NCBI RefSeq assembly: GCF_003730015.1
Contig: NZ_RJTU01000047.1
Location: 1-64,000, forward strand
Direction of reading: 5' to 3'
Length of the DNA: 64,000 bases
Source: Epilithonimonas hominis
GTDB lineage: Bacteria > Bacteroidota > Bacteroidia > Flavobacteriales > Weeksellaceae
Shown: positions 1 to 64,000 of the stretch, piece after piece
Numbering within the stretch: position 1 is the stretch's first letter
Layout of the letters: every line of letters starts with the position of its first letter
The notes under the pieces: model-generated
Database searches by the model: none
Told to the model about the DNA's origin: nothing
Seen by the model: the letters and a program-made list of their open reading frames with translations, nothing else
Translations under genes and position numbers: made by a program

Positions 1-42
1 TTTGTTGTGAGACGGATTCTGTTAATTTTTGTGAAAGATTAT

Positions 43-1032
43 TTAAATCACATTTTCCTGATAAAAATGCTTCGTCTCTTCGATGATTTCATCAATTTCT
101 TCAAGCGTTAAAGCTTGAAGAAACTTAGTTTTAAATTCTTTAAAATGTGGAATTCCACGGAAATAATTGCTGTAATGTTGTCTCATTTCCACAATTCCGG
201 GACGTTCGCCTTTCCATTCCACAGACCAAAGGGCGTGGTTTTTCACAGCTTCCAATCTTTCTGCAATAGTTGGCTCAGGAAGAATTTCTCCAGTCTCAAA
301 AAAATGTTTGATTTCGTTGAAAATCCACGGATAACCAATCGCACCACGACCAATCATTATTCCATCACAGTTATATTTGTTTTTATATTCTAACGCTTTT
401 TCGGGAGAATCAACATCACCGTTTCCAAAAATCGGAATTTCGATATTCGGATTGTTTTTGATTCTTGAGATATGTTCCCAATCTGCTTCGCCTTTGTACA
501 TTTGGGCACGTGTTCTGGCGTGGATGGTTAAGGCTTTGATTCCGACATCCTGTAGTCTTTCGGCAACTTCATCAATATTGATTGAATCATTATCCCAGCC
601 TAATCGCGTTTTTACAGTAACTGGCAAATGTGTAGAACTGACAACAGCTTTCGTTAATCTCACCATCAAATCGATATCTTTCAAAACACCAGCTCCAGCT
701 CCTTTGCAAACGACTTTTTTTACAGGACAACCGAAATTAATATCCACCAAATCTGGCTCCACAGTCTCCACAATTCTTGCAGAAATTGCCATTGCTTCTT
801 CATCGCCGCCAAAAATCTGGATTCCCACGGGTCTCTCGTAATCGAAAATATCAAGCTTTTTACGACTCTTTATCGCATCACGAATCAATCCTTCCGAAGA
901 AATAAACTCGGAATACATCAAGTCTGCGCCGTGCATTTTGCACAATTTTCTGAACGGTGGGTCACTTACATCTTCCATGGGTGCCAGCAATAGCGGAAAG
1001 TCAGGAAGTTCTATGTTGCCAATTTTTACCAT
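43..1032 (-). CDS. dusB: tRNA-dihydrouridine synthase, DusB type
   Basis: FMN-dependent enzyme that reduces specific uridines in tRNA to dihydrouridine. The 329-residue protein opens with the TIM-barrel start LLLAPMEDVSDPPFR, has IQIFGG near residue 71, and carries the NFGCPVKKV motif with the presumed catalytic Cys at residue 102. Later GNGDV and IMIGRGAIGYPW segments match the FMN phosphate-binding part of the barrel. I place the start at the ATG at 1032 (MVKIGNIEL) and not at the upstream ATG at 1053, because a TATCTTTG -7 box lies between the two (1037-1044) and the extra seven residues are not typical of the family. Divergent from the protease gene. Dus subfamily is inferred from overall similarity, not tested. 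Confidence 0.9.
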   Translation of the reverse strand: MVKIGNIELPDFPLLLAPMEDVSDPPFRKLCKMHGADLMYSEFISSEGLIRDAIKSRKKLDIFDYERPVGIQIFGGDEEAMAISARIVETVEPDLVDINFGCPVKKVVCKGAGAGVLKDIDLMVRLTKAVVSSTHLPVTVKTRLGWDNDSINIDEVAERLQDVGIKALTIHARTRAQMYKGEADWEHISRIKNNPNIEIPIFGNGDVDSPEKALEYKNKYNCDGIMIGRGAIGYPWIFNEIKHFFETGEILPEPTIAERLEAVKNHALWSVEWKGERPGIVEMRQHYSNYFRGIPHFKEFKTKFLQALTLEEIDEIIEETKHFYQENVI

Positions 1033-1036
1033 TCTG

Positions 1037-1044
1037 CAAAGATA
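1037..1044 (-). promoter_or_regulatory. -7 box TATCTTTG of dusB, possibly leaderless
   Basis: On the minus strand TATCTTTG is followed by four bases and then the dusB ATG. Transcription from this box would start at or within a few bases of the start codon. No TTG -33 element is seen at the usual 17-23 bp spacing. Confidence 0.5.
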
Positions 1045-1197
1045 AGAATTCATTTTTGTTTGTCCGTTTTGAAAAAAAAGTCTTATTTGTTATGTGTGTA
1101 AAAATTGTATTTGTTGTATTTTTTATAAATTTTTAATAAGTTTTCGGCTTAATATTTATTAAATAACTATATTAGCGACTTAATCAATAATAAATAT

Positions 1198-3777
1198 ATG
1201 AAGAAGATTAATTCTCTTAACCGCGGAATTACAATTGCCGCTTTTTTTGCGTTTTCTTTTATCCAAGCTCAGAATTATGAGTCAGTTGTTAAAGATTATA
1301 TTTTTTCAAATAAGAAATATGACAAAACAGCTGCAAGTGGAATAAAAATTATAAATTCTGACAAGTCAGAAAGTTTGAAAGGAGCTGTTGTCAATGTGCA
1401 GCAAACTTATGAAGGGATCCCTATTTTTAATGCAGTATCTTCAGCTTTGATTAGGAATAATACTGTGTCTTATATGTCTGATAATTTTTCGGATGTTTCG
1501 TCAGTTACTGTGAGTTCCAAAAAAGCTGGGATTACAAGTAAAGCTGCTTTTGATTCTGTTCTTAAAAAGTTGAACTTGAAAAGTAGCAACAAATATACTT
1601 TTGAAGCTGGAAAAGAAAATAGTGTTTTGACTAATACGGTTTATTATCAAAAGGCAAATCAATTAATCTTAGCTTACGAAGTTAACTTTGAAGAAGCTGA
1701 AAGCAGTAATTACTGGAATGTTTTGGTAAATGCTGCGACTGGCGAAATTCTTGAGAAAAATAACCTTTTGATTTCGTGTAAATTCGATACCCATTCATAC
1801 ACAAGTCCGGAAAGAATTGCAAATATAAAAGCAGAGGAAGCTGCGGCGAGATCATTGTCTTCAAATAAAATTTTGGCACCGGATAATGCTTCATACAGAG
1901 TTTTTGCCTTGCCTGTTGAAGCTCCTACATTCGGGGGGAGATCTTTGGTTTCTAACCCTTGGTTTTTAGATGCGTCTCCAGAAGGCTGGCATTCCGACGG
2001 TACCAATCATTATACGTACACAAGAGGTAATAATGCTTATGCTTATACAGATTATACCAATACAAACACAGTCGGAGATGTGGCAGAAGGAGGTGCAAAC
2101 AGAGTGTTTGATTTTCCTTTGGATGTAAATACACCACCAGCAGAATATACTGATGCTGCTCTCACTCAGTTGTTCTATATGAATAACAAGATGCACGATA
2201 TTTTCTACAAATTTGGTTTTACAGAATCTGCGAGAAACTTCCAAATCAATAACTTTGGGAAAGGCGGATTTGGTAATGATGCTGTAAGAGCAGAAGCGCG
2301 TGATGGAGGAGGAACGGATAATGCAAATTTCTCTACGCCTCCAGACGGACGTTTTCCAAGAATGCAAATGTACCTTTGGGGGCCTAAAACTCAAAATTTT
2401 CTATCGTATAATGCCCCATCAGATTTAGTCGGCAGACTTCCAGTGGTTGGTGTGAACTCAGGATTTGGTCCAACTATAGCAACTAACCCTGTAACTGCTG
2501 ATGTGGTTCTTGTTTCTCCAATAAAAGGTTGTACAACTTTAAGTAATACTAACCTAACAGGTAAAATTGCTTTGATAGAAAGAGGAGATTGTAACTTTGC
2601 TGTCAAATTCAAAAATGCTCAGGATAAAGGGGCATTAGGTGTTATTGTTTATAATGTTTCTGATTCTCCTGCTGTTGGAAATATGGGTGGTACAGATACA
2701 ACTGTAACAATTCCTGGTGTCCTTACGGAAAATGCAGAAGGAGAATTGATTAAATCCAAATTAAGTGCAAACACGGTAGTGAATGCTAATATCAAAGACA
2801 ATAGCATTTGGATAGATGGTAGTTTGGATAATGGTATTGTAGCTCACGAATATGGTCACGGAATTTCAAACAGAAGTACAGGTAGTGGATCATCTTGTCT
2901 TAATACAAGTGCAAGTAATGAGCAAATGGGCGAAGGATGGTCAGATTTCTTTGCTTTGATGTTGACAAATCGTCCAGGAGATGATGCATCTGTACCTAGA
3001 GGAATCGGTACTTTTGCAGTAAACGAAACAATTTCTGGGCAAGGAATCAGGCCGGCTCAATACTCTCCAGATACTACTATTAATGCTTACACTTATGGTA
3101 GTACAAATGGGATGACTTATGTGTCTAGTGGTACTACTTATGTCAATGTTCACTCCGTCGGATTTGTATGGGCAACAATGCTTTGGGATCTACATTGGAA
3201 AATGGTTGAAAAATATGGCTATGCATCAGACGTAGTTGCTGCTCCAAACTCAGGAAGTGCAAGGGTTCTTCAATTAGTAATGAATGGTCTTAAATTACAA
3301 GGCTGTAACCCAACATTTGTAAAAGGAAGAGATGCAATTATTGCTGCAGATCAAGCTACAACAGGAGGTGCGGATAAATGTCTAATTTGGAATGTCTTTG
3401 CAAAAAGAGGTTTAGGAGTTAATGCATCTGCTGGTTTAATTATTGGTACGGGAACAGCAATGAATGATCAGGTTGAAGATTTTTCAGTGCCTGCAGAATG
3501 TAATCGTAATCTTGCCGTTGCGGATGTACAAAAAGATAAATTCATAGTTTATCCAAATCCAGCTAAAAACGAGATTCGTATTAAGAGCGGATCGGTTACT
3601 TTGGGTAATACATTGGTACAAGTTTATGATGCTACGGGTAAATTAGTAATTTCAGAGAAAATTAATTTATCTGATGACAATGCAATTAATGTGAGTTCTT
3701 TACCAAACGGTGTTTACGTTGTGAAAGGAACTGGTTTGGGAGTTACTTTTAATGAGAAAGTTATAATCAAAAAATAA
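1198..3777 (+). CDS. secreted M36 (fungalysin-type) zinc metalloprotease with PA domain and T9SS sorting tail
   Basis: Extracellular protease of 859 residues. It begins with a Sec signal peptide ending near IQAQ (about residue 25), followed by a propeptide region of FTP/PepSY character (about 30-170). The M36 catalytic domain carries HEYGH at residues 550-554 (zinc ligands and general base) and a GEGWSDFF segment with Glu579 as likely third ligand. A protease-associated (PA) domain is inserted at about 400-520 (KIALIERGDCNFAVKF, GVIVYN). The last ~75 residues begin FIVYPNPAKNEI and end NEKVIIKK, the pattern of a type A T9SS C-terminal domain, so the product is probably secreted through the gliding/type IX system. 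Monocistronic: a terminator follows at 3802. Substrate unknown. Confidence 0.92.
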   Translation: MKKINSLNRGITIAAFFAFSFIQAQNYESVVKDYIFSNKKYDKTAASGIKIINSDKSESLKGAVVNVQQTYEGIPIFNAVSSALIRNNTVSYMSDNFSDVSSVTVSSKKAGITSKAAFDSVLKKLNLKSSNKYTFEAGKENSVLTNTVYYQKANQLILAYEVNFEEAESSNYWNVLVNAATGEILEKNNLLISCKFDTHSYTSPERIANIKAEEAAARSLSSNKILAPDNASYRVFALPVEAPTFGGRSLVSNPWFLDASPEGWHSDGTNHYTYTRGNNAYAYTDYTNTNTVGDVAEGGANRVFDFPLDVNTPPAEYTDAALTQLFYMNNKMHDIFYKFGFTESARNFQINNFGKGGFGNDAVRAEARDGGGTDNANFSTPPDGRFPRMQMYLWGPKTQNFLSYNAPSDLVGRLPVVGVNSGFGPTIATNPVTADVVLVSPIKGCTTLSNTNLTGKIALIERGDCNFAVKFKNAQDKGALGVIVYNVSDSPAVGNMGGTDTTVTIPGVLTENAEGELIKSKLSANTVVNANIKDNSIWIDGSLDNGIVAHEYGHGISNRSTGSGSSCLNTSASNEQMGEGWSDFFALMLTNRPGDDASVPRGIGTFAVNETISGQGIRPAQYSPDTTINAYTYGSTNGMTYVSSGTTYVNVHSVGFVWATMLWDLHWKMVEKYGYASDVVAAPNSGSARVLQLVMNGLKLQGCNPTFVKGRDAIIAADQATTGGADKCLIWNVFAKRGLGVNASAGLIIGTGTAMNDQVEDFSVPAECNRNLAVADVQKDKFIVYPNPAKNEIRIKSGSVTLGNTLVQVYDATGKLVISEKINLSDDNAINVSSLPNGVYVVKGTGLGVTFNEKVIIKK

Positions 3778-3801
3778 GTTAAACTTAATAATTATTATAT
3801 C

Positions 3802-3824
3802 AAGACATCCTGTAGAGGATGTCT
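3802..3824 (+). terminator. terminator after the M36 protease
   Basis: Perfect 10-bp stem AAGACATCCT / AGGATGTCTT with a GTAG loop, running into a T tract. Confidence 0.8.
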
Positions 3825-3832
3825 TTTTTATT

Positions 3833-3840
3833 TATATTTG
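3833..3840 (+). promoter_or_regulatory. -7 box TATATTTG for the cytochrome gene
   Basis: TATATTTG lies 14 bases before the ATG at 3855 and directly after the protease terminator, which fixes the likely start of the next transcription unit. Confidence 0.5.
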
Positions 3841-3854
3841 AACAAAATCTGAAA

Positions 3855-4235
3855 ATGAAAAGAATAATTATTGCAACCATTTTAATGACCATGTTTTCCT
3901 GTTCTAAAAGTGAAAATTCTGGAAACAAAGATGTTTTGGTTTCTGAACCTGAGCCTGCACCAAAAGTTGTAACCGATCCAGTTGCCGAAGGTAAATCGTT
4001 AGTCGAAGGTGCAGATTGTTTAGGTTGTCACAAACTAGACGAAAAAATGATTGGACCCTCTTATAAAGAAGTGGCGAAAAAATACGAGAACACACCGGAA
4101 AATGTAGAAATGCTGGCGGAGAAAATCATCAAAGGAAGTTCAGGAATTTGGGGAGATGTTCCTATGCCGGCTCACAATGGATTGAGCATAGAAAATGCGA
4201 AATTTATGGCGCAGTATATTTTATCTTCGAAGTAA
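3855..4235 (+). CDS. small c-type cytochrome lipoprotein
   Basis: Predicted lipid-anchored periplasmic electron-transfer protein of 126 residues. The signal peptide ends in a lipobox-like MFSC with the lipidated Cys at residue 16. One CLGCH haem-binding motif sits at residues 55-59 and a Met in VPMPAHNG (about residue 102) is the likely sixth haem ligand, giving a class I monohaem cytochrome c. A longer reading frame from 3819 would cover the preceding terminator and the -7 box, so the ATG at 3855 is preferred. rlmF starts 9 bases after the stop, suggesting co-transcription although the two have no evident functional link. Redox partner unknown. Confidence 0.85.
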   Translation: MKRIIIATILMTMFSCSKSENSGNKDVLVSEPEPAPKVVTDPVAEGKSLVEGADCLGCHKLDEKMIGPSYKEVAKKYENTPENVEMLAEKIIKGSSGIWGDVPMPAHNGLSIENAKFMAQYILSSK

Positions 4236-4244
4236 CTTTTGGTG

Positions 4245-5168
4245 ATGTCTGAAAAATCCAGTCTTCATCCAAGAAATCTTCATCGCAATTCTTATGATTT
4301 TGAAGCTTTAATTTCCGTCCTTCCAGAGTTGAAGCATTACGTTTTCAAAAATGATTACGATACTTTGACTATCAATTTCAATATTCCGAAAGCGGTTAGG
4401 TTGCTTAACAAAGCTTTGCTTCTGAAGTATTACAATGTAAAAGAATGGGGTATTCCGGAAGGTAATCTTTGTCCACCTATTCCGGGGCGAGCAGATTATG
4501 TGCATTATTTGGCGGACTTATTAGCTGAAGAAAACGGAAATATTCCAACAGGAAATTCGGTAAAAGGGTTAGATATTGGAACGGGAGCTAATCTCGTTTA
4601 TCCTTTGATTGCGAATCATTCTTACGGCTGGGAAATGTTGGGTACCGATATCAATCAAGGTTCTCTGGAAAATGCCCAAAAAATTTTAGAAAGTAATCCT
4701 GATTTAGAAGAAAATATCCAACTTAAACTTCAACCCGATTCTGATTTGATTTTTAAAAATATCATTTTGTCTAAAGACCGTTTCACTTTCTCGATGTGCA
4801 ATCCGCCTTTTCACGAATCGGAAGAAGATGCGATTCTCGGAAATCGGAGAAAGAGTAATAATCTCAGAAAAAAGAAGGTAGATAAAACTAATCTCAATTT
4901 CAGTGGCAACGCGTCGGAATTATGGTGCGAAGGTGGCGAAATGGCGTTCATCAAAAAAATGATTAATGAAAGTGTCCAATTTTCTTCACAGGTTCTTTGG
5001 TTCACGAGTTTGGTTTCCAAAAAAGACAATCTGCATCAGCTGACAACACTTCTCAAAAACCTCAAAATGCCGGAATTCAAAACTATAGATATGGCGCAAG
5101 GGCAGAAAATAAGCAGAATTTTGGCTTGGACATTTATTCCGAAAGAAAACAGGAAAAGTTGGTTTTAG
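4245..5168 (+). CDS. rlmF: 23S rRNA (adenine-1618-N6)-methyltransferase RlmF
   Basis: SAM-dependent enzyme that methylates A1618 of 23S rRNA. The 307-residue protein has the family N-terminus (LHPRNLHRNSYDFEAL), a GLDIGTGANLVYPL SAM-binding motif and a CNPPFHES segment, with the catalytic NPPF at about residues 186-189, typical of N6-adenine methyltransferases. It ends in a basic C-terminus. TTG, GTG and ATG occur consecutively at 4239-4247; I chose the ATG at 4245. It follows the cytochrome gene closely and is followed after 17 bases by a DUF2314 gene, so the three are probably one operon. Confidence 0.92.
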   Translation: MSEKSSLHPRNLHRNSYDFEALISVLPELKHYVFKNDYDTLTINFNIPKAVRLLNKALLLKYYNVKEWGIPEGNLCPPIPGRADYVHYLADLLAEENGNIPTGNSVKGLDIGTGANLVYPLIANHSYGWEMLGTDINQGSLENAQKILESNPDLEENIQLKLQPDSDLIFKNIILSKDRFTFSMCNPPFHESEEDAILGNRRKSNNLRKKKVDKTNLNFSGNASELWCEGGEMAFIKKMINESVQFSSQVLWFTSLVSKKDNLHQLTTLLKNLKMPEFKTIDMAQGQKISRILAWTFIPKENRKSWF

Positions 5169-5185
5169 AATAAAGAGTTTTTAAA

Positions 5186-5617
5186 ATGGATAAAATAGAA
5201 AGAGGCAACGAACCCATAATTTACTCATTAAATGATGACGATAATGAAATAAATTCTGCTATTGAGTTGGCGAATAAAACATTAGAAGATTTTGATAAGG
5301 GTTTAATGGATTCAGGAAATGAAAACTTTGCCTTAAAAATTCGTTTTGATTTAAGTGATAAAACAGAACATATTTGGGCTGTCAATATTGAAAAAATCGA
5401 CAACGAATATTTTGGAATTATTGATAATCTACCAAATTCGATAACTGAAATTAAACTTAATAATAAAATTAAAATCCGAACAGATAAAATCTCAGATTGG
5501 ATGTATTCTAAAAATGGAAAATTAGTTGGAGGATTTACAATCAGGGTTTTACGTGATAGAATGTCAAAAGTGGAAAGAGAATTTTTTGACAAAGAATTTA
5601 TTATCAAAATTAATTAG
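5186..5617 (+). CDS. DUF2314 domain protein
   Basis: Cytoplasmic-looking protein of 143 residues without signal peptide or membrane segment. It matches the DUF2314 pattern: an AIELANKTLEDF start helix, FALKIRFDLSDKTEHIWAVNIEKI, a FGIIDNLPNSI loop, and the closing ISDWMY...GGFTIRVLRDRM segment. The biochemical role of the family is not known. The gene lies 17 bases behind rlmF on the same strand and probably shares its transcript. No terminator is evident behind it; the next 170 bases contain a CTTTGCG-rich stretch and then the lysS promoter. Confidence 0.75.
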   Translation: MDKIERGNEPIIYSLNDDDNEINSAIELANKTLEDFDKGLMDSGNENFALKIRFDLSDKTEHIWAVNIEKIDNEYFGIIDNLPNSITEIKLNNKIKIRTDKISDWMYSKNGKLVGGFTIRVLRDRMSKVEREFFDKEFIIKIN

Positions 5618-5756
5618 TAATTAAACTGTATATCTATGCTGAGTTTTACGCCTTTGCGAACCTTAAAATTATCTTGAATAATTTCAAAAAATCCTCGCGC
5701 TCTTTGCGTTAAAATGACTTACTAAAAATTAACTTCCATAAACATTTTAAAATCAC

Positions 5757-5764
5757 TATTTTTG
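5757..5764 (+). promoter_or_regulatory. -7 box TATTTTTG of lysS
   Basis: TATTTTTG 23 bases before the lysS ATG. No TTG at the standard -33 spacing. Confidence 0.5.
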
Positions 5765-5787
5765 CAGTTCCAAAAAATTGAATTAAA

Positions 5788-7488
5788 ATGTCATTATCAG
5801 AACAGGAAATTATCCGTCGCGAGAAACTACAGAAATTGACCGATTTGGGAATCGATGCGTTCCCAGCTGCTGAATACAAAATCACAGATTCTACAAAATC
5901 TATAAAACAGGATTTCGAAGAAGGGAAGAAGGTGGTGATTGCTGGAAGATTGATGTCTAGAAGGATTCAGGGGAAGGCGAGTTTTGCAGAATTGCAGGAT
6001 TCCGAAGGAAGAATTCAGGTTTATTTTAACCGTGACGAGATTTGTACTGGTGAAGACAAAACTTTATATAATGAGGTTTACAAGCATCTTTTAGACATCG
6101 GTGATATCATCGGCATCGAAGGTGAATTGTTCAAAACTCAAGTTGGAGAGATGACAGTAATGGTAAAAAACTTCACTTTATTGACAAAATCACTACGTCC
6201 GCTTCCGCTTCCAAAAGTGGATGCTGAAGGTAATGTTTTTGATGGTTTCACCGATGCAGAATTACGTTACAGACAGCGTTATGCAGACTTGGTCGTTAAT
6301 CCTCATGTGAAAGAAATCTTCGTAAAAAGAACAAAATTGTTCAATGCTATGAGAACTTTCTTCAATGATGCTGGTTATTTTGAAGTTGAGACGCCTATTT
6401 TGCAATCGATTCCTGGTGGAGCTGCGGCGAGACCATTTATCACGCATCACAACGCTTTAGATATTCCTTTATATCTTAGAATTGCTAACGAATTATATCT
6501 GAAAAGATTGATTGTTGGTGGATTTGACGGTGTGTATGAATTCTCAAAAAACTTCAGAAATGAAGGGATGGACAGAACGCACAATCCAGAATTTACAGCA
6601 ATGGAAATCTATGTGGCTTACAAAGATTACAACTGGATGATGGATTTCACAGAGAAATTGTTGGAATTCTGTGCCACTTCGGTTAACGGAACTTCTGAGT
6701 CTGTTTTCGGAGAACACACCATCAGCTGGAAAGCACCTTATCCAAGAGTTTCTATGACAGAAGCGATTTTGAAATACACAGGTTTCGACATCACTGGAAA
6801 GTCTGAGCAGGAGTTATTCGACTTTGCAAAATCTATCGGAATCGAGGTGGATGAAACAATGGGTAAAGGAAAATTGATTGATGAGATTTTCGGAGAAAAG
6901 TGTGAAGGAAATTTCATTCAGCCGACTTTCATCACAGATTATCCTGTTGAGATGTCGCCTTTGACTAAAAAACACAGAAGTCAGGAAGGTTTGACAGAGC
7001 GTTTCGAATTGATGGTTTGTGGAAAAGAAATCGCAAATGCTTATTCGGAATTGAATGACCCAATCGACCAAAGACAACGTTTTGAACATCAATTATTATT
7101 ATCTGAAAAAGGTGATGATGAAGCAACAGGTTTCATTGATGAAGACTTTCTTAGAGCTTTGGAATACGGAATGCCGCCAACCTCTGGACTGGGAATCGGA
7201 ATGGACAGATTGATTATGTTTTTGACCAATAATCCGTCCATCCAGGAAGTTCTTTTCTTCCCTCAAATGAGAGCTGAGAAGAAAGTACCAACCGTGGAAT
7301 TGGGAGAAGATGAAAAGGTAATTCTTGAAATCCTCAATTCTCAAGAAGATGCTTTGGAATTGAATGAAGTTAAAACCCGTTCACAGCTTTCTGGTAAAAA
7401 ATGGGACAAAGCTTCTAAGACTTTAACTAAGAATAATTTGGTGAAAGTGGAGAAAATTGATGAGGTTTTATTAATGAAATTGATTTAA
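5788..7488 (+). CDS. lysS: lysyl-tRNA synthetase, class II
   Basis: Charges tRNA-Lys with lysine. The protein has 566 residues: an N-terminal OB-fold anticodon-binding domain (about 50-150, VVIAGRLMSRRIQGKASFAELQD), then the class II catalytic core with motif 1 around FFNDAGYFEVETPIL, motif 2 FRNEGMDRTHNPEFT, and motif 3 GLGIGMDRLIM. The core ends near residue 500, as in ordinary LysRS. Beyond it is a charged extension of about 65 residues (EILNSQEDALELNEVKTRSQ onward) that looks like a small winged-helix module and is not needed for the basic fold. Single gene with its own promoter and a strong terminator at 7694. Confidence 0.96.
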   Translation: MSLSEQEIIRREKLQKLTDLGIDAFPAAEYKITDSTKSIKQDFEEGKKVVIAGRLMSRRIQGKASFAELQDSEGRIQVYFNRDEICTGEDKTLYNEVYKHLLDIGDIIGIEGELFKTQVGEMTVMVKNFTLLTKSLRPLPLPKVDAEGNVFDGFTDAELRYRQRYADLVVNPHVKEIFVKRTKLFNAMRTFFNDAGYFEVETPILQSIPGGAAARPFITHHNALDIPLYLRIANELYLKRLIVGGFDGVYEFSKNFRNEGMDRTHNPEFTAMEIYVAYKDYNWMMDFTEKLLEFCATSVNGTSESVFGEHTISWKAPYPRVSMTEAILKYTGFDITGKSEQELFDFAKSIGIEVDETMGKGKLIDEIFGEKCEGNFIQPTFITDYPVEMSPLTKKHRSQEGLTERFELMVCGKEIANAYSELNDPIDQRQRFEHQLLLSEKGDDEATGFIDEDFLRALEYGMPPTSGLGIGMDRLIMFLTNNPSIQEVLFFPQMRAEKKVPTVELGEDEKVILEILNSQEDALELNEVKTRSQLSGKKWDKASKTLTKNNLVKVEKIDEVLLMKLI

Positions 7489-7693
7489 CGTTTTATTAAA
7501 ATTGTTGTAGAGAATTATTTAAAATAAAACTTAATTTATTGATCATTCAAATAATTTTAATTATTGTTATTGAATTGTTAAAATTGAATTTTACTTTTCG
7601 ATTTTACTTTCTAAATAATTAAAAATGGTTTCAAGTTGATTATTATATGAAAATATAATCTAGTTTCACTTGAAATTGTGTTTTAAAATATTG

Positions 7694-7716
7694 CACCCCT
7701 AAATTTTTTAGGGGTG
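7694..7716 (+). terminator. terminator after lysS
   Basis: Stem CACCCCTAAA / TTTAGGGGTG, then a T-rich run. It lies about 200 bases after the lysS stop. Confidence 0.8.
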
Positions 7717-7724
7717 TTTTTATT

Positions 7725-8002
7725 TTATCTGCTAAATTTTAGACTTTGCTGGATTTTTAGAAAAATTAGATTCGATTTCAATCTTTTTCGAGCCTAATTG
7801 AAATATTGATTTTAATTAATTGTCTGATTGTTAATATTTTATGTGTTTGTAATATTAATTTAATTTTAACGAATAATTATTAAATATTAAATTAATGTAA
7901 ATTATCGGCAAATAAAAGCTGTTTTATTTGTTTTAAATCTTATTTATGGTTTTTATAATTGCTGATTCGGTAATTTAAAATCATTTTTGATTCTTTTTTC
8001 AC
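7725..8002. other. AT-rich gltB upstream region without recognised gene
   Basis: About 280 bases of very AT-rich sequence between the lysS terminator and the gltB -7 box. I see no credible open frame, riboswitch fold or tRNA. It could hold regulator sites for gltBD, but nothing specific can be named. Confidence 0.4.
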
Positions 8003-8010
8003 TAAGTTTG
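8003..8010 (+). promoter_or_regulatory. candidate -7 box TAAGTTTG of gltBD
   Basis: TAAGTTTG 22 bases before the gltB ATG. A TTG at 7987-7989 is only 13 bases away, too close for a standard -33 element. Confidence 0.4.
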
Positions 8011-8032
8011 TTAGTACCCAAAATTGATGTAG

Positions 8033-12564
<4,532 letters not shown>

Positions 12565-12565
<1 letters not shown>

Positions 12566-13992
12566 TGGGAAAGACAGATGGTTTTTTGATATATGACAGA
12601 GAGTTGCCTGCGAAGCTTCCGGTTTCGGAAAGGTTGAAGAATTATAAGGAATTTTATGAACCAGCTTCTGAAAAGCTCTTGAAAGAGCAGTCTGCAAGAT
12701 GTATGGATTGTGGTGTTCCGTTTTGTCAGAGCGGTTGTCCGTTGGGAAATGTGATTCCAGAATTCAATGATGCGGTTTATAAGGAGCAATGGGAAAAGGC
12801 TTATCGTATTTTAACTTCAACTAATAATTTTCCTGAATTTACGGGTCGAATTTGTCCTGCGCCTTGCGAAGGAGCTTGTGTTTTAGGAATTAATAATTTG
12901 CCAGTAGCGATTGAGGAAATTGAAAAAAATATTATCGAAATCGCTTTTGAACAAGGTTTTGCAAAACCAAAAATTCCTCAATTCAGAACGGATAAAAAAG
13001 TGGCGGTTATTGGTTCCGGTCCTGCTGGTTTGGCTTCGGCTTATCAATTGAATCAGGCTGGTCATCAGGTGACAGTTTTCGAAAGAGATTCTGAAATTGG
13101 TGGTTTGTTGAGGTTTGGTATTCCAGATTTTAAATTAGATAAAAACATCGTTGAACGCCGTGTTCGGTGGATGGAACAGGAAGGTGTTGAATTTAGGACT
13201 AATGTCAATGTTGGTGTCAATTATTCGGTTGAAGAATTGAACAGGAATTTTGATGCGGTTGTTTTGGCTTTGGGAAGTACAGTTCCGAGAGATCTGATGC
13301 TTCCAAACCGTGATGCAAAAGGGGTTCATTTCGCAATGGATTTTCTGGTTCAGAATAATAAAAAAGTGAGCGGAATCGACTTTAATGAAGAAGAACTCAA
13401 TGTTAAAGGGAAAAAGGTGGTCGTCATTGGAGGTGGAGATACGGGTTCAGATTGCATTGGAACATCGAATCGGCAAGGTGCGGAAGTGGTTTATCAGATT
13501 TATTATAAACCGATGCAGCCAACACAGCGTGATGAGACAATGCCCTGGCCAACAATGCCGATGACTTTGCAGGTGACATCATCCCATGAGGAAGGTTGCG
13601 AAAGAAAGTGGTCTGTTAATTCCAAAGAATTTGTGAAAGATGAAAATGGAAATCTTACGGGTCTTCGCCTTGTGGAAGCTGAATGGACAAAAGATGCCGA
13701 TGGAAAATGGAATCTCTACACAGAAAAACCAAACTCTGAATTTGTCATCGAATGTGATTATGCTTTCATTGCTTTGGGTTATACGCACGTTGAGCAAAAA
13801 GGTTTGGTGGAAGCTCTGGATATTAATCTTGACCCGAAAGGCAATCTGATTGGAAATAATAAAGATTTTAGGACCAATCAAGCCAAATATTTCTCTTGTG
13901 GTGATGCGAGGAAAGGGCAAAGCTTGGTTGTTTGGGCAATTGCGGAAGGGCGGGATTGTGCGAAAAAAGTAGATGAGTTTTTGAAAAATTAA
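12565..13992 (+). CDS. gltD: glutamate synthase, small subunit
   Basis: Electron-input subunit of GOGAT, passing electrons from NAD(P)H through FAD and 4Fe-4S clusters to GltB. The protein has 475 residues. The N-terminal cysteine-rich part (CMDCGVPFCQSGCP, then GRICPAPCEGACVLG) supplies the cluster ligands. The FAD-binding motif GSGPAGLASAYQL follows near residue 150, and the pyridine nucleotide site GGGDTGSDCIGT lies near residue 290. The C-terminal GDARKGQSLVVWAIAEGR segment closes the FAD site. It overlaps gltB by one base and ends in a terminator at 14020. Confidence 0.96.
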
Positions 13993-14019
13993 AACTTTTA
14001 TCAATATTTAAATTTTATG

Positions 14020-14044
14020 AAATCGAGCTTTTGCAGTTCGATTT
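14020..14044 (+). terminator. terminator after gltD
   Basis: Stem AAATCGA / TCGATTT with an 11-base loop, followed by a T run. Confidence 0.6.
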
Positions 14045-14221
14045 TTTTATTCAAAATTCCCAAGCATCCCTGTTAAAAACTTGTCATTTTTGGCTGATTT
14101 TAGGGCTTTCATATCTCGATTTTTTTAACGATATTTGTAAGCTTTAATAAAATAATTAACAGAAAAATAACAAGAAAAATTCTCAAGCTAACTATTTGAA
14201 AATTTGAGTTTTATATCTTGA

Positions 14222-16168
<1,947 letters not shown>

Positions 16169-16191
16169 TATCAATTTTAAACTATAAAATC

Positions 16192-16217
16192 AAACCTTCC
16201 ATTTTTTTGGAAGGTTT
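16192..16217 (+). terminator. terminator after gyrB
   Basis: Perfect 9-bp stem AAACCTTCC / GGAAGGTTT with a T-rich loop and trailing T run. Confidence 0.85.
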
Positions 16218-16265
16218 TTTGTTATAAAATGTTTTTTTAATCATCATTCTAAATAAAAAGAAACT

Positions 16266-17057
16266 ATGAAAAAACTATTCGCAATTCTTTCCATTGTTAC
16301 TTTGCTGTCTTCGTGTTCTAAAACTGAAAATAAAGAAATCAACACCAATAATTCCAGGAATGACAGTCTGAAAACTGAAAAAGCATTTGTTATAGATTCC
16401 GTCCGCGTGCAGGATTCTCTCAAGGTTGCAAAAACGCTAACATTGTCTTTTGAAAAACAGGTTTTGGTATTCCCTGATATTAGTAACAAGATGATTCTTG
16501 ATAGCATTTACAAACCTGCAAATATTGTTGCAGAAGATTATTCTAAAAAATCGTTGACAGATATCCTGGAGAAATTTAAAAAAGAGTATTTGAAAAAAGA
16601 TGATTCCCAGGATTACATGCCAGACTTCAAACAGACTTGGGATGAAGTGTCTGAGATGAAAATGGTTTCTAAAACTGATGATCTACTGACGCTGAAATAT
16701 TCAGGAAGTGGTTACTCAGGAGGCGCGCACGGCTACTATTTTGAAAATTACAAAACATTTGATTTAAAAAATAATAAAGTGATTTCTCAAAATGAAATTT
16801 TCAGAAATCCTTCGGATGCGAATTGGGACAAAATCCTCAAAAATAATTTCAAAGATAAAGATCAAAAGGAAATGATGATCGCAGATAAAATCCAGCTGAA
16901 CAACAATTTTTATTTTGATAGTCAGAAAATCACATTTGTGTATAATCAGTACGAGATTACAGCTTATGCTGCAGGTGTTGTTTATATAACTATGAATTTT
17001 AAGGATATCAAAGATCAGCTGAAACCAGAGTTTATTAGCCAATATATAATTAAATGA
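16266..17057 (+). CDS. DUF3298/RsiV-like lipoprotein
   Basis: Predicted lipoprotein of 263 residues anchored by Cys17 (LLSSCSKTEN). A charged linker to about residue 70 is followed by a domain with the features of the DUF3298/DUF4163 (PdaC/RsiV-like) fold: a KYSGSGYSGGAHGYYFENYKTFDL strand pair and a closing ITFVYNQYEITAYAAGVVYITM segment. Relatives in other bacteria include anti-sigma factor RsiV and peptidoglycan deacetylase accessory domains; whether this one binds lysozyme or acts in the envelope is unknown. It overlaps the next gene by four bases (ATGA), implying coupled expression. Confidence 0.75.
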   Translation: MKKLFAILSIVTLLSSCSKTENKEINTNNSRNDSLKTEKAFVIDSVRVQDSLKVAKTLTLSFEKQVLVFPDISNKMILDSIYKPANIVAEDYSKKSLTDILEKFKKEYLKKDDSQDYMPDFKQTWDEVSEMKMVSKTDDLLTLKYSGSGYSGGAHGYYFENYKTFDLKNNKVISQNEIFRNPSDANWDKILKNNFKDKDQKEMMIADKIQLNNNFYFDSQKITFVYNQYEITAYAAGVVYITMNFKDIKDQLKPEFISQYIIK

Positions 17058-17500
17058 ACCAGAATTTAAAAAATCACCGCAAGTTTTATCCGCTTCATCA
17101 TTTTATATTTTACCCTGTTACACTGGCTTTGCTTGTTTTTTCAGTTGTGAAGTTATGGAACAATATAAACGTTAATTCGGAATTTGTGACCATTTGGGCA
17201 GTAATTTCGGCTATAATTGTTTTGATTATAGTCTTGTCGTTAATGCTTCGTCAGCATTACGCATTGGGACTTCAGGACAGAATTATTGTTAATGAATTTA
17301 AGCTGAGGTATTACACTTTGACAGGAAATCGTTTAGAAAACTCGACTTACCATTTTTCAGATGCCCAGATTTTTGCACTAAGATTTGCAGCAGATGATGA
17401 GCTGATGGATCTGATGCATCAGACAGTACAAAATAATTGGTCTCCTTCGAAGATTAAACGGAATATCAAAAATTGGAAAGCAGATAACAGCAGGGTGTAA
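17054..17500 (+). CDS. DUF6526-like small membrane protein
   Basis: Membrane protein of 148 residues. Two hydrophobic helices are clear: about 20-36 (FYPVTLALLVFSVVKLW) and about 44-64 (TIWAVISAIIVLIIVLSLML). They are followed by a soluble, charged C-terminal part with the RLENSTYHFSDAQIFALRFA and WSPSKIKRNIKNWKAD segments. The N-terminal NHRKFYPLHHF pattern resembles the DUF6526 family, whose function is not established. The start codon overlaps the stop of the upstream lipoprotein gene, so both are expected from one mRNA and may act at the same membrane site. No regulation can be read from the sequence. Confidence 0.65.
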   Translation: MNQNLKNHRKFYPLHHFIFYPVTLALLVFSVVKLWNNINVNSEFVTIWAVISAIIVLIIVLSLMLRQHYALGLQDRIIVNEFKLRYYTLTGNRLENSTYHFSDAQIFALRFAADDELMDLMHQTVQNNWSPSKIKRNIKNWKADNSRV

Positions 17501-17609
17501 AACCGACTTCTCTAACATGAATTAGAGTGGAAATAATATTTTAACTTAAAATTTTCAAAGTCAAGTAAAAAGATTCCATAAAATGACGCTGTAATTCTCT
17601 GAGTATTTT

Positions 17610-17617
17610 TATTTTTG
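17610..17617 (+). promoter_or_regulatory. -7 box TATTTTTG of the lipid kinase gene, possibly leaderless
   Basis: TATTTTTG is separated from the ATG at 17622 by only four bases, so the transcript would begin about at the start codon. Confidence 0.5.
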
Positions 17618-17621
17618 GACA

Positions 17622-18470
17622 ATGCAATTTGCTTTCATCATTAATCCTTATTCGGCTAAGAAAAACTATCAGCCATTTTTGGACAGCCTCCGAAAAAAGG
17701 TTGATAATCCCTTATATCTTGTTTCCAAATCTCTGCAAGATACAGAAGATTTTATTCAGAATAACTGGGAAAATGTAGACGTTTTTGTGGCGGTAGGCGG
17801 AGACGGCACTATATCAGTAGTTGCTCAAAAGTTGATTAATACAAATAAAATTCTGGCTGTTTTCCCTGCTGGTTCTGGCAACGGATTTTCCAACGAAAAT
17901 AATTTTAACAAGAATCTAGACGTCCTGCTTGCGAAAATAAGTAATGAAAAATTTAAGGAAATTGATACGTTTATGGTGAATGATCACTTCTCCATCAACG
18001 TTTCAGGAACTGGTTTTGACGGTAAAGTGGTGAAGGAATTCGAAAAAACAAGTCGAGGTTTTAAAAATTACATCAAAGTTTCCATCAAAACATTTTTTAA
18101 CTACAAACCGATAAAGATCAAATTTTTTGATGAAAACTACAAGCAGTATAATGGAAAATACCTGATGCTGAATATTGCCAACACGAGACAGTTCGGTAAT
18201 AATGCTTACATAGCACCGATGGCCAGCAAAAGTGATGGTTTGGTAGATTTGGTTTTGGTGAAGAAATTTCCTCTGACATATTCCGCATTTTTTGCGTTCC
18301 GGATGTTTACAAAACGGCTTAAGGATGATGAATATGTGACTTATCTTCCTGTTTCCGAAATTGAGTTTAAGGTCAATACAAAAACCTGGCACATCGACGG
18401 CGAATTTAAGAAAATCAAATCACCGATTCACGTCAAGGTGCTGCCGAAGAGTTTGAGGATTTTGGTGTGA
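17622..18470 (+). CDS. diacylglycerol kinase-type lipid kinase (YegS/DgkB family)
   Basis: Soluble or peripheral kinase of 282 residues that probably phosphorylates diacylglycerol or a related lipid. It has the DAGK catalytic-domain signatures: the N-terminal FIINPYSAKKNY strand-loop, VAVGGDGTISVVAQKL with the GGDGT ATP-binding loop (about residues 65-69), and FPAGSGNGFSN. The C-terminal beta-rich half ends with WHIDGEFKKIKSPIHVKVLPKSLRI, as in other members. The exact lipid substrate cannot be read from sequence; phosphatidate recycling is the likeliest use. Its stop codon directly abuts the stop of the convergent vapC gene with no terminator between them. Confidence 0.85.
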   Translation: MQFAFIINPYSAKKNYQPFLDSLRKKVDNPLYLVSKSLQDTEDFIQNNWENVDVFVAVGGDGTISVVAQKLINTNKILAVFPAGSGNGFSNENNFNKNLDVLLAKISNEKFKEIDTFMVNDHFSINVSGTGFDGKVVKEFEKTSRGFKNYIKVSIKTFFNYKPIKIKFFDENYKQYNGKYLMLNIANTRQFGNNAYIAPMASKSDGLVDLVLVKKFPLTYSAFFAFRMFTKRLKDDEYVTYLPVSEIEFKVNTKTWHIDGEFKKIKSPIHVKVLPKSLRILV

Positions 18471-18875
18471 TTAATTTCTCTCGAACCAATTTTCCGTTTT
18501 AAGATTTTCTATGTTTTTGAAATCTTTTATATTATCTGTAACCAAAGTTAATTTGTGAGTTAGAGCCGTTACACCTAGAATCAGATCAAATTCATCGTGC
18601 AAAGGGGTTCCGTTTTTTCTTAATTTGACTTTGATTTCAGCATATTTATCAACGGAACCAATAATTGGAATAATAGAAAGCCCTCCGACAAATCTATCAA
18701 CGGCTTTGTGAGATTGCTTTGGATTGGCACTGTTTTCAGCGCCAAATTTAAGTTCAAATACAGTTAATTCGGATATGAAGCAGTTTGAGATTCCTTTTTC
18801 TCGGATAATTTCGTCAAGTTTGAGTTTTCCGCGCAGAAAGAAAATACAAATATTGGTGTCGAGAAGATATTGCAT
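18471..18875 (-). CDS. vapC: PIN-domain toxin, VapC family
   Basis: Putative endoribonuclease toxin of 134 residues. The PIN-domain acidic set is complete: Asp6 in LLDTNICI, Glu41 in FELKFGAE, Asp97 in HDEFDLILGVTAL, and Asp114/Asp118 in LVTDNIKDF. VapC enzymes usually cut initiator tRNA or other structured RNAs; the target here is unknown. It lies 6 bases downstream of the small gene at 18882-19121, the normal antitoxin-toxin order. The gene abuts the convergent lipid kinase stop with no spacer, so its transcript probably runs antisense into that gene. Confidence 0.85.
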   Translation of the reverse strand: MQYLLDTNICIFFLRGKLKLDEIIREKGISNCFISELTVFELKFGAENSANPKQSHKAVDRFVGGLSIIPIIGSVDKYAEIKVKLRKNGTPLHDEFDLILGVTALTHKLTLVTDNIKDFKNIENLKTENWFERN

Positions 18876-18881
18876 AATGAA

Positions 18882-19121
18882 TTAGAAATTCAAATCCTTT
18901 TCTCTGAATTTTCTATTTTCTTTAATTTCTAAAATAATATCCTCTGCTAACTTTTCATCAGAAAATGCACCAAAAGAATTGAAAAAATCCATTTCCTTAC
19001 TTTTTTTTTCTTTTTTTAGAGATTTGGTTAATTTTTCTAATAATTCCATTTTTCCGATAGAACTCAGATTATCTATCAGGTTAGAATAAGTTTCAATGAT
19101 ATTTTTTTCTGCGTAAGTCAT
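18882..19121 (-). CDS. putative antitoxin partner of VapC
   Basis: Small charged protein of 79 residues. It has no recognisable ribbon-helix-helix or AbrB DNA-binding signature. An N-terminal helix-rich part with a basic patch (KLTKSLKKEKKSK) is followed by the tail FGAFSDEKLAEDIILEIKEN and FREKDLNF, which resembles the toxin-neutralising tail of small antitoxins found next to VapC in Bacteroidetes. The assignment rests mainly on position, size and this tail. Start at the ATG at 19121. Antitoxins usually repress their own promoter; no operator could be identified here. Confidence 0.65.
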   Translation of the reverse strand: MTYAEKNIIETYSNLIDNLSSIGKMELLEKLTKSLKKEKKSKEMDFFNSFGAFSDEKLAEDIILEIKENRKFREKDLNF

Positions 19122-19134
19122 TTCTGTATTTTTA

Positions 19135-19433
19135 TCAAATATAAGAAAATATTAATTTGTTTGTAATTACAGGTTTAAAGAAAATCAAATCCCGATTTGA
19201 TGTAGCTAATAAAATTCGAATTTTAATTTCTATTTTTTTTCTCTTATCTATTATATCTTCAGTTTTAATAGTATTAGAACCTCCTTTATAATATAATTTC
19301 CCGACAATATTATTAGCATCTGATGCATATGAAACTGTTAATCCAAAACTATAAAGAATATAGCTTATCGTTAATTGATTTTATTAATGTCGTGTTGAGA
19401 TGTTTTGCCTTTTTTAACAATAATACTTTTCAT
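19135..19433 (-). pseudogene. possible frameshifted gene remnant upstream of the antitoxin
   Basis: On the minus strand a short frame opens with ATG at 19433 (MKSIIVKKGKTSQHDINKIN, then stop). One frame over, an open stretch without start codon continues for about 75 codons to a stop at 19135, reading for example SYASDANNIVGKLYYKGGSN and KTEDIIDKRKKIEIKIRI. The two join smoothly if a single frameshift is assumed near 19380. No protein family is recognised. It may instead be non-coding sequence that is open by chance. Confidence 0.3.
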
Positions 19434-19523
19434 ATTTCTAGTTCCACTTTATTTGCTAATTTATTAATATTAATTTCTCATTCATAATTATTTTAAAAGA
19501 TTTAAAACCACTAAAAATTTCCC

Positions 19524-19531
19524 TATTTTTG
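19524..19531 (+). promoter_or_regulatory. -7 box TATTTTTG of the HD phosphohydrolase gene
   Basis: TATTTTTG 22 bases before the GTG start at 19554; probable first promoter of the lipid A cluster. Confidence 0.5.
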
Positions 19532-19553
19532 TATCAATCATCACTAATCAATT

Positions 19554-20777
19554 GTGCAAAACAAACTGAAAATCATCAATGATCCGGTTCACGGATTTAT
19601 CAAAATTCCTCACGAGATTTTATTCGATATCATCGAACATCCTTATTTCCAAAGGTTGAGAAGGATTTCCCAAACCGGACTGCTTTCACTCATTTTTCCC
19701 GGCGCAAAACATACCAGGTTTCATCACGCGTTAGGAGCAATGAACCTGATGTTCAAAGCATTGGAGACATTGAAGTTGAAAGGTGTGAAGATTTCAAAAG
19801 ATGAGGAAAAAGCGGCTATGCTGGCGATTCTGATGCACGATATTGGTCACGGACCGTTTTCGCACGCTTTGGAAAATATGCTGATGGACGATTGGCATCA
19901 CGAGAAAATCTCGATTTTACTGATGAACCGGCTGAATAAAGAATTCAAAGGAAAACTGGATCTCGCCATTGAAATGTTTCAGGGAAAATACCACAGGATG
20001 TTTTTCAACCAATTGATTTCCTCCCAGCTGGATGTAGACAGGATGGATTATCTGAAGCGGGACAGCTTTTACACAGGCGTTTCCGAAGGCAGCGTGAATG
20101 TAGAGCGAATTATTTCTATGATGAATGTGAGTGAAGAGCAGCTGGTGATAGACACGAAAGGTATTTATTCAATTGAAAATTACCTTACGGCCAGGATGTT
20201 TATGTACTGGCAGGTCTATTACCATAAAACAGCAGCTTTGGCAGAACATATTCTGGTTCAGATCCTTAACAGGGCAAAATTTCTTGTGTCGCAAAATGTC
20301 GACTTGGAAGCGCCTTCTAATTTGAAATATTTTTTAGTCAAGAATCAATTTGATGAAGCTACAGAAGAAGATATCAGAAGATTTACAATGCTGGATGATA
20401 TGGACGTGTTTCAGGCTATAAAAGTCTGGACGGAAAACGAAGATTTTATACTTGCAAAACTATGCAGAACAGTTATTTACAGAGAGTTTCCGAAAAGTAT
20501 CATTTCATCGAAACCTTTTTCTGATGACTTTTTGAAACAAAATATAGAAAAAGTCAACCAATATTTCAGGATTGACAATGGAGGAGAATTAGTAGGGCAG
20601 ATTTCTCGATCTTTATTGCCCTATGATACAGAAAAACAACCAATTTACATAATGGATAAAAATGGAAACAAACTAAAGCTTGAAGAGTCAGAAAATCAGA
20701 TACTATTCGGTTGTATGGAAAACCCTACGAAGAAGTATATTTTTTACTGTCCTAGAGAAATTTGGGATTTGAAGTAA
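19554..20777 (+). CDS. HD-domain phosphohydrolase (dGTPase-like)
   Basis: Cytoplasmic metal-dependent phosphohydrolase of 407 residues, similar in layout to deoxynucleoside triphosphate triphosphohydrolase-like proteins such as YwfO. Visible motifs are KIINDPVHGFIKIP at the N-terminus, RRISQTGLL, TRFHHALGAMNL with the first metal-binding His, and ILMHDIGHGPFSHALE, the HD signature (about residue 95). SQLDVDRMDYLKRDSFYTG supplies the last ligand. The start is a GTG; no ATG exists between the promoter and the conserved N-terminus. It heads the lpxD-lpxC/fabZ-lpxA group, an arrangement I associate with Flavobacteriia, but any link to lipid A is unproven. Substrate not determinable. Confidence 0.85.
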   Translation: MQNKLKIINDPVHGFIKIPHEILFDIIEHPYFQRLRRISQTGLLSLIFPGAKHTRFHHALGAMNLMFKALETLKLKGVKISKDEEKAAMLAILMHDIGHGPFSHALENMLMDDWHHEKISILLMNRLNKEFKGKLDLAIEMFQGKYHRMFFNQLISSQLDVDRMDYLKRDSFYTGVSEGSVNVERIISMMNVSEEQLVIDTKGIYSIENYLTARMFMYWQVYYHKTAALAEHILVQILNRAKFLVSQNVDLEAPSNLKYFLVKNQFDEATEEDIRRFTMLDDMDVFQAIKVWTENEDFILAKLCRTVIYREFPKSIISSKPFSDDFLKQNIEKVNQYFRIDNGGELVGQISRSLLPYDTEKQPIYIMDKNGNKLKLEESENQILFGCMENPTKKYIFYCPREIWDLK

Positions 20778-20827
20778 AACTAATTTTGAATCGTTATAAA
20801 AATTTAAGAGATAATTAATAAAATATT

Positions 20828-20835
20828 TATCTTTG
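20828..20835 (+). promoter_or_regulatory. -7 box TATCTTTG of lpxD, possibly leaderless
   Basis: TATCTTTG followed by six bases and the lpxD ATG at 20842. A start at 20833 (TTG) would lie inside the box, which argues against it. Confidence 0.5.
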
Positions 20836-20841
20836 CAAACT

Positions 20842-21861
20842 ATGGAATTCAGTGCAGAGCAGATTGCCGGTTTAATAAACGGAAGGATCATTGGAGACGG
20901 AAACACATTTATTACAGGTGTTTCTCCAATCGAAAATGGCCAGAAAGGCCACTTATCTTTTGTGGGACAAAGTCGTTTCGCTCATTATATGGATGATACA
21001 GACTGTGCCGTTCTCATCGTTTCTGAAAATCTGTTGGAGGACAAAGCCTACAATCCAGTGATTATAGCTGTAGAAGATGCTTATCTTTCTTTTCAGGTTC
21101 TGATGAATCTTTATCAGGAAATGCAGGGCAGAAAAACGGGAATAGAACAAGGTTCTTTTTTTCATGAAACTGCAAAAGTAGGCGAAGGTGTTTACATCGG
21201 TGCATTTACATATGTTTCAGAAAAGGCGAAAATTGGTGATAACACGCAGATTTTTCCTCATGTTTATATTGGCAAAGGAGTGAAAATCGGTAAAAATTGT
21301 AAGATTGACAGCGGTGCAAGAATCTATGATTATTGTATTGTTGGAGACAATTGTGTGATTCATTCCAACACGGTAGTTGGCGGAGACGGATTCGGATTCC
21401 AGCCGACAGCGGAAGGTTTCAAAAAAATTCCTCAACTGGGAAATGTCATTATAGAGGATGATGTAGAAATCGGTTCCAATTGCAGTATTGACAGAGCAAC
21501 GATTGGTTCAACCATTATTGGAAAAGGAACTAAGATTGATAATCTGATACAGATTGCTCACAATGTGAAGATCGGACAAAATAATGTAATTGCTGCACAG
21601 GCTGGCATTGCAGGTTCTACGGTTATCGGTGACTGGAATCAAATTGGCGGACAGGTTGGTATTGTCGGTCATATCAAAATAGGAAATCAGGTGAAGATAC
21701 AGGCTCAGAGTGGTGTCAATTCATCAGCTAAAGATGGAGAAATATTGTATGGCTCGCCTGCAATCAACTACGGCGATTACAGAAGAAACTATGTTCATTT
21801 CCGAAATTTTACGGAGATTGTCAAAAGAATAAACGAATTAGAAAATAAAAAATCAGAGTAA
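20842..21861 (+). CDS. lpxD: UDP-3-O-acylglucosamine N-acyltransferase
   Basis: Third step of lipid A synthesis: adds the N-linked 3-hydroxyacyl chain from acyl-ACP to UDP-3-O-acylglucosamine. The protein has 339 residues. A uridine-binding N-terminal domain (about 1-100, QIAGLINGRIIGDGN, GHLSFVGQSRF) precedes the left-handed beta-helix of hexapeptide repeats. The helix contains VGGDGFGFQPT and the catalytic His in LIQIAHNVKIG, and the protein ends with a helical tail YGDYRRNYVHFRNF. The ATG at 20842 is preferred to the in-frame TTG at 20833. Followed by lpxC/fabZ and lpxA in pathway-related order. Confidence 0.93.
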   Translation: MEFSAEQIAGLINGRIIGDGNTFITGVSPIENGQKGHLSFVGQSRFAHYMDDTDCAVLIVSENLLEDKAYNPVIIAVEDAYLSFQVLMNLYQEMQGRKTGIEQGSFFHETAKVGEGVYIGAFTYVSEKAKIGDNTQIFPHVYIGKGVKIGKNCKIDSGARIYDYCIVGDNCVIHSNTVVGGDGFGFQPTAEGFKKIPQLGNVIIEDDVEIGSNCSIDRATIGSTIIGKGTKIDNLIQIAHNVKIGQNNVIAAQAGIAGSTVIGDWNQIGGQVGIVGHIKIGNQVKIQAQSGVNSSAKDGEILYGSPAINYGDYRRNYVHFRNFTEIVKRINELENKKSE

Positions 21862-21908
21862 AAGTCTCAGGAGAAAGAAGTCATTCTTCCCGCCTCAAAA
21901 CTAATACA

Positions 21909-23303
21909 ATGAGTGATAAACAAAAAACCATCAAAGAAGACATCCAGCTTTCTGGAATTGGTCTTCACACAGGAAGAGAAGTTAATCTGACCATTAAACC
22001 GGCAAAGGAAAACACCGGATTTGTGTTCGTAAGAACTGATCTGGAAGGACGTCCGCAGGTAGAAGCGGATGTAAACTACGTAACCACCACAGAAAGGGGA
22101 ACTACTCTCGAGAAGCTGGGCGTCAAAATCCATACTTGCGAACATCTATTGGCAGCTCTTGTTGGAATGGATATCGACAATGCAATCTTGGAAATGAACA
22201 GTGCGGAACCACCAATTTTAGACGGTTCTTCCAAATTCTTTGTAGAAGCTATTGAAAAAGTAGGCATTGTAGAGCAGGATTTACCGAGAGAATATCTCGT
22301 CATCAAAGAAGTGATGAACTATATTGATCCGTCAACTGGTTCTGAACTGACTGTGATACCTGCAGACGATTACGAAATTACCACGATGGTAGATTTTGGG
22401 ACCAAAGTTTTGGGTACCCAAAATGCCAGTATGAAAAATATTTCCGAGTTCCGGGACGAAATTGCACCAGCCAGAACTTTCAGCTTTCTTCACGAATTGG
22501 AACAGTTACTGGACGCCAATCTCATAAAAGGAGGTGACATCAGCAACGCTATTGTGTATGTTGATAAAGAACTGACGCAGGAAACAACTGAAAAACTGAA
22601 AGTTGCTTTTGGTAAAGATGAAGTTTCTATCCGCCCGAACGGAATTTTGGATAACCTAAACCTTAACTTTCCAAACGAAGCTGCGAGACATAAATTATTA
22701 GATGTCATCGGAGATTTAGCTCTTGTTGGTGTAAGAATCAAAGGAAGGGTAATTGCCAATAAACCAGGACACTTTGTGAACACTCAGTTTGCGAAAAAAT
22801 TAAACAGACAATACAAATTGCAGAAAAGAAAAAATGTTCCTGATTTCGACCTCAAGGCTGAGCCTGTATTCGATATCAATGGAATTATGAAACTTTTGCC
22901 ACACAGACCACCGTTTCTGTTGGTAGATAAGATTTTAGAATTGTCTGATACACATGTGGTTGGACTAAAAAATGTGTCCATGAACGAACCGTTTTTTGTC
23001 GGACACTTTCCGAAAGAACCAGTAATGCCAGGTGTACTTCAGGTAGAAGCCATGGCACAGGTAGGCGGAATTTTGGTTTTGGCCAATGTCCCGGACCCTG
23101 AAAATTATTCCACTTACTTTGTAAAGATGGATAATGTAAAATTTAAGAAAAAAGTAGTTCCCGGTGATCAGGTGATCTTCAAGATCGAATTGATGGAACC
23201 AATCAGAAGGGGAATTGTTCATATGCAAGGCTACGGATATGTTGGTGACAGCGTAGTTGTAGAAGGTGAGCTGATGGCTCAGGTTGCAAAAAATAAAATG
23301 TAA
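21909..23303 (+). CDS. lpxC/fabZ: bifunctional LpxC deacetylase / FabZ dehydratase
   Basis: Fusion of 464 residues. The N-terminal half is LpxC, the zinc deacetylase that commits UDP-3-O-acyl-GlcNAc to lipid A: SGIGLHTGREV at the start, zinc motif HTCEH at 75-79, and GHFVNTQFAKKL near residue 295. From about residue 318 the chain is FabZ, the 3-hydroxyacyl-ACP dehydratase of fatty acid synthesis: LLPHRPPFLLVDKI with the active His at 332 and PGVLQVEAMAQ with the catalytic Glu. The two enzymes share the 3-hydroxyacyl-ACP branch point, and the fusion is known from Bacteroidetes. The gene sits between lpxD and lpxA with a 3-base gap to the latter. Confidence 0.96.
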   Translation: MSDKQKTIKEDIQLSGIGLHTGREVNLTIKPAKENTGFVFVRTDLEGRPQVEADVNYVTTTERGTTLEKLGVKIHTCEHLLAALVGMDIDNAILEMNSAEPPILDGSSKFFVEAIEKVGIVEQDLPREYLVIKEVMNYIDPSTGSELTVIPADDYEITTMVDFGTKVLGTQNASMKNISEFRDEIAPARTFSFLHELEQLLDANLIKGGDISNAIVYVDKELTQETTEKLKVAFGKDEVSIRPNGILDNLNLNFPNEAARHKLLDVIGDLALVGVRIKGRVIANKPGHFVNTQFAKKLNRQYKLQKRKNVPDFDLKAEPVFDINGIMKLLPHRPPFLLVDKILELSDTHVVGLKNVSMNEPFFVGHFPKEPVMPGVLQVEAMAQVGGILVLANVPDPENYSTYFVKMDNVKFKKKVVPGDQVIFKIELMEPIRRGIVHMQGYGYVGDSVVVEGELMAQVAKNKM

Positions 23304-23306
23304 TTT

Positions 23307-24095
23307 ATGATTCACCAGCTTACAGCAGTAGATCCTCGCGCAAAAATCGGTAAAAATGTAACCGTAGAACCATTCACCACTATCGCCTCAGATGTGGTCA
23401 TCGGAGCAGGAACATGGATTGGCTCCAATGTAACGATAATGGATGGCGCAAGAATTGGGAAGAACTGCAAAATTTTTCCTGGGACAGTGATTTCAGCTAT
23501 TCCGCAGGATCTGAAATTCGACGGAGAAGATACCCAGACCATTATTGGTGATAATACAACGCTTAGGGAATGCGTAACCATAAACCGGGGAACAAAAGCA
23601 TTGGGCTATACCAAAGTGGGAAATGATTGCCTGATTATGGCAACTTCTCACGTGGCACACGATTGTGTACTTGGGAATAATGTTATAATAGCTAACGGAT
23701 GCGGTATTGCAGGTCACGTGGAGATTGGTGATTTTGTGGTGATGGGAGGACTGTCCGCAGTTCAACAGTTCGGAAAAATAGGTAAGCACGTTATGATTTC
23801 AGGAGGCTCACTCATCAGAAAAGATATTCCACCTTATGTTAAGGTTGCAAGAGAGCCAATTTCTTACGCAGGTATTAATTCTGTAGGGCTTAGAAGAAGG
23901 GGATTTACAAATGATAAAATTTTTGAAATCCAGAAAATTTATAGAGCGATTTTCCAAATGAAGATGAACACCACCCAAGCCATCGAGTATATCGAAAAAG
24001 AAATGCTCCCTACGATGGAAAGAGACGAAATCATAACTTTTATCCAAAACTCACCCAGAGGAATCGTAAAAGGTTACGGATCAACAAAAGAATAA
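23307..24095 (+). CDS. lpxA: UDP-N-acetylglucosamine acyltransferase
   Basis: First step of lipid A synthesis: transfers a 3-hydroxyacyl chain from ACP to UDP-GlcNAc. The 262-residue chain is mostly left-handed beta-helix hexapeptide repeats from residue 1 to about 190. The catalytic His is His118 in the SHVAHDCVLGNN motif. A short helical C-terminus (RRRGFTNDKIFEIQKIYRAI) matches the trimerisation tail of LpxA. It begins 3 bases after lpxC/fabZ and is certainly in the same transcript. A weak inverted repeat AATCATAAA / TTTATGATT lies in the 93-base gap to efp. Confidence 0.96.
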   Translation: MIHQLTAVDPRAKIGKNVTVEPFTTIASDVVIGAGTWIGSNVTIMDGARIGKNCKIFPGTVISAIPQDLKFDGEDTQTIIGDNTTLRECVTINRGTKALGYTKVGNDCLIMATSHVAHDCVLGNNVIIANGCGIAGHVEIGDFVVMGGLSAVQQFGKIGKHVMISGGSLIRKDIPPYVKVAREPISYAGINSVGLRRRGFTNDKIFEIQKIYRAIFQMKMNTTQAIEYIEKEMLPTMERDEIITFIQNSPRGIVKGYGSTKE

Positions 24096-24188
24096 GAAAT
24101 ATTTTGAATCATAAAATTAAAAGTAATAACTAGACTTTATGATTTAACATTTATACAAATTATAATAATAAAGAGAATATAAAACTTA

Positions 24189-24752
24189 ATGGCAACAAGT
24201 AACGATATCAAAAAAGGCCTTTGTATAGAATTTAGCAATGACATCTACAAAGTCATCGAATTTTTGCATGTAAAACCAGGAAAAGGTCCAGCGTTTGTAA
24301 GAACAAAATTGAAATCCGTAACCAACGGAAAAGTGGTGGATAACACGTTTTCCGCAGGTCATAAAATAGATGAGGTAAAAGTAATTACCAGAAAATTCCA
24401 ATATCTTTATGAAGATGATAACGGATTCCATTTTATGAACAATGATGACTTTTCTCAAATCTATCTTGACAAAGAAATGATTGAAAATTCTCAGTTTATG
24501 AAAGCGGGAGAAGAAGTAACCATTATTTTAAAAGAAGCAGATGAAGTGCCACTTTCTGCAGAAATCCCACCAACTGTATATCTAGAGGTAGTAGAAGCTG
24601 ATCCGGGTGTGAAAGGAAACACAGCTACCAACGCTCTTAAAAATGCAATAGTAGAAACAGGTGCAAGGGTAATGGTTCCGCTTTTTATAGAACCAGGCGA
24701 CAAAATCAAAGTTAATACTGAAGACGGCTCTTATCTAGAAAGAGTGAAGTAA
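24189..24752 (+). CDS. efp: translation elongation factor P
   Basis: Ribosome-binding factor that relieves stalling at polyproline stretches. The 187-residue chain has the three-beta-barrel EF-P layout: KOW-like domain I (SNDIKKGLCIEF), the tip loop HVKPGKGPAFV with Lys32 at the position that contacts the P-site tRNA and is often modified, and domains II-III ending GDKIKVNTEDGSYLERVK. No epmA-like or ymfI-like modification gene is nearby. It lies between lpxA and a second lpxD-type gene and ends in a terminator at 24772. Confidence 0.96.
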   Translation: MATSNDIKKGLCIEFSNDIYKVIEFLHVKPGKGPAFVRTKLKSVTNGKVVDNTFSAGHKIDEVKVITRKFQYLYEDDNGFHFMNNDDFSQIYLDKEMIENSQFMKAGEEVTIILKEADEVPLSAEIPPTVYLEVVEADPGVKGNTATNALKNAIVETGARVMVPLFIEPGDKIKVNTEDGSYLERVK

Positions 24753-24771
24753 AAATTCGATGCAGTTATAG

Positions 24772-24793
24772 GCTGGAGGTTATATCTTCCAGC
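24772..24793 (+). terminator. terminator after efp
   Basis: Stem GCTGGA / TCCAGC followed by TTTTTCTTTTTT; it separates efp from the second lpxD-like gene. Confidence 0.7.
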
Positions 24794-24833
24794 TTTTTCT
24801 TTTTTAATAATAAATTTAAAATCATTTATCAAA

Positions 24834-25736
24834 ATGACTTTTAATCAACCTCAGACTTTAAAAACTATTGCCGAAATTATCGGTGCAAAATACATTGGAG
24901 ACGAGAGTTTTCCAGTATTGGGAAGCAATGAAATCCATATGGTTAGGCCAGGTGATATTGTTTTTGTTAATCATCCAAAATATTATGACAAAGCACTCAA
25001 ATCTGCGGCAACGGTTATTTTAATCGACAAAGAAGTAGACTGTCCCGCCGGAAAAGCACTCTTAGTTTCGGATGACCCTTTTCGGGATTTCAATAGAATC
25101 AATACCCATTTTACAAGGATTTCTAATTTCAAAGAAGAACTTCACGATTTGGAAGTAGGTGACGGAACATTTATTCATCCATCTGTAGTTATTGGGAATG
25201 ATGTGAAAATAGGAAAAAACGCACACATTTTTCCAAATGTTGTGCTGGGAGATAGAACGGTAATTGGTGATAACGTTGTGATTCAGGCTAATACAGTTAT
25301 TGGAGGCGATGCTTTTTATTATAGAAAGCTGAACGGCAACTTCGATAGAATGATTTCTGTAGGAAACGTTGTTATAGAAAATAATGTGGAAATTGGCAAT
25401 TGCTGCACGATTGACCGTGGTGTAACGGCTTCTACAACTATCGGGGAAGGCAGTATTCTTGACAATCAAATCCAGATAGGTCACGACACAGTGGTTGGAA
25501 AAAGATGTCTGATAGCCTCGCAGACGGGAATTGCGGGATGCTGTATTATCGAAGATGAAGTGACAATTTGGGGTCAAGTAGGAATGGCCTCGGGTGTAAG
25601 AGTTGAAAAAGGAACTGTTCTTCTTGCCAAAGCAGGTGTAAACAGAAATCTTAAAAAAGGAACTTATTTCGGTCCAATAGCAGAAGAATTTCGTGAGTAT
25701 CTCAGAAAAGAAGTCAAACTCAAAAATCTGAAGTAA
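24834..25736 (+). CDS. second, divergent LpxD-type N-acyltransferase
   Basis: LpxD homologue of 300 residues, about 40 shorter than the lpxD product at 20842. It keeps the N-terminal uridine-binding-like domain (TLKTIAEIIGAKYIGD, RPGDIVFVNHPKYY), the hexapeptide beta-helix, and a His in the catalytic context (IQIGHDTVVG). It differs where LpxD has GGDGFGF (here GGDAFYYRKL) and in the C-terminal tail, which reads GPIAEEFREYLRKEVKLK instead of the usual NYGDYRR type. It may use another acyl chain or nucleotide sugar. The position between efp and sucD looks ancestral, not a recent tandem duplication. Confidence 0.8.
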   Translation: MTFNQPQTLKTIAEIIGAKYIGDESFPVLGSNEIHMVRPGDIVFVNHPKYYDKALKSAATVILIDKEVDCPAGKALLVSDDPFRDFNRINTHFTRISNFKEELHDLEVGDGTFIHPSVVIGNDVKIGKNAHIFPNVVLGDRTVIGDNVVIQANTVIGGDAFYYRKLNGNFDRMISVGNVVIENNVEIGNCCTIDRGVTASTTIGEGSILDNQIQIGHDTVVGKRCLIASQTGIAGCCIIEDEVTIWGQVGMASGVRVEKGTVLLAKAGVNRNLKKGTYFGPIAEEFREYLRKEVKLKNLK

Positions 25737-25795
25737 ATCATATTTAATTAATTCAAAAAATCTTCAATAGCAAGAAAGTTTTGAATTATTATCGT

Positions 25796-25803
25796 TATTT
25801 TTG
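25796..25803 (+). promoter_or_regulatory. -7 box TATTTTTG of sucD
   Basis: TATTTTTG 42 bases before the sucD ATG. Confidence 0.45.
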
Positions 25804-25845
25804 CGAATAACAAAACTTTGTAAAATCAATAAATTATAATAAAAA

Positions 25846-26718
25846 ATGTCAGTATTAGTAAACAAAGATTCTAAGGTTATCGTACAAGGATTTACAGGTA
25901 ACGAAGGTACTTTTCATGCAGGCCAGATGATCGATTACGGAACCAACGTTGTCGGAGGAGTAACCCCTGGAAAGGGTGGGACAGAGCATCTTGGTAAGCC
26001 TGTTTTCAATTCTGTTGCTGAAGCTGTAGAAAAAGCTGGAGCAAACGTGAGCATTATCTTTGTACCGCCTGCCTTTGCTGCAGATGCTGTGATGGAAGCC
26101 GCTGAAGCCGGAATCAAAGTGATTGTATGTATTACGGAAGGAATTCCTGTTGCTGATATGGTGAAAGTAAAAGATTATATCCAAGATAGAGATGTTCGTT
26201 TGATCGGTCCAAACTGTCCTGGTATCATCACTTCGGATGAAGCAAAAATCGGAATTATGCCAGGTTTTGTCTTCAAAAAAGGAAAAGTAGGTATCGTTTC
26301 AAAATCCGGAACACTTACGTATGAAGCAGCTGATCAAGTTGTAAAAGCTGGATATGGCGTTTCTACGGCTATCGGAATTGGTGGTGATCCAATCATCGGA
26401 ACTACAACAAAAGAAGCTTTAGAACTGTTTATTAACGATCCTGAAACTGAAGCTGTGGTAATGATTGGAGAGATTGGCGGATCTTTAGAAGCAGAAGCTG
26501 CTAGATGGTATAAAGCAAGTGGTTCTACGAAACCTGTTGTAGGTTTCATCGCAGGACAAACTGCGCCTAAAGGTAGAACTATGGGACACGCTGGAGCTAT
26601 CGTAGGTGGTGCAGATGATACTGCTCAGGCTAAAATGGCAATTATGAAAGAAAACGGAATTCACGTAGTAGATTCTCCTGCTGAAATTGGGAAAACTGTA
26701 GCAGCTGTTTTATCATAA
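25846..26718 (+). CDS. sucD: succinyl-CoA ligase, alpha subunit
   Basis: TCA-cycle enzyme subunit that binds CoA and carries the phosphohistidine intermediate when succinyl-CoA is converted to succinate with ATP or GTP formation. The 290-residue chain has the CoA-binding Rossmann part ([20 protein letters not shown]), [20 protein letters not shown], and the active His248 in [10 protein letters not shown]. The beta-subunit gene sucC is not adjacent, a separation common in Bacteroidetes. Monocistronic: own promoter and a strong terminator at 26744. Confidence 0.95.
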
Positions 26719-26743
26719 AGCAATTTCATAAATAATATATTTT

Positions 26744-26766
26744 GAGAAGCTCCAGCAGAGCTTCTC
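26744..26766 (+). terminator. terminator after sucD
   Basis: Perfect 9-bp stem GAGAAGCTC / GAGCTTCTC with a CAGCA loop, then a T run. Confidence 0.85.
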
Positions 26767-26778
26767 ATTTTTTTTGTC

Positions 26779-26786
26779 TAAATTTG
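26779..26786 (+). promoter_or_regulatory. candidate -7 box TAAATTTG of the barrel protein gene
   Basis: TAAATTTG 25 bases before the ATG at 26812. Confidence 0.4.
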
Positions 26787-26811
26787 AGCCAGAAATTTAT
26801 AAAACACGAAT

Positions 26812-27471
26812 ATGAAAAAAATCCTTTTCGGTTCTCTATTTTTAATGTCATTTTTTTCGAAGGCACAAATAGATTTCAGGTCAACCGAATTTGGTCTTGT
26901 GGCTGGAGGTACATATTCCAGAGTTAAAAATGCCCATAACCCATCAGGTCCTAGATTTTCTATTTTAGGGGGTATTACAGCACAAGTGCCTATTGGTGTT
27001 GCCGAGCAGTTTTACATTCAGGCAGAGGCTCTGTATTTTGGTGCAGGAGAAGGAGGCGATAAAACTTATGAAAAAGCCAAAGGTTGGGATCATGCCGTTT
27101 ACGCTACTAATTATCTAAGTGTTCCCATCAATTTTAAAGCCTATTTTTCCGAAGCAGAATCTGAATTTTTTGGCTTGATTGGCCCGAGATTCAATTTTCT
27201 TATTGATCAGAAGGTGAAAAACCCTGCAAAAGTTTCCTACCGAGAAGAAACCTTTGGTAAAGCCAATTCTTTCAATTTTGGACTAGGTGCAGGAATTGGT
27301 TTTAGTTATAAGAGACAATTAGAAATGGCGTTGAAATACGATATAGGTCTGTCGGATGCTTTCCCCGATCTAAAGAATTCACCTGAGGAAATTGCAACTT
27401 TAGATGCAAATGTCGCAAAGAAAAAAACAGAACAAGTGATAAGTCTTGGAGTGACATATTTCTTTAAATAA
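26812..27471 (+). CDS. outer-membrane beta-barrel protein, PorT/OmpW-like size
   Basis: Predicted small outer-membrane barrel of 219 residues. A signal peptide ends near SKAQ (residue 19). The rest alternates polar and hydrophobic residues in strands typical of an 8-strand barrel, for example FGLVAGGTYSRV, AEQFYIQAEALYFG, NSFNFGLGAGIGFSY and LEMALKYDIGLSDA. It ends in VISLGVTYFFK with a terminal aromatic residue close to the end, as expected for BAM insertion. It resembles the porin-family/PorT-like proteins common in Flavobacteriia but I cannot name a specific orthologue. Convergent with recA; they share a bidirectional terminator. Confidence 0.7.
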   Translation: MKKILFGSLFLMSFFSKAQIDFRSTEFGLVAGGTYSRVKNAHNPSGPRFSILGGITAQVPIGVAEQFYIQAEALYFGAGEGGDKTYEKAKGWDHAVYATNYLSVPINFKAYFSEAESEFFGLIGPRFNFLIDQKVKNPAKVSYREETFGKANSFNFGLGAGIGFSYKRQLEMALKYDIGLSDAFPDLKNSPEEIATLDANVAKKKTEQVISLGVTYFFK

Positions 27472-27475
27472 TATA

Positions 27476-27501
27476 AAAGGCTGTGAATTTTCACAGCCTT
27501 T
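27476..27501. terminator. bidirectional terminator between the barrel gene and recA
   Basis: Perfect 11-bp stem AAAGGCTGTGA / TCACAGCCTTT with A and T tracts on the two sides, so it can serve both converging genes. Confidence 0.85.
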
Positions 27502-27504
27502 GTT

Positions 27505-28506
27505 TTATTTTTGTTTGATCAGTTCTTTGATTTTATTTTCGATGTCTTCGGATAGTTCAGGATTGTCTTTCAAAACATCTTTTACAGCGTCTCTTCCTTG
27601 CCCTAATTTGGTATCATCATAGCTGAACCAAGATCCGCTTTTTTTGACAACTCCAAGATCTACGGCCGTATCTAGAATCTCACCAACTTTAGAAACACCT
27701 TCACCGTACATTATATCAAACTCAGCTTGTTTAAAAGGAGGAGCAACTTTGTTTTTAACAATCTTAACCTTCACTCTACTACCAATAGCTTCATCACCAT
27801 TTTTAATTGGAGCACTTGCTTTTCTGATATCGATTCTTACCGATGCATAAAATTTAAGCGCATTACCGCCCGTCGTAGTTTCCGGATTTCCAAACATTAC
27901 ACCAATTTTTTCACGAAGCTGATTGATGAATATGACAGTACATTTTGTTCTGTTAATGGTTGCTGTTAATTTTCTCAATGCCTGAGACATCAATCTTGCA
28001 TGAAGTCCCATCTTAGAGTCACCCATTTCACCTTCTATTTCCGCTTTTGGTGTCAGTGCGGCAACGGAGTCAATTACTACAATGTCAATAGCTCCAGAAC
28101 GGATCAGATTGTCTGCAATTTCTAAGGCTTGCTCACCATTATCAGGCTGGGAAATAATTAGATTTTCCAGATCAATTCCCAACTTTGCTGCATAATTTCT
28201 ATCAAAAGCGTGCTCAGCATCTATAAAAGCAGCGATTCCGCCAGCTTTTTGAGCCTCTGCAATAGCGTGAAGCGTTAATGTTGTTTTACCAGAAGATTCA
28301 GGTCCGTAAATCTCAATAATTCTACCTCTTGGATATCCGCCAACACCTAAAGCAAGATCAATTCCTAATGATCCGGAAGGAATAACTTCTATTGTAGTGT
28401 CTACAGAATCTTCACCCAAAGTCATCACGGTGCCTTTTCCATAGGTTTTATCTAGTTTTTCTAGCACTAGCTGGAGTGCTTTTTTCTTATCGTCAGTACT
28501 GCTCAT
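27505..28506 (-). CDS. recA: recombinase A
   Basis: DNA strand-exchange protein for homologous recombination and the SOS signal. The 333-residue chain has Walker [10 protein letters not shown] at 68-76, [42 protein letters not shown] (L2 region) and the usual acidic C-terminal part. No recX or lexA lies beside it and no LexA-type box was recognised in its promoter. Transcribed alone from a TATTTTTG box at 28526. Confidence 0.97.
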
Positions 28507-28525
28507 TATAATAATAAATTATTCT

Positions 28526-28533
28526 CAAAAATA
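28526..28533 (-). promoter_or_regulatory. -7 box TATTTTTG of recA
   Basis: On the minus strand TATTTTTG precedes the recA ATG by 19 bases. Confidence 0.5.
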
Positions 28534-28623
28534 ATCATTTTAATTCTTAATTGCTAATTTTTTGTTCTAAGAGAAAGTTAAAAAACTTATTTTTTACTTA
28601 AATATCATTCCATAAAAATAAAA

Positions 28624-28650
28624 AAATCCGAAGTTTTATGCTTCGGATTT
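28624..28650 (-). terminator. terminator after pyk
   Basis: Perfect 10-bp stem AAATCCGAAG / CTTCGGATTT with a T tract on the minus strand, downstream of pyk. Confidence 0.85.
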
Positions 28651-28672
28651 TTTAAATATTGATTGAATATTA

Positions 28673-30118
28673 TTAAATCGTAGATAATCTCAATGTATTG
28701 GTTTTGCCTCCATTATGAACTGGCATTGCATTCAGATTCACCACAAAATCACCTTGTTCCACAATGCCGTAATTATGCGTCAGCATATTCACCTGAATTA
28801 CTGTTTCATCAGTAGATTTCTGCATATCGTAATAAAATGCTCTAACTCCCCAAAGCAGATTCAGCATAGTAATAACACGTTTATTAGAACTGAAAACGAT
28901 GATGTGAGAAGATGGTCTGTGTGCTGAGATCTGAAATGCTGTATAGCCAGAAGCCGTAAGCGTTACAATAGCTTCTGCTCCAGTAGATCTTGCAATATCA
29001 ACCGCTGAACGGCACACTTTATCAGTAATAAATCTCTCGTCTACACAGTTTATTTTTTCTTCTATAACGTGATTTAGTTTTGAATATAAAGCTGTTTTTT
29101 CAATATTCTTAACAATTTTAGCCATATTTCTAACCACGTCTACAGGATATTTTCCTACAGATGTTTCTCCGGAAAGCATCACCGCATCTGCACCATCTAA
29201 AACTGAGTTTGCAACGTCATTTACTTCCGCTCTTGTAGGTGTCAAGCTATTAATCATCGTTTCCATCATCTGTGTGGCGATGATAACAGGTTTTGCATAA
29301 AGTCTTGCTTTGTTAACAAGATTTTTTTGAATTACAGGGACCTGCTCCATAGGAACTTCAACACCTAGATCTCCTCTTGCAACCATCAAGCAATCACACT
29401 CCATCAAAATTTCATCGATGTTTTTAACACCTTCTGGCTTTTCGATTTTAGCAATGATTGGTGTTTTTGTTTTATTGGTTGGATGTTTTGCCATCAATTC
29501 TTTCAAATCGATAATATCTTGTGCGTGACGCACGAATGATAAAGCGATCCAATCTAGCTCAAGGTCCAACATAAAGTTAGCATCCTCGATATCTTTTTCT
29601 GTCAAAGCAGGAAGAGAAACATTGGTGTTAGGAAGATTAACACCTTTTTTAGAACTCAATGGTCCACCTTGTATTGTTTTAGCTCTTACTGTATCTAAAT
29701 TATTAGTTTCAATAACTTCAAGAACCAATTTTCCGTCATCAATCAAGATTCTTTCACCAACTTTTACATCTTGAGGGAACTTCTCGTAAGTCATATAAAC
29801 TTTAGTCGCATCGCCTTCCATTTTTTCGTTTGTGAAAGTAAGAACGTCTCCCGGGTTAAGGAAAGAACCTTCTTTCACCACACCAACTCTTAATTTTGGA
29901 CCTTGTAAATCTCCCAAAATAGAGACGGAGTAACCATATTCTTTATTGATTTCACGAATTATCTCAACATTTCTTTTCACCAATTCGTAATCGGCGTGAG
30001 AAAAATTAATTCTAAACACATCAACACCAGCTTGTATCATCTGTATCATCGTCTCCTTGCTAGAAGTAGCAGGGCCTAGTGTTGCAATTATTTTTGTTTT
30101 TTTTAGGTTCTTATTCAT
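28673..30118 (-). CDS. pyk: pyruvate kinase
   Basis: Last step of glycolysis: phosphoenolpyruvate plus ADP to pyruvate plus ATP. The 481-residue chain has the N-terminal TKIIATLGPATSS, the active-site IAKIEKPEGVKNIDEIL with the catalytic Lys, VARGDLGVEVP, and MLSGETSVGKYPVDVV, followed by the C-terminal regulatory domain (AEAIVTLTASGYTAFQISAHRP in two strands). Its start overlaps the end of the upstream IPExxxVDY gene by 8 bases, so it is the last gene of the acpP-fabF-rnc cluster. Confidence 0.96.
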   Translation of the reverse strand: MNKNLKKTKIIATLGPATSSKETMIQMIQAGVDVFRINFSHADYELVKRNVEIIREINKEYGYSVSILGDLQGPKLRVGVVKEGSFLNPGDVLTFTNEKMEGDATKVYMTYEKFPQDVKVGERILIDDGKLVLEVIETNNLDTVRAKTIQGGPLSSKKGVNLPNTNVSLPALTEKDIEDANFMLDLELDWIALSFVRHAQDIIDLKELMAKHPTNKTKTPIIAKIEKPEGVKNIDEILMECDCLMVARGDLGVEVPMEQVPVIQKNLVNKARLYAKPVIIATQMMETMINSLTPTRAEVNDVANSVLDGADAVMLSGETSVGKYPVDVVRNMAKIVKNIEKTALYSKLNHVIEEKINCVDERFITDKVCRSAVDIARSTGAEAIVTLTASGYTAFQISAHRPSSHIIVFSSNKRVITMLNLLWGVRAFYYDMQKSTDETVIQVNMLTHNYGIVEQGDFVVNLNAMPVHNGGKTNTLRLSTI

Positions 30119-30584
30119 AATATTGAATTAATTGATAAAGTTCTTCATCAGAACTTAATAAGTATTCCTGAATTTGAAATACAAGATTTTCAGGGAGCAA
30201 AATTAATGAAAAATCCGTAAACATATCAGAATTAGTTAAAATGTAGTCGGCATCCTGATGCAGATTTAGTAAAAATTTAATATTCGATTCATCTAAAAAA
30301 AGCTGGTTTTGTGCTTTTTTTTGCTCAGAACGAATCGACTTGTTAGATATAAAGCTATAACAGTTCTTGGAAAACTTATCATAGGCCTGATATCTTGAAA
30401 AAAAATGGTCAAAATATTCTCCGCTGATTACGATGTCATCAATCCTTTTAAAATTAAAATCATTGATCTTGTTCAGGAGAAAAAAAAATTCGTGCTCAGG
30501 AATTGATTTTATAAGTCTTATCAATCCTATATTGATCTCAGAAAGATCTTCTTCTAGCTTAAGAAATTGTTTTTTGATTTTCAA
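30111..30584 (-). CDS. IPExxxVDY family protein, function unknown
   Basis: Protein of 157 residues with no signal peptide or transmembrane segment. It fits the small flavobacterial IPExxxVDY family by size, by gene position between rnc and pyk, and by the LHQDADYILTNSD segment (about residues 113-125), which corresponds to a degenerate form of the name-giving motif; the rest of the motif is not conserved. Mostly charged and aromatic residues, ending DEELYQLIQYYE. It overlaps rnc by 26 bases upstream and pyk by 8 bases downstream. The overlaps suggest obligatory co-expression; the molecular role is unknown. Confidence 0.65.
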   Translation of the reverse strand: MKIKKQFLKLEEDLSEINIGLIRLIKSIPEHEFFFLLNKINDFNFKRIDDIVISGEYFDHFFSRYQAYDKFSKNCYSFISNKSIRSEQKKAQNQLFLDESNIKFLLNLHQDADYILTNSDMFTDFSLILLPENLVFQIQEYLLSSDEELYQLIQYYE

Positions 30585-31329
30585 TAATATTTTCTTTTTT
30601 ACTCAGGACATAAAACGCCCTTTTAGCAGCTTTCTCTTCAGCTTTCTTTTTAGAAGCTTCTAGAGCATTAGATATTTTTTCATTTTGTAACCAAACGTGG
30701 CATCGAAATAAGATCGTTTTATTCGGCTGAATTTCTTCGCAGGTTTCGTATCTAATAGAAACTTTCTTTTTTTGACTCCATTCTAGTAAGAGGCCTTTAT
30801 AACTGATAATCTTGTTTTCCAGCTTGTTAATTGTGGAAGGAGTTAATATCCTGTCCAGAACTATCTTTTTGCAGAATTCATAATCTATATCAAGGTAAAT
30901 GGCTCCAATAAGCGCTTCTAGGAGGTTACCGGAAATGTTTTCACTCAGAATGATCTGGGATGTATCAACCTGTAAAAGGCTGCTGAGTTTTAGGTCTTCA
31001 CCTAGCTTATTTAGGTTTTTCCGATTGACAATCTTGGATTTCATCTGCGTGAGAAACCCCTCGTTTTCATTCGGGTAAGTCTGAAAAAGATGGCAAGAAA
31101 TAATGGTACCTAAAACAGAATCCCCTAAAAACTCAAGACGTTCGTAATTTTTTTTATTCGTACTTTTTGTAGAGGATTTCAGTGAGAAAGCCTCCTTAAA
31201 GATTTCCAGATTATGGATGTTATAGCCCACAATATGAGAAATATTTTTGCGAAAAAGAAGATCTTTTTCCGAAAGTTTTTGTGTTCTGTTTTTAGGAAGA
31301 AATTTGAAAAAATAATTTTTCAACTCCAT
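30559..31329 (-). CDS. rnc: ribonuclease III
   Basis: Double-strand-specific endoribonuclease for rRNA and mRNA processing. The 256-residue chain has the signature NYERLEFLGDSVLG with catalytic acids, and SGNLLEALIGAIYLD with the second acidic pair. The C-terminal double-stranded RNA-binding domain starts near residue 175 (SYKGLLLEWSQKKKVSIRYE) and ends NALEASKKKAEEKAAKRAFYVL. The N-terminus has about 25 additional basic residues before the first catalytic helix. It lies 12 bases after fabF and overlaps the next gene. Confidence 0.93.
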   Translation of the reverse strand: MELKNYFFKFLPKNRTQKLSEKDLLFRKNISHIVGYNIHNLEIFKEAFSLKSSTKSTNKKNYERLEFLGDSVLGTIISCHLFQTYPNENEGFLTQMKSKIVNRKNLNKLGEDLKLSSLLQVDTSQIILSENISGNLLEALIGAIYLDIDYEFCKKIVLDRILTPSTINKLENKIISYKGLLLEWSQKKKVSIRYETCEEIQPNKTILFRCHVWLQNEKISNALEASKKKAEEKAAKRAFYVLSKKENIIENQKTIS

Positions 31330-31341
31330 AAAAACCTCAAA

Positions 31342-32589
31342 TTATATTTTTTTGAAAAGAACGCACGCATTGTGGCCTCCAAAACCGAAAGTATTACTCA
31401 TCGCAATGTCAACATTTTTTTCTACCGCATTGTTAAAGGTAAAGTTGAGTCTGCTGTCAATGTTTTCATCGTCAGTAAAATGGTTGATGGTTGGCGGAAC
31501 AATTCCGTGTATAATAGTGTGCAATGCAGCAATAGCCTCAATAACTCCGGCCGCTCCGAGAAGATGTCCTGTCATTGATTTTGTAGAATTAATCTGAATA
31601 TCAAAAGCGTGCTCTCCGAATAATCTTGCAATAGCATTGGATTCTGCAATGTCTCCTAAAGGAGTAGAAGTACCATGCATATTGATATGGTCTACTTCGT
31701 CAGCAGTTACACCTGCATCTTCCAAACAGTTTTTCATTACCAGATAAGCGCCAAGACCTTCAGGGTGGGGTGCTGTCATGTGATGTGCATCTGCACTCAT
31801 GCCGCCGCCAGCTAATTCTGCATAAATTGTTGCTCCTCGTTTTTTTGCATGTTCATATTCTTCAAGTATGATACATCCAGCACCTTCACCTAGGACAAAA
31901 CCATCTCTGTCTTTATCAAAAGGTCGCGAAGCTGTTTTCGGATCATCATTTCTTGTAGAAAGTGCGTGCATTGCATTGAATCCTCCCATTCCGCTAGCTG
32001 TAACAGCTGCTTCGGAACCACCGCAGACGATAACGTCTGCTTTGCCAAGATTAATAAGCATTTTTGCATCTATCAAAGCGTTTGCAGATGATGCACAAGC
32101 AGAAACCGTGGTGTAGTTTGGTCCGTGGAATCCATACTCTATCGAGATGTTGCCGGGCGTGATATCTGCAATCATTTTGGGAATAAAGAAAGGATTAAAC
32201 CTTGGGATATTATTGGAAGCTGCCCAGCCAAGAACTTCCGTTTCGAAAGTTTCCAGTCCGCCGATTCCTGATCCCCAGATTACTCCAACACGATCCTTAT
32301 TCACTTCATCTTCAATAAGTCTGCTGTGCGCAATGGCTTCTCTTGCGGCAATTTGGCCGAATTGAGAATTTCTGTCCATTTTCTTTGCTTCTTTTTTATC
32401 GAAATAATTAAGCGCATTGAAATTTTTTACCTCGCAGGCAAACTTAGTTTTAAAATTAGTGGAATCAAAAAGAGTAATAGGAGCAGCGCCGCTCTCTCCT
32501 TTGATAAGGTTTTCCCAGTATTCTTTAGCATTATTTCCGATGGGTGTAATAGCGCCGAAGCCGGTTACAACTACTCTTTTTAATTCCAT
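31342..32589 (-). CDS. fabF: beta-ketoacyl-ACP synthase II
   Basis: Condensing enzyme of fatty acid elongation that uses malonyl-ACP. The 415-residue chain has the thiolase fold with the active Cys165 in VSACASSANALIDA, the His in NMHGTSTPLGD, and the second His in STKSMTGHLLGAAG. The final FGFGGHNACVLFKKI is the usual C-terminus. It lies 25 bases downstream of acpP, its carrier protein, and 12 bases upstream of rnc; the acpP-fabF pair is the normal arrangement. Confidence 0.97.
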   Translation of the reverse strand: MELKRVVVTGFGAITPIGNNAKEYWENLIKGESGAAPITLFDSTNFKTKFACEVKNFNALNYFDKKEAKKMDRNSQFGQIAAREAIAHSRLIEDEVNKDRVGVIWGSGIGGLETFETEVLGWAASNNIPRFNPFFIPKMIADITPGNISIEYGFHGPNYTTVSACASSANALIDAKMLINLGKADVIVCGGSEAAVTASGMGGFNAMHALSTRNDDPKTASRPFDKDRDGFVLGEGAGCIILEEYEHAKKRGATIYAELAGGGMSADAHHMTAPHPEGLGAYLVMKNCLEDAGVTADEVDHINMHGTSTPLGDIAESNAIARLFGEHAFDIQINSTKSMTGHLLGAAGVIEAIAALHTIIHGIVPPTINHFTDDENIDSRLNFTFNNAVEKNVDIAMSNTFGFGGHNACVLFKKI

Positions 32590-32614
32590 AAATTTTTTTG
32601 GTATAGATAAAATA

Positions 32615-32854
32615 TTATTTATTTACAACTTCTTCGATGTAAGCAATAGCGTGACCTACAGTTGTAATTTTTTCTGCTTGATCATCAGGAATCTGAATGT
32701 TGAATTCTTTTTCGAATTCCATGATTAGTTCTACAGTATCCAATGAATCAGCTCCTAAATCATTAGTGAAGCTAGCTTCTGGAGTTACTTCTGTTTCTTC
32801 AACGTCAAGCTTATCAGCGATGATAGCTTTTACTCTTGATGCAATGTCTGACAT
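32615..32854 (-). CDS. acpP: acyl carrier protein
   Basis: Acidic carrier of 79 residues that holds growing acyl chains on a 4-phosphopantetheine arm. The attachment Ser37 lies in [17 protein letters not shown]. The protein begins [16 protein letters not shown] and ends [12 protein letters not shown], typical of AcpP. It is the first gene of the fabF-rnc-IPExxxVDY-pyk unit, read from a TATATTTG box at 32887, and also serves the lipid A acyltransferases encoded elsewhere in the window. Confidence 0.97.
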
Positions 32855-32886
32855 AATATTTATTTTTAATTAATGTTAATTTGGTG

Positions 32887-32894
32887 CAAATATA
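32887..32894 (-). promoter_or_regulatory. -7 box TATATTTG of acpP operon
   Basis: On the minus strand TATATTTG lies 32 bases before the acpP ATG. Divergent from the folE promoter about 110 bases away. Confidence 0.45.
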
Positions 32895-33005
32895 TAAAAA
32901 TTCAAATCATTTCAATTTTTTTTTAGTTTTTTAGCCGTTGTGGGATTCTATCTTTTTTATAATCAAATCTTTAAAATTACAATAGTTATGGTCTGAAAAT
33001 TTCCT

Positions 33006-33013
33006 TATTTTTG
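33006..33013 (+). promoter_or_regulatory. -7 box TATTTTTG of folE
   Basis: TATTTTTG 20 bases before the folE ATG. Confidence 0.5.
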
Positions 33014-33033
33014 CGTCTTATTACGAAAATATT

Positions 33034-33699
33034 ATGGAACAATTTCCGGATAATGATGACGATGTTTTCACTGGTAAGGAACATACACCTCTGAGAAATG
33101 ATGCTTTTGAGCTTGATCCCGATAAAAAGATTAGGAAAATTGAAGGGCTTTTTGCCGAAATAATGCATACCTTAGGACTTGATATGACGGACGACTCTTT
33201 AAAGGACTCGCCAAAAAGAGTGGCCAAGATGTATGTCAATGAAATTTTTGGCGGTTTGCTACCTGAAAATAAACCAGCAATTTCCACTTTTAAAAATCAG
33301 TACAAGTACAGACAGATGCTGGTGGAAAAAGATATTACGGTTTATTCTTTCTGTGAACATCACTTTTTGCCTATCATAGGAAAAGCGCACGTTGCTTATA
33401 TTTCCAATGGTGAGGTAATAGGTCTGTCTAAGATCAACAGAATTGTAGATTATTATGCCAAACGTCCGCAGGTACAGGAAAGACTGACAATGCAGATAGT
33501 GGATGCGTTGAAGGATGCTTTGGGTACTAATAATGTAGCTTGTATCATCGATGCAAAACATCTTTGTGTGAATTGCAGAGGAATAAAAGATACGGCAAGT
33601 TCTACGATTACAGCAGAACTAAGCGGGATTTTCAGAACGAATCCAATTACAAGACAAGAGTTTCTGCATTATGTAGGAAGTCACGCAAAATTTGATTAA
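33034..33699 (+). CDS. folE: GTP cyclohydrolase I
   Basis: First step of tetrahydrofolate (and pterin) synthesis: GTP to 7,8-dihydroneopterin triphosphate. The 221-residue chain shows the zinc ligands Cys107 and His110 in FCEHHFLPI and Cys178 in KHLCVNCRGI. GLSKINRIVDYYAKRPQVQERL is the conserved central segment. An acidic N-terminal tail of about 30 residues (DNDDD...DPDKK) precedes the domain. Transcribed alone, divergently from acpP. The weak ACAACAA / TTGTTGT repeat at 33741-33758 may end the transcript. Confidence 0.95.
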   Translation: MEQFPDNDDDVFTGKEHTPLRNDAFELDPDKKIRKIEGLFAEIMHTLGLDMTDDSLKDSPKRVAKMYVNEIFGGLLPENKPAISTFKNQYKYRQMLVEKDITVYSFCEHHFLPIIGKAHVAYISNGEVIGLSKINRIVDYYAKRPQVQERLTMQIVDALKDALGTNNVACIIDAKHLCVNCRGIKDTASSTITAELSGIFRTNPITRQEFLHYVGSHAKFD

Positions 33700-33816
33700 T
33701 AATGATAAAATTTAAAAAAGAATTGAACAAAATCTTTATTACAACAATTATTTGTTGTTGATTTTTGTGTTAATATTTTAATCATTAATCAACTATCATT
33801 CATCATTTACAAAAAG

Positions 33817-35286
33817 ATGCAACTAAAAATATACAACTCGCTATCAGGCGAAAAAGAATTTTTCAAACCCATATTAGAAGGTAATATCGGGATGTACGTT
33901 TGTGGACCGACGGTTTATAGTAATGTGCATTTGGGCAATGTAAGAACTTTTTTGTCCTTCGATTTTATTTACAGAAGTCTTCAGTTCCTTGGCTATAAAG
34001 TCAGATATGTCAGAAATATTACCGATGCCGGACATTTGACGGACGATGGCGATATCAATAATGACAGATTCATCAAACAATCCAGATTAGAAAAACTGGA
34101 GCCGATGGAAATTGTACAAAAATATACAGTCGATTTTCACGAGGTTTTGAAGAAATTCAATCTGTTACCTCCAACCATTGAGCCGACTGCGACTGGTCAC
34201 ATCATCGAGCAATTGGAACTGACGAAACTATTGGTAGAAAAAGGTTTTGCTTACGAAAGTAACTGTTCGGTTTATTTCGATGTTTTGGAATACAATGCGA
34301 GAGGTCTTAATTATGGCGAATTGTCCCGAAGAAATATTGAGGAATTATTTGCAAATACAAGAGATTTGGATGGACAATTTGAGAAGAAAAATCCACAAGA
34401 TTTCGCCCTTTGGAAAAAAGCATCGCCGGAACATATTATGAAATGGCCTTCGCCTTGGGGAGAAGGTTTCCCAGGCTGGCATCTGGAATGTACTGCTATG
34501 AGTACCAAATACTTGGGCGACCAATTTGATATTCACGGAGGTGGAATGGATTTGAAATTCCCACATCACGAATGTGAAATCGCTCAAGGAAAAGCTTGTA
34601 ACGGCGTAGAGCCTGTGAAGTATTGGATGCACGCCAATATGCTGACTATGAACGGGCAAAGAATGAGTAAATCTACCGGAAATTATATTCTTCCAATGGA
34701 ATTGATTACCGGAAATAATGATTTCTTTGAAAAGGCTTTTCATCCAAGTGTGTTGAGGTTTTGCTTTTTACAGGCACATTACAGAAGTGTTTTGGATATT
34801 TCTAATGATGCAATGTTGGCAAGTGAAAAAGGTTTCAATCGATTGATGGAAGCGGTTAAAATCCTTAATACGCAAGTTCAGGTGGAGGGAGTAGAAACAT
34901 CTTCTTTTGATTATAAAAATTGGAAAGAAAAAGTGTTGGAAGCTTTGAACGATGATTTCAATAGTCCGATTTTGATTTCTCATTTATTCGAAGCGGTGAA
35001 GTTTATTTCGGCCTCAAAATTGGGTAAAGAAAGTATTTCGACGGAAGATTATGAAGATTTGAAACAATTCCTGAATGCCATTGTTTTTGATGTTTTAGGA
35101 TTAGAAACCATTGAAGAATCTAATAATGATAAGCTGGATCAAACTTTGCAGGTTTTGATTGATTTGAGAAATCAAGCAAGAAAATCCAAAAATTGGGAAC
35201 TTTCTGACCAAATCCGCGATCAACTTCTTGAAAAAGGAATCGAGCTGAAAGATGGGCGCGAGGGAACGACTTATGTTCTGAATTAA
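33817..35286 (+). CDS. cysS: cysteinyl-tRNA synthetase
   Basis: Charges tRNA-Cys with cysteine. The 489-residue chain has the class I HIGH-type motif HLGN at 38-41 preceded by the zinc-binding Cys29 in [10 protein letters not shown], a [10 protein letters not shown] segment with another zinc ligand, HHECEIAQ, and the KMSKS-type motif RMSKSTGN (Lys285). The C-terminal helical DALR-type domain follows. Single gene; a terminator follows at 35311. Confidence 0.96.
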
Positions 35287-35310
35287 ATTCATTACAATCA
35301 TAAATGACAA

Positions 35311-35343
35311 AAATACGGTTAACGAAAGTTAAACCGTATTTTT
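35311..35343 (+). terminator. terminator after cysS
   Basis: Stem AAATACGGTTAAC / GTTAAACCGTATTT with a GAAA loop and one bulged base, then TTTTTG. Confidence 0.75.
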
Positions 35344-35360
35344 GTTTTAGTAAAGAACTT

Positions 35361-35368
35361 TACTTTTG
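35361..35368 (+). promoter_or_regulatory. -7 box TACTTTTG for the CarboxypepD_reg-like gene
   Basis: TACTTTTG 17 bases before the TTG start at 35386; a TTG at 35342-35344 lies 16 bases upstream as a possible -33 element. Confidence 0.45.
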
Positions 35369-35385
35369 AATAAAATTAAACAATT

Positions 35386-36102
35386 TTGAAAAGACTTCTA
35401 TTCTTTTACTTTCTCATAATCTCTATAGCAATTTGCTCTCAGACGATTTCTGGTACAGTGATTTCGGAGGAAAGCAACCCTATTTCAAAGGTTTTGATTG
35501 TGAATATGACTTCTAATCAAAAAGTTTATTCAGACAATGTTGGAAATTTTTCCATTGAAGGTAAAATTGGCGACGAACTTCGTTTTGCTAAAGAAAGATA
35601 CAAAGGCGAGAAAATAATTATCAGCAATAACTTATTCAAAGTTGTTCTTCAGCAATTGCCACAGGAAATAGAAGAAGTGAAAATCATCAACAAAAGACTT
35701 GCGGAATCTCAGGAAGAAAAACTCAGAACAGATATTGGACTCCCAAAAGGACCAGAAAAACTCCGTGAAAAACCAGCCGATTTAGCCGATGATTTCCTAA
35801 GAATTCCACCTAAAGTTAATATTCAAAATATTTATGATGCTATTAGTGGAAAATCCAGACGACTAAAACGACTTTACAAATACGAAGACTTACAAGAAGG
35901 TTTGGCTTGGATTCAAAATAATATTGACTTAGAATATTTTGCTGAAGCAGGAATCTCGCCCGAAAAATTCAATGATTTTCTAATGTTTGCATTGCAAGAT
36001 GAAAAAGTTCTGATGTATATGAAAGCCAAAAATATTGGTGGACTTACCGTTTCTTTGGATAATCATATTGGTGCATATATGGAAAAAATTGCTAAAAAAT
36101 GA
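35386..36102 (+). CDS. secreted CarboxypepD_reg-like protein
   Basis: Exported protein of 238 residues. It begins at a TTG codon, since the signal peptide (KRLLFFYFLIISIAICSQ) starts immediately after it and no ATG is available. A carboxypeptidase-regulatory-like beta-sandwich follows (about 20-90): ISGTVISEESNPISKVLIVN, SDNVGNFSIEGKIGDELRF, and FKVVLQQLPQEIEEVKI. The remainder (about 100-238) is charged and helical, with KRLAESQEEKLRTDIGLPKG and FLRIPPKVNIQNIYDAI segments. This resembles small flavobacterial periplasmic proteins with the same N-terminal domain, but no function is assigned. No clear terminator separates it from malQ, which starts 71 bases later. Confidence 0.7.
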   Translation: MKRLLFFYFLIISIAICSQTISGTVISEESNPISKVLIVNMTSNQKVYSDNVGNFSIEGKIGDELRFAKERYKGEKIIISNNLFKVVLQQLPQEIEEVKIINKRLAESQEEKLRTDIGLPKGPEKLREKPADLADDFLRIPPKVNIQNIYDAISGKSRRLKRLYKYEDLQEGLAWIQNNIDLEYFAEAGISPEKFNDFLMFALQDEKVLMYMKAKNIGGLTVSLDNHIGAYMEKIAKK

Positions 36103-36173
36103 TTTTTTTACAGGAATATTATTTATAATTCAATAAATCATTAAATTGCGTCCATATTAATAGACCTTAATAA

Positions 36174-38825
36174 ATGAAACTATACTTTAGTGTTAACTTC
36201 GGAACAAAAGTTGGCCAGCGACTCGTTTTGCGCCTGTTTGAGGACAAAAACGAGCATCGGGACTACGACTTGACTTATTCCGAAAATAACAACTGGACCA
36301 CAGAAATTGATTATTTTTCAAAATCAATTCTCTACAAATATCTTGTCGTGAACGAAGATGGGGAAGTTTTGGAGGAAGAGATTCCTTTTCACAAGCTCAA
36401 TCTTCCAAACAGTTTTAAAGAATTTGTAATCTTTGACCAATGGAATCTCAAAAACTTTCCTGAAAATTATTTAACCAACAAAATTCTGCATAATCGTTTG
36501 CAAGGTTTTCAGCCTGCAAAACAACCGGTTGTTAAGAAGCATACGCATCTTTTCAGAATAGAAGCGCCACTTTATCATCCAAATTGGCAATTGGTTTTGG
36601 TTGGAAATGTGGATGCTCTGGGAAATTGGGATTACGAAAAAGCTGTTGAACTGAGCGAAACAGATTACGGCGTTTGGGAAACCGGCGTTGAAATTAATTC
36701 TCATCAGACAATTCTTTACAAATACGCGATTAAAGATAAAAATACAGGAAAAGTTTTTTACATAGAGCCAAACGAAAATCGTTGGGTTTTTGGAAATCCA
36801 AATAAGGATATTCTTTATGTGAAAGCGGACCATTATTTCAAATTCGATAATCACACACTTTGGCATTCTGCGGGCGTTGCGGTTCCTGTTTTTTCTTTGA
36901 GAACTGATGACGGTTTCGGTGTTGGAGAATTTCCTGATATCAAAAAATTGGGAGATTGGGCTAATGAAACCAAATTGTCTGTCATCCAAATTTTGCCGAT
37001 CAACGATACAACTGCAAATTACACCTGGACGGATTCTTATCCTTACGCCGCGATTTCGGTTTATGCACTTCATCCGCAATATCTCTCGATAGAGAAATTA
37101 GAATATGCTTTGCCGAAAGATTTGGTTGAAGATTATCAGGCAAAAAAAGCAGAACTGAATGCTTTAAGTCTGATTGACTACGAGCAGATGATTTCCGGAA
37201 AATGGAAATACGCAACGGCTGTTTTCGAAGCAAATCAAGAAGCGATTCTTAAAGATAAAAACTTCAAAAAGTTCATTAAAGATAATGAGGAATGGCTGAT
37301 GCCTTATTCTGCATTTTGTGTTTTAAGAGACAAATACAAAACGCCCAATTTTAATGAATGGAAGACTCATAAAAAATATGTTGCCGGAAAAGTAGCGACA
37401 CTTTATTCACCAAAACATAAAGAATATTCTCAATTAATGCTTCACGCTTGGGTGCAGTATCAATTGCATTTGCAACTGCAAGATGCTGTAGAATATCTTC
37501 ATAAATTGGGAATTTCCGTGAAAGGAGATTTGCCGATAGGGATTTATAGATATTCTGTAGAAGCTTGGACAGAGCCGGAATTGTTCGGAATGGATTTTCA
37601 AGCTGGAGCACCGCCAGATCAATTCTCGGATTTGGGACAAAACTGGGAATTCCCGACTTACAATTGGGAAGTAATGAAAGCCGACGGTTACCAATGGTGG
37701 AAAAAACGTTTCAAAGTCTTAGAACAATATTTTGATGCCATGAGAATCGACCATATTCTTGGATTTTTCAGAATCTGGAGAATGCCGATTTCTGCGACTC
37801 AAGGTTTGTTGGGTTATTTTTATCCGGCGCTTCCTGTGACTGAGAAAGAGTTTGCAGGCAGACAGATTCCGTTTAATTTTGACCGTTATGTAAAACCGTT
37901 TGTGAATGACCCGATTCTTTGGGAGAACTTCGGAGATGTGAAAGACAAAGTTCAAAATCATTTTTTTGATACTCATAATGGAACCATTACTTTCAAACCG
38001 GAATTTGACACCCAGAGAAAATTAACAGACTATTTCAAAAAAGAATCTTGGGATTGGGCAGAAGAAAAATTGATTTCTTTGGCTGGAAATGTTTTGTTTT
38101 TAACTGAAGAAACAGAAAACGGAACTGTTTATCATCCAAGATTTAATATTGCAAAAACGACTTCTTACAAATATCTTCCGGATTGGGAAAAAGCAAAACT
38201 GAGTGATGTTTACAATGATTATTTCTTCAAACGTCAGGATGGACTTTGGTATCAGAAAGCAATGGAAAAATTACCGGCTTTACTGAATTCTACAACAATG
38301 TTGATTTGTGGCGAAGATTTAGGATTGGTTCCGGATTCGGTTCCTGTGGTGATGGATAAGTTGGCGATTACCGCTTTGAAGGTTCAAAGAATGCCTTCTG
38401 AAAATATCGCTTGGTACGACCCAAAAAATGCAAGTTATCTTAACGTTGTTACAGCGTCTTCTCACGACAGTTCTACGCTAAGACAATGGTGGCACGAAGA
38501 TAGAAATTTGACTCAGAAATATTTTAATCATCAATTAGGTCAATATGGAACTGCGCCTTGGGATCTAACTCCGGAATTGTCAGAAATGATAATGAAACAG
38601 CATCTTTACACGGATGCAATGTTGGCGATTTTCCCTATTCAGGAATTTTTGGCAACCGATCAAGAATTGATGAATCCGAATATGGATGAGGAGAGAATCA
38701 ACAATCCTGCAGTTTTCCCACATTATTGGAGATACAGAATGCATCTGAAATTGGAAGATTTGAAAACCAAAGACAGGTTCAATCAAAAAATTGCAAGTTG
38801 GGTTGAAAACAGTGACCGATTTTAA
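36174..38825 (+). CDS. malQ: 4-alpha-glucanotransferase with two N-terminal starch-binding domains
   Basis: Disproportionating enzyme that moves alpha-1,4-glucan segments between maltooligosaccharides or glycogen. The 883-residue chain has no signal peptide and begins with two CBM20-like domains (about 1-100 and 120-225; the second has WQLVLVGNVDALGNWDYEKA). The GH77 catalytic domain follows, with the nucleophile Asp526 in AMRIDHILGFFRIW, acid/base Glu714 in ICGEDLGLVP, and Asp765 in SSHDSSTLRQWW. The layout matches the DPE2-like group found in plants and Bacteroidetes, so heteroglycan or maltose processing is likely. No other glycogen or maltose gene is adjacent. Terminator at 38844. Confidence 0.9.
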   Translation: MKLYFSVNFGTKVGQRLVLRLFEDKNEHRDYDLTYSENNNWTTEIDYFSKSILYKYLVVNEDGEVLEEEIPFHKLNLPNSFKEFVIFDQWNLKNFPENYLTNKILHNRLQGFQPAKQPVVKKHTHLFRIEAPLYHPNWQLVLVGNVDALGNWDYEKAVELSETDYGVWETGVEINSHQTILYKYAIKDKNTGKVFYIEPNENRWVFGNPNKDILYVKADHYFKFDNHTLWHSAGVAVPVFSLRTDDGFGVGEFPDIKKLGDWANETKLSVIQILPINDTTANYTWTDSYPYAAISVYALHPQYLSIEKLEYALPKDLVEDYQAKKAELNALSLIDYEQMISGKWKYATAVFEANQEAILKDKNFKKFIKDNEEWLMPYSAFCVLRDKYKTPNFNEWKTHKKYVAGKVATLYSPKHKEYSQLMLHAWVQYQLHLQLQDAVEYLHKLGISVKGDLPIGIYRYSVEAWTEPELFGMDFQAGAPPDQFSDLGQNWEFPTYNWEVMKADGYQWWKKRFKVLEQYFDAMRIDHILGFFRIWRMPISATQGLLGYFYPALPVTEKEFAGRQIPFNFDRYVKPFVNDPILWENFGDVKDKVQNHFFDTHNGTITFKPEFDTQRKLTDYFKKESWDWAEEKLISLAGNVLFLTEETENGTVYHPRFNIAKTTSYKYLPDWEKAKLSDVYNDYFFKRQDGLWYQKAMEKLPALLNSTTMLICGEDLGLVPDSVPVVMDKLAITALKVQRMPSENIAWYDPKNASYLNVVTASSHDSSTLRQWWHEDRNLTQKYFNHQLGQYGTAPWDLTPELSEMIMKQHLYTDAMLAIFPIQEFLATDQELMNPNMDEERINNPAVFPHYWRYRMHLKLEDLKTKDRFNQKIASWVENSDRF

Positions 38826-38843
38826 TCCGCAAAAATAAACTTT

Positions 38844-38871
38844 AAAGCCTTTCAAGTTTTTGAAAGGCTTT
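38844..38871 (+). terminator. terminator after malQ
   Basis: Perfect 12-bp stem AAAGCCTTTCAA / TTGAAAGGCTTT with a T run. Confidence 0.9.
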
Positions 38872-38884
38872 TTTTTGTTGAAAA

Positions 38885-38914
38885 TTGTTGCTCTGATTAT
38901 CAGATATAAATTTG
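38885..38914 (+). promoter_or_regulatory. candidate promoter TTG-N19-TAAATTTG
   Basis: TTG at 38885-38887, a 19-base spacer and TAAATTTG at 38907-38914 match the flavobacterial -33/-7 consensus spacing. It would give a leader of about 180 bases before the gene at 39099, including a small AACATT / AATGTT hairpin at 39050-39064. Confidence 0.4.
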
Positions 38915-39098
38915 ATTCTTGAATTGAATTTTGATTCGAAATCTAAATTTTCGTTTAACTTTTATTATTCGTCAATATCCAAAAGATAGAAAGTTTCATT
39001 TTAAGGAAAAAATGGATTTTCAAACTTAATTTAAAAATAAAAGGAATGAAACATTAAAAATGTTCCATTTGATAATTAACAAAAATAAATAAGAACAA

Positions 39099-40070
39099 AT
39101 GAAAAAGATATTTTTAACTCTTGCTATTATTTTTGGAGGATTAGTTTCTGCACAAGATTATTATGACACTTATCCAAACGATTATAACGGATACGAATAT
39201 TATGATGATTCCTACGATTATCCGGACGATTATTATTACAACTATCCAACGGATTATTATCCGGATCAATATTATAAAGGATATTATAACGACTACCGAA
39301 ATGCGGTTTTCTCTGTGAATTGGAATCAGTTTTTTGTCCAATACAGACTTACGCCTTTCCAAATAGATCAGATTTTGGCACTCAATAATCGTTTTGCTTC
39401 ATATGCCGCTTGGAATGCTTATTACAGATGGAACCCAGACAGATGGTATTATGACAGATTTTATGCTTTGCAAAATATACTTGGTCCAAGAATCTTTGTA
39501 GTGTATCAAAATGTTTATTTCCGTGGTGCAAGTCCGTTTGTGTATTACAGAAACCGTTGCGTGAACTTTTATGCAAGACGTTATCCGGTAAGACCGATTT
39601 ACAGAAATGTGAATATTAATATCTATAAAGTAAACCGAGGAAATTTCCGAGAAGGATTTAGAGAAAATGTCAGAAATCAAGGGATGATAAACCCAACCAG
39701 AAATAACGGAATCAGAAATGATAATCCAAGAAGTGGTTCTAACGGAAATAATTGGGGCGCAATCCGAGGTTCTGAAAATAATGGAATCAGAAATCAGCAA
39801 AACTCAGGAATCAGAACTAATGAAAATGGAGGAATCAGAAATTCCGGTGGAACAAGAGATAATAATTTTGGAGGAATAAGAAGCGGAAATAATTCTGATA
39901 ATATACGAAATCAATCTTCTCCTAATATTAGAAATCAAGGCGGTATCAGACAAAACCAAAACTCTGAAAGAATAGAAAATAGAAGTAACGAACGTTCTAT
40001 CCAGAGAAATTCTACCCCAAAGTCTGAAAGCGGAAACAGAGGTTCTGGAATGAGATTCACTTCAAGATAA
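39099..40070 (+). CDS. secreted Tyr/Asp-rich protein with Ile-Arg repeats
   Basis: Exported protein of 323 residues of unknown function. After a signal peptide ending GLVSAQ come four parts. Residues 20-68 are almost only Tyr, Asp, Pro and Asn. Residues 69-115 form a globular-looking segment with YRLTPFQIDQILALNNRF. Residues 115-185 are aromatic and Arg-rich. From about 195 onward the chain is low complexity, with about ten spaced Ile-Arg units (NNGIRN, GAIRG, SGIRT, GGIRN, GGIRS, DNIRN, PNIRN, GGIRQ). The tail is strongly basic and the start acidic, suggesting polyelectrolyte or surface binding. It precedes a Spy-like gene with a similar LTxxQhxxI motif. Confidence 0.7.
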   Translation: MKKIFLTLAIIFGGLVSAQDYYDTYPNDYNGYEYYDDSYDYPDDYYYNYPTDYYPDQYYKGYYNDYRNAVFSVNWNQFFVQYRLTPFQIDQILALNNRFASYAAWNAYYRWNPDRWYYDRFYALQNILGPRIFVVYQNVYFRGASPFVYYRNRCVNFYARRYPVRPIYRNVNINIYKVNRGNFREGFRENVRNQGMINPTRNNGIRNDNPRSGSNGNNWGAIRGSENNGIRNQQNSGIRTNENGGIRNSGGTRDNNFGGIRSGNNSDNIRNQSSPNIRNQGGIRQNQNSERIENRSNERSIQRNSTPKSESGNRGSGMRFTSR

Positions 40071-40169
40071 AAGTATTTAACAAAAATTTATAACATCAAT
40101 CACTTAACAATATAAATTATTACAAATCCAACAAACAGATAAAATTTATAAATATTAAAATCGAAAAAA

Positions 40170-40550
40170 ATGAAAAAATTAATTTTAAGCTCGGCATTTC
40201 TTGGACTAGGAGTTTTTGGATTTGCACAGACAACTTCAGATAGAAAAGGAAATTTTGAACAAAAAAAGGCAGCGCATATGCTGGAGATGAAGCAAGAGCT
40301 TAATCTTACAGATGCGCAAGTTGCCCAAATAAAAACTTTACACGAGAAAAAAGCTGCAGAGAGAAAGCAGGAAATGGCAGCCAAGAAACAAGACCGAATG
40401 AAAATGATGAAAGATAATGAAGCAGAAATGCAGAAAATCTTAACGCCTGATCAGTTTAAAAAATTTCAGGCACTGAAAGAGAAGAAAATGGCAGAGAGAA
40501 AAGAACATTTTCAAAAAAGAAAAGCTGCAAATACAGCCGTAGTTAAGTAA
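40170..40550 (+). CDS. Spy/LTXXQ-like periplasmic helical protein
   Basis: Small exported protein of 126 residues. A signal peptide ends at GFGFAQ (about residue 20). The mature part is a highly charged all-helical protein rich in Lys, Glu, Met and Gln, with LNLTDAQVAQIKTLHEKK and ILTPDQFKKFQALKEKK. These two LTxxQ-type segments are the pattern of Spy/CpxP-like periplasmic proteins, which act as chaperones or metal-stress sensors in other bacteria; the role here is inferred only from that likeness. It follows the Ile-Arg repeat gene by 99 bases without a terminator and is probably co-transcribed. A terminator follows at 40577. Confidence 0.7.
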   Translation: MKKLILSSAFLGLGVFGFAQTTSDRKGNFEQKKAAHMLEMKQELNLTDAQVAQIKTLHEKKAAERKQEMAAKKQDRMKMMKDNEAEMQKILTPDQFKKFQALKEKKMAERKEHFQKRKAANTAVVK

Positions 40551-40576
40551 GTTATTTTTTAGTGGTTAATTTTGTG

Positions 40577-40602
40577 AAAGAGTGGGTTTTTATCCGCTCT
40601 TT
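40577..40602 (+). terminator. terminator after the Spy-like gene
   Basis: Stem AAAGAGTGG / CCGCTCTTT with one G-T pair, then a T run that merges into the ferritin -7 box. Confidence 0.75.
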
Positions 40603-40605
40603 TTT

Positions 40606-40613
40606 TATATTTG
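40606..40613 (+). promoter_or_regulatory. -7 box TATATTTG of the ferritin gene
   Basis: TATATTTG 15 bases before the ATG at 40629. It immediately follows the terminator, and it rules out the in-frame upstream TTG at 40611 as start. Confidence 0.5.
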
Positions 40614-40628
40614 GAAAAAATAACAATT

Positions 40629-41138
40629 ATGGTAAGTGAAAAAATAATAAATCTCATCAACGAACAAATTACTAAAGAACAATATGCAGCCCAGCTGTAT
40701 CTTTCTATGAGTGCGTGGTTTTATACCAAAGATTTGGAGGGGATAGCTAACTATTTCCGGGTGCAGTCCAAAGAAGAACTGATGCACGCAGACAAGATGT
40801 TTGACTATGTGCACGATATCGGCGGAACTATTATATTAAATGAAATTCCCAAACCACCACACGAATTTTCCAGCGCTCAGGAAATCTTTGAAAAAGCCTT
40901 AGACCACGAAAGATTGGTTACTAAAAGTATTTTTAATATTGTGAAAGCCGCCAACGACGAAGGTGATTTTGCAACCACAAGCTTCCTGCAATGGTTTATC
41001 AATGAGCAGGTGGAGGAAGAATCCAGTGCATCGCTTTTGGTTACGAAGATCAAAATGGTAAAAGACAATCCGTCTGCGTTGTATCTCTTTGACCAAGAAT
41101 TGGCGCAAAGGGTTTTCAATCCAGCTGCTGAGAATTAA
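40629..41138 (+). CDS. ftnA: non-haem ferritin
   Basis: Iron-storage protein of 169 residues that forms a 24-subunit shell and oxidises Fe(II). It shows the four-helix ferritin layout: LINEQITKEQYAAQLYLSMSAWF (first helix, ferroxidase Glu), FRVQSKEELMHADKMFDYVHDIGG with the Glu and His ligands of the di-iron site, and FLQWFINEQVEEESSASLL with the remaining Glu and Gln ligands. No haem-binding Met of bacterioferritin was recognised. Single gene, sharing a bidirectional terminator with the converging helicase gene. Confidence 0.93.
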   Translation: MVSEKIINLINEQITKEQYAAQLYLSMSAWFYTKDLEGIANYFRVQSKEELMHADKMFDYVHDIGGTIILNEIPKPPHEFSSAQEIFEKALDHERLVTKSIFNIVKAANDEGDFATTSFLQWFINEQVEEESSASLLVTKIKMVKDNPSALYLFDQELAQRVFNPAAEN

Positions 41139-41148
41139 TTAAAAAAAG

Positions 41149-41180
41149 AAAATCCCGGGAAATTATTTTCTCGGGATTTT
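41149..41180. terminator. bidirectional terminator between ftnA and the RecB-like gene
   Basis: Stem AAAATCCCGGGAAA / TTTCTCGGGATTTT with one bulge, and A/T tracts on both flanks. Confidence 0.8.
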
Positions 41181-41182
41181 GT

Positions 41183-44100
41183 TTATATATAGATCACGTC
41201 TGTTTTGATGACTTTCTTCCCAAATTGTTCGAGCTTATTTTTATAAGTTTCAACTTGTTTCTGATCTTTCTCCTTTTCTTCGCCAGTTTTGAAATCTACA
41301 ATGATAAAACCATTTTCAGTTTCAATCAAACGGTCCGGACGATACGTTTTGGACTGCTCGTTTTCTGTGGCAAACATTTCTCTTTCATTGATGATTTTAA
41401 GATTCTCCGCGAAATAATCTGAGTAATTAGTATTATTAAGAACATTTTCAATCCTTTCCAGAATCGATGTTTTTTCTTCATTGGTTATTTTTCCTTCTAA
41501 CAAATAAGAATTGAGAACTTTCGTTACATCTTTCTTGGTTTTGATTTGGGACAGAATCTCGTGGGTGAAAATTCCCATCCTTACGTGCTCTACGCGATTT
41601 TGGTAATTTTTAGAAGTTGTTGCAATTTCTATATTCGATACTTTTTCAGTTTGTTGAGAAATCGAATTAATATTTTCTGACTGATAGTCTTTCTTCTCCT
41701 TTTTCTTTTGCTTCTTCAAATCAGAAACTGGGAAAATATCGAATGAATCTAATGATTCACCATTTTCTGTCGGTTGAAATTGTGTAACAAAATCATACAA
41801 TTCCAAATTATTAGAAGACTTGCTCGGTTTCTCGATATAAAAGAACAATTGTTCGACTGGTCGGGTGGTCGCAACATATTGGATGCAGAAGCGGTCGATT
41901 TTATTGCGGTAAGAATTCTCAAAATTGAATTGAGCCAAATCCTCATCATAATTTTCCAATTCTGGAGAAAACTGATTCAGAATCACGGTTTTCAATTCAT
42001 CTTCGCTGTTGAGGTCGTACCATTCGGAGAATTTTTTGTCATTGTTTTTATTTTCCATTGGGATGAAAACCACAGGAAACTCCAGACCTTTCGCTTTGTG
42101 GATGGTCATAATCTGAACCGCATCAATATTCTCACTCGCTTGGATGCTGATTTTCGAAGCTTCATCATCCCAGAATTTAAGGAATTCTTTCAACGTTGCT
42201 CCCGCATTTTGAGTATAATTAAATAACATCTCGAGGAAGTTCAGAAGGAAATCTATTTCCTTATTCTCTACAGAAAATTCCTGAATGTAATATTCGATGA
42301 AATTGTAAAGATTCAGTTGTGGAACATCATTTTGAACCAATTTAATTTGGTAATGAGCATTAATATAATTCTCAATATCTTTCTTGGATTCGAGACTTAA
42401 AATGGTTTTAATTTCAGAAGTGAAATCGTTCATTTTTATTCTTCCGGAGATATTCAGGAAGTACATAAACTTTACCAAAAACTGTCTGTTTTTTGGATTG
42501 ATTTCCCACTTCAGGAACTCAATCAAAGCTTTGATGGTAAAAGCTAAATCCAGAGTCAATCCTTTTTCAGAAATAGTTTTGATGTAAGTTTCCTTTCCGT
42601 TATAATTAACCTTCAGATTTCCCAAAAGTTGGGAATAATTAAAAATATCATTGTTACCACGGCAAAGAATCGTAATGTCCGAAAAAGTAAAACCATTATC
42701 CAGGCATTCTTGGATATCCTGCTGCATCTTCTGTGACGTTTCTTCATAAAAAACTGCTTTTACAGAGTTTTCCAGAAGATGAACTTTCACTCTGCCATCA
42801 AGTTTAGATTGTGCGCCTTGGATGGCATTTTCCCCGAATATCTTTTGATGCTCTTCACTCAAATTCTGAGACATAAAATCATATAATCGATTGTTAAAAT
42901 CAACGATATTCTTTGCACTTCTCCAGTTAAATTTCAAGTGTTCTGCTATCGCTTTCTTGGGCGATGTTTCTTCTCCACTAATAATGTCCAGCATCAGTTT
43001 ACTTTCGCCACCTCGGAATCTATAAATGCTTTGTTTTGGGTCGCCAACAATTGTAAAACTCGTATTATCAGACGTGATGCTGTTGTCACGAAGCGGTAAG
43101 AAGTTTTGCCATTGCATCGCCGATGTATCCTGAAATTCATCAAAAAAGTAATGCTGAAATTGGGTTCCTACTTTTTCGTAGATGAACGCAGAAGGCTCAT
43201 TTCGAAGATTTTCGTTAATGATAATATTAAATTTCGAAAGCAAGACCAAATCGTTTTCTTCCTCTATTTCCATCAGTTTTTTCTGAATATCTGCATTAAC
43301 TTTCAACGGCAAAATCGCTTGCAGAATTCTTTCTTTTTTCTGAGAATCAATATAAAGGTCAATTATTTCCCTTCGCCACGAGATCAACTGAGGTAAAATA
43401 TCAGCAATTTCAGATTGTTTGTGTTTTCCTTTTGCCGAAGCACCTTTCAGGAAAGTTTCAATCTTGGAATCTTCGGAAGCTGTAGGGAACGGAAATTTTT
43501 TATCCTTAATGTTATGAAACTCGAGCATATTAACAAAAAATCCACCAATTCCATTTTTTCCACTTGCAAAATCCTCAATCTCTATATCCCTGCTCTGGAT
43601 TAATTCCAAAGCTCTTTTTGTGAGTTCAAGTGATTCGGATTTTAGCCTTTTAATGGTTTCTCTGAGTTCATTTTTCTTATTCTCATAGGCCTTCCACTCA
43701 AAATCTTTATTATCCTGCAAAGGTTTGTAATGGATATCATTGACAAATTTTTTCGCCGAGCTATAAAGTGTCTGATTGAGATTTACCCGTTCATTATTAT
43801 CCAGATTATAGTTGACAAAATCCATAAATGCTTCAGAAACAGTTTGTTCTTCGCCTATTTCGTCCAACATTTTATCCACCGCTTCTATCAAATAAGGTTC
43901 CGGTTGAATTTCCAGATTGAAGTTCTGAGCCAAACCTAATTCATAAGAAAAACTCTTGACCAATCGGGAATTAAACTTATCAATCGTTCCAATGTTGAGC
44001 GTAGAGTAGTGGTGCAGGATATAATCCAGAACGTTCTGGGAGCGCTGCTTCAAATCGTCCAACGTTATCCTGTAACCTTGTTGTGCTAGTGCTTCCTGAA

Positions 44101-44335
44101 TATTCTTCAGGTCTTGATTTTCGGAATAATTATCTTTTACAAACTCGCCAAGATAGAAAAGAATTCTTTCCTTCATTTCATTAGCCGCCTTATTAGTAAA
44201 TGTCAATGCAATTACTGTCCTGATGGCGTCTGGCTGATTCGGATATCTGAGACAGATCATCAGCAGACGTTGCACAAGTGTATAGGTCTTGCCGGAGCCG
44301 GCAGAAGCGTTGATGACGGAGTAGGTGTTTTGCAT
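41183..44335 (-). CDS. RecB/AddA-like UvrD helicase with C-terminal nuclease
   Basis: Putative double-strand-break end-processing enzyme of 1050 residues. Superfamily I helicase motifs are in order: Walker A ASAGSGKT (about 10-17), FTNKAANEMKERI, FFDEFQDTSAMQW, VGDPKQSIYRFRGGE, LKFNWRS, MTIHKAKGLEFPVVFIP and YVATTRPVEQLF. The C-terminal RecB-type nuclease is also complete: GIFTHEIL, YRPDRLI, VDFKTGEE and QVETYK. This fits the AddA/RecB class in Bacteroidetes. An AddB or RecC partner is not adjacent; the next minus-strand gene upstream is rnhB. TATATTTG ends four bases before the ATG at 44335. Gene name left blank because AddA and RecB cannot be separated here. Confidence 0.88.
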   Translation of the reverse strand: MQNTYSVINASAGSGKTYTLVQRLLMICLRYPNQPDAIRTVIALTFTNKAANEMKERILFYLGEFVKDNYSENQDLKNIQEALAQQGYRITLDDLKQRSQNVLDYILHHYSTLNIGTIDKFNSRLVKSFSYELGLAQNFNLEIQPEPYLIEAVDKMLDEIGEEQTVSEAFMDFVNYNLDNNERVNLNQTLYSSAKKFVNDIHYKPLQDNKDFEWKAYENKKNELRETIKRLKSESLELTKRALELIQSRDIEIEDFASGKNGIGGFFVNMLEFHNIKDKKFPFPTASEDSKIETFLKGASAKGKHKQSEIADILPQLISWRREIIDLYIDSQKKERILQAILPLKVNADIQKKLMEIEEENDLVLLSKFNIIINENLRNEPSAFIYEKVGTQFQHYFFDEFQDTSAMQWQNFLPLRDNSITSDNTSFTIVGDPKQSIYRFRGGESKLMLDIISGEETSPKKAIAEHLKFNWRSAKNIVDFNNRLYDFMSQNLSEEHQKIFGENAIQGAQSKLDGRVKVHLLENSVKAVFYEETSQKMQQDIQECLDNGFTFSDITILCRGNNDIFNYSQLLGNLKVNYNGKETYIKTISEKGLTLDLAFTIKALIEFLKWEINPKNRQFLVKFMYFLNISGRIKMNDFTSEIKTILSLESKKDIENYINAHYQIKLVQNDVPQLNLYNFIEYYIQEFSVENKEIDFLLNFLEMLFNYTQNAGATLKEFLKFWDDEASKISIQASENIDAVQIMTIHKAKGLEFPVVFIPMENKNNDKKFSEWYDLNSEDELKTVILNQFSPELENYDEDLAQFNFENSYRNKIDRFCIQYVATTRPVEQLFFYIEKPSKSSNNLELYDFVTQFQPTENGESLDSFDIFPVSDLKKQKKKEKKDYQSENINSISQQTEKVSNIEIATTSKNYQNRVEHVRMGIFTHEILSQIKTKKDVTKVLNSYLLEGKITNEEKTSILERIENVLNNTNYSDYFAENLKIINEREMFATENEQSKTYRPDRLIETENGFIIVDFKTGEEKEKDQKQVETYKNKLEQFGKKVIKTDVIYI

Positions 44336-44339
44336 AAAA

Positions 44340-44347
44340 CAAATATA
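44340..44347 (-). promoter_or_regulatory. -7 box TATATTTG of the RecB-like gene, possibly leaderless
   Basis: On the minus strand TATATTTG is followed by four bases and the ATG at 44335. Confidence 0.5.
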
Positions 44348-44479
44348 ACCAATATCGTGAAGATTGTAAGATGCTTTTTTGGTTAATTAGATTGTTTTGA
44401 AAAAAATATAATGGGTGATTTCTAGAATGTTATGTTTATAAAAAAAAATAATTGATTGTGATTTTAGTTTGTGCTACGA

Positions 44480-44577
44480 TACGGAGTATGTACGGAGTAT
44501 GTACGGGGTATGTACGGGGTATGTACGGGGTATGTACGGGGTATGTACGGGGTATGTACGGGGTATGTACGGAAATG
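44480..44577. repeat. 11-bp tandem repeat, eight copies plus a degenerate ninth
   Basis: Unit TACGGGGTATG. Copies 1 and 2 (44480-44501) read TACGGAGTATG; copies 3 to 8 (44502-44567) are identical TACGGGGTATG; a truncated, altered copy ends near 44577. Each junction forms GTAC. The array is much more GC-rich than its surroundings and lies between the rnhB stop and the RecB-like gene start, about 135 bases upstream of the latter. The unit length is close to one DNA helical turn. Confidence 0.95.
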
Positions 44578-44616
44578 ATACTTATGAAATAGAATGTGTA
44601 CTAAAATAATTGTAGG

Positions 44617-45210
44617 TTAAATTTCTACATCATACTCTAATCGAAAAGATTTTCTGTGATGAATATTTGGACCGTATTTTTTTAAAGCTTGCTGATGGGT
44701 TTTGGTACAATAGCCGAAATTGGTATTCCAACCATAGTCTGGAAACTCATCGTGAAGTTTTATCATTAAGTTATCACGATAGTTTTTCGCAAGAATTGAC
44801 GCTGCTGCAATTGAAAGATATTTGCTGTCACCTTTTATAATACAGTGATGTGGGATATAATTATAAGGATGAAAACGGTTCCCATCTACCAATATCAGTT
44901 CCGGTCTTGTTTTCAGTTGGTCCAACGCAAGATGCATAGCATGCAGGCTAGCGTTCAATATATTATGTTCATCTATAAATTCGGGAGACAATTCTGCAAT
45001 GGCAAAATCAACGGCATTTTCTCTAATATAAATATCGAGACTTTGTCTGGTTTGGAAATTTAACGTTTTAGAATCATTAACTAAATTTTGCTTAAATTTT
45101 TTATTGACAATTACAGCCGCAGCAACTACTGGGCCAGCGAGGCATCCTCTGCCGACCTCATCACATCCGGCTTCTATATAGATTTTTGAAAAAGATTTTT
45201 TGAGTTGCAT
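44617..45210 (-). CDS. rnhB: ribonuclease HII
   Basis: Removes ribonucleotides from RNA-DNA hybrids, including single ribonucleotides misincorporated in DNA. The 197-residue chain opens with AGCDEVGRGCLAGPVVAAAVI, holding the first catalytic acids, followed by NDSKTLNFQTRQSL, LILVDGNRF with the third acid, and GDSKYLSIAAASILAKNYRD. It is the usual size. Read from the minus strand with no clear consensus promoter (TATTTTTA lies upstream). The RecB-like gene follows on the same strand about 280 bases later, with the tandem repeat between them. Confidence 0.94.
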   Translation of the reverse strand: MQLKKSFSKIYIEAGCDEVGRGCLAGPVVAAAVIVNKKFKQNLVNDSKTLNFQTRQSLDIYIRENAVDFAIAELSPEFIDEHNILNASLHAMHLALDQLKTRPELILVDGNRFHPYNYIPHHCIIKGDSKYLSIAAASILAKNYRDNLMIKLHDEFPDYGWNTNFGYCTKTHQQALKKYGPNIHHRKSFRLEYDVEI

Positions 45211-45442
45211 AATTCTTGTAAAAATACTCTGTTCGGCTTAAATTACATGTCTTTTTAAAAGAATTTTTTTGCTGCTATTTTTAGTTCGAAATATTAAAAG
45301 ATGCAAGATCGCCCATAATTAATATAATATTAACATAAAATTGTAGTTTTTTTTATAAAAGTTCAGATATTTTATCTTCTAAAATTTGTGAGTGTTAAAA
45401 TTATTTAACAATTTTGCCAAATTGAATAATAAAAAATTTGAT

Positions 45443-48289
45443 ATGAATGTTAAACTAAAAGTTTTAAGTGCAGGTGTATTATTCTTCACCGGACAAGCAC
45501 TTTTTGCTCAAAAAACTGACAGTGCAAAGACAGCTAATATTCAAGAAGTTGTAATTGTTGGTTTTGGACAGAAAAAAACCGTACAAGAATTGACCGGATC
45601 AACAAGTACAATGACTGCAAAATCTATTCAGGATGTTCCTGTGGCTTCTGTGGATAAAATGTTGCAAGGACGAGTAACGGGGGTTCAAGTTGGAGCTGCA
45701 TCTGGTCAGCCTGGTGGATTTGCAAATGTTAGGGTACGTGGTGTATCCTCTATCAATGGAGTTACGTCTCCAATTTATATTGTAGATGGAGTGAGAGTGG
45801 CGAGTGGTGATTTAACTACCGCAAATACTACGGCTAACATTTTAGCAAATATGAACCCTGATGATGTTGAGAGCGTAACTGTATTAAAAGATGCTGTCTC
45901 AACTGCTGTTTATGGTGCAGATGCTGGAGCTGGAGTTATTGTAATTACTACAAAATCTGGAAAAAAAGGAAAGGCAAAATTTAACTTGTCTTATAATACA
46001 GGTCTTAATCAACAGGCTGTAAGTAATCACAAAGCTTTTAGTGGTCAAGAATACAAAGAGTATCTAAGAGATTTGTTAAATAACACGCTTGGTACAAATC
46101 ACAGTATCGAAGATATTGCAAATGCAAATGGAACAATTGGTAATGCTACTTTTGCGAATATTATGAAATCTCCATACAGTACAGATTGGCAAGATATTGT
46201 AAGAAAGGATGGTTATCAACAAAATGCTGATTTGAGCATGTCAGGTGGTAATGATAAGTTTACCTATTATGCTTCTGTGAATATGTTTGATCAGAATAGC
46301 ATCATAAAAAATTCATTCTTTAAGAGATTATCATATACAACAAAATTATCATATCAGGCTACTGAGAAATTGAAAATTAGTTCAGATTTTCAGATTTCGC
46401 ATGGTAAAACACGTACATTATCTGAAGGAGGAGCTTTTTCTAACCCGATTTTGGCTCAGTACTTTAACAGACCAACAGATCCGGCAAGAAATCCTGATGG
46501 GTCTTGGTATTGGAATCCTGCAACTGCAAGATTAAGTAATAACCAATTTAATCCGGGTTATTTATTAGAAAACAATTATGATCAGGCAGGAACACTGAGA
46601 GCTTATGCAAACTTAAATGCTGAATATAAAATTTTAGATAACTTAACATATAGATTTGTATTTTCACCAGAATACATCAGTGTAGAAGAGGATAGATACT
46701 GGAATCCAATCCACGGAGATGGATTTAATTATGGTGGATATCAGAGAACATCTGTAAACAGATATTTCAACTTTAACGTTCAGAATATATTAGACTATAG
46801 CAAGAAATTTGGCATGCACAATGTTGGTGCATCCCTGATTCAGGAAGCATATAAGTCTGATAGGAAATTCCTATCCGCAACTGGTATCACGGTTGGTAGC
46901 CCAGCTTTAGAAACATTATCTAATTTTGTGGTGCCTTATGGGTATGGGGGTAGAAAATTTATCAATTCCAGAAACGGTTACGCAGTAACAGGTCATTATG
47001 ACTACGATAAATTAATTTTAGTTGATGGATCCTACAGAAGAGATATTTTATCTCAATTTATGCCAGGGAAAAAAGCTGGTGACTTCTGGTCTGTTGGTTT
47101 AGGTGTAGATTTGGCAAGAATCAATTTCTTGAAAGAAATTGAAGCAATCTCAATGTTGAAGTTTAGAGGATCTTATGGAAAATTGGGTAACCAGATTACT
47201 GCAAATCCTTACGCATTATTTGCTTATAATTTGAATTATAATGATACTGCCGCTGCACAATATTATAATGTTAATAATCCAAATTTGACATGGGAAACTG
47301 TAAATCCTTTAAATGTTGGTTTAGATGTTGGATTGTTCAATGATAGAGTTAAGTTATCGGCAGAATACTATAATAAGAAAACCAATGATCTGATTTATAA
47401 TGTCCCGCTTTCTCCTTCGCAAGGTGGTGTTATTTATAATGAAACCGCAGGTACTTACACCTATGGAGCAATGGTAGATAATGTTGGAACATTAGTTAAC
47501 AGAGGATTTGAATTCTCTGTGAATGCGGATATTTTTAGAGGAGATTTTACTTGGAGTATTGGGGGGAATCTGTCAACTTTACACAATGAGATTACGGAAC
47601 TATATGGAGGAACTGTTAATACGGGCACAACAACTTTAAGAGAGGGTGAGGGAGTTCGTACATTCTTTCTTAGAAAATGGGCCGGAGTAGATGCTGCAAA
47701 TGGTGATCCACTATGGTACATCAATGGAGTTGATGGCGAAACGACCAATGACTATAATAAAGCTCAACAGGCAACTCAAGGATCATTTTTGAGTACCCTT
47801 TTTGGAGGTGCTAATACAAGTGTTTCCTATAAAGGGTTCTCATTAGACCTTCTATTTACCTACGGTTTTGGTGGGAAAATTTATGATGATTGGGCTTCCT
47901 ACACTTGGAGTGATGGTCAATACACTGCTACATATCCAGGTTATGGTGATGTTATGGGAGATTATTGGACTCCAACTAATACTAATGCAAATAATCCTAA
48001 ACCATTATCTGGCGGTAATAAAAGATCCAATGCTGCTTCTACAAGATTCTTGTATGACTCAGATTTTATAAGATTAAGTAATGCCAGATTAGGATATACT
48101 TTTAATTCTTCTTTCCTTAACGGGAGTGGTTTAAATTCTGTACAAGTATATGTTATGGCAAACAACGCTTGGACTCACAGGTTTGATGACAGACTTAAAT
48201 TTGACCCAGAAGTTAATGTATCAGGTTATACTAACCTTGCTTTACCAATCTTAAAATCTTACCTTTTTGGTGTTAACCTTAGTTTTTAA
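45443..48289 (+). CDS. SusC/RagA family TonB-linked outer-membrane transporter (pair 1)
   Basis: Outer-membrane active transporter of 948 residues. A signal peptide ends at QALFAQ (from the ATG at 45443; an upstream GTG at 45392 would precede it with an atypical leader). A TonB-box-like IQEVVIVGFG follows directly, then the plug domain (SIQDVPVASVDKML, GVQVGAASGQPGG, VRVRGVSSING, PIYIVDGVRV) and the 22-strand barrel ending LPILKSYLFGVNLSF. The N-terminal CarboxypepD_reg domain that many SusC proteins carry is absent. It sits directly before its susD partner. The substrate cannot be read from sequence; no polysaccharide-degrading genes are nearby. Confidence 0.93.
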   Translation: MNVKLKVLSAGVLFFTGQALFAQKTDSAKTANIQEVVIVGFGQKKTVQELTGSTSTMTAKSIQDVPVASVDKMLQGRVTGVQVGAASGQPGGFANVRVRGVSSINGVTSPIYIVDGVRVASGDLTTANTTANILANMNPDDVESVTVLKDAVSTAVYGADAGAGVIVITTKSGKKGKAKFNLSYNTGLNQQAVSNHKAFSGQEYKEYLRDLLNNTLGTNHSIEDIANANGTIGNATFANIMKSPYSTDWQDIVRKDGYQQNADLSMSGGNDKFTYYASVNMFDQNSIIKNSFFKRLSYTTKLSYQATEKLKISSDFQISHGKTRTLSEGGAFSNPILAQYFNRPTDPARNPDGSWYWNPATARLSNNQFNPGYLLENNYDQAGTLRAYANLNAEYKILDNLTYRFVFSPEYISVEEDRYWNPIHGDGFNYGGYQRTSVNRYFNFNVQNILDYSKKFGMHNVGASLIQEAYKSDRKFLSATGITVGSPALETLSNFVVPYGYGGRKFINSRNGYAVTGHYDYDKLILVDGSYRRDILSQFMPGKKAGDFWSVGLGVDLARINFLKEIEAISMLKFRGSYGKLGNQITANPYALFAYNLNYNDTAAAQYYNVNNPNLTWETVNPLNVGLDVGLFNDRVKLSAEYYNKKTNDLIYNVPLSPSQGGVIYNETAGTYTYGAMVDNVGTLVNRGFEFSVNADIFRGDFTWSIGGNLSTLHNEITELYGGTVNTGTTTLREGEGVRTFFLRKWAGVDAANGDPLWYINGVDGETTNDYNKAQQATQGSFLSTLFGGANTSVSYKGFSLDLLFTYGFGGKIYDDWASYTWSDGQYTATYPGYGDVMGDYWTPTNTNANNPKPLSGGNKRSNAASTRFLYDSDFIRLSNARLGYTFNSSFLNGSGLNSVQVYVMANNAWTHRFDDRLKFDPEVNVSGYTNLALPILKSYLFGVNLSF

Positions 48290-48308
48290 AATGATTAAAT
48301 TGAACAAA

Positions 48309-49706
48309 ATGAATAAAATAATAAAAACAGGAATTCTTGCAGCAGTTATCGGAACCGGATTGGTATCTTGTTCTGATGATTTTGTGGAGAGAGAGTTTTA
48401 TCAGGAAGTACAACAAGGGCCTTTGACGTCCACAAAAGAGATGCAATCTTTTGTGCGTGGTGCTTACGTATCGATGCGTAATACACAATACTATGGTGCT
48501 GATTTTCTTGCATACGCAGAAATTAGATCAGATGAAATGTATAGTACGCTACAAGGAGGATATTATACAAATGTTTATAATTATACGCAGGTTTCCAATG
48601 ATCCTTATGCAAGAGATACTTATAACAGAATTTACGAGGTAGTTGGTAAAGCCAATATAGTTATTAATTCAGATGTTAATGCAATCCAAGGAACAACTGC
48701 TGATAAAGCTACTGCCACATTCGCACAAGGACAAGCTTATGGATTGAGAGCAATTGCTTTTTTCGATGCTTTTAGACTTTATGGACAAAAATATATTCCA
48801 AACGGTACTCTGGGGATTGTTTTACCATTGAAATACGACCCAAAAGCTTTGATGCCAAGAGCAACTATAGCTGAGACTGAGGCTCAGATTGATGCAGATT
48901 TTACAAAAGCATTACAATTAATGAGTGCTGGTACAGCCTATTCAAGTACTAAGTCAGATTTAACAGTCAATGCTCTTAAAGGTATGATGTCAAGATTTTA
49001 TCTTTACAAAGGCGATTATGCTAAAGTAAGATCATTGACAAATGATTTAATAGGAAAATATACTGTAATTCCTGCCGGATTACATCAGACTTCATTCCAA
49101 TTTTTAATGAATGGAGCTGCGCCTAACTCTATTTTTGAATTGGCGGTAGGTATCAACGCTTCACTTTCTACAGGATCTTATAGACAACGACTAAACCCAT
49201 TAGGTTATGCTAATATTGTAGTTTCTGCGTCAGCATATAATTCTTATGCTACTGCTGATATTAGGAGAGCTTTAATTACTGTTTCTGGTACAGGAACAAG
49301 TGCTGTGAGATATTTATCAAATAACAATGGAACAGGTAAGTATACCAATACTGTTGGAGCCGATAATATCAAAATCTTACGTTATGAAGAAATTTTGTTA
49401 AATGGTGTAGAAGCCGAATTAAATGGAGGAGATCCAACCAAAGCTTTAAATTATTATAATCAAATTCTTACTAATAGAGGTTTGCCAGCTGCTACTAGTG
49501 TAGATATGACATTGCTTAAAGCTGAAAGAATGAAAGAGCTTTTAGGAGAAGGTCTTCGCCAATGGGATTTAAGAAGATGGGGTGATGCAGTTCCAAGACC
49601 ATCGATAGCCTCTGCAGATCAAAACCTTAATGCATTCCCAATTCCGAGAACGGAAACGGATATAGCAGGAACACCTGTAGTGTCTAATCCCGGATACGAT
49701 AACTAA
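48309..49706 (+). CDS. SusD/RagB family outer-membrane lipoprotein (pair 1)
   Basis: Surface substrate-binding lipoprotein of about 465 residues that caps the SusC barrel. The leader MNKIIKTGILAAVIGTGLVSC ends with the lipidated Cys. The body is the TPR-rich SusD fold, with AQGQAYGLRAIAFFDAFRLYG, a segment typical of RagB/SusD, and the closing LLGEGLRQWDLRRWGDAVP plus NAFPIPRTE. The ATG at 48291, one base after the susC stop, is an equally possible start (MIKLNK added). The terminator at 49730 ends the susCD unit. Confidence 0.92.
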   Translation: MNKIIKTGILAAVIGTGLVSCSDDFVEREFYQEVQQGPLTSTKEMQSFVRGAYVSMRNTQYYGADFLAYAEIRSDEMYSTLQGGYYTNVYNYTQVSNDPYARDTYNRIYEVVGKANIVINSDVNAIQGTTADKATATFAQGQAYGLRAIAFFDAFRLYGQKYIPNGTLGIVLPLKYDPKALMPRATIAETEAQIDADFTKALQLMSAGTAYSSTKSDLTVNALKGMMSRFYLYKGDYAKVRSLTNDLIGKYTVIPAGLHQTSFQFLMNGAAPNSIFELAVGINASLSTGSYRQRLNPLGYANIVVSASAYNSYATADIRRALITVSGTGTSAVRYLSNNNGTGKYTNTVGADNIKILRYEEILLNGVEAELNGGDPTKALNYYNQILTNRGLPAATSVDMTLLKAERMKELLGEGLRQWDLRRWGDAVPRPSIASADQNLNAFPIPRTETDIAGTPVVSNPGYDN

Positions 49707-49729
49707 AATTTGTAAATTTTAATTACAAG

Positions 49730-49758
49730 AAATAGCCGCCATATTTTGGTGGCTATTT
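49730..49758 (+). terminator. terminator after the first susCD pair
   Basis: Stem AAATAGCCGCCA / TGGTGGCTATTT with one G-T pair, then a T run. Confidence 0.8.
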
Positions 49759-49958
49759 TTATTGTATAAACACAATATGAATTCCACATTGATAATAAGA
49801 TAATTTTTATTGATTTGCTTATTATTGACTATCGATCACTAAAAGATCTCACAAACTGAATTAAAGCAATTTAGATTCCTGTACAATGACAAAGATTGTC
49901 TTGAATTAATACGTTAAGATTAAAAAAGGACATTCATTAAAAGCAATGTATTATTTCT

Positions 49959-49966
49959 TATATTTG
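49959..49966 (+). promoter_or_regulatory. -7 box TATATTTG of the orphan secreted gene
   Basis: TATATTTG 21 bases before the ATG at 49988. The 200 bases between the preceding terminator and this box hold nothing recognisable. Confidence 0.5.
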
Positions 49967-49987
49967 CTTAAATAGCAATTTTATTTT

Positions 49988-50665
49988 ATGAGAACAATAA
50001 TAATACTTGTGTTTTTATTAACGCAAACTTTTACTTTTGCGCAAGTGGGTAATGAAAATGTATCATTCTCTACTGGAAATTTTTTTATGAGAGGTAATAG
50101 ACCATCAACAAAAGAATATGTGATAGATGGTATTCCTTATCCAAATGGGAAGCAATTCGACAAAGTAATCATACAAGGTTTTAGTAAGGATGTACAGAAT
50201 CTCCGATATAATGCGTATGATGATGAGATGGAGTTTCAAGAAAATGCGACCACATATTTTACTAATAAAGAAGAAAATTTGAAAATTAATTTCCCTACAC
50301 TTAAGAAAATCTATAAAACTGTAAATTATTCGATAGATGGGAAAAGTAAATTTGGATATTTAGTATTATTGTTAGATAATCCTAAATACTCTTTGTATAA
50401 AAGAGAAAAAGTAGAGTTGTTAAAAGGTGAGAAAAGCCCAAGTGCCTACGGAAAGGATGCAAATGATTATTATTCTAAACAAAAAGATATTTACTTGATT
50501 GAAAAAGATAAGAAATTCATTAAATTTCCTAAGAATAAAAAAGAATTTTTAGATGAATTTAATTTTTTAAGTAAAGACGAATTTGAAAATTATTTGAAAA
50601 TAAATAATATAAATTTTTCTAAAGAAGATAGCTTAATTAAATTAATTCAATTTTTGAATCAATAG
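49988..50665 (+). CDS. secreted protein of unknown function
   Basis: Exported protein of 225 residues with a clear signal peptide (RTIIILVFLLTQTFTFAQ). The mature part begins with short strands and a Gly/Asn-rich section (STGNFFMRGNRPSTKEYVIDGIPYP), then QNLRYNAYDDEMEFQENATTYF, and becomes Lys-rich and helical toward the end (FPKNKKEFLDEFNFLSKDEFE). No catalytic motif or lipobox is visible. The NLRYNAYDDEMEFQ segment looks like a family hallmark but I cannot name the family. It has its own promoter and terminator and separates the two susCD pairs, so a link with either is only positional. Confidence 0.6.
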   Translation: MRTIIILVFLLTQTFTFAQVGNENVSFSTGNFFMRGNRPSTKEYVIDGIPYPNGKQFDKVIIQGFSKDVQNLRYNAYDDEMEFQENATTYFTNKEENLKINFPTLKKIYKTVNYSIDGKSKFGYLVLLLDNPKYSLYKREKVELLKGEKSPSAYGKDANDYYSKQKDIYLIEKDKKFIKFPKNKKEFLDEFNFLSKDEFENYLKINNINFSKEDSLIKLIQFLNQ

Positions 50666-50688
50666 CTTAATCACAAATTTTTATTTAG

Positions 50689-50706
50689 ACCTTCTTTATG
50701 GAAGGT
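50689..50706 (+). terminator. terminator after the orphan secreted gene
   Basis: Short stem ACCTTC / GAAGGT with a TTTATG loop, then TTTTCTTTTTTT. Confidence 0.65.
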
Positions 50707-50967
50707 TTTCTTTTTTTATACTAATTTATTATTCTAAACATAGCAATAGTGACTTGCTATCAATGATGAAAACTAAATTTTTAAAAATCGTTTTTTTTAG
50801 GAAATCTTTTTAATAATTTAATTTCCATTAGGCTTTACTCTTTTAAATTAAGTTTTTTTTATTAATAATTAAAAGATCTTTTGTTTTGTTTAACAAATTT
50901 TTAACAAAACATTTTGGATATATTAAGAAAGTTTTGCAAATTTGTTTATTGAAAAATTTGATTTGAT
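50707..50967. other. susC2 upstream region with an inverted repeat
   Basis: About 260 bases of AT-rich sequence. The only structure I see is GTTTTGTT (50883-50890) facing AACAAAAC (50903-50910), a possible operator or leader hairpin some 60-85 bases before the transporter start. No ECF-sigma or hybrid two-component regulator gene lies near, and no consensus -7 box was recognised. Confidence 0.4.
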
Positions 50968-53900
50968 ATGAAAAAATTAACAACAAGCGTGTTGGCAGTA
51001 GTTCTTTCGTCATCTTTTGCAGTAGTTTCTGCACAAAAGGTACAAGATACAGCTAAAACGCAAGATATCGAGGGCGTAGTAGTAACGGCTTTAGGTATCA
51101 AAAGAGATGAAAAATCTTTGTCTTATGCATCGCAGACAGTTAAAGCTAAAGACTTAAACTTGACTCAGAATGTTGATGTTAAGGGGGCTATAGCAGGTAA
51201 AGTTGCCGGCGTTCAGATTAACGGACAGGCAGGTGCCAAGTTAGGAGAAACAGGAAAACTTCGTCTAAGAGGTGCTATTAGTATGTTGTCCGATGAAGAT
51301 CCAATTTATGTATTGGATGGTGTAATTGTAGATCCAAATACAATTGATATGGACAATGTTGAGTCTGTGAATGTCTTAAAAGGACCTAATGCAACCGCGC
51401 TCTATGGTACTAGAGCTATCTATGGAGCTGTTATTATGACGCTTAAAAAAGGTTCAAAAAATAGAGTTAATGTTGAGGTTAACTCGACCGTCAATGTTGA
51501 TGTCATTGCTAGAACCATGAAATATCAGAATGAATATGGAGGGGGTTATGAAGGCGAAAATTCTATGGCAGTTTTTCATTATGATCCTACTGTTCATCCT
51601 GCTAGTTGGGCTATTTTTGATGGCAAAAATTATATACAAGGAGATAATTCTTATGCGGATGAGAGTTGGGGAGCTAAATTGGATGGTAGAGAGTATGTGC
51701 CATGGTACGCTTGGTGGACAACGAGCCCTTATTATGGACAGACAGCTAAATACAGTCCTCAACCAAACAATGTAAGAGATTTTTATGATAAATCTATAAC
51801 AACAAAAAATACAATCTCTGTTTCTGGGGGTAATGATTATTTTACAGGAAGATTATCAGTTACAAATCTAGATCAAAATGGTATAACTCCTTACACTTAT
51901 TTAAAAAGAAATTATCTTTCCTATAATGGAAATTTTAAATTTTCTGATAAGTTAAATGTTGAAACAATGTTTAACTATACAGGAGGTAAAGTAAGAGGAG
52001 AGATGGATGATACTTATGGTAATCAGACTTCTGGCTCATTTAATAGCTGGTTTGCTAGAGAATTAGATATAAAGAAATTAAAAGAGTTACAAAACTTAAA
52101 AACAGACGATAATTATTTAGCGTCTTGGAACTGGTGGGGTCCTGATTACTATGGATATGGAGGAATATATCAAAAGCCGGCATTCTGGTTGAATCCTTAT
52201 ACATATATGAATTTGTTTGATGATACAACAAGAAGAAGAAACTACTCTTTTAGTGTTGCTCCCACATATAAAATATCCAGGACATTAAATGCTAGAGCTT
52301 CATATTCTAGAACAGATAATACAACTACTCGTGAATATTTTATGCCTAGCGAAATTTCTAACTCGGCATCTGGAACCCAAGGAGGTTATATGAATTTTAC
52401 GAATGGCTTTGGTATTATAAACAATAGATTTTCTGAAGAACAGTATGATGCAAGATTAACTTATACAGATAAGTTTGGTGTTTTTGATATCAATGCAATC
52501 GTTGGAGGTAATATAACTGAACAATCTTGGTTTAATAATACTACTGCTATGAATGTTTGGAGTAATACACAATTTCTAATAAATCCAGATGTTTATAATT
52601 TTTCGAATACCAACATTCCAATTATTCCTAGATATACAAAATATAAAAAGACTTATAGATCGATCTATAGCAATCTATCTATAGGTTATAATGATACTTT
52701 CTATTTGGATTTAAGTGCAAGAAATGATATCAATTCTGCATATTTGCCACAAGATAATTCGTTCTTTACATATTCAGCTGGTGGAAGTGTATTGTTACAT
52801 AATTTATTTGAAAAGAATAATGTTTTAACGTTTGCAAAAGTGAGAGCTGGTTTTGCTAAAATTGCAAGTGATTTAGGTGCTCTTTCAACTAATCCAGCAT
52901 ATACTTATGCTAATACAGCTTTCCAAATAGGTACAAATACAACTAATTATGTAGCCGCTTGGCAACCAATAGGTGCGGTAGATGCTGTTTTAAAGCCATC
53001 TATAAATGAAAATTTTGAGGTTGGGTTAGATTTAAAGTTTTTGAATAACAGATTGTCCTTTTCCGGAACATATTATAATGAAAAAAGAAAAGACGAGCCT
53101 ATTCCTGTAACATTGCCTGCTTCATCAGGATATACAAATGTTTTTGCCAATTCAGGAGAAGTTAAAAGAGAAGGTGTAGAATTGAGTTTATCTGGTGATG
53201 TTTTTAAATCAGGGGATTTTACTTGGACAACCTCTTTGAACTTTGCCAAAAATAAAACTACTATATTAAAAGTTGCAGATGGTACAGAAGCTATCAATTT
53301 TGGGTCTGCTGATGATTATGCAAAAGTAAATGTTACTCAGATAGCTGGACAAGAATGGGGGCAGTTGATCGGTACAGGATATAAGTATGATGCAAATGGT
53401 AATAAAATTATCGATGTTGATCCGGTATTAGGTACTGTAACTTACGCATTGGAAACAAATAAAAGTTTTGGTTCTGTATTACCAGATTTTACAGGAGGTT
53501 TCTACAATACATTTACTTATAAAGGTTTTTCATTAAGTGCTGCAATAGACTTTCAAAAAGGTGGGAAATTCTTTTCTCTTGGAGAAATGTGGGCAGATTA
53601 CAGTGGTTTGACACCAAAAACTACAGCTAATGGAATTAGAGAAAACGGCGTTAGAGTAGTTGGTGTTAATTCTGCCGATGGTTCTGCTGTGGATGAATTA
53701 GTAGAAGCTCAAACTTATTTTCAACAATTTTATTCTAATAGTTTAATTGAGGATTACATCCACGATGCTAGCTACATTAAGTTAAGAGAATTGGCATTAA
53801 ATTATCAATTACCATCAAAACTTTTTTATAACACTGCAATCAAAGCTATTACAGTTGGTTTAATTGCTAGAAATCCATTTTTAATTTATGTGTCTAAGGA

Positions 53901-54006
53901 TAATATTCATAAACAAGATCCTTCAGAGCTATCAAATACATTTGGAGAAAATGCTAACTTACCTTCAACAAGAAGTTTTGGTGTTAATGTTAAACTTAAT
54001 TTCTAA
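50968..54006 (+). CDS. SusC/RagA family TonB-linked outer-membrane transporter (pair 2)
   Basis: Second outer-membrane transporter, 1012 residues. The signal peptide ends at AVVSAQ. A TonB-box-like IEGVVVTALGI follows, then the plug (NLTQNVDVKGAIAGKVAG, LRLRGAISMLSDEDPIYVLDGVIV, VNVLKGPNATALYG) and a long barrel ending TRSFGVNVKLNF. As in the first pair, the N-terminal CarboxypepD_reg domain is missing. The plug motif ALGIKRDEKSLSYASQ marks a different SusC subgroup from pair 1. The susD partner begins 10 bases after the stop. Substrate unknown. Confidence 0.93.
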   Translation: MKKLTTSVLAVVLSSSFAVVSAQKVQDTAKTQDIEGVVVTALGIKRDEKSLSYASQTVKAKDLNLTQNVDVKGAIAGKVAGVQINGQAGAKLGETGKLRLRGAISMLSDEDPIYVLDGVIVDPNTIDMDNVESVNVLKGPNATALYGTRAIYGAVIMTLKKGSKNRVNVEVNSTVNVDVIARTMKYQNEYGGGYEGENSMAVFHYDPTVHPASWAIFDGKNYIQGDNSYADESWGAKLDGREYVPWYAWWTTSPYYGQTAKYSPQPNNVRDFYDKSITTKNTISVSGGNDYFTGRLSVTNLDQNGITPYTYLKRNYLSYNGNFKFSDKLNVETMFNYTGGKVRGEMDDTYGNQTSGSFNSWFARELDIKKLKELQNLKTDDNYLASWNWWGPDYYGYGGIYQKPAFWLNPYTYMNLFDDTTRRRNYSFSVAPTYKISRTLNARASYSRTDNTTTREYFMPSEISNSASGTQGGYMNFTNGFGIINNRFSEEQYDARLTYTDKFGVFDINAIVGGNITEQSWFNNTTAMNVWSNTQFLINPDVYNFSNTNIPIIPRYTKYKKTYRSIYSNLSIGYNDTFYLDLSARNDINSAYLPQDNSFFTYSAGGSVLLHNLFEKNNVLTFAKVRAGFAKIASDLGALSTNPAYTYANTAFQIGTNTTNYVAAWQPIGAVDAVLKPSINENFEVGLDLKFLNNRLSFSGTYYNEKRKDEPIPVTLPASSGYTNVFANSGEVKREGVELSLSGDVFKSGDFTWTTSLNFAKNKTTILKVADGTEAINFGSADDYAKVNVTQIAGQEWGQLIGTGYKYDANGNKIIDVDPVLGTVTYALETNKSFGSVLPDFTGGFYNTFTYKGFSLSAAIDFQKGGKFFSLGEMWADYSGLTPKTTANGIRENGVRVVGVNSADGSAVDELVEAQTYFQQFYSNSLIEDYIHDASYIKLRELALNYQLPSKLFYNTAIKAITVGLIARNPFLIYVSKDNIHKQDPSELSNTFGENANLPSTRSFGVNVKLNF

Positions 54007-54016
54007 ATAAAAAAAA

Positions 54017-55531
54017 ATGAAAAATTTTAAAATATATATTATTGCTTTAGTGGGAGCTTTATCATTCAATTCTTGTAATGATAAAGAGTTCAGTGATGAA
54101 TACTATGCTAATACATACGGGATTTATTCTGCAGATTATAAATCATTAATGACTGGTGCTATTTCTGATTTCGCGCAGAGGGGTGGGCAGAATTTTTTTA
54201 TGAAGCCGATGTTGTACTCACAATATTTGTCTCAGGTAGTTTATACTTCAGAATCTCAATATGCTCAAGTAGGAGGACAATGGGATTGGTATTATGTTAG
54301 AAGTATAAAAAATCTGAACACAATTATTGATGCTTATTCTGGTAATGTTGACAACCTTATGACAGCTCAAGGAAGTAAAGAAAATATGATTGGGGTTTCA
54401 AAAATTCTTCGAGCGATTATTTACAAGAGACTCACTGATACTTATGGAGATATTCCTTATTCTGAAGCAGTTAAGTATGATCAGGGAATTTTAACTCCGA
54501 AATTTGATTCTCAGGAATCAATTTATAAAAATTTGATAAATGATTTAAAAGACGGTAGGGATCTATTGGATGCTACGAAAACTCGTCCAGTAGGAGATAA
54601 TCTATATTTGGGAGATGTAACTAAATGGAAAAAACTTGCTAATTCAGTTATTTTACAAGCTACTCTTCAACTGTCAAAAAAATATCCAGGTGTTAGTGAT
54701 TATGCTGCAGTAGAATTCAAATCAGCTTTAGCAAATACTGCAGGATCTATAGAAACTGTAGCTGATGAAGCTTGGTTCACTTATTCTTCGCTTGCTGGTA
54801 TAAACAATCCAATTTATGCCTTTAGAGCAGCTGATTATAGAATGTCAGCTCAGCTTATTGAGTCATTAAAAGGAACAAAAACGGGAGCTAATGCAGCATT
54901 TAATGTGACGTCTAATCACACGCCAGACTCTAGAAGAACAGTTTATGCTACTAATACAAACCCAGGTTTACCTTATGGATATAGCGCAACAGATTTGGCA
55001 TCTGCGGGGTATACAACAGCTAGTAAATCCCAGATGAATGCCAGATTTAGAGGTGCAACTTCTACATTGAATCTAATGTCAGCGTCATATACATTTCTTA
55101 ATAGAGCAGAAGCTGCTGCTAGAGGCTGGACTACAGAGGATGTTGCTACATTACTTACAAAAGGGATTACTTTAAGTTATCAATCATTGGACTCTAAGTA
55201 TTCTACTTCAATTTCATCAGGGGCAGCAGCATATGCGGCAGCTAGAGTTGCAGATATTTCTACAGCACCTGGCGGAGCTCTTCAAGTAATTGGCGAAGAA
55301 AAATGGATATCTCTTTTTACAAAAGGATTCGATTCTTGGTCAGAATGGAGAAGAACGGGATATCCAAATCTTAAGCCTGCTCCAAGTTCTTTGAATGGAG
55401 GAGTGATTCCAAGAAGAATTATGTACCCTACATCGGAAGCTATATATAACAAGACAAATTATACAGCTGCATTAAAATCTTTAACTCCAAATAGTGATTT
55501 AAATACATCAAAAATCTGGTGGGATCAATAA
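54017..55531 (+). CDS. SusD-like_2 family outer-membrane lipoprotein (pair 2)
   Basis: Surface lipoprotein partner of the second SusC, 504 residues. The leader ends in a lipobox FNSC with the Cys at residue 20. The body is of the SusD-like_2 (nutrient-binding lipoprotein) type, visible in GAISDFAQRGGQNFFMKP, LKDGRDLLDATKTRPVGDNLYLGDVTKWKK split over two helices, and the closing KWISLFTKGFDSWSEWRRTGYPNLKPAP. This differs from the RagB/SusD type of pair 1. A terminator follows at 55558. Confidence 0.9.
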   Translation: MKNFKIYIIALVGALSFNSCNDKEFSDEYYANTYGIYSADYKSLMTGAISDFAQRGGQNFFMKPMLYSQYLSQVVYTSESQYAQVGGQWDWYYVRSIKNLNTIIDAYSGNVDNLMTAQGSKENMIGVSKILRAIIYKRLTDTYGDIPYSEAVKYDQGILTPKFDSQESIYKNLINDLKDGRDLLDATKTRPVGDNLYLGDVTKWKKLANSVILQATLQLSKKYPGVSDYAAVEFKSALANTAGSIETVADEAWFTYSSLAGINNPIYAFRAADYRMSAQLIESLKGTKTGANAAFNVTSNHTPDSRRTVYATNTNPGLPYGYSATDLASAGYTTASKSQMNARFRGATSTLNLMSASYTFLNRAEAAARGWTTEDVATLLTKGITLSYQSLDSKYSTSISSGAAAYAAARVADISTAPGGALQVIGEEKWISLFTKGFDSWSEWRRTGYPNLKPAPSSLNGGVIPRRIMYPTSEAIYNKTNYTAALKSLTPNSDLNTSKIWWDQ

Positions 55532-55557
55532 TAGGTTTCACACTTGATATATAATTA

Positions 55558-55577
55558 AACCCGCAGCAATGCGGGTT
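55558..55577 (+). terminator. terminator after the second susCD pair
   Basis: Stem AACCCGCA / TGCGGGTT with a GCAA loop, then a T run. Confidence 0.85.
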
Positions 55578-55600
55578 TTTATTTTATTATTCTAACAACA

Positions 55601-55632
55601 AAAAACCTGAGAAACAATGTTCTCAGGTTTTT
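55601..55632 (-). terminator. terminator after ffh
   Basis: Perfect 13-bp stem AAAAACCTGAGAA / TTCTCAGGTTTTT; on the minus strand it lies just beyond the ffh stop. It can also act on the plus strand as a second stop for susCD. Confidence 0.85.
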
Positions 55633-55651
55633 GAATTTATATAAAGTAATT

Positions 55652-57016
55652 CTATCTTCCAAACAAACCGCCACCCATGCCAGGCATATTTGGCATTTTG
55701 CTCATCATCTGCATCATTTGCTTGCCTTGAGGGCCTTGCATCATTTTCATCATTTTGCCCATCTGGTCAAATTGCTTCATCAAGGCATTTACATCTTCTA
55801 GCTTTCTACCCGAACCTTTAGCGATTCTTTGTTTTCTGGAAACATTGATGATAGAAGGTCTTCTTCTTTCGTCGGGCGTCATCGAATGGATAATCGCTTC
55901 GATATGTTTGAAAGCATCATCATTAATGTCCACATCTTTAATCGCTTTTCCAACACCCGGAATCATCCCCATCAGATCCTTCATATTACCCATTTTTTTG
56001 ATTTGGTTGATCTGCTTTAAGAAATCATCGAAACCAAATTCATTCTTAGCAATTTTCTTATGAAGTTTCTTAGCTTCCTCTTCGTCAAACTGTTCCTGAG
56101 CTCTTTCAACCAAGGAAACAACATCTCCCATTCCGAGAATTCTGTCAGCCATCCTTTCCGGATAGAAAAGGTCCAGCGCTTCCATTTTTTCTCCGGTAGA
56201 AATAAATTTGATAGGCTTTTCAACTACAGAACGAATTGTCAACGCCGCTCCACCACGTGTATCACCATCCAATTTCGTAAGAACAACACCGTCAAAATTC
56301 AAAGTATCATTGAAGGCTTTAGCCGTATTCACAGCATCTTGTCCTGTCATCGAATCTACTACGAAAAGCGTTTCAGTAGGTTTAATCGTTTGATGAACCG
56401 CCTTGATTTCGTTCATCATTTGCTCATCAACCGCCAAACGACCAGCCGTATCCACAATTATTGTATCAAATCCATTTGATTTTGCATAATTAATTGCGTT
56501 CTCAGCAATCGCAACAGGGTTTTTATTTTCTACCTCGGTATAGACAGGAATATTGATTTGAGTTCCCAGAACTTTCAACTGGTCAATCGCTGCAGGTCTG
56601 TAAACGTCACAAGCTACCAAAAGTGGTTTTTTGCTTCTTTTTTGTTTCAGATAGTTGGCTAATTTTCCGGAGAAAGTTGTTTTACCAGAACCTTGTAGAC
56701 CAGCAATCAAAATGACAGTCGGCTTCCCGGAAAGATTGATTCCTTCTTGAGAACCACCCATCAAATCTACCAATTCATCGTGAACAATTTTCGTCATCAA
56801 TTGTCCTGGCGTTAGCGATGTCAAAACGTTTTCACCTATAGCTTTATCCTGAACTCTTTTTGTAAGGTCTTTGGCAACTTTATAATTGACATCGGCATCC
56901 ACCAATGCTCTTCGGATTTCCTTTACCGTTTCTGCAACGTTGATTTCCGTGATTTTTCCACGGCCCGAAATATTATGAAGCGCTTTATCTAGCTTGTCTT
57001 GTAAACTGTTAAACAT
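55652..57016 (-). CDS. ffh: signal recognition particle protein Ffh
   Basis: GTPase that binds signal sequences of nascent membrane proteins and delivers ribosomes to FtsY. The 454-residue chain has the N domain, the G domain with VILIAGLQGSGKTTFSGKLA (P loop), VDTAGRLAVDEQMM, TKLDGDTRGGAALT, and the methionine-rich M domain with GSGRKLEDVNALMKQFDQMG. The tail is extremely Met- and Gly-rich (MMQMMSKMPNMPGMGGG). Single gene read from a TATTTTTG box at 57042, ending in the terminator at 55601. Confidence 0.97.
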   Translation of the reverse strand: MFNSLQDKLDKALHNISGRGKITEINVAETVKEIRRALVDADVNYKVAKDLTKRVQDKAIGENVLTSLTPGQLMTKIVHDELVDLMGGSQEGINLSGKPTVILIAGLQGSGKTTFSGKLANYLKQKRSKKPLLVACDVYRPAAIDQLKVLGTQINIPVYTEVENKNPVAIAENAINYAKSNGFDTIIVDTAGRLAVDEQMMNEIKAVHQTIKPTETLFVVDSMTGQDAVNTAKAFNDTLNFDGVVLTKLDGDTRGGAALTIRSVVEKPIKFISTGEKMEALDLFYPERMADRILGMGDVVSLVERAQEQFDEEEAKKLHKKIAKNEFGFDDFLKQINQIKKMGNMKDLMGMIPGVGKAIKDVDINDDAFKHIEAIIHSMTPDERRRPSIINVSRKQRIAKGSGRKLEDVNALMKQFDQMGKMMKMMQGPQGKQMMQMMSKMPNMPGMGGGLFGR

Positions 57017-57041
57017 AACTTTAATAGGATATTTAAGGTAG

Positions 57042-57049
57042 CAAAAATA
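57042..57049 (-). promoter_or_regulatory. -7 box TATTTTTG of ffh
   Basis: On the minus strand TATTTTTG is 25 bases before the ffh ATG. Confidence 0.5.
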
Positions 57050-57118
57050 AGAAAATTTAAACGAAGTTACAGCGTCAGTGATGACTAATCAATCATCATT
57101 TATTTTTTGTTTTATTTG

Positions 57119-57134
57119 GGGCAGTTTAATCCGC
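57119..57134 (+). repeat. copy 1 of a GGGCAGYTTAATCCGC motif
   Basis: GGGCAGTTTAATCCGC; 15 of 16 bases match the copy at 62646-62661 on the same strand. It lies upstream of the small membrane protein gene and the atp operon. Confidence 0.7.
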
Positions 57135-57169
57135 ATTTTATAAATAGAATTAAGTTTGTCAGGATTGTT

Positions 57170-57177
57170 TATTTTTG
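57170..57177 (+). promoter_or_regulatory. -7 box TATTTTTG, possibly leaderless
   Basis: TATTTTTG followed by four bases and the ATG at 57182. Confidence 0.5.
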
Positions 57178-57181
57178 CAAA

Positions 57182-57454
57182 ATGAATCAGATATTAATAC
57201 TAATTATTGCAACCGCTTCACTAATTATTCTTAATATAATTGTGTATTATTTGTTCAAAATGGTTTTAATAAAAGGCAATAATTCCGGATTGAGATTTTT
57301 AGGAATTAACTTGTTAAAAGATATAATCTGGCTTACCGGAATTTTATTTTTTATAGACAAAACAAAAGTTAATTTTCTGATTTTGAGTTTGATTTTTTTA
57401 ATCAGTTCTTTTTTAATTTATTATTTTGTCATTGTAAGGCTCAATAAATCATAG
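57182..57454 (+). CDS. small three-helix membrane protein upstream of atpB
   Basis: Membrane protein of 90 residues, almost entirely three hydrophobic helices (about 4-29, 40-56 with IIWLTGILFF, and 62-84) joined by short basic loops (KGNNSG, DKTKVN). It ends RLNKS. I start it at the ATG at 57182 because longer in-frame starts would cover the -7 box. No family signature is recognised. Its position 83 bases before atpB is where other bacteria carry atpI/atpZ-type accessory genes for ATP synthase assembly, and a similar role is possible, but the protein lacks a recognisable AtpI motif. atpB has its own -7 box in the gap. Confidence 0.65.
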   Translation: MNQILILIIATASLIILNIIVYYLFKMVLIKGNNSGLRFLGINLLKDIIWLTGILFFIDKTKVNFLILSLIFLISSFLIYYFVIVRLNKS

Positions 57455-57510
57455 TATTATGAATTTGATAAAAATCATATAATTTAGTTTTTCTAACCAT
57501 TATAAATCGA

Positions 57511-57518
57511 TATATTTG
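57511..57518 (+). promoter_or_regulatory. -7 box TATATTTG of the atp operon
   Basis: TATATTTG 19 bases before the atpB ATG. Confidence 0.5.
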
Positions 57519-57537
57519 CAAACCGATAAAATGTGTT

Positions 57538-58638
57538 ATGAAGCTAAAAATTAATTCTGTTTTTTTTACGTTTTTGTTCATCTTTTCTAGCGTTTTCATC
57601 TCTGCTCAGCACGAAGTTGCTAATGTAGGTGAAACAGCAGAAATAGAAAAGGCCGAGAAATCATTTGATGCAAAGAAAATGATAATGGAGCATATCGGCG
57701 ATTCTAATGAATGGCATCTGATGACTCTGAATGAAGGGACTGCGGAAGAGAAACATATCTCTGTTCCATTGCCAATTATTGTAAAGGACGAGGCTGGGAT
57801 CCATACATTTTTATCATCTTCTGTAGCTCATGGTCACGAACATGACGGGTATACTTTGCACGACGGGCAATTAGTATCTACTAAAGGTTTGGAAAAAGCA
57901 ACATTGTTCGGTTTGATTGGAGGTAAGCAAGATTCCGGAAAGGTTTTTTATGATTTTTCTATCACAAAAAATGTTTTTACAATGTTATTATCAGTTGTGT
58001 TTATGTTGGTTATCTTCATTGGAATGGGGAGAAGTTATAAAAATTCTATGATGCCAAAAGGAGTTGGTAGGATTTTAGAGCCAATCGTTATTTTCATCCG
58101 TGACGAAGTAGCAATTCCAAATATTGGATCTTCAAAATACAAAAGGTTTATGCCTTATTTATTGACAGTATTTTTCTTTATATGGATTAATAACCTCTTC
58201 GGATTGATTCCATTCTTTCCTTTTGGAGCTAACTTGACCGGGAATATAGCAATTACTGCAGTTTTAGCAATTATTACTTTGGTGATTACGCTTTTCAGTG
58301 CCAACAAAGATTACTGGAAGCATATTTTCATGCCGCCGGTTCCGATTTTGCTTTACCCTATTATGGTTCCGATTGAGATTATTGGCGTGTTTACAAAGCC
58401 GTTTGCTTTGATGATGCGACTTTTTGCCAACGTAACGGCAGGTCACATTATGATACTGGCGATTATTTCATTGATATTTATTTTTAAAACACCATTATTA
58501 GGATTTGCATCTGTGCCTTTGGCATTATTCATTTCTGTATTGGAGTTATTGGTTGCAGTATTGCAGGCGTATATTTTCACAGTATTGTCAGCATTATTTA
58601 TTGGAATTGCAGTACAGGATCACTCACACGAACATTAA
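57538..58638 (+). CDS. atpB: F1Fo ATP synthase subunit a
   Basis: Proton-channel subunit next to the c-ring. The 366-residue chain is longer than the usual 240-270. The first 24 residues form a signal peptide (FIFSSVFISAQ), followed by about 110 exported residues with a His-rich stretch (SSSVAHGHEHDGYTLHDG). The membrane part starts near residue 140 and includes NNLFGLIPFFPFGANLTGNIA and MMRLFANVTAGHI, where Arg294 is the essential channel arginine. It ends in a helical hairpin and AVQDHSHEH. First gene of atpBEFHAG. The N-terminal extension occurs in subunit a of Bacteroidetes; its role is not clear. Confidence 0.95.
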   Translation: MKLKINSVFFTFLFIFSSVFISAQHEVANVGETAEIEKAEKSFDAKKMIMEHIGDSNEWHLMTLNEGTAEEKHISVPLPIIVKDEAGIHTFLSSSVAHGHEHDGYTLHDGQLVSTKGLEKATLFGLIGGKQDSGKVFYDFSITKNVFTMLLSVVFMLVIFIGMGRSYKNSMMPKGVGRILEPIVIFIRDEVAIPNIGSSKYKRFMPYLLTVFFFIWINNLFGLIPFFPFGANLTGNIAITAVLAIITLVITLFSANKDYWKHIFMPPVPILLYPIMVPIEIIGVFTKPFALMMRLFANVTAGHIMILAIISLIFIFKTPLLGFASVPLALFISVLELLVAVLQAYIFTVLSALFIGIAVQDHSHEH

Positions 58639-58680
58639 GATACAATTAAAAAGAACATATTTAACCTAAATAATTTTATT

Positions 58681-58899
58681 ATGGATTTAACAACTGGAGC
58701 AGGATTAATTTACGTAGGGATCGGTTTAGCAGTATTAGGCGTAGGTCTAGGAATTGGTAAAATCGGTGGACACGCAATGGATGCTATCGCTAGACAACCG
58801 GAACAAGCTGGTAAAATTCAGGGAGCAATGCTTATCGCAGCTGGTCTTATTGAAGGAGCTGGTCTTATTGCGATTATTTTTGGTGCATTCATCAAGTAA
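58681..58899 (+). CDS. atpE: F1Fo ATP synthase subunit c
   Basis: Proton-carrying ring subunit of 72 residues made of two helices. The polar loop ARQPEQ is at residues 37-42 and the proton-binding Glu58 is in helix 2 (AAGLIEGAGLIA). The residues around Glu58 (Gly-Ala follow it) and the lack of a Gln partner in helix 1 argue for proton use, not sodium. Glycine-rich GVGLGIGKIGG packs the ring. It is followed by a strong hairpin at 58914 before atpF. Confidence 0.97.
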   Translation: MDLTTGAGLIYVGIGLAVLGVGLGIGKIGGHAMDAIARQPEQAGKIQGAMLIAAGLIEGAGLIAIIFGAFIK

Positions 58900-58913
58900 T
58901 CCTTATTACATCT

Positions 58914-58948
58914 AAGTCTTAGCAAAACGGTTGGTTTTGCTAAGACTT
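58914..58948 (+). terminator. strong hairpin between atpE and atpF (attenuator or RNA-stability element)
   Basis: Perfect 15-bp stem AAGTCTTAGCAAAAC / GTTTTGCTAAGACTT with a GGTTG loop, followed by TTCTTAAATTC. The T tract after it is short, so it may act as a partial terminator or 3-prime stabiliser and not as a full stop; the genes downstream have no evident promoter. Confidence 0.75.
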
Positions 58949-58994
58949 TTCTTAAATTCAAAAAAATTATTTTAATTAATAAAAAACTTAGATT

Positions 58995-59483
58995 ATGATA
59001 GAGCCGGGCATAGGTTTATTATTTTGGATGACACTTACATTCATCATCCTATTGTTTTTATTAGCAAAATTTGCGTGGAAACCAATTCTTAACGCAGTTA
59101 ATGATAGAGAAGTTACGATCATCGATGCGCTTAATCAAGCTAAATTAGCTAAACAAGAGATGGCTCAGTTGAAAGAAGATAACGAAAGAATCCTACGCGA
59201 AGCAAGAGCTGAAAGAGACGGCATCTTGAAAGAAGCGAGAGAAATGAAGGATAAAATCGTAAATGAAGCAAAGGACAGTGCTAAAGTAGAAGGAGAGAAG
59301 ATGATCGCTGCTGCAAGACAGTCTATACAGTCTGAGAAAAATGCTGCAATGGCAGACATCAAAACTCAAATCGGAACCTTGTCTGTGAACATCGCTGAAA
59401 GTATCCTAAAAGAGAAATTGAACAACGATGGCGCACAAAATGCTCTTGTAGAAAATATTCTTAACAAGTCTAACCTTAACTAA
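58995..59483 (+). CDS. atpF: F1Fo ATP synthase subunit b
   Basis: Peripheral-stalk subunit of 162 residues. One N-terminal membrane helix (GLLFWMTLTFIILLFLLAKF, about 7-26) is followed by the conserved KPI segment and a long charged coiled coil (about 35-140, ALNQAKLAKQEMAQLKEDNE onward). It ends with a helix that binds delta (NIAESILKEKL). A single b gene, so the stalk is a homodimer. It is followed by atpH after five bases. Confidence 0.95.
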   Translation: MIEPGIGLLFWMTLTFIILLFLLAKFAWKPILNAVNDREVTIIDALNQAKLAKQEMAQLKEDNERILREARAERDGILKEAREMKDKIVNEAKDSAKVEGEKMIAAARQSIQSEKNAAMADIKTQIGTLSVNIAESILKEKLNNDGAQNALVENILNKSNLN

Positions 59484-59488
59484 TCAGG

Positions 59489-60025
59489 ATGCTGACATCT
59501 AAAGTAGCTAAAAGATACGCGCAGGGTTTGCTGGATTTTACTCAGGAATCCGGTAACACAGAATCTGTTTTCAATGAGATGAAAGACATTGTTAAAATAA
59601 TGTCGCAATCTAAAGACCTGAATCAGTTTTTCGGTACACCCATCATTGATTCAAGAAAGAAAGAAGCAATTGCTTTAGAAATATTCAAGGATTTTTCACC
59701 TGTTGCTAAAAACTTGATCAGACTTGTTATCAAGCAGGGAAGAGAATCTCAGCTCAAAGGTATTGCTCAGGAATTCATTAATAAAGTAGAAGACATCAAA
59801 GGGACTCAGAGAATTTCTTTGACAAGCGCTTCTAAGTTATCAGAACAAAATATTCAAAAGATTATTGCTGATTCCAAAATGGTCAATGTTACTAACTATG
59901 ATTTGGAAACGATTATCAAACCAGAAATTCTCGGAGGTTATATCCTGAGAGTAGGTGATCAGCAAATTGATGCTTCAGTTAGAACTAAACTTAGCAACAT
60001 CAAAAAAGAATTTCAACTTAATTAA
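59489..60025 (+). CDS. atpH: F1Fo ATP synthase subunit delta
   Basis: Joins the b stalk to the top of the F1 head. The 178-residue chain starts with the six-helix domain ([20 protein letters not shown]) and ends with the OSCP-type C-terminal motif [26 protein letters not shown], split here over the conserved [10 protein letters not shown] core. It lies 5 bases after atpF and 17 bases before atpA. Confidence 0.95.
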
Positions 60026-60042
60026 GAAAAAACAACCATATA

Positions 60043-61620
60043 ATGGCAGAAATAAATCCGGCAGAAGTATCAGCGATACTGAAGCAGCAATTAGCAAATT
60101 TCGATACTCAATCTAACGTAGAAGAAGTTGGTACTGTTCTTACAATAGGTGATGGTATTGCTCGTGTTTACGGTTTAGAAAACGTTCAGTACGGAGAATT
60201 GGTAAGATTCGAAGCTGGAGTAGAAGGTATTGTTCTTAACCTTGAAGAAGATAACGTAGGTGTTGCGCTTCTTGGTGAATCCAAATTGGTAAAAGAAGGC
60301 GATACTGTAAAAAGAACTAACAGAATTTCTTCTATCAAAGTTGGAGAAGGAATGCTTGGTAGAGTTGTTGATACTCTAGGAAATCCAATTGATGGAAAAG
60401 GACCTATCGAAGGAGAACTTTATGAGATGCCTTTGGAAAGAAAAGCGCCGGGAGTTATCTTCCGTCAGCCGGTAACTGAGCCCCTTCAGACTGGTATCGT
60501 TGCTATCGATTCTATGATTCCTGTAGGAAGAGGACAAAGAGAGTTGATTATTGGTGACAGACAAACTGGTAAAACAGTTGTTGCTATTGATACCATTATC
60601 AATCAAAAAGAATTTTATGATGCTGGACAACCAGTATATTGTATATATGTTGCAATTGGACAAAAAGCTTCCACTGTAGCACAAATCGTTAAAACTTTAG
60701 AAGATAAAGGTGCTTTGGCTTACACTGTGGTTGTGGCTGCAAATGCTTCTGACCCAGTTCCAATGCAGGTTTACTCTGCAATGGCAGGTGCTTCTATCGG
60801 AGAATATTTCCGTGATACTGGTCGCGCTGCTTTGATCGTTTATGATGATTTATCAAAACAAGCGGTTGCTTACCGTGAGCTTTCTCTTCTATTAAGAAGA
60901 CCACCAGGACGTGAGGCTTACCCAGGAGACGTTTTCTACTTACACTCAAGATTGTTGGAAAGAGCAGCAAAAGTAATTGCTGATGATTCTATCGCAAAAC
61001 AAATGAATGATTTGCCAGAATCTCTTAAGCCAATCGTGAAAGGAGGTGGTTCATTAACAGCTCTTCCTATCATCGAAACTCAAGCTGGTGACGTTTCTGC
61101 ATACATTCCTACAAACGTGATCTCAATTACAGACGGACAGATTTTCCTAGAGTCTGATTTGTTTAACTCAGGTGTTCGTCCAGCAATTAACGTTGGTATC
61201 TCTGTATCTAGAGTAGGAGGTAACGCTCAAATCAAATCAATGAAAAAAGTGTCTGGTACTTTGAAACTAGACCAGGCTCAATATAAAGAATTGGAAGCGT
61301 TTGCTAAGTTCGGTTCTGACCTAGATGCTGCAACTTTGGCGGTAATCTCTAAAGGAGAAAGAAACGTGGAGCTTTTGAAGCAGCCGGTAAACTCTCCGCT
61401 TCCTGTAGAAAGCCAAGTGGCTATGATTTATGCAGGTACTGAAAACCTCTTGAGAAATATCCCAATCAGAAAAGTGAAGGAGTTTCAGGTAGAATATGTT
61501 GATTTCCTAAGAAATAAACACCCAGAAGTTATGTCAGCGCTTAAAGCTGGTAAGATTGATGACTCAATCACAGGAACTCTCAAGCAGGTTGCAACTGAGC
61601 TTGCATCGAAGTATAAATAA
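60043..61620 (+). CDS. atpA: F1Fo ATP synthase subunit alpha
   Basis: Non-catalytic nucleotide-binding subunit of the F1 head. The 525-residue chain shows the N-terminal beta-barrel ([20 protein letters not shown]), Walker A GDRQTGKT from residue 171, [15 protein letters not shown] (Walker B region), [30 protein letters not shown] in the conserved core, and [16 protein letters not shown] near the C-terminal domain. The partner beta gene atpD is not in this operon or elsewhere in the window. Confidence 0.97.
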
Positions 61621-61626
61621 AAATTA

Positions 61627-61700
61627 GTTGATGGTTTTTGGTTGATAGTTGACAGAATTTTCTAAAACTAACAACCAACAACCGACAACCAACAACTAAA
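61627..61700. repeat. imperfect TTGGTTG / CAACCAAC inverted repeat between atpA and atpG
   Basis: Left arm 61627-61653 is rich in GTTGATGG and TTGGTTG; right arm 61671-61700 carries AACAACCAACAACC and AACCAACAAC. The arms are roughly complementary and could fold the 85-base atpA-atpG gap into a long imperfect hairpin. Simple-sequence origin is possible. Confidence 0.55.
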
Positions 61701-61705
61701 TAAAT

Positions 61706-62572
61706 ATGGCAAACTTAAAAGAAATACGAGGCAGAATTTCATCTATATCTTCTACGATGCAGATTACCAGTGCTATGAAAATGGTTTCCGCTGCGAAACT
61801 AAAGAAAGCACAAGACGCAATCGTAATGCTGAGACCTTACTCAGAAAAACTTCAGGAGATTATAGAGAACGTAAGTGCTGCTTCTGATGCTGACAGTATC
61901 TCAGAATTCGCTATAGAAAGAGAGGTGAAAAAAGTGCTTTTCATTGCAGTGACTTCCAACAGAGGTTTGGCTGGAGCTTTCAACTCATCTGTAATCAAGG
62001 AGATGAACTTACAGTTTTCTGCTAATAATAATGTGGAAACGGAAGTTTTGACCATCGGTAAGAAGGCTTTTGATGCGATGAGAAAGAACAAAACGGTTTA
62101 TGAAAACCACAGTTCTTTATTCGATAATCTTTCTTTTGACCACGTTTCCAATATGACGGAAAAAGTAATGTCGGATTTCAAAGCTGGTAAATTTGATAAA
62201 GTGTATGTCGTTTACAATAAATTTATCAATGCAGCTACTCAGGAAGTAGTAACAGAGCAGGTTTTGCCTATTGCTGTTTCTGCAGAGAAAGCAAGCTTAG
62301 ACGTTAATGTAGATTACATCTTTGAGCCAGGTCGGGAGGAAATCCTTAAAACATTGATTCCAAAATCGATTAAAACTCAAATATTCAAAGCTGTTTTAGA
62401 TTCTGTAGCATCAGAGCACGGTGCAAGGATGACAGCGATGCATAAGGCGACTGACAATGCAGAAGCACTTAGAAATGACCTTAAGATTTTCTATAACAAA
62501 GCAAGACAGGCTGCCATCACCAACGAAATATTAGAAATTGTTTCCGGAGCAGAAGCGCTGAAGAACAGTTAA
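61706..62572 (+). CDS. atpG: F1Fo ATP synthase subunit gamma
   Basis: Central rotor shaft of F1. The 288-residue chain begins with the conserved IRGRISSISSTMQITSAMKMVSAAKLKKA helix in two parts and ends with the paired C-terminal helix containing SEHGARMTAMHKATDNAEAL and YNKARQAAITNEILEIVSGAEAL. The middle is the Rossmann-like domain (FIAVTSNRGLAGAFNSSVIK). It is the last gene of the operon; the epsilon and beta genes that usually follow are absent. The terminator lies at 62604. Confidence 0.96.
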   Translation: MANLKEIRGRISSISSTMQITSAMKMVSAAKLKKAQDAIVMLRPYSEKLQEIIENVSAASDADSISEFAIEREVKKVLFIAVTSNRGLAGAFNSSVIKEMNLQFSANNNVETEVLTIGKKAFDAMRKNKTVYENHSSLFDNLSFDHVSNMTEKVMSDFKAGKFDKVYVVYNKFINAATQEVVTEQVLPIAVSAEKASLDVNVDYIFEPGREEILKTLIPKSIKTQIFKAVLDSVASEHGARMTAMHKATDNAEALRNDLKIFYNKARQAAITNEILEIVSGAEALKNS

Positions 62573-62603
62573 TAAAGATAAGTTAAAGTTAGTAGTTAGT
62601 TAT

Positions 62604-62637
62604 AAAAAGCATTGGAGTTCAGATTTCAGTGCTTTTT
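62604..62637 (+). terminator. terminator of the atp operon
   Basis: Stem AAAAAGCATTG / CAGTGCTTTTT with one mismatch (T-G), followed by ATTATTTT. Confidence 0.7.
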
Positions 62638-62645
62638 ATTATTTT

Positions 62646-62661
62646 GGGCAGCTTAATCCGC
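62646..62661 (+). repeat. copy 2 of the GGGCAGYTTAATCCGC motif
   Basis: GGGCAGCTTAATCCGC begins a stretch of about 120 bases that is clearly more GC-rich than its surroundings and contains TTCCGCTC twice (62663-62670 and 62736-62743). Confidence 0.7.
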
Positions 62662-63022
62662 CTTCCGCTCCCAAACCTAACGAAGTGGTTCGACGAAGTC
62701 AATCTTTTCACTCCTCTGCGTTGCGTAAAAAGGATTTCCGCTCAAATCGAGGAGCGAGATTCATCGATTCAAATGAAAAAATATATAAATAGGAGATAAG
62801 TCGGGCTGCAGCTTCGCCATTTAGAAACAGTCAACCTTTAATTGGTTATAAGGAAAATAGCGACGAAATCTGGGTATGGTGGTGGAATATAATTCATTTA
62901 GTAATTATTGAGAGGTGAAGCTCCGAAATGTTGGTTGTGACATCACATTTTATCACAGAATCATATTTTTACAACTTCTGAACCTAAATTTTAATATCTA
63001 AATCCAAGTTAAAAAAAATATC
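62662..63022. other. long intergenic region after the atp operon
   Basis: No complete gene. The first part continues the GC-richer repeat-like element. From 62793 to 62918 an open stretch of 42 codons without a start codon reads PLIGYKENSDEIWVWWWNII and ends HLVIIER plus stop; it could be a gene remnant or chance. The last 100 bases are plain AT-rich sequence leading to the next promoter. Confidence 0.45.
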
Positions 63023-63030
63023 TATCTTTG
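63023..63030 (+). promoter_or_regulatory. -7 box TATCTTTG of the CNNM/CorC-like gene
   Basis: TATCTTTG 25 bases before the ATG at 63056. Confidence 0.5.
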
Positions 63031-63055
63031 CAGATATTGTATATAAAAACATTAA

Positions 63056-64000
63056 ATGGACCCCGATAGTTTAGTCAAACTTCTCATTGCATTATTTTTA
63101 GTTCTTCTCAATGGCTTTTTCGTAGCCGCTGAATTTTCAATCGTTAAAGTACGTTATTCCCAGATCCAGATTAAGGCTGCGGAAGGGAATACAATGGCAA
63201 AGCAGGCCGAAAGCATTATTAAAAATCTGGATGCTTATCTTTCCGCAACCCAGTTAGGAATTACATTGGCATCTCTTGCCTTAGGTTGGGTGGGAGAAAG
63301 TGCGTTGCACCATATTATAGAAGGGATATTTCATTCTCTTGATATCGAACTGGCACAGACTACTGTTACTACTATTTCTGTGGTATGCAGTTTCTTACTG
63401 ATAACAATTATGCACATCGTTTTTGGGGAATTGGTGCCTAAGTCGATTGCCATTAGAAAGTCGGAAGCGACAACATTATTTATCGCATATCCTTTGCATC
63501 TTTTTTATAATATTTTCCGTCCATTCATTTGGTTGATGAATTCATTATCCAATGGATTTTTGAAAATTATAAAAATTCATCCTGTTTCAGAACATGATAT
63601 TCACTCTACAGAAGAGCTTCAGCTGTTGGTAAAACAATCTGCAGACAGCGGCGAAATTGAAGAAGAAAATTACGAAATCATTAAGAATGCTTTTGACTTT
63701 ACAGATCATAATGCAAAGCAGATCATGATTCCAAGACAGAATATCTCCTCCATTGATATTGAAGATGATAAGGAAGAGATCATTTCGAAGATTATGGATA
63801 GCGGATATTCCAGAATTCCTGTTTATGAAGGTTCTATAGACAATATAATTGGTATTTTCTACACGAAGGAAATCATCAGAGAGTATATCAAAAGTAAAGG
63901 CGAACTGACTCACGAGGATCTTAGAGGCTTGATGAGAGAAGCATTCTTTGTAGTAGGAAGTAAGAAAATATCTGATCTTCTAAAAGTATTCCAATTCAAA
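63056..64000 (+). CDS. CNNM/CorC-type (DUF21 plus CBS) membrane protein, cut by the window end
   Basis: First 315 residues of a hemolysin-family transporter, probably for Mg2+ or other divalent cations. The DUF21/CNNM membrane domain (about 1-175) has LVLLNGFFVAAEFSIVKVR, LDAYLSATQLGITLASLALG and HIVFGELVPKSIAIRK, all typical. A cytosolic CBS-pair region begins with STEELQLLVKQSADSGEIEE and AKQIMIPRQNISSIDIEDD, then SGYSRIPVYEGSIDNIIGIF. The frame is open at base 64000, so the second CBS domain and the C-terminal CorC/HlyC domain are missing here. The ATG at 63056 fits a TATCTTTG box 25 bases upstream. Confidence 0.92.
   Translation, partial: MDPDSLVKLLIALFLVLLNGFFVAAEFSIVKVRYSQIQIKAAEGNTMAKQAESIIKNLDAYLSATQLGITLASLALGWVGESALHHIIEGIFHSLDIELAQTTVTTISVVCSFLLITIMHIVFGELVPKSIAIRKSEATTLFIAYPLHLFYNIFRPFIWLMNSLSNGFLKIIKIHPVSEHDIHSTEELQLLVKQSADSGEIEEENYEIIKNAFDFTDHNAKQIMIPRQNISSIDIEDDKEEIISKIMDSGYSRIPVYEGSIDNIIGIFYTKEIIREYIKSKGELTHEDLRGLMREAFFVVGSKKISDLLKVFQFK

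Follow-up and report, generated by a model that had tools for sequence, protein, structure and literature searches.

A protein with two charged arms, probably a diverged Spy relative, encoded beside a Spy-like protein in Epilithonimonas hominis and related genera

We analysed a stretch of 64,000 nucleotides from Epilithonimonas hominis (contig NZ_RJTU01000047.1; hereafter the window), which carries two neighbouring genes, A and B, on the forward strand with 99 bases between them (Table 1). Both open reading frames lie where the first-pass annotation had placed them. A gene for a 4-alpha-glucanotransferase (PF02446) precedes A, and a ferritin gene (PF00210) follows B, as it also does in 15 of 18 related loci. 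Across the window (36174-41138) and loci L050-L069, one gene order turns up repeatedly, in varying forms, in many of the genera read: glucanotransferase, A, in some cases a short paralog of A (family P, see below) and a glycosyltransferase gene, B, ferritin and a DUF3857/transglutaminase-like gene.

Table 1. Positions of genes A and B and of associated features in the window
Feature	Position	Strand	Basis
Gene A, 323 aa	39099..40070	+	Open reading frame
A, signal-peptide-like start, residues 1-18 (predicted)	39099..39152	+	Read by eye
A, acidic Tyr/Asp-rich arm, residues 19-60	39153..39278	+	Composition over 19 loci
A, conserved 95-residue core, residues 63-157	39285..39569	+	Gapless alignment; low-confidence model helices
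A, first Spy-like motif LTPFQIDQI, residues 84-92	39348..39374	+	Aligned with LTDAQVAQI of B
A, second, degenerate motif position ILGPRIFVVYQ, residues 127-137	39477..39509	+	Pairs with ILTPDQFKKFQ of B in alignments that contain short paralogs, not by A alone
A, basic Asn/Gly/Arg tail with G-hydrophobic-R units, residues 196-323	39684..40067	+	Units counted against shuffles
Gene B, 126 aa, Spy-like (LTXXQ)	40170..40550	+	PF07813; E. coli Spy match
Terminator-like hairpin ahead of A	38844..38871	+	Hairpin scan; 14 of 19 loci
Terminator-like hairpin after B	40576..40603	+	Hairpin scan; 19 of 19 loci

The product of gene A begins with a predicted signal peptide, recognized by eye in its N-terminus (MKKIFLTLAIIFGGLVSAQ), and continues with a Tyr/Asp-rich acidic arm and the core; behind the core come a stretch rich in Tyr, Arg and Pro and, last, the basic tail. 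We compared it over 19 loci, that is, the window and 18 relatives from Epilithonimonas, Chryseobacterium, Flavobacteriaceae or Weeksellaceae (identities up to 95 percent, the nearest named relatives being Epilithonimonas). In all of them the N-terminal 51-residue stretch contains 19-20 Tyr and 7-11 Asp and has a net charge of -9 to -12, and the net charge of the C-terminal stretch lies between +12 and +20 in 18. Thus, the course from an acidic Tyr/Asp start to a basic tail that had been described for the window was seen throughout these loci, with one exception at the C-terminal end. In Epilithonimonas hispanica (L004:3821-4792), an in-frame TGA follows residue 180 of A, shortly past the core. 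The protein would therefore lack its tail, although the frame beyond the stop codon is still open.

The first-pass annotation had regarded the short segment LTPFQIDQI as the only ordered-looking part of A. Instead, we found a domain of 95 residues that aligns without gaps and has 15 invariant columns. The alignment comprised 22 chosen rows, of which 17 are long A proteins (15 genera) and five are short paralogs. The part of the domain between the two motif positions is rich in Trp, Tyr and Arg. The A core of L052 (G006) reads WYYER where others have WYYDR, and this column is therefore not invariant across the whole family; because the search pattern missed WYYER, this protein is absent from the hhalign sets and from the tail count described below. 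Comparison with 17 relatives, L004 being excluded for its stop codon, gave pN/pS values of 0.15 (arm), 0.14 (core) and 0.44 (tail) within A, and 0.22 for B. This implies constraint on the whole coding frame, weakest in the tail.

With regard to the tail, nine x-I-R-x units and one GMR can be counted by eye in residues 196-323, in agreement with the roughly ten spaced xIRx units claimed before, and 10 of the 17 hydrophobic residues in this region are followed by R or K. The strict pattern G-[FIVLM]-R occurs seven times, whereas 500 shuffles gave 0.33 on average and never more than two. When the 67 collected A proteins were reduced to 45 distinct tails by removing identical tails and tails of less than 60 residues, the count exceeded the shuffle mean in all 45 and the shuffle maximum in 38, the remainder being L002, L014, L015, L018, L019, L062 and L063. 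The hydrophobic residue of the unit is mostly I, V or M in Epilithonimonas loci and F in several other genera (all 12 units of L049 are GFR). The idea of an Ile-Arg repeat thus holds in that the units are above chance, but the general unit is G-[F/I/V/M]-R, of which Ile-Arg is the local version.

AlphaFold2 yielded weak models, with a mean pLDDT of 39.6 for full-length A and 53.8 for the core, values that are too low to establish a fold. In the weak full-length model pLDDT was below 50 for residues 12-54 and 134-323, which is consistent with the earlier suggestion that the arms look disordered. Helices were placed at residues 56-71, 75-81, 86-99, 102-108 and 115-128 of the core, and motif 2 was drawn as a strand. 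A Foldseek search with the core model returned no match at E 0.001, the Hsp70 C-terminal and BB0323 chains (E 7 to 10) being set aside, and VIA-align gave a Z of at most 4.0. Since the core model is weak, matches from these fold searches were not used; the absence of Spy among them excludes nothing.

Sequence searches revealed no Pfam, NCBIfam or PDB family for A, and no convincing family or PDB match for the core, the g23 form (see below) or the short paralogs, two of which were searched against NCBIfam. The best PDB rows for the core were NANOG homeodomains (E 0.1), which we took as chance. In open PubMed Central text nothing was found on the A protein. The view that A belongs to no described family is therefore maintained, and A is an undescribed protein that, from its signal-like start, is probably exported.

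Outside the window's own family, searches across the order (246 genomes, short-paralog profile), class (295 and 395) and phylum (296) sets, which overlap, found no convincing relatives. At most 7 to 17 candidates per genome were scored in each search, a limit at which weakly similar distant relatives may escape detection. Nine weak outside matches (G232, G423, G618, G811, G823, G858, G905, G918 and G991; E 0.001 to 0.0096), seven of them with stop codons inside, were taken as chance. Four of these (G811, G823, G858 and G905, all of genus g310) match the core profile at E 0.001 to 0.002 in the same profile region, with stop codons inside.

Judged from a profile match and two LTxxQ motifs, gene B encodes a small protein of the usual Spy (LTXXQ) type. 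It scores 26.7 bits against PF07813 (cut-off 24.3) and matches E. coli Spy (3oeo) with an E-value of 0.0025; the CpxP and Spy models of NCBIfam match it below their cut-offs. Its motifs, LTDAQVAQI (residues 46-54) and LTPDQFKKF (residues 91-99), are 45 residues apart. PF07813 is insensitive in this group: B passed above the cut-off in only one of five genomes. Spy itself has two LTxxQ motifs and forms a cradle-shaped dimer (PMC4791398).

Both motifs of B are echoed by LTPFQIDQI of A, and a further echo, one absent from the first-pass annotation, lies 44 residues past the first, where ALQNILGPRIFVVYQ of A stands opposite EMQKILTPDQFKKFQ of B. The A core keeps the two motif positions of the Spy/CpxP LTXXQ family, of which B is a member, with nearly equal spacing (44 vs 45 residues). 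It has LTPFQ at motif 1; however, motif 2 is degenerate and reads LGPRI, the stretch between is rich in Trp, Tyr and Arg, and A carries two long charged arms.

By hhalign, the A core alone scored 24.0 against B over 23 columns, covering the first motif only (probability 13.6 percent), whereas the maximum of 60 column shuffles was 15.2, reversed B reached 9.8 and ferritin 12.0. Short paralogs scored 31.3 with five rows and 26.5 with 14 rows (shuffle maximum 14.2; L061 and L069 were lost from the 14-row set by the pattern), both motifs being covered. With the g23 form added to the short set the score was 28.0 (maximum of 59 usable shuffles 12.2), and all core rows together with the short forms gave 28.5 with both motifs aligned (maximum of 60 shuffles 16.4). 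The hhalign probabilities for kinship with B ranged from 14 to 61 percent. When signal peptides were removed, BLASTP against B placed 11 of the 15 short forms above 24.6 bits, which was the top score in 20 shuffled rounds, while four stayed at or below it. A reservation is that the shuffles used here and with hhalign lose helical periodicity. PF07813 matched neither A nor the 22 core rows, the short paralogs or the g23 form.

It is probable, then, that the LTxxQ echo pointed out in the first-pass annotation reflects distant homology, as the alignments lie above shuffles, reversed B and ferritin. Considering these controls together with the unmatched PF07813, the low probabilities and the weak models, we count A as a probable, diverged relative, not as a member, of the Spy family.

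Short forms of the core also occur. Family P aligns with A at an hhalign probability of 99.9 percent and has the same 95-residue core without gaps; unlike A, it lacks the acidic arm and the G-hydrophobic-R tail and has a short Lys-rich end instead. P genes lie beside A in some genera (L060:3809-4324, L061:2673-3059, L067:2508-3017, L069:2493-2867 and L055:3492-3965), and in some genomes of genus g20 they are found elsewhere, near other genes (L073, L079 and L080). In four genomes of genus g23, only a short form is present at the locus (for example, L128:1378-1881 and L131:1396-1896). This form reads GEMERIMTPAQYKRF at motif 2, and its MTPAQYKRF, with MTPAQ, is nearly the canonical Spy motif. 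In BLASTP it matched B with 37.4 bits without signal peptides, and one comparison with window B that included the signal peptide gave an E-value of 5e-11. From its sequence, the g23 short form may resemble the ancestral state.

Within the family, the A core was detected in 143 of 197 genomes (19 of 33 genera) and a B-like protein in 168 (24 genera), although this sample is uneven, genera g20 and g26 contributing most. The position of A was listed for 139 genomes, and in 128 of them B follows on the same strand, at no more than 2.7 kb from the core (no more than 1 kb in 101). As for the others, the listed B lies elsewhere in eight, several of which have A near a contig end, and no B is listed in three. 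In the remaining four of the 143 genomes, those of genus g23, a short form precedes B at a distance of about 1.3 kb. A tally across genus listings places B downstream in 14 of 19 genera. The gap between A and B exceeds 1 kb in 27 genomes; the seven that were read contain a short paralog, a glycosyltransferase gene (PF13528) or both, the latter gene being present in six. Thus, the two genes are neighbours in relatives, as the first-pass annotation had anticipated when it paired A with its Spy-like neighbour, and neither of the two outcomes that it had named as refuting its reading was observed.

The hairpin scan found no hairpin between A and B in any of the 19 loci, the window included; in the window region as a whole it found six terminator-like sites against 1.5 expected. 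With hairpins ahead of A and after B (Table 1), the two genes, as read from their DNA, have the layout of one transcription unit, although a separate promoter for B is possible.

We tentatively propose that A and B constitute a single transcription unit of two genes whose products are exported to the envelope; A would be a diverged Spy-type core with arms and, together with B, would form a protective holdase or scaffold. This reading is possible but falls short of probable, and 11 of the 139 genomes have B elsewhere or not listed. The anatomy, conservation, pairing and unit layout are supported by computation, and so is the relatedness of the core to B above controls, the kinship itself less firmly; what we infer is export, the fold, condensation, activity as a chaperone or scaffold, and contact between A and B.

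Several other explanations were considered. The tight pairing of the genes and the sticky arms of A would also suit a role for B as a dedicated escort chaperone, which keeps A, an aggregation-prone sticky surface or matrix protein, soluble in the periplasm. However, B-like proteins are present in genomes that lack the A core (168 vs 143 of 197), A is without a nearby B in 11 of 139 genomes, and the A core itself looks Spy-related, all of which makes this role somewhat unlikely. It is also rather unlikely that A belongs to the surface matrix as a structural or adhesive protein whose arms bind cell-surface polysaccharide or other polymers and which has no chaperone role of its own. Arms of strongly opposite charge with spaced units would be expected to suit such a protein, as would the glycosyltransferase gene in six of the seven gapped loci, but neither an outer-surface sorting signal nor an adhesin family was found in A with Pfam and NCBIfam, and the core and acidic arm are the most constrained parts while the tail is the loosest.

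A chance echo of LTxxQ, with A being an unrelated low-complexity exported protein that happens to lie beside a Spy-like gene, seems very unlikely to us. No Pfam or NCBIfam profile links A to LTXXQ, A alone aligns only briefly, and helical, charged proteins can look alike; on the other hand, the scores are above all shuffles, reversed B and ferritin, the motif spacing is nearly equal, and motif 2 of the g23 form is nearly canonical. By far the least probable is that A binds metal or iron as a partner of the ferritin encoded next to B. The ferritin gene does follow B in most relatives, but a hairpin separates B from the downstream genes in 19 of 19 loci, for which reason this link was ranked low, and the 15 invariant core columns contain no His, Cys or Met.

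Under the two-gene unit that we favour, A would derive from an ancestral fold common with B, the core keeping the two Spy motif positions and serving as a Spy-like or oligomeric hub. The oppositely charged arms could make many weak contacts with each other, other copies of A, B, unfolded envelope proteins or surface polymers, and A together with B might form, in the periplasm or on the cell surface, a holdase or scaffold with a protective role. A more specific form of this proposal, which we consider quite unlikely as it stands, is that A represents a new kind of extracytoplasmic protein with a Spy-derived hub and two sticker arms, one acidic and Tyr/Asp-rich, the other basic with G-hydrophobic-R units. 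It would condense in the periplasm or on the surface and, with its co-transcribed partner B, make up a chaperoning condensate peculiar to the family.

An analogy is provided by CsgF, an accessory protein of E. coli curli, which has a disordered aromatic-containing arm and undergoes condensation that depends on Phe residues and is linked to curli assembly (PMC10133297). A would likewise be an envelope protein with a disordered-looking aromatic arm, but the likeness is by description only, and condensation of A is putative. We know of no Spy-like partner or basic repeat tail of CsgF. CsgF is a precedent for sticker chemistry outside the cytoplasm.

The A core is strongly conserved and occurs in 143 of the 197 family genomes sampled, yet it is unnamed in Pfam or NCBIfam. 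If A does combine a Spy-type core with two sticker-rich arms, it would illustrate a route from a simple holdase to a multivalent scaffold, and the pair would offer a small two-gene system for the direct study of condensation outside the cytoplasm.
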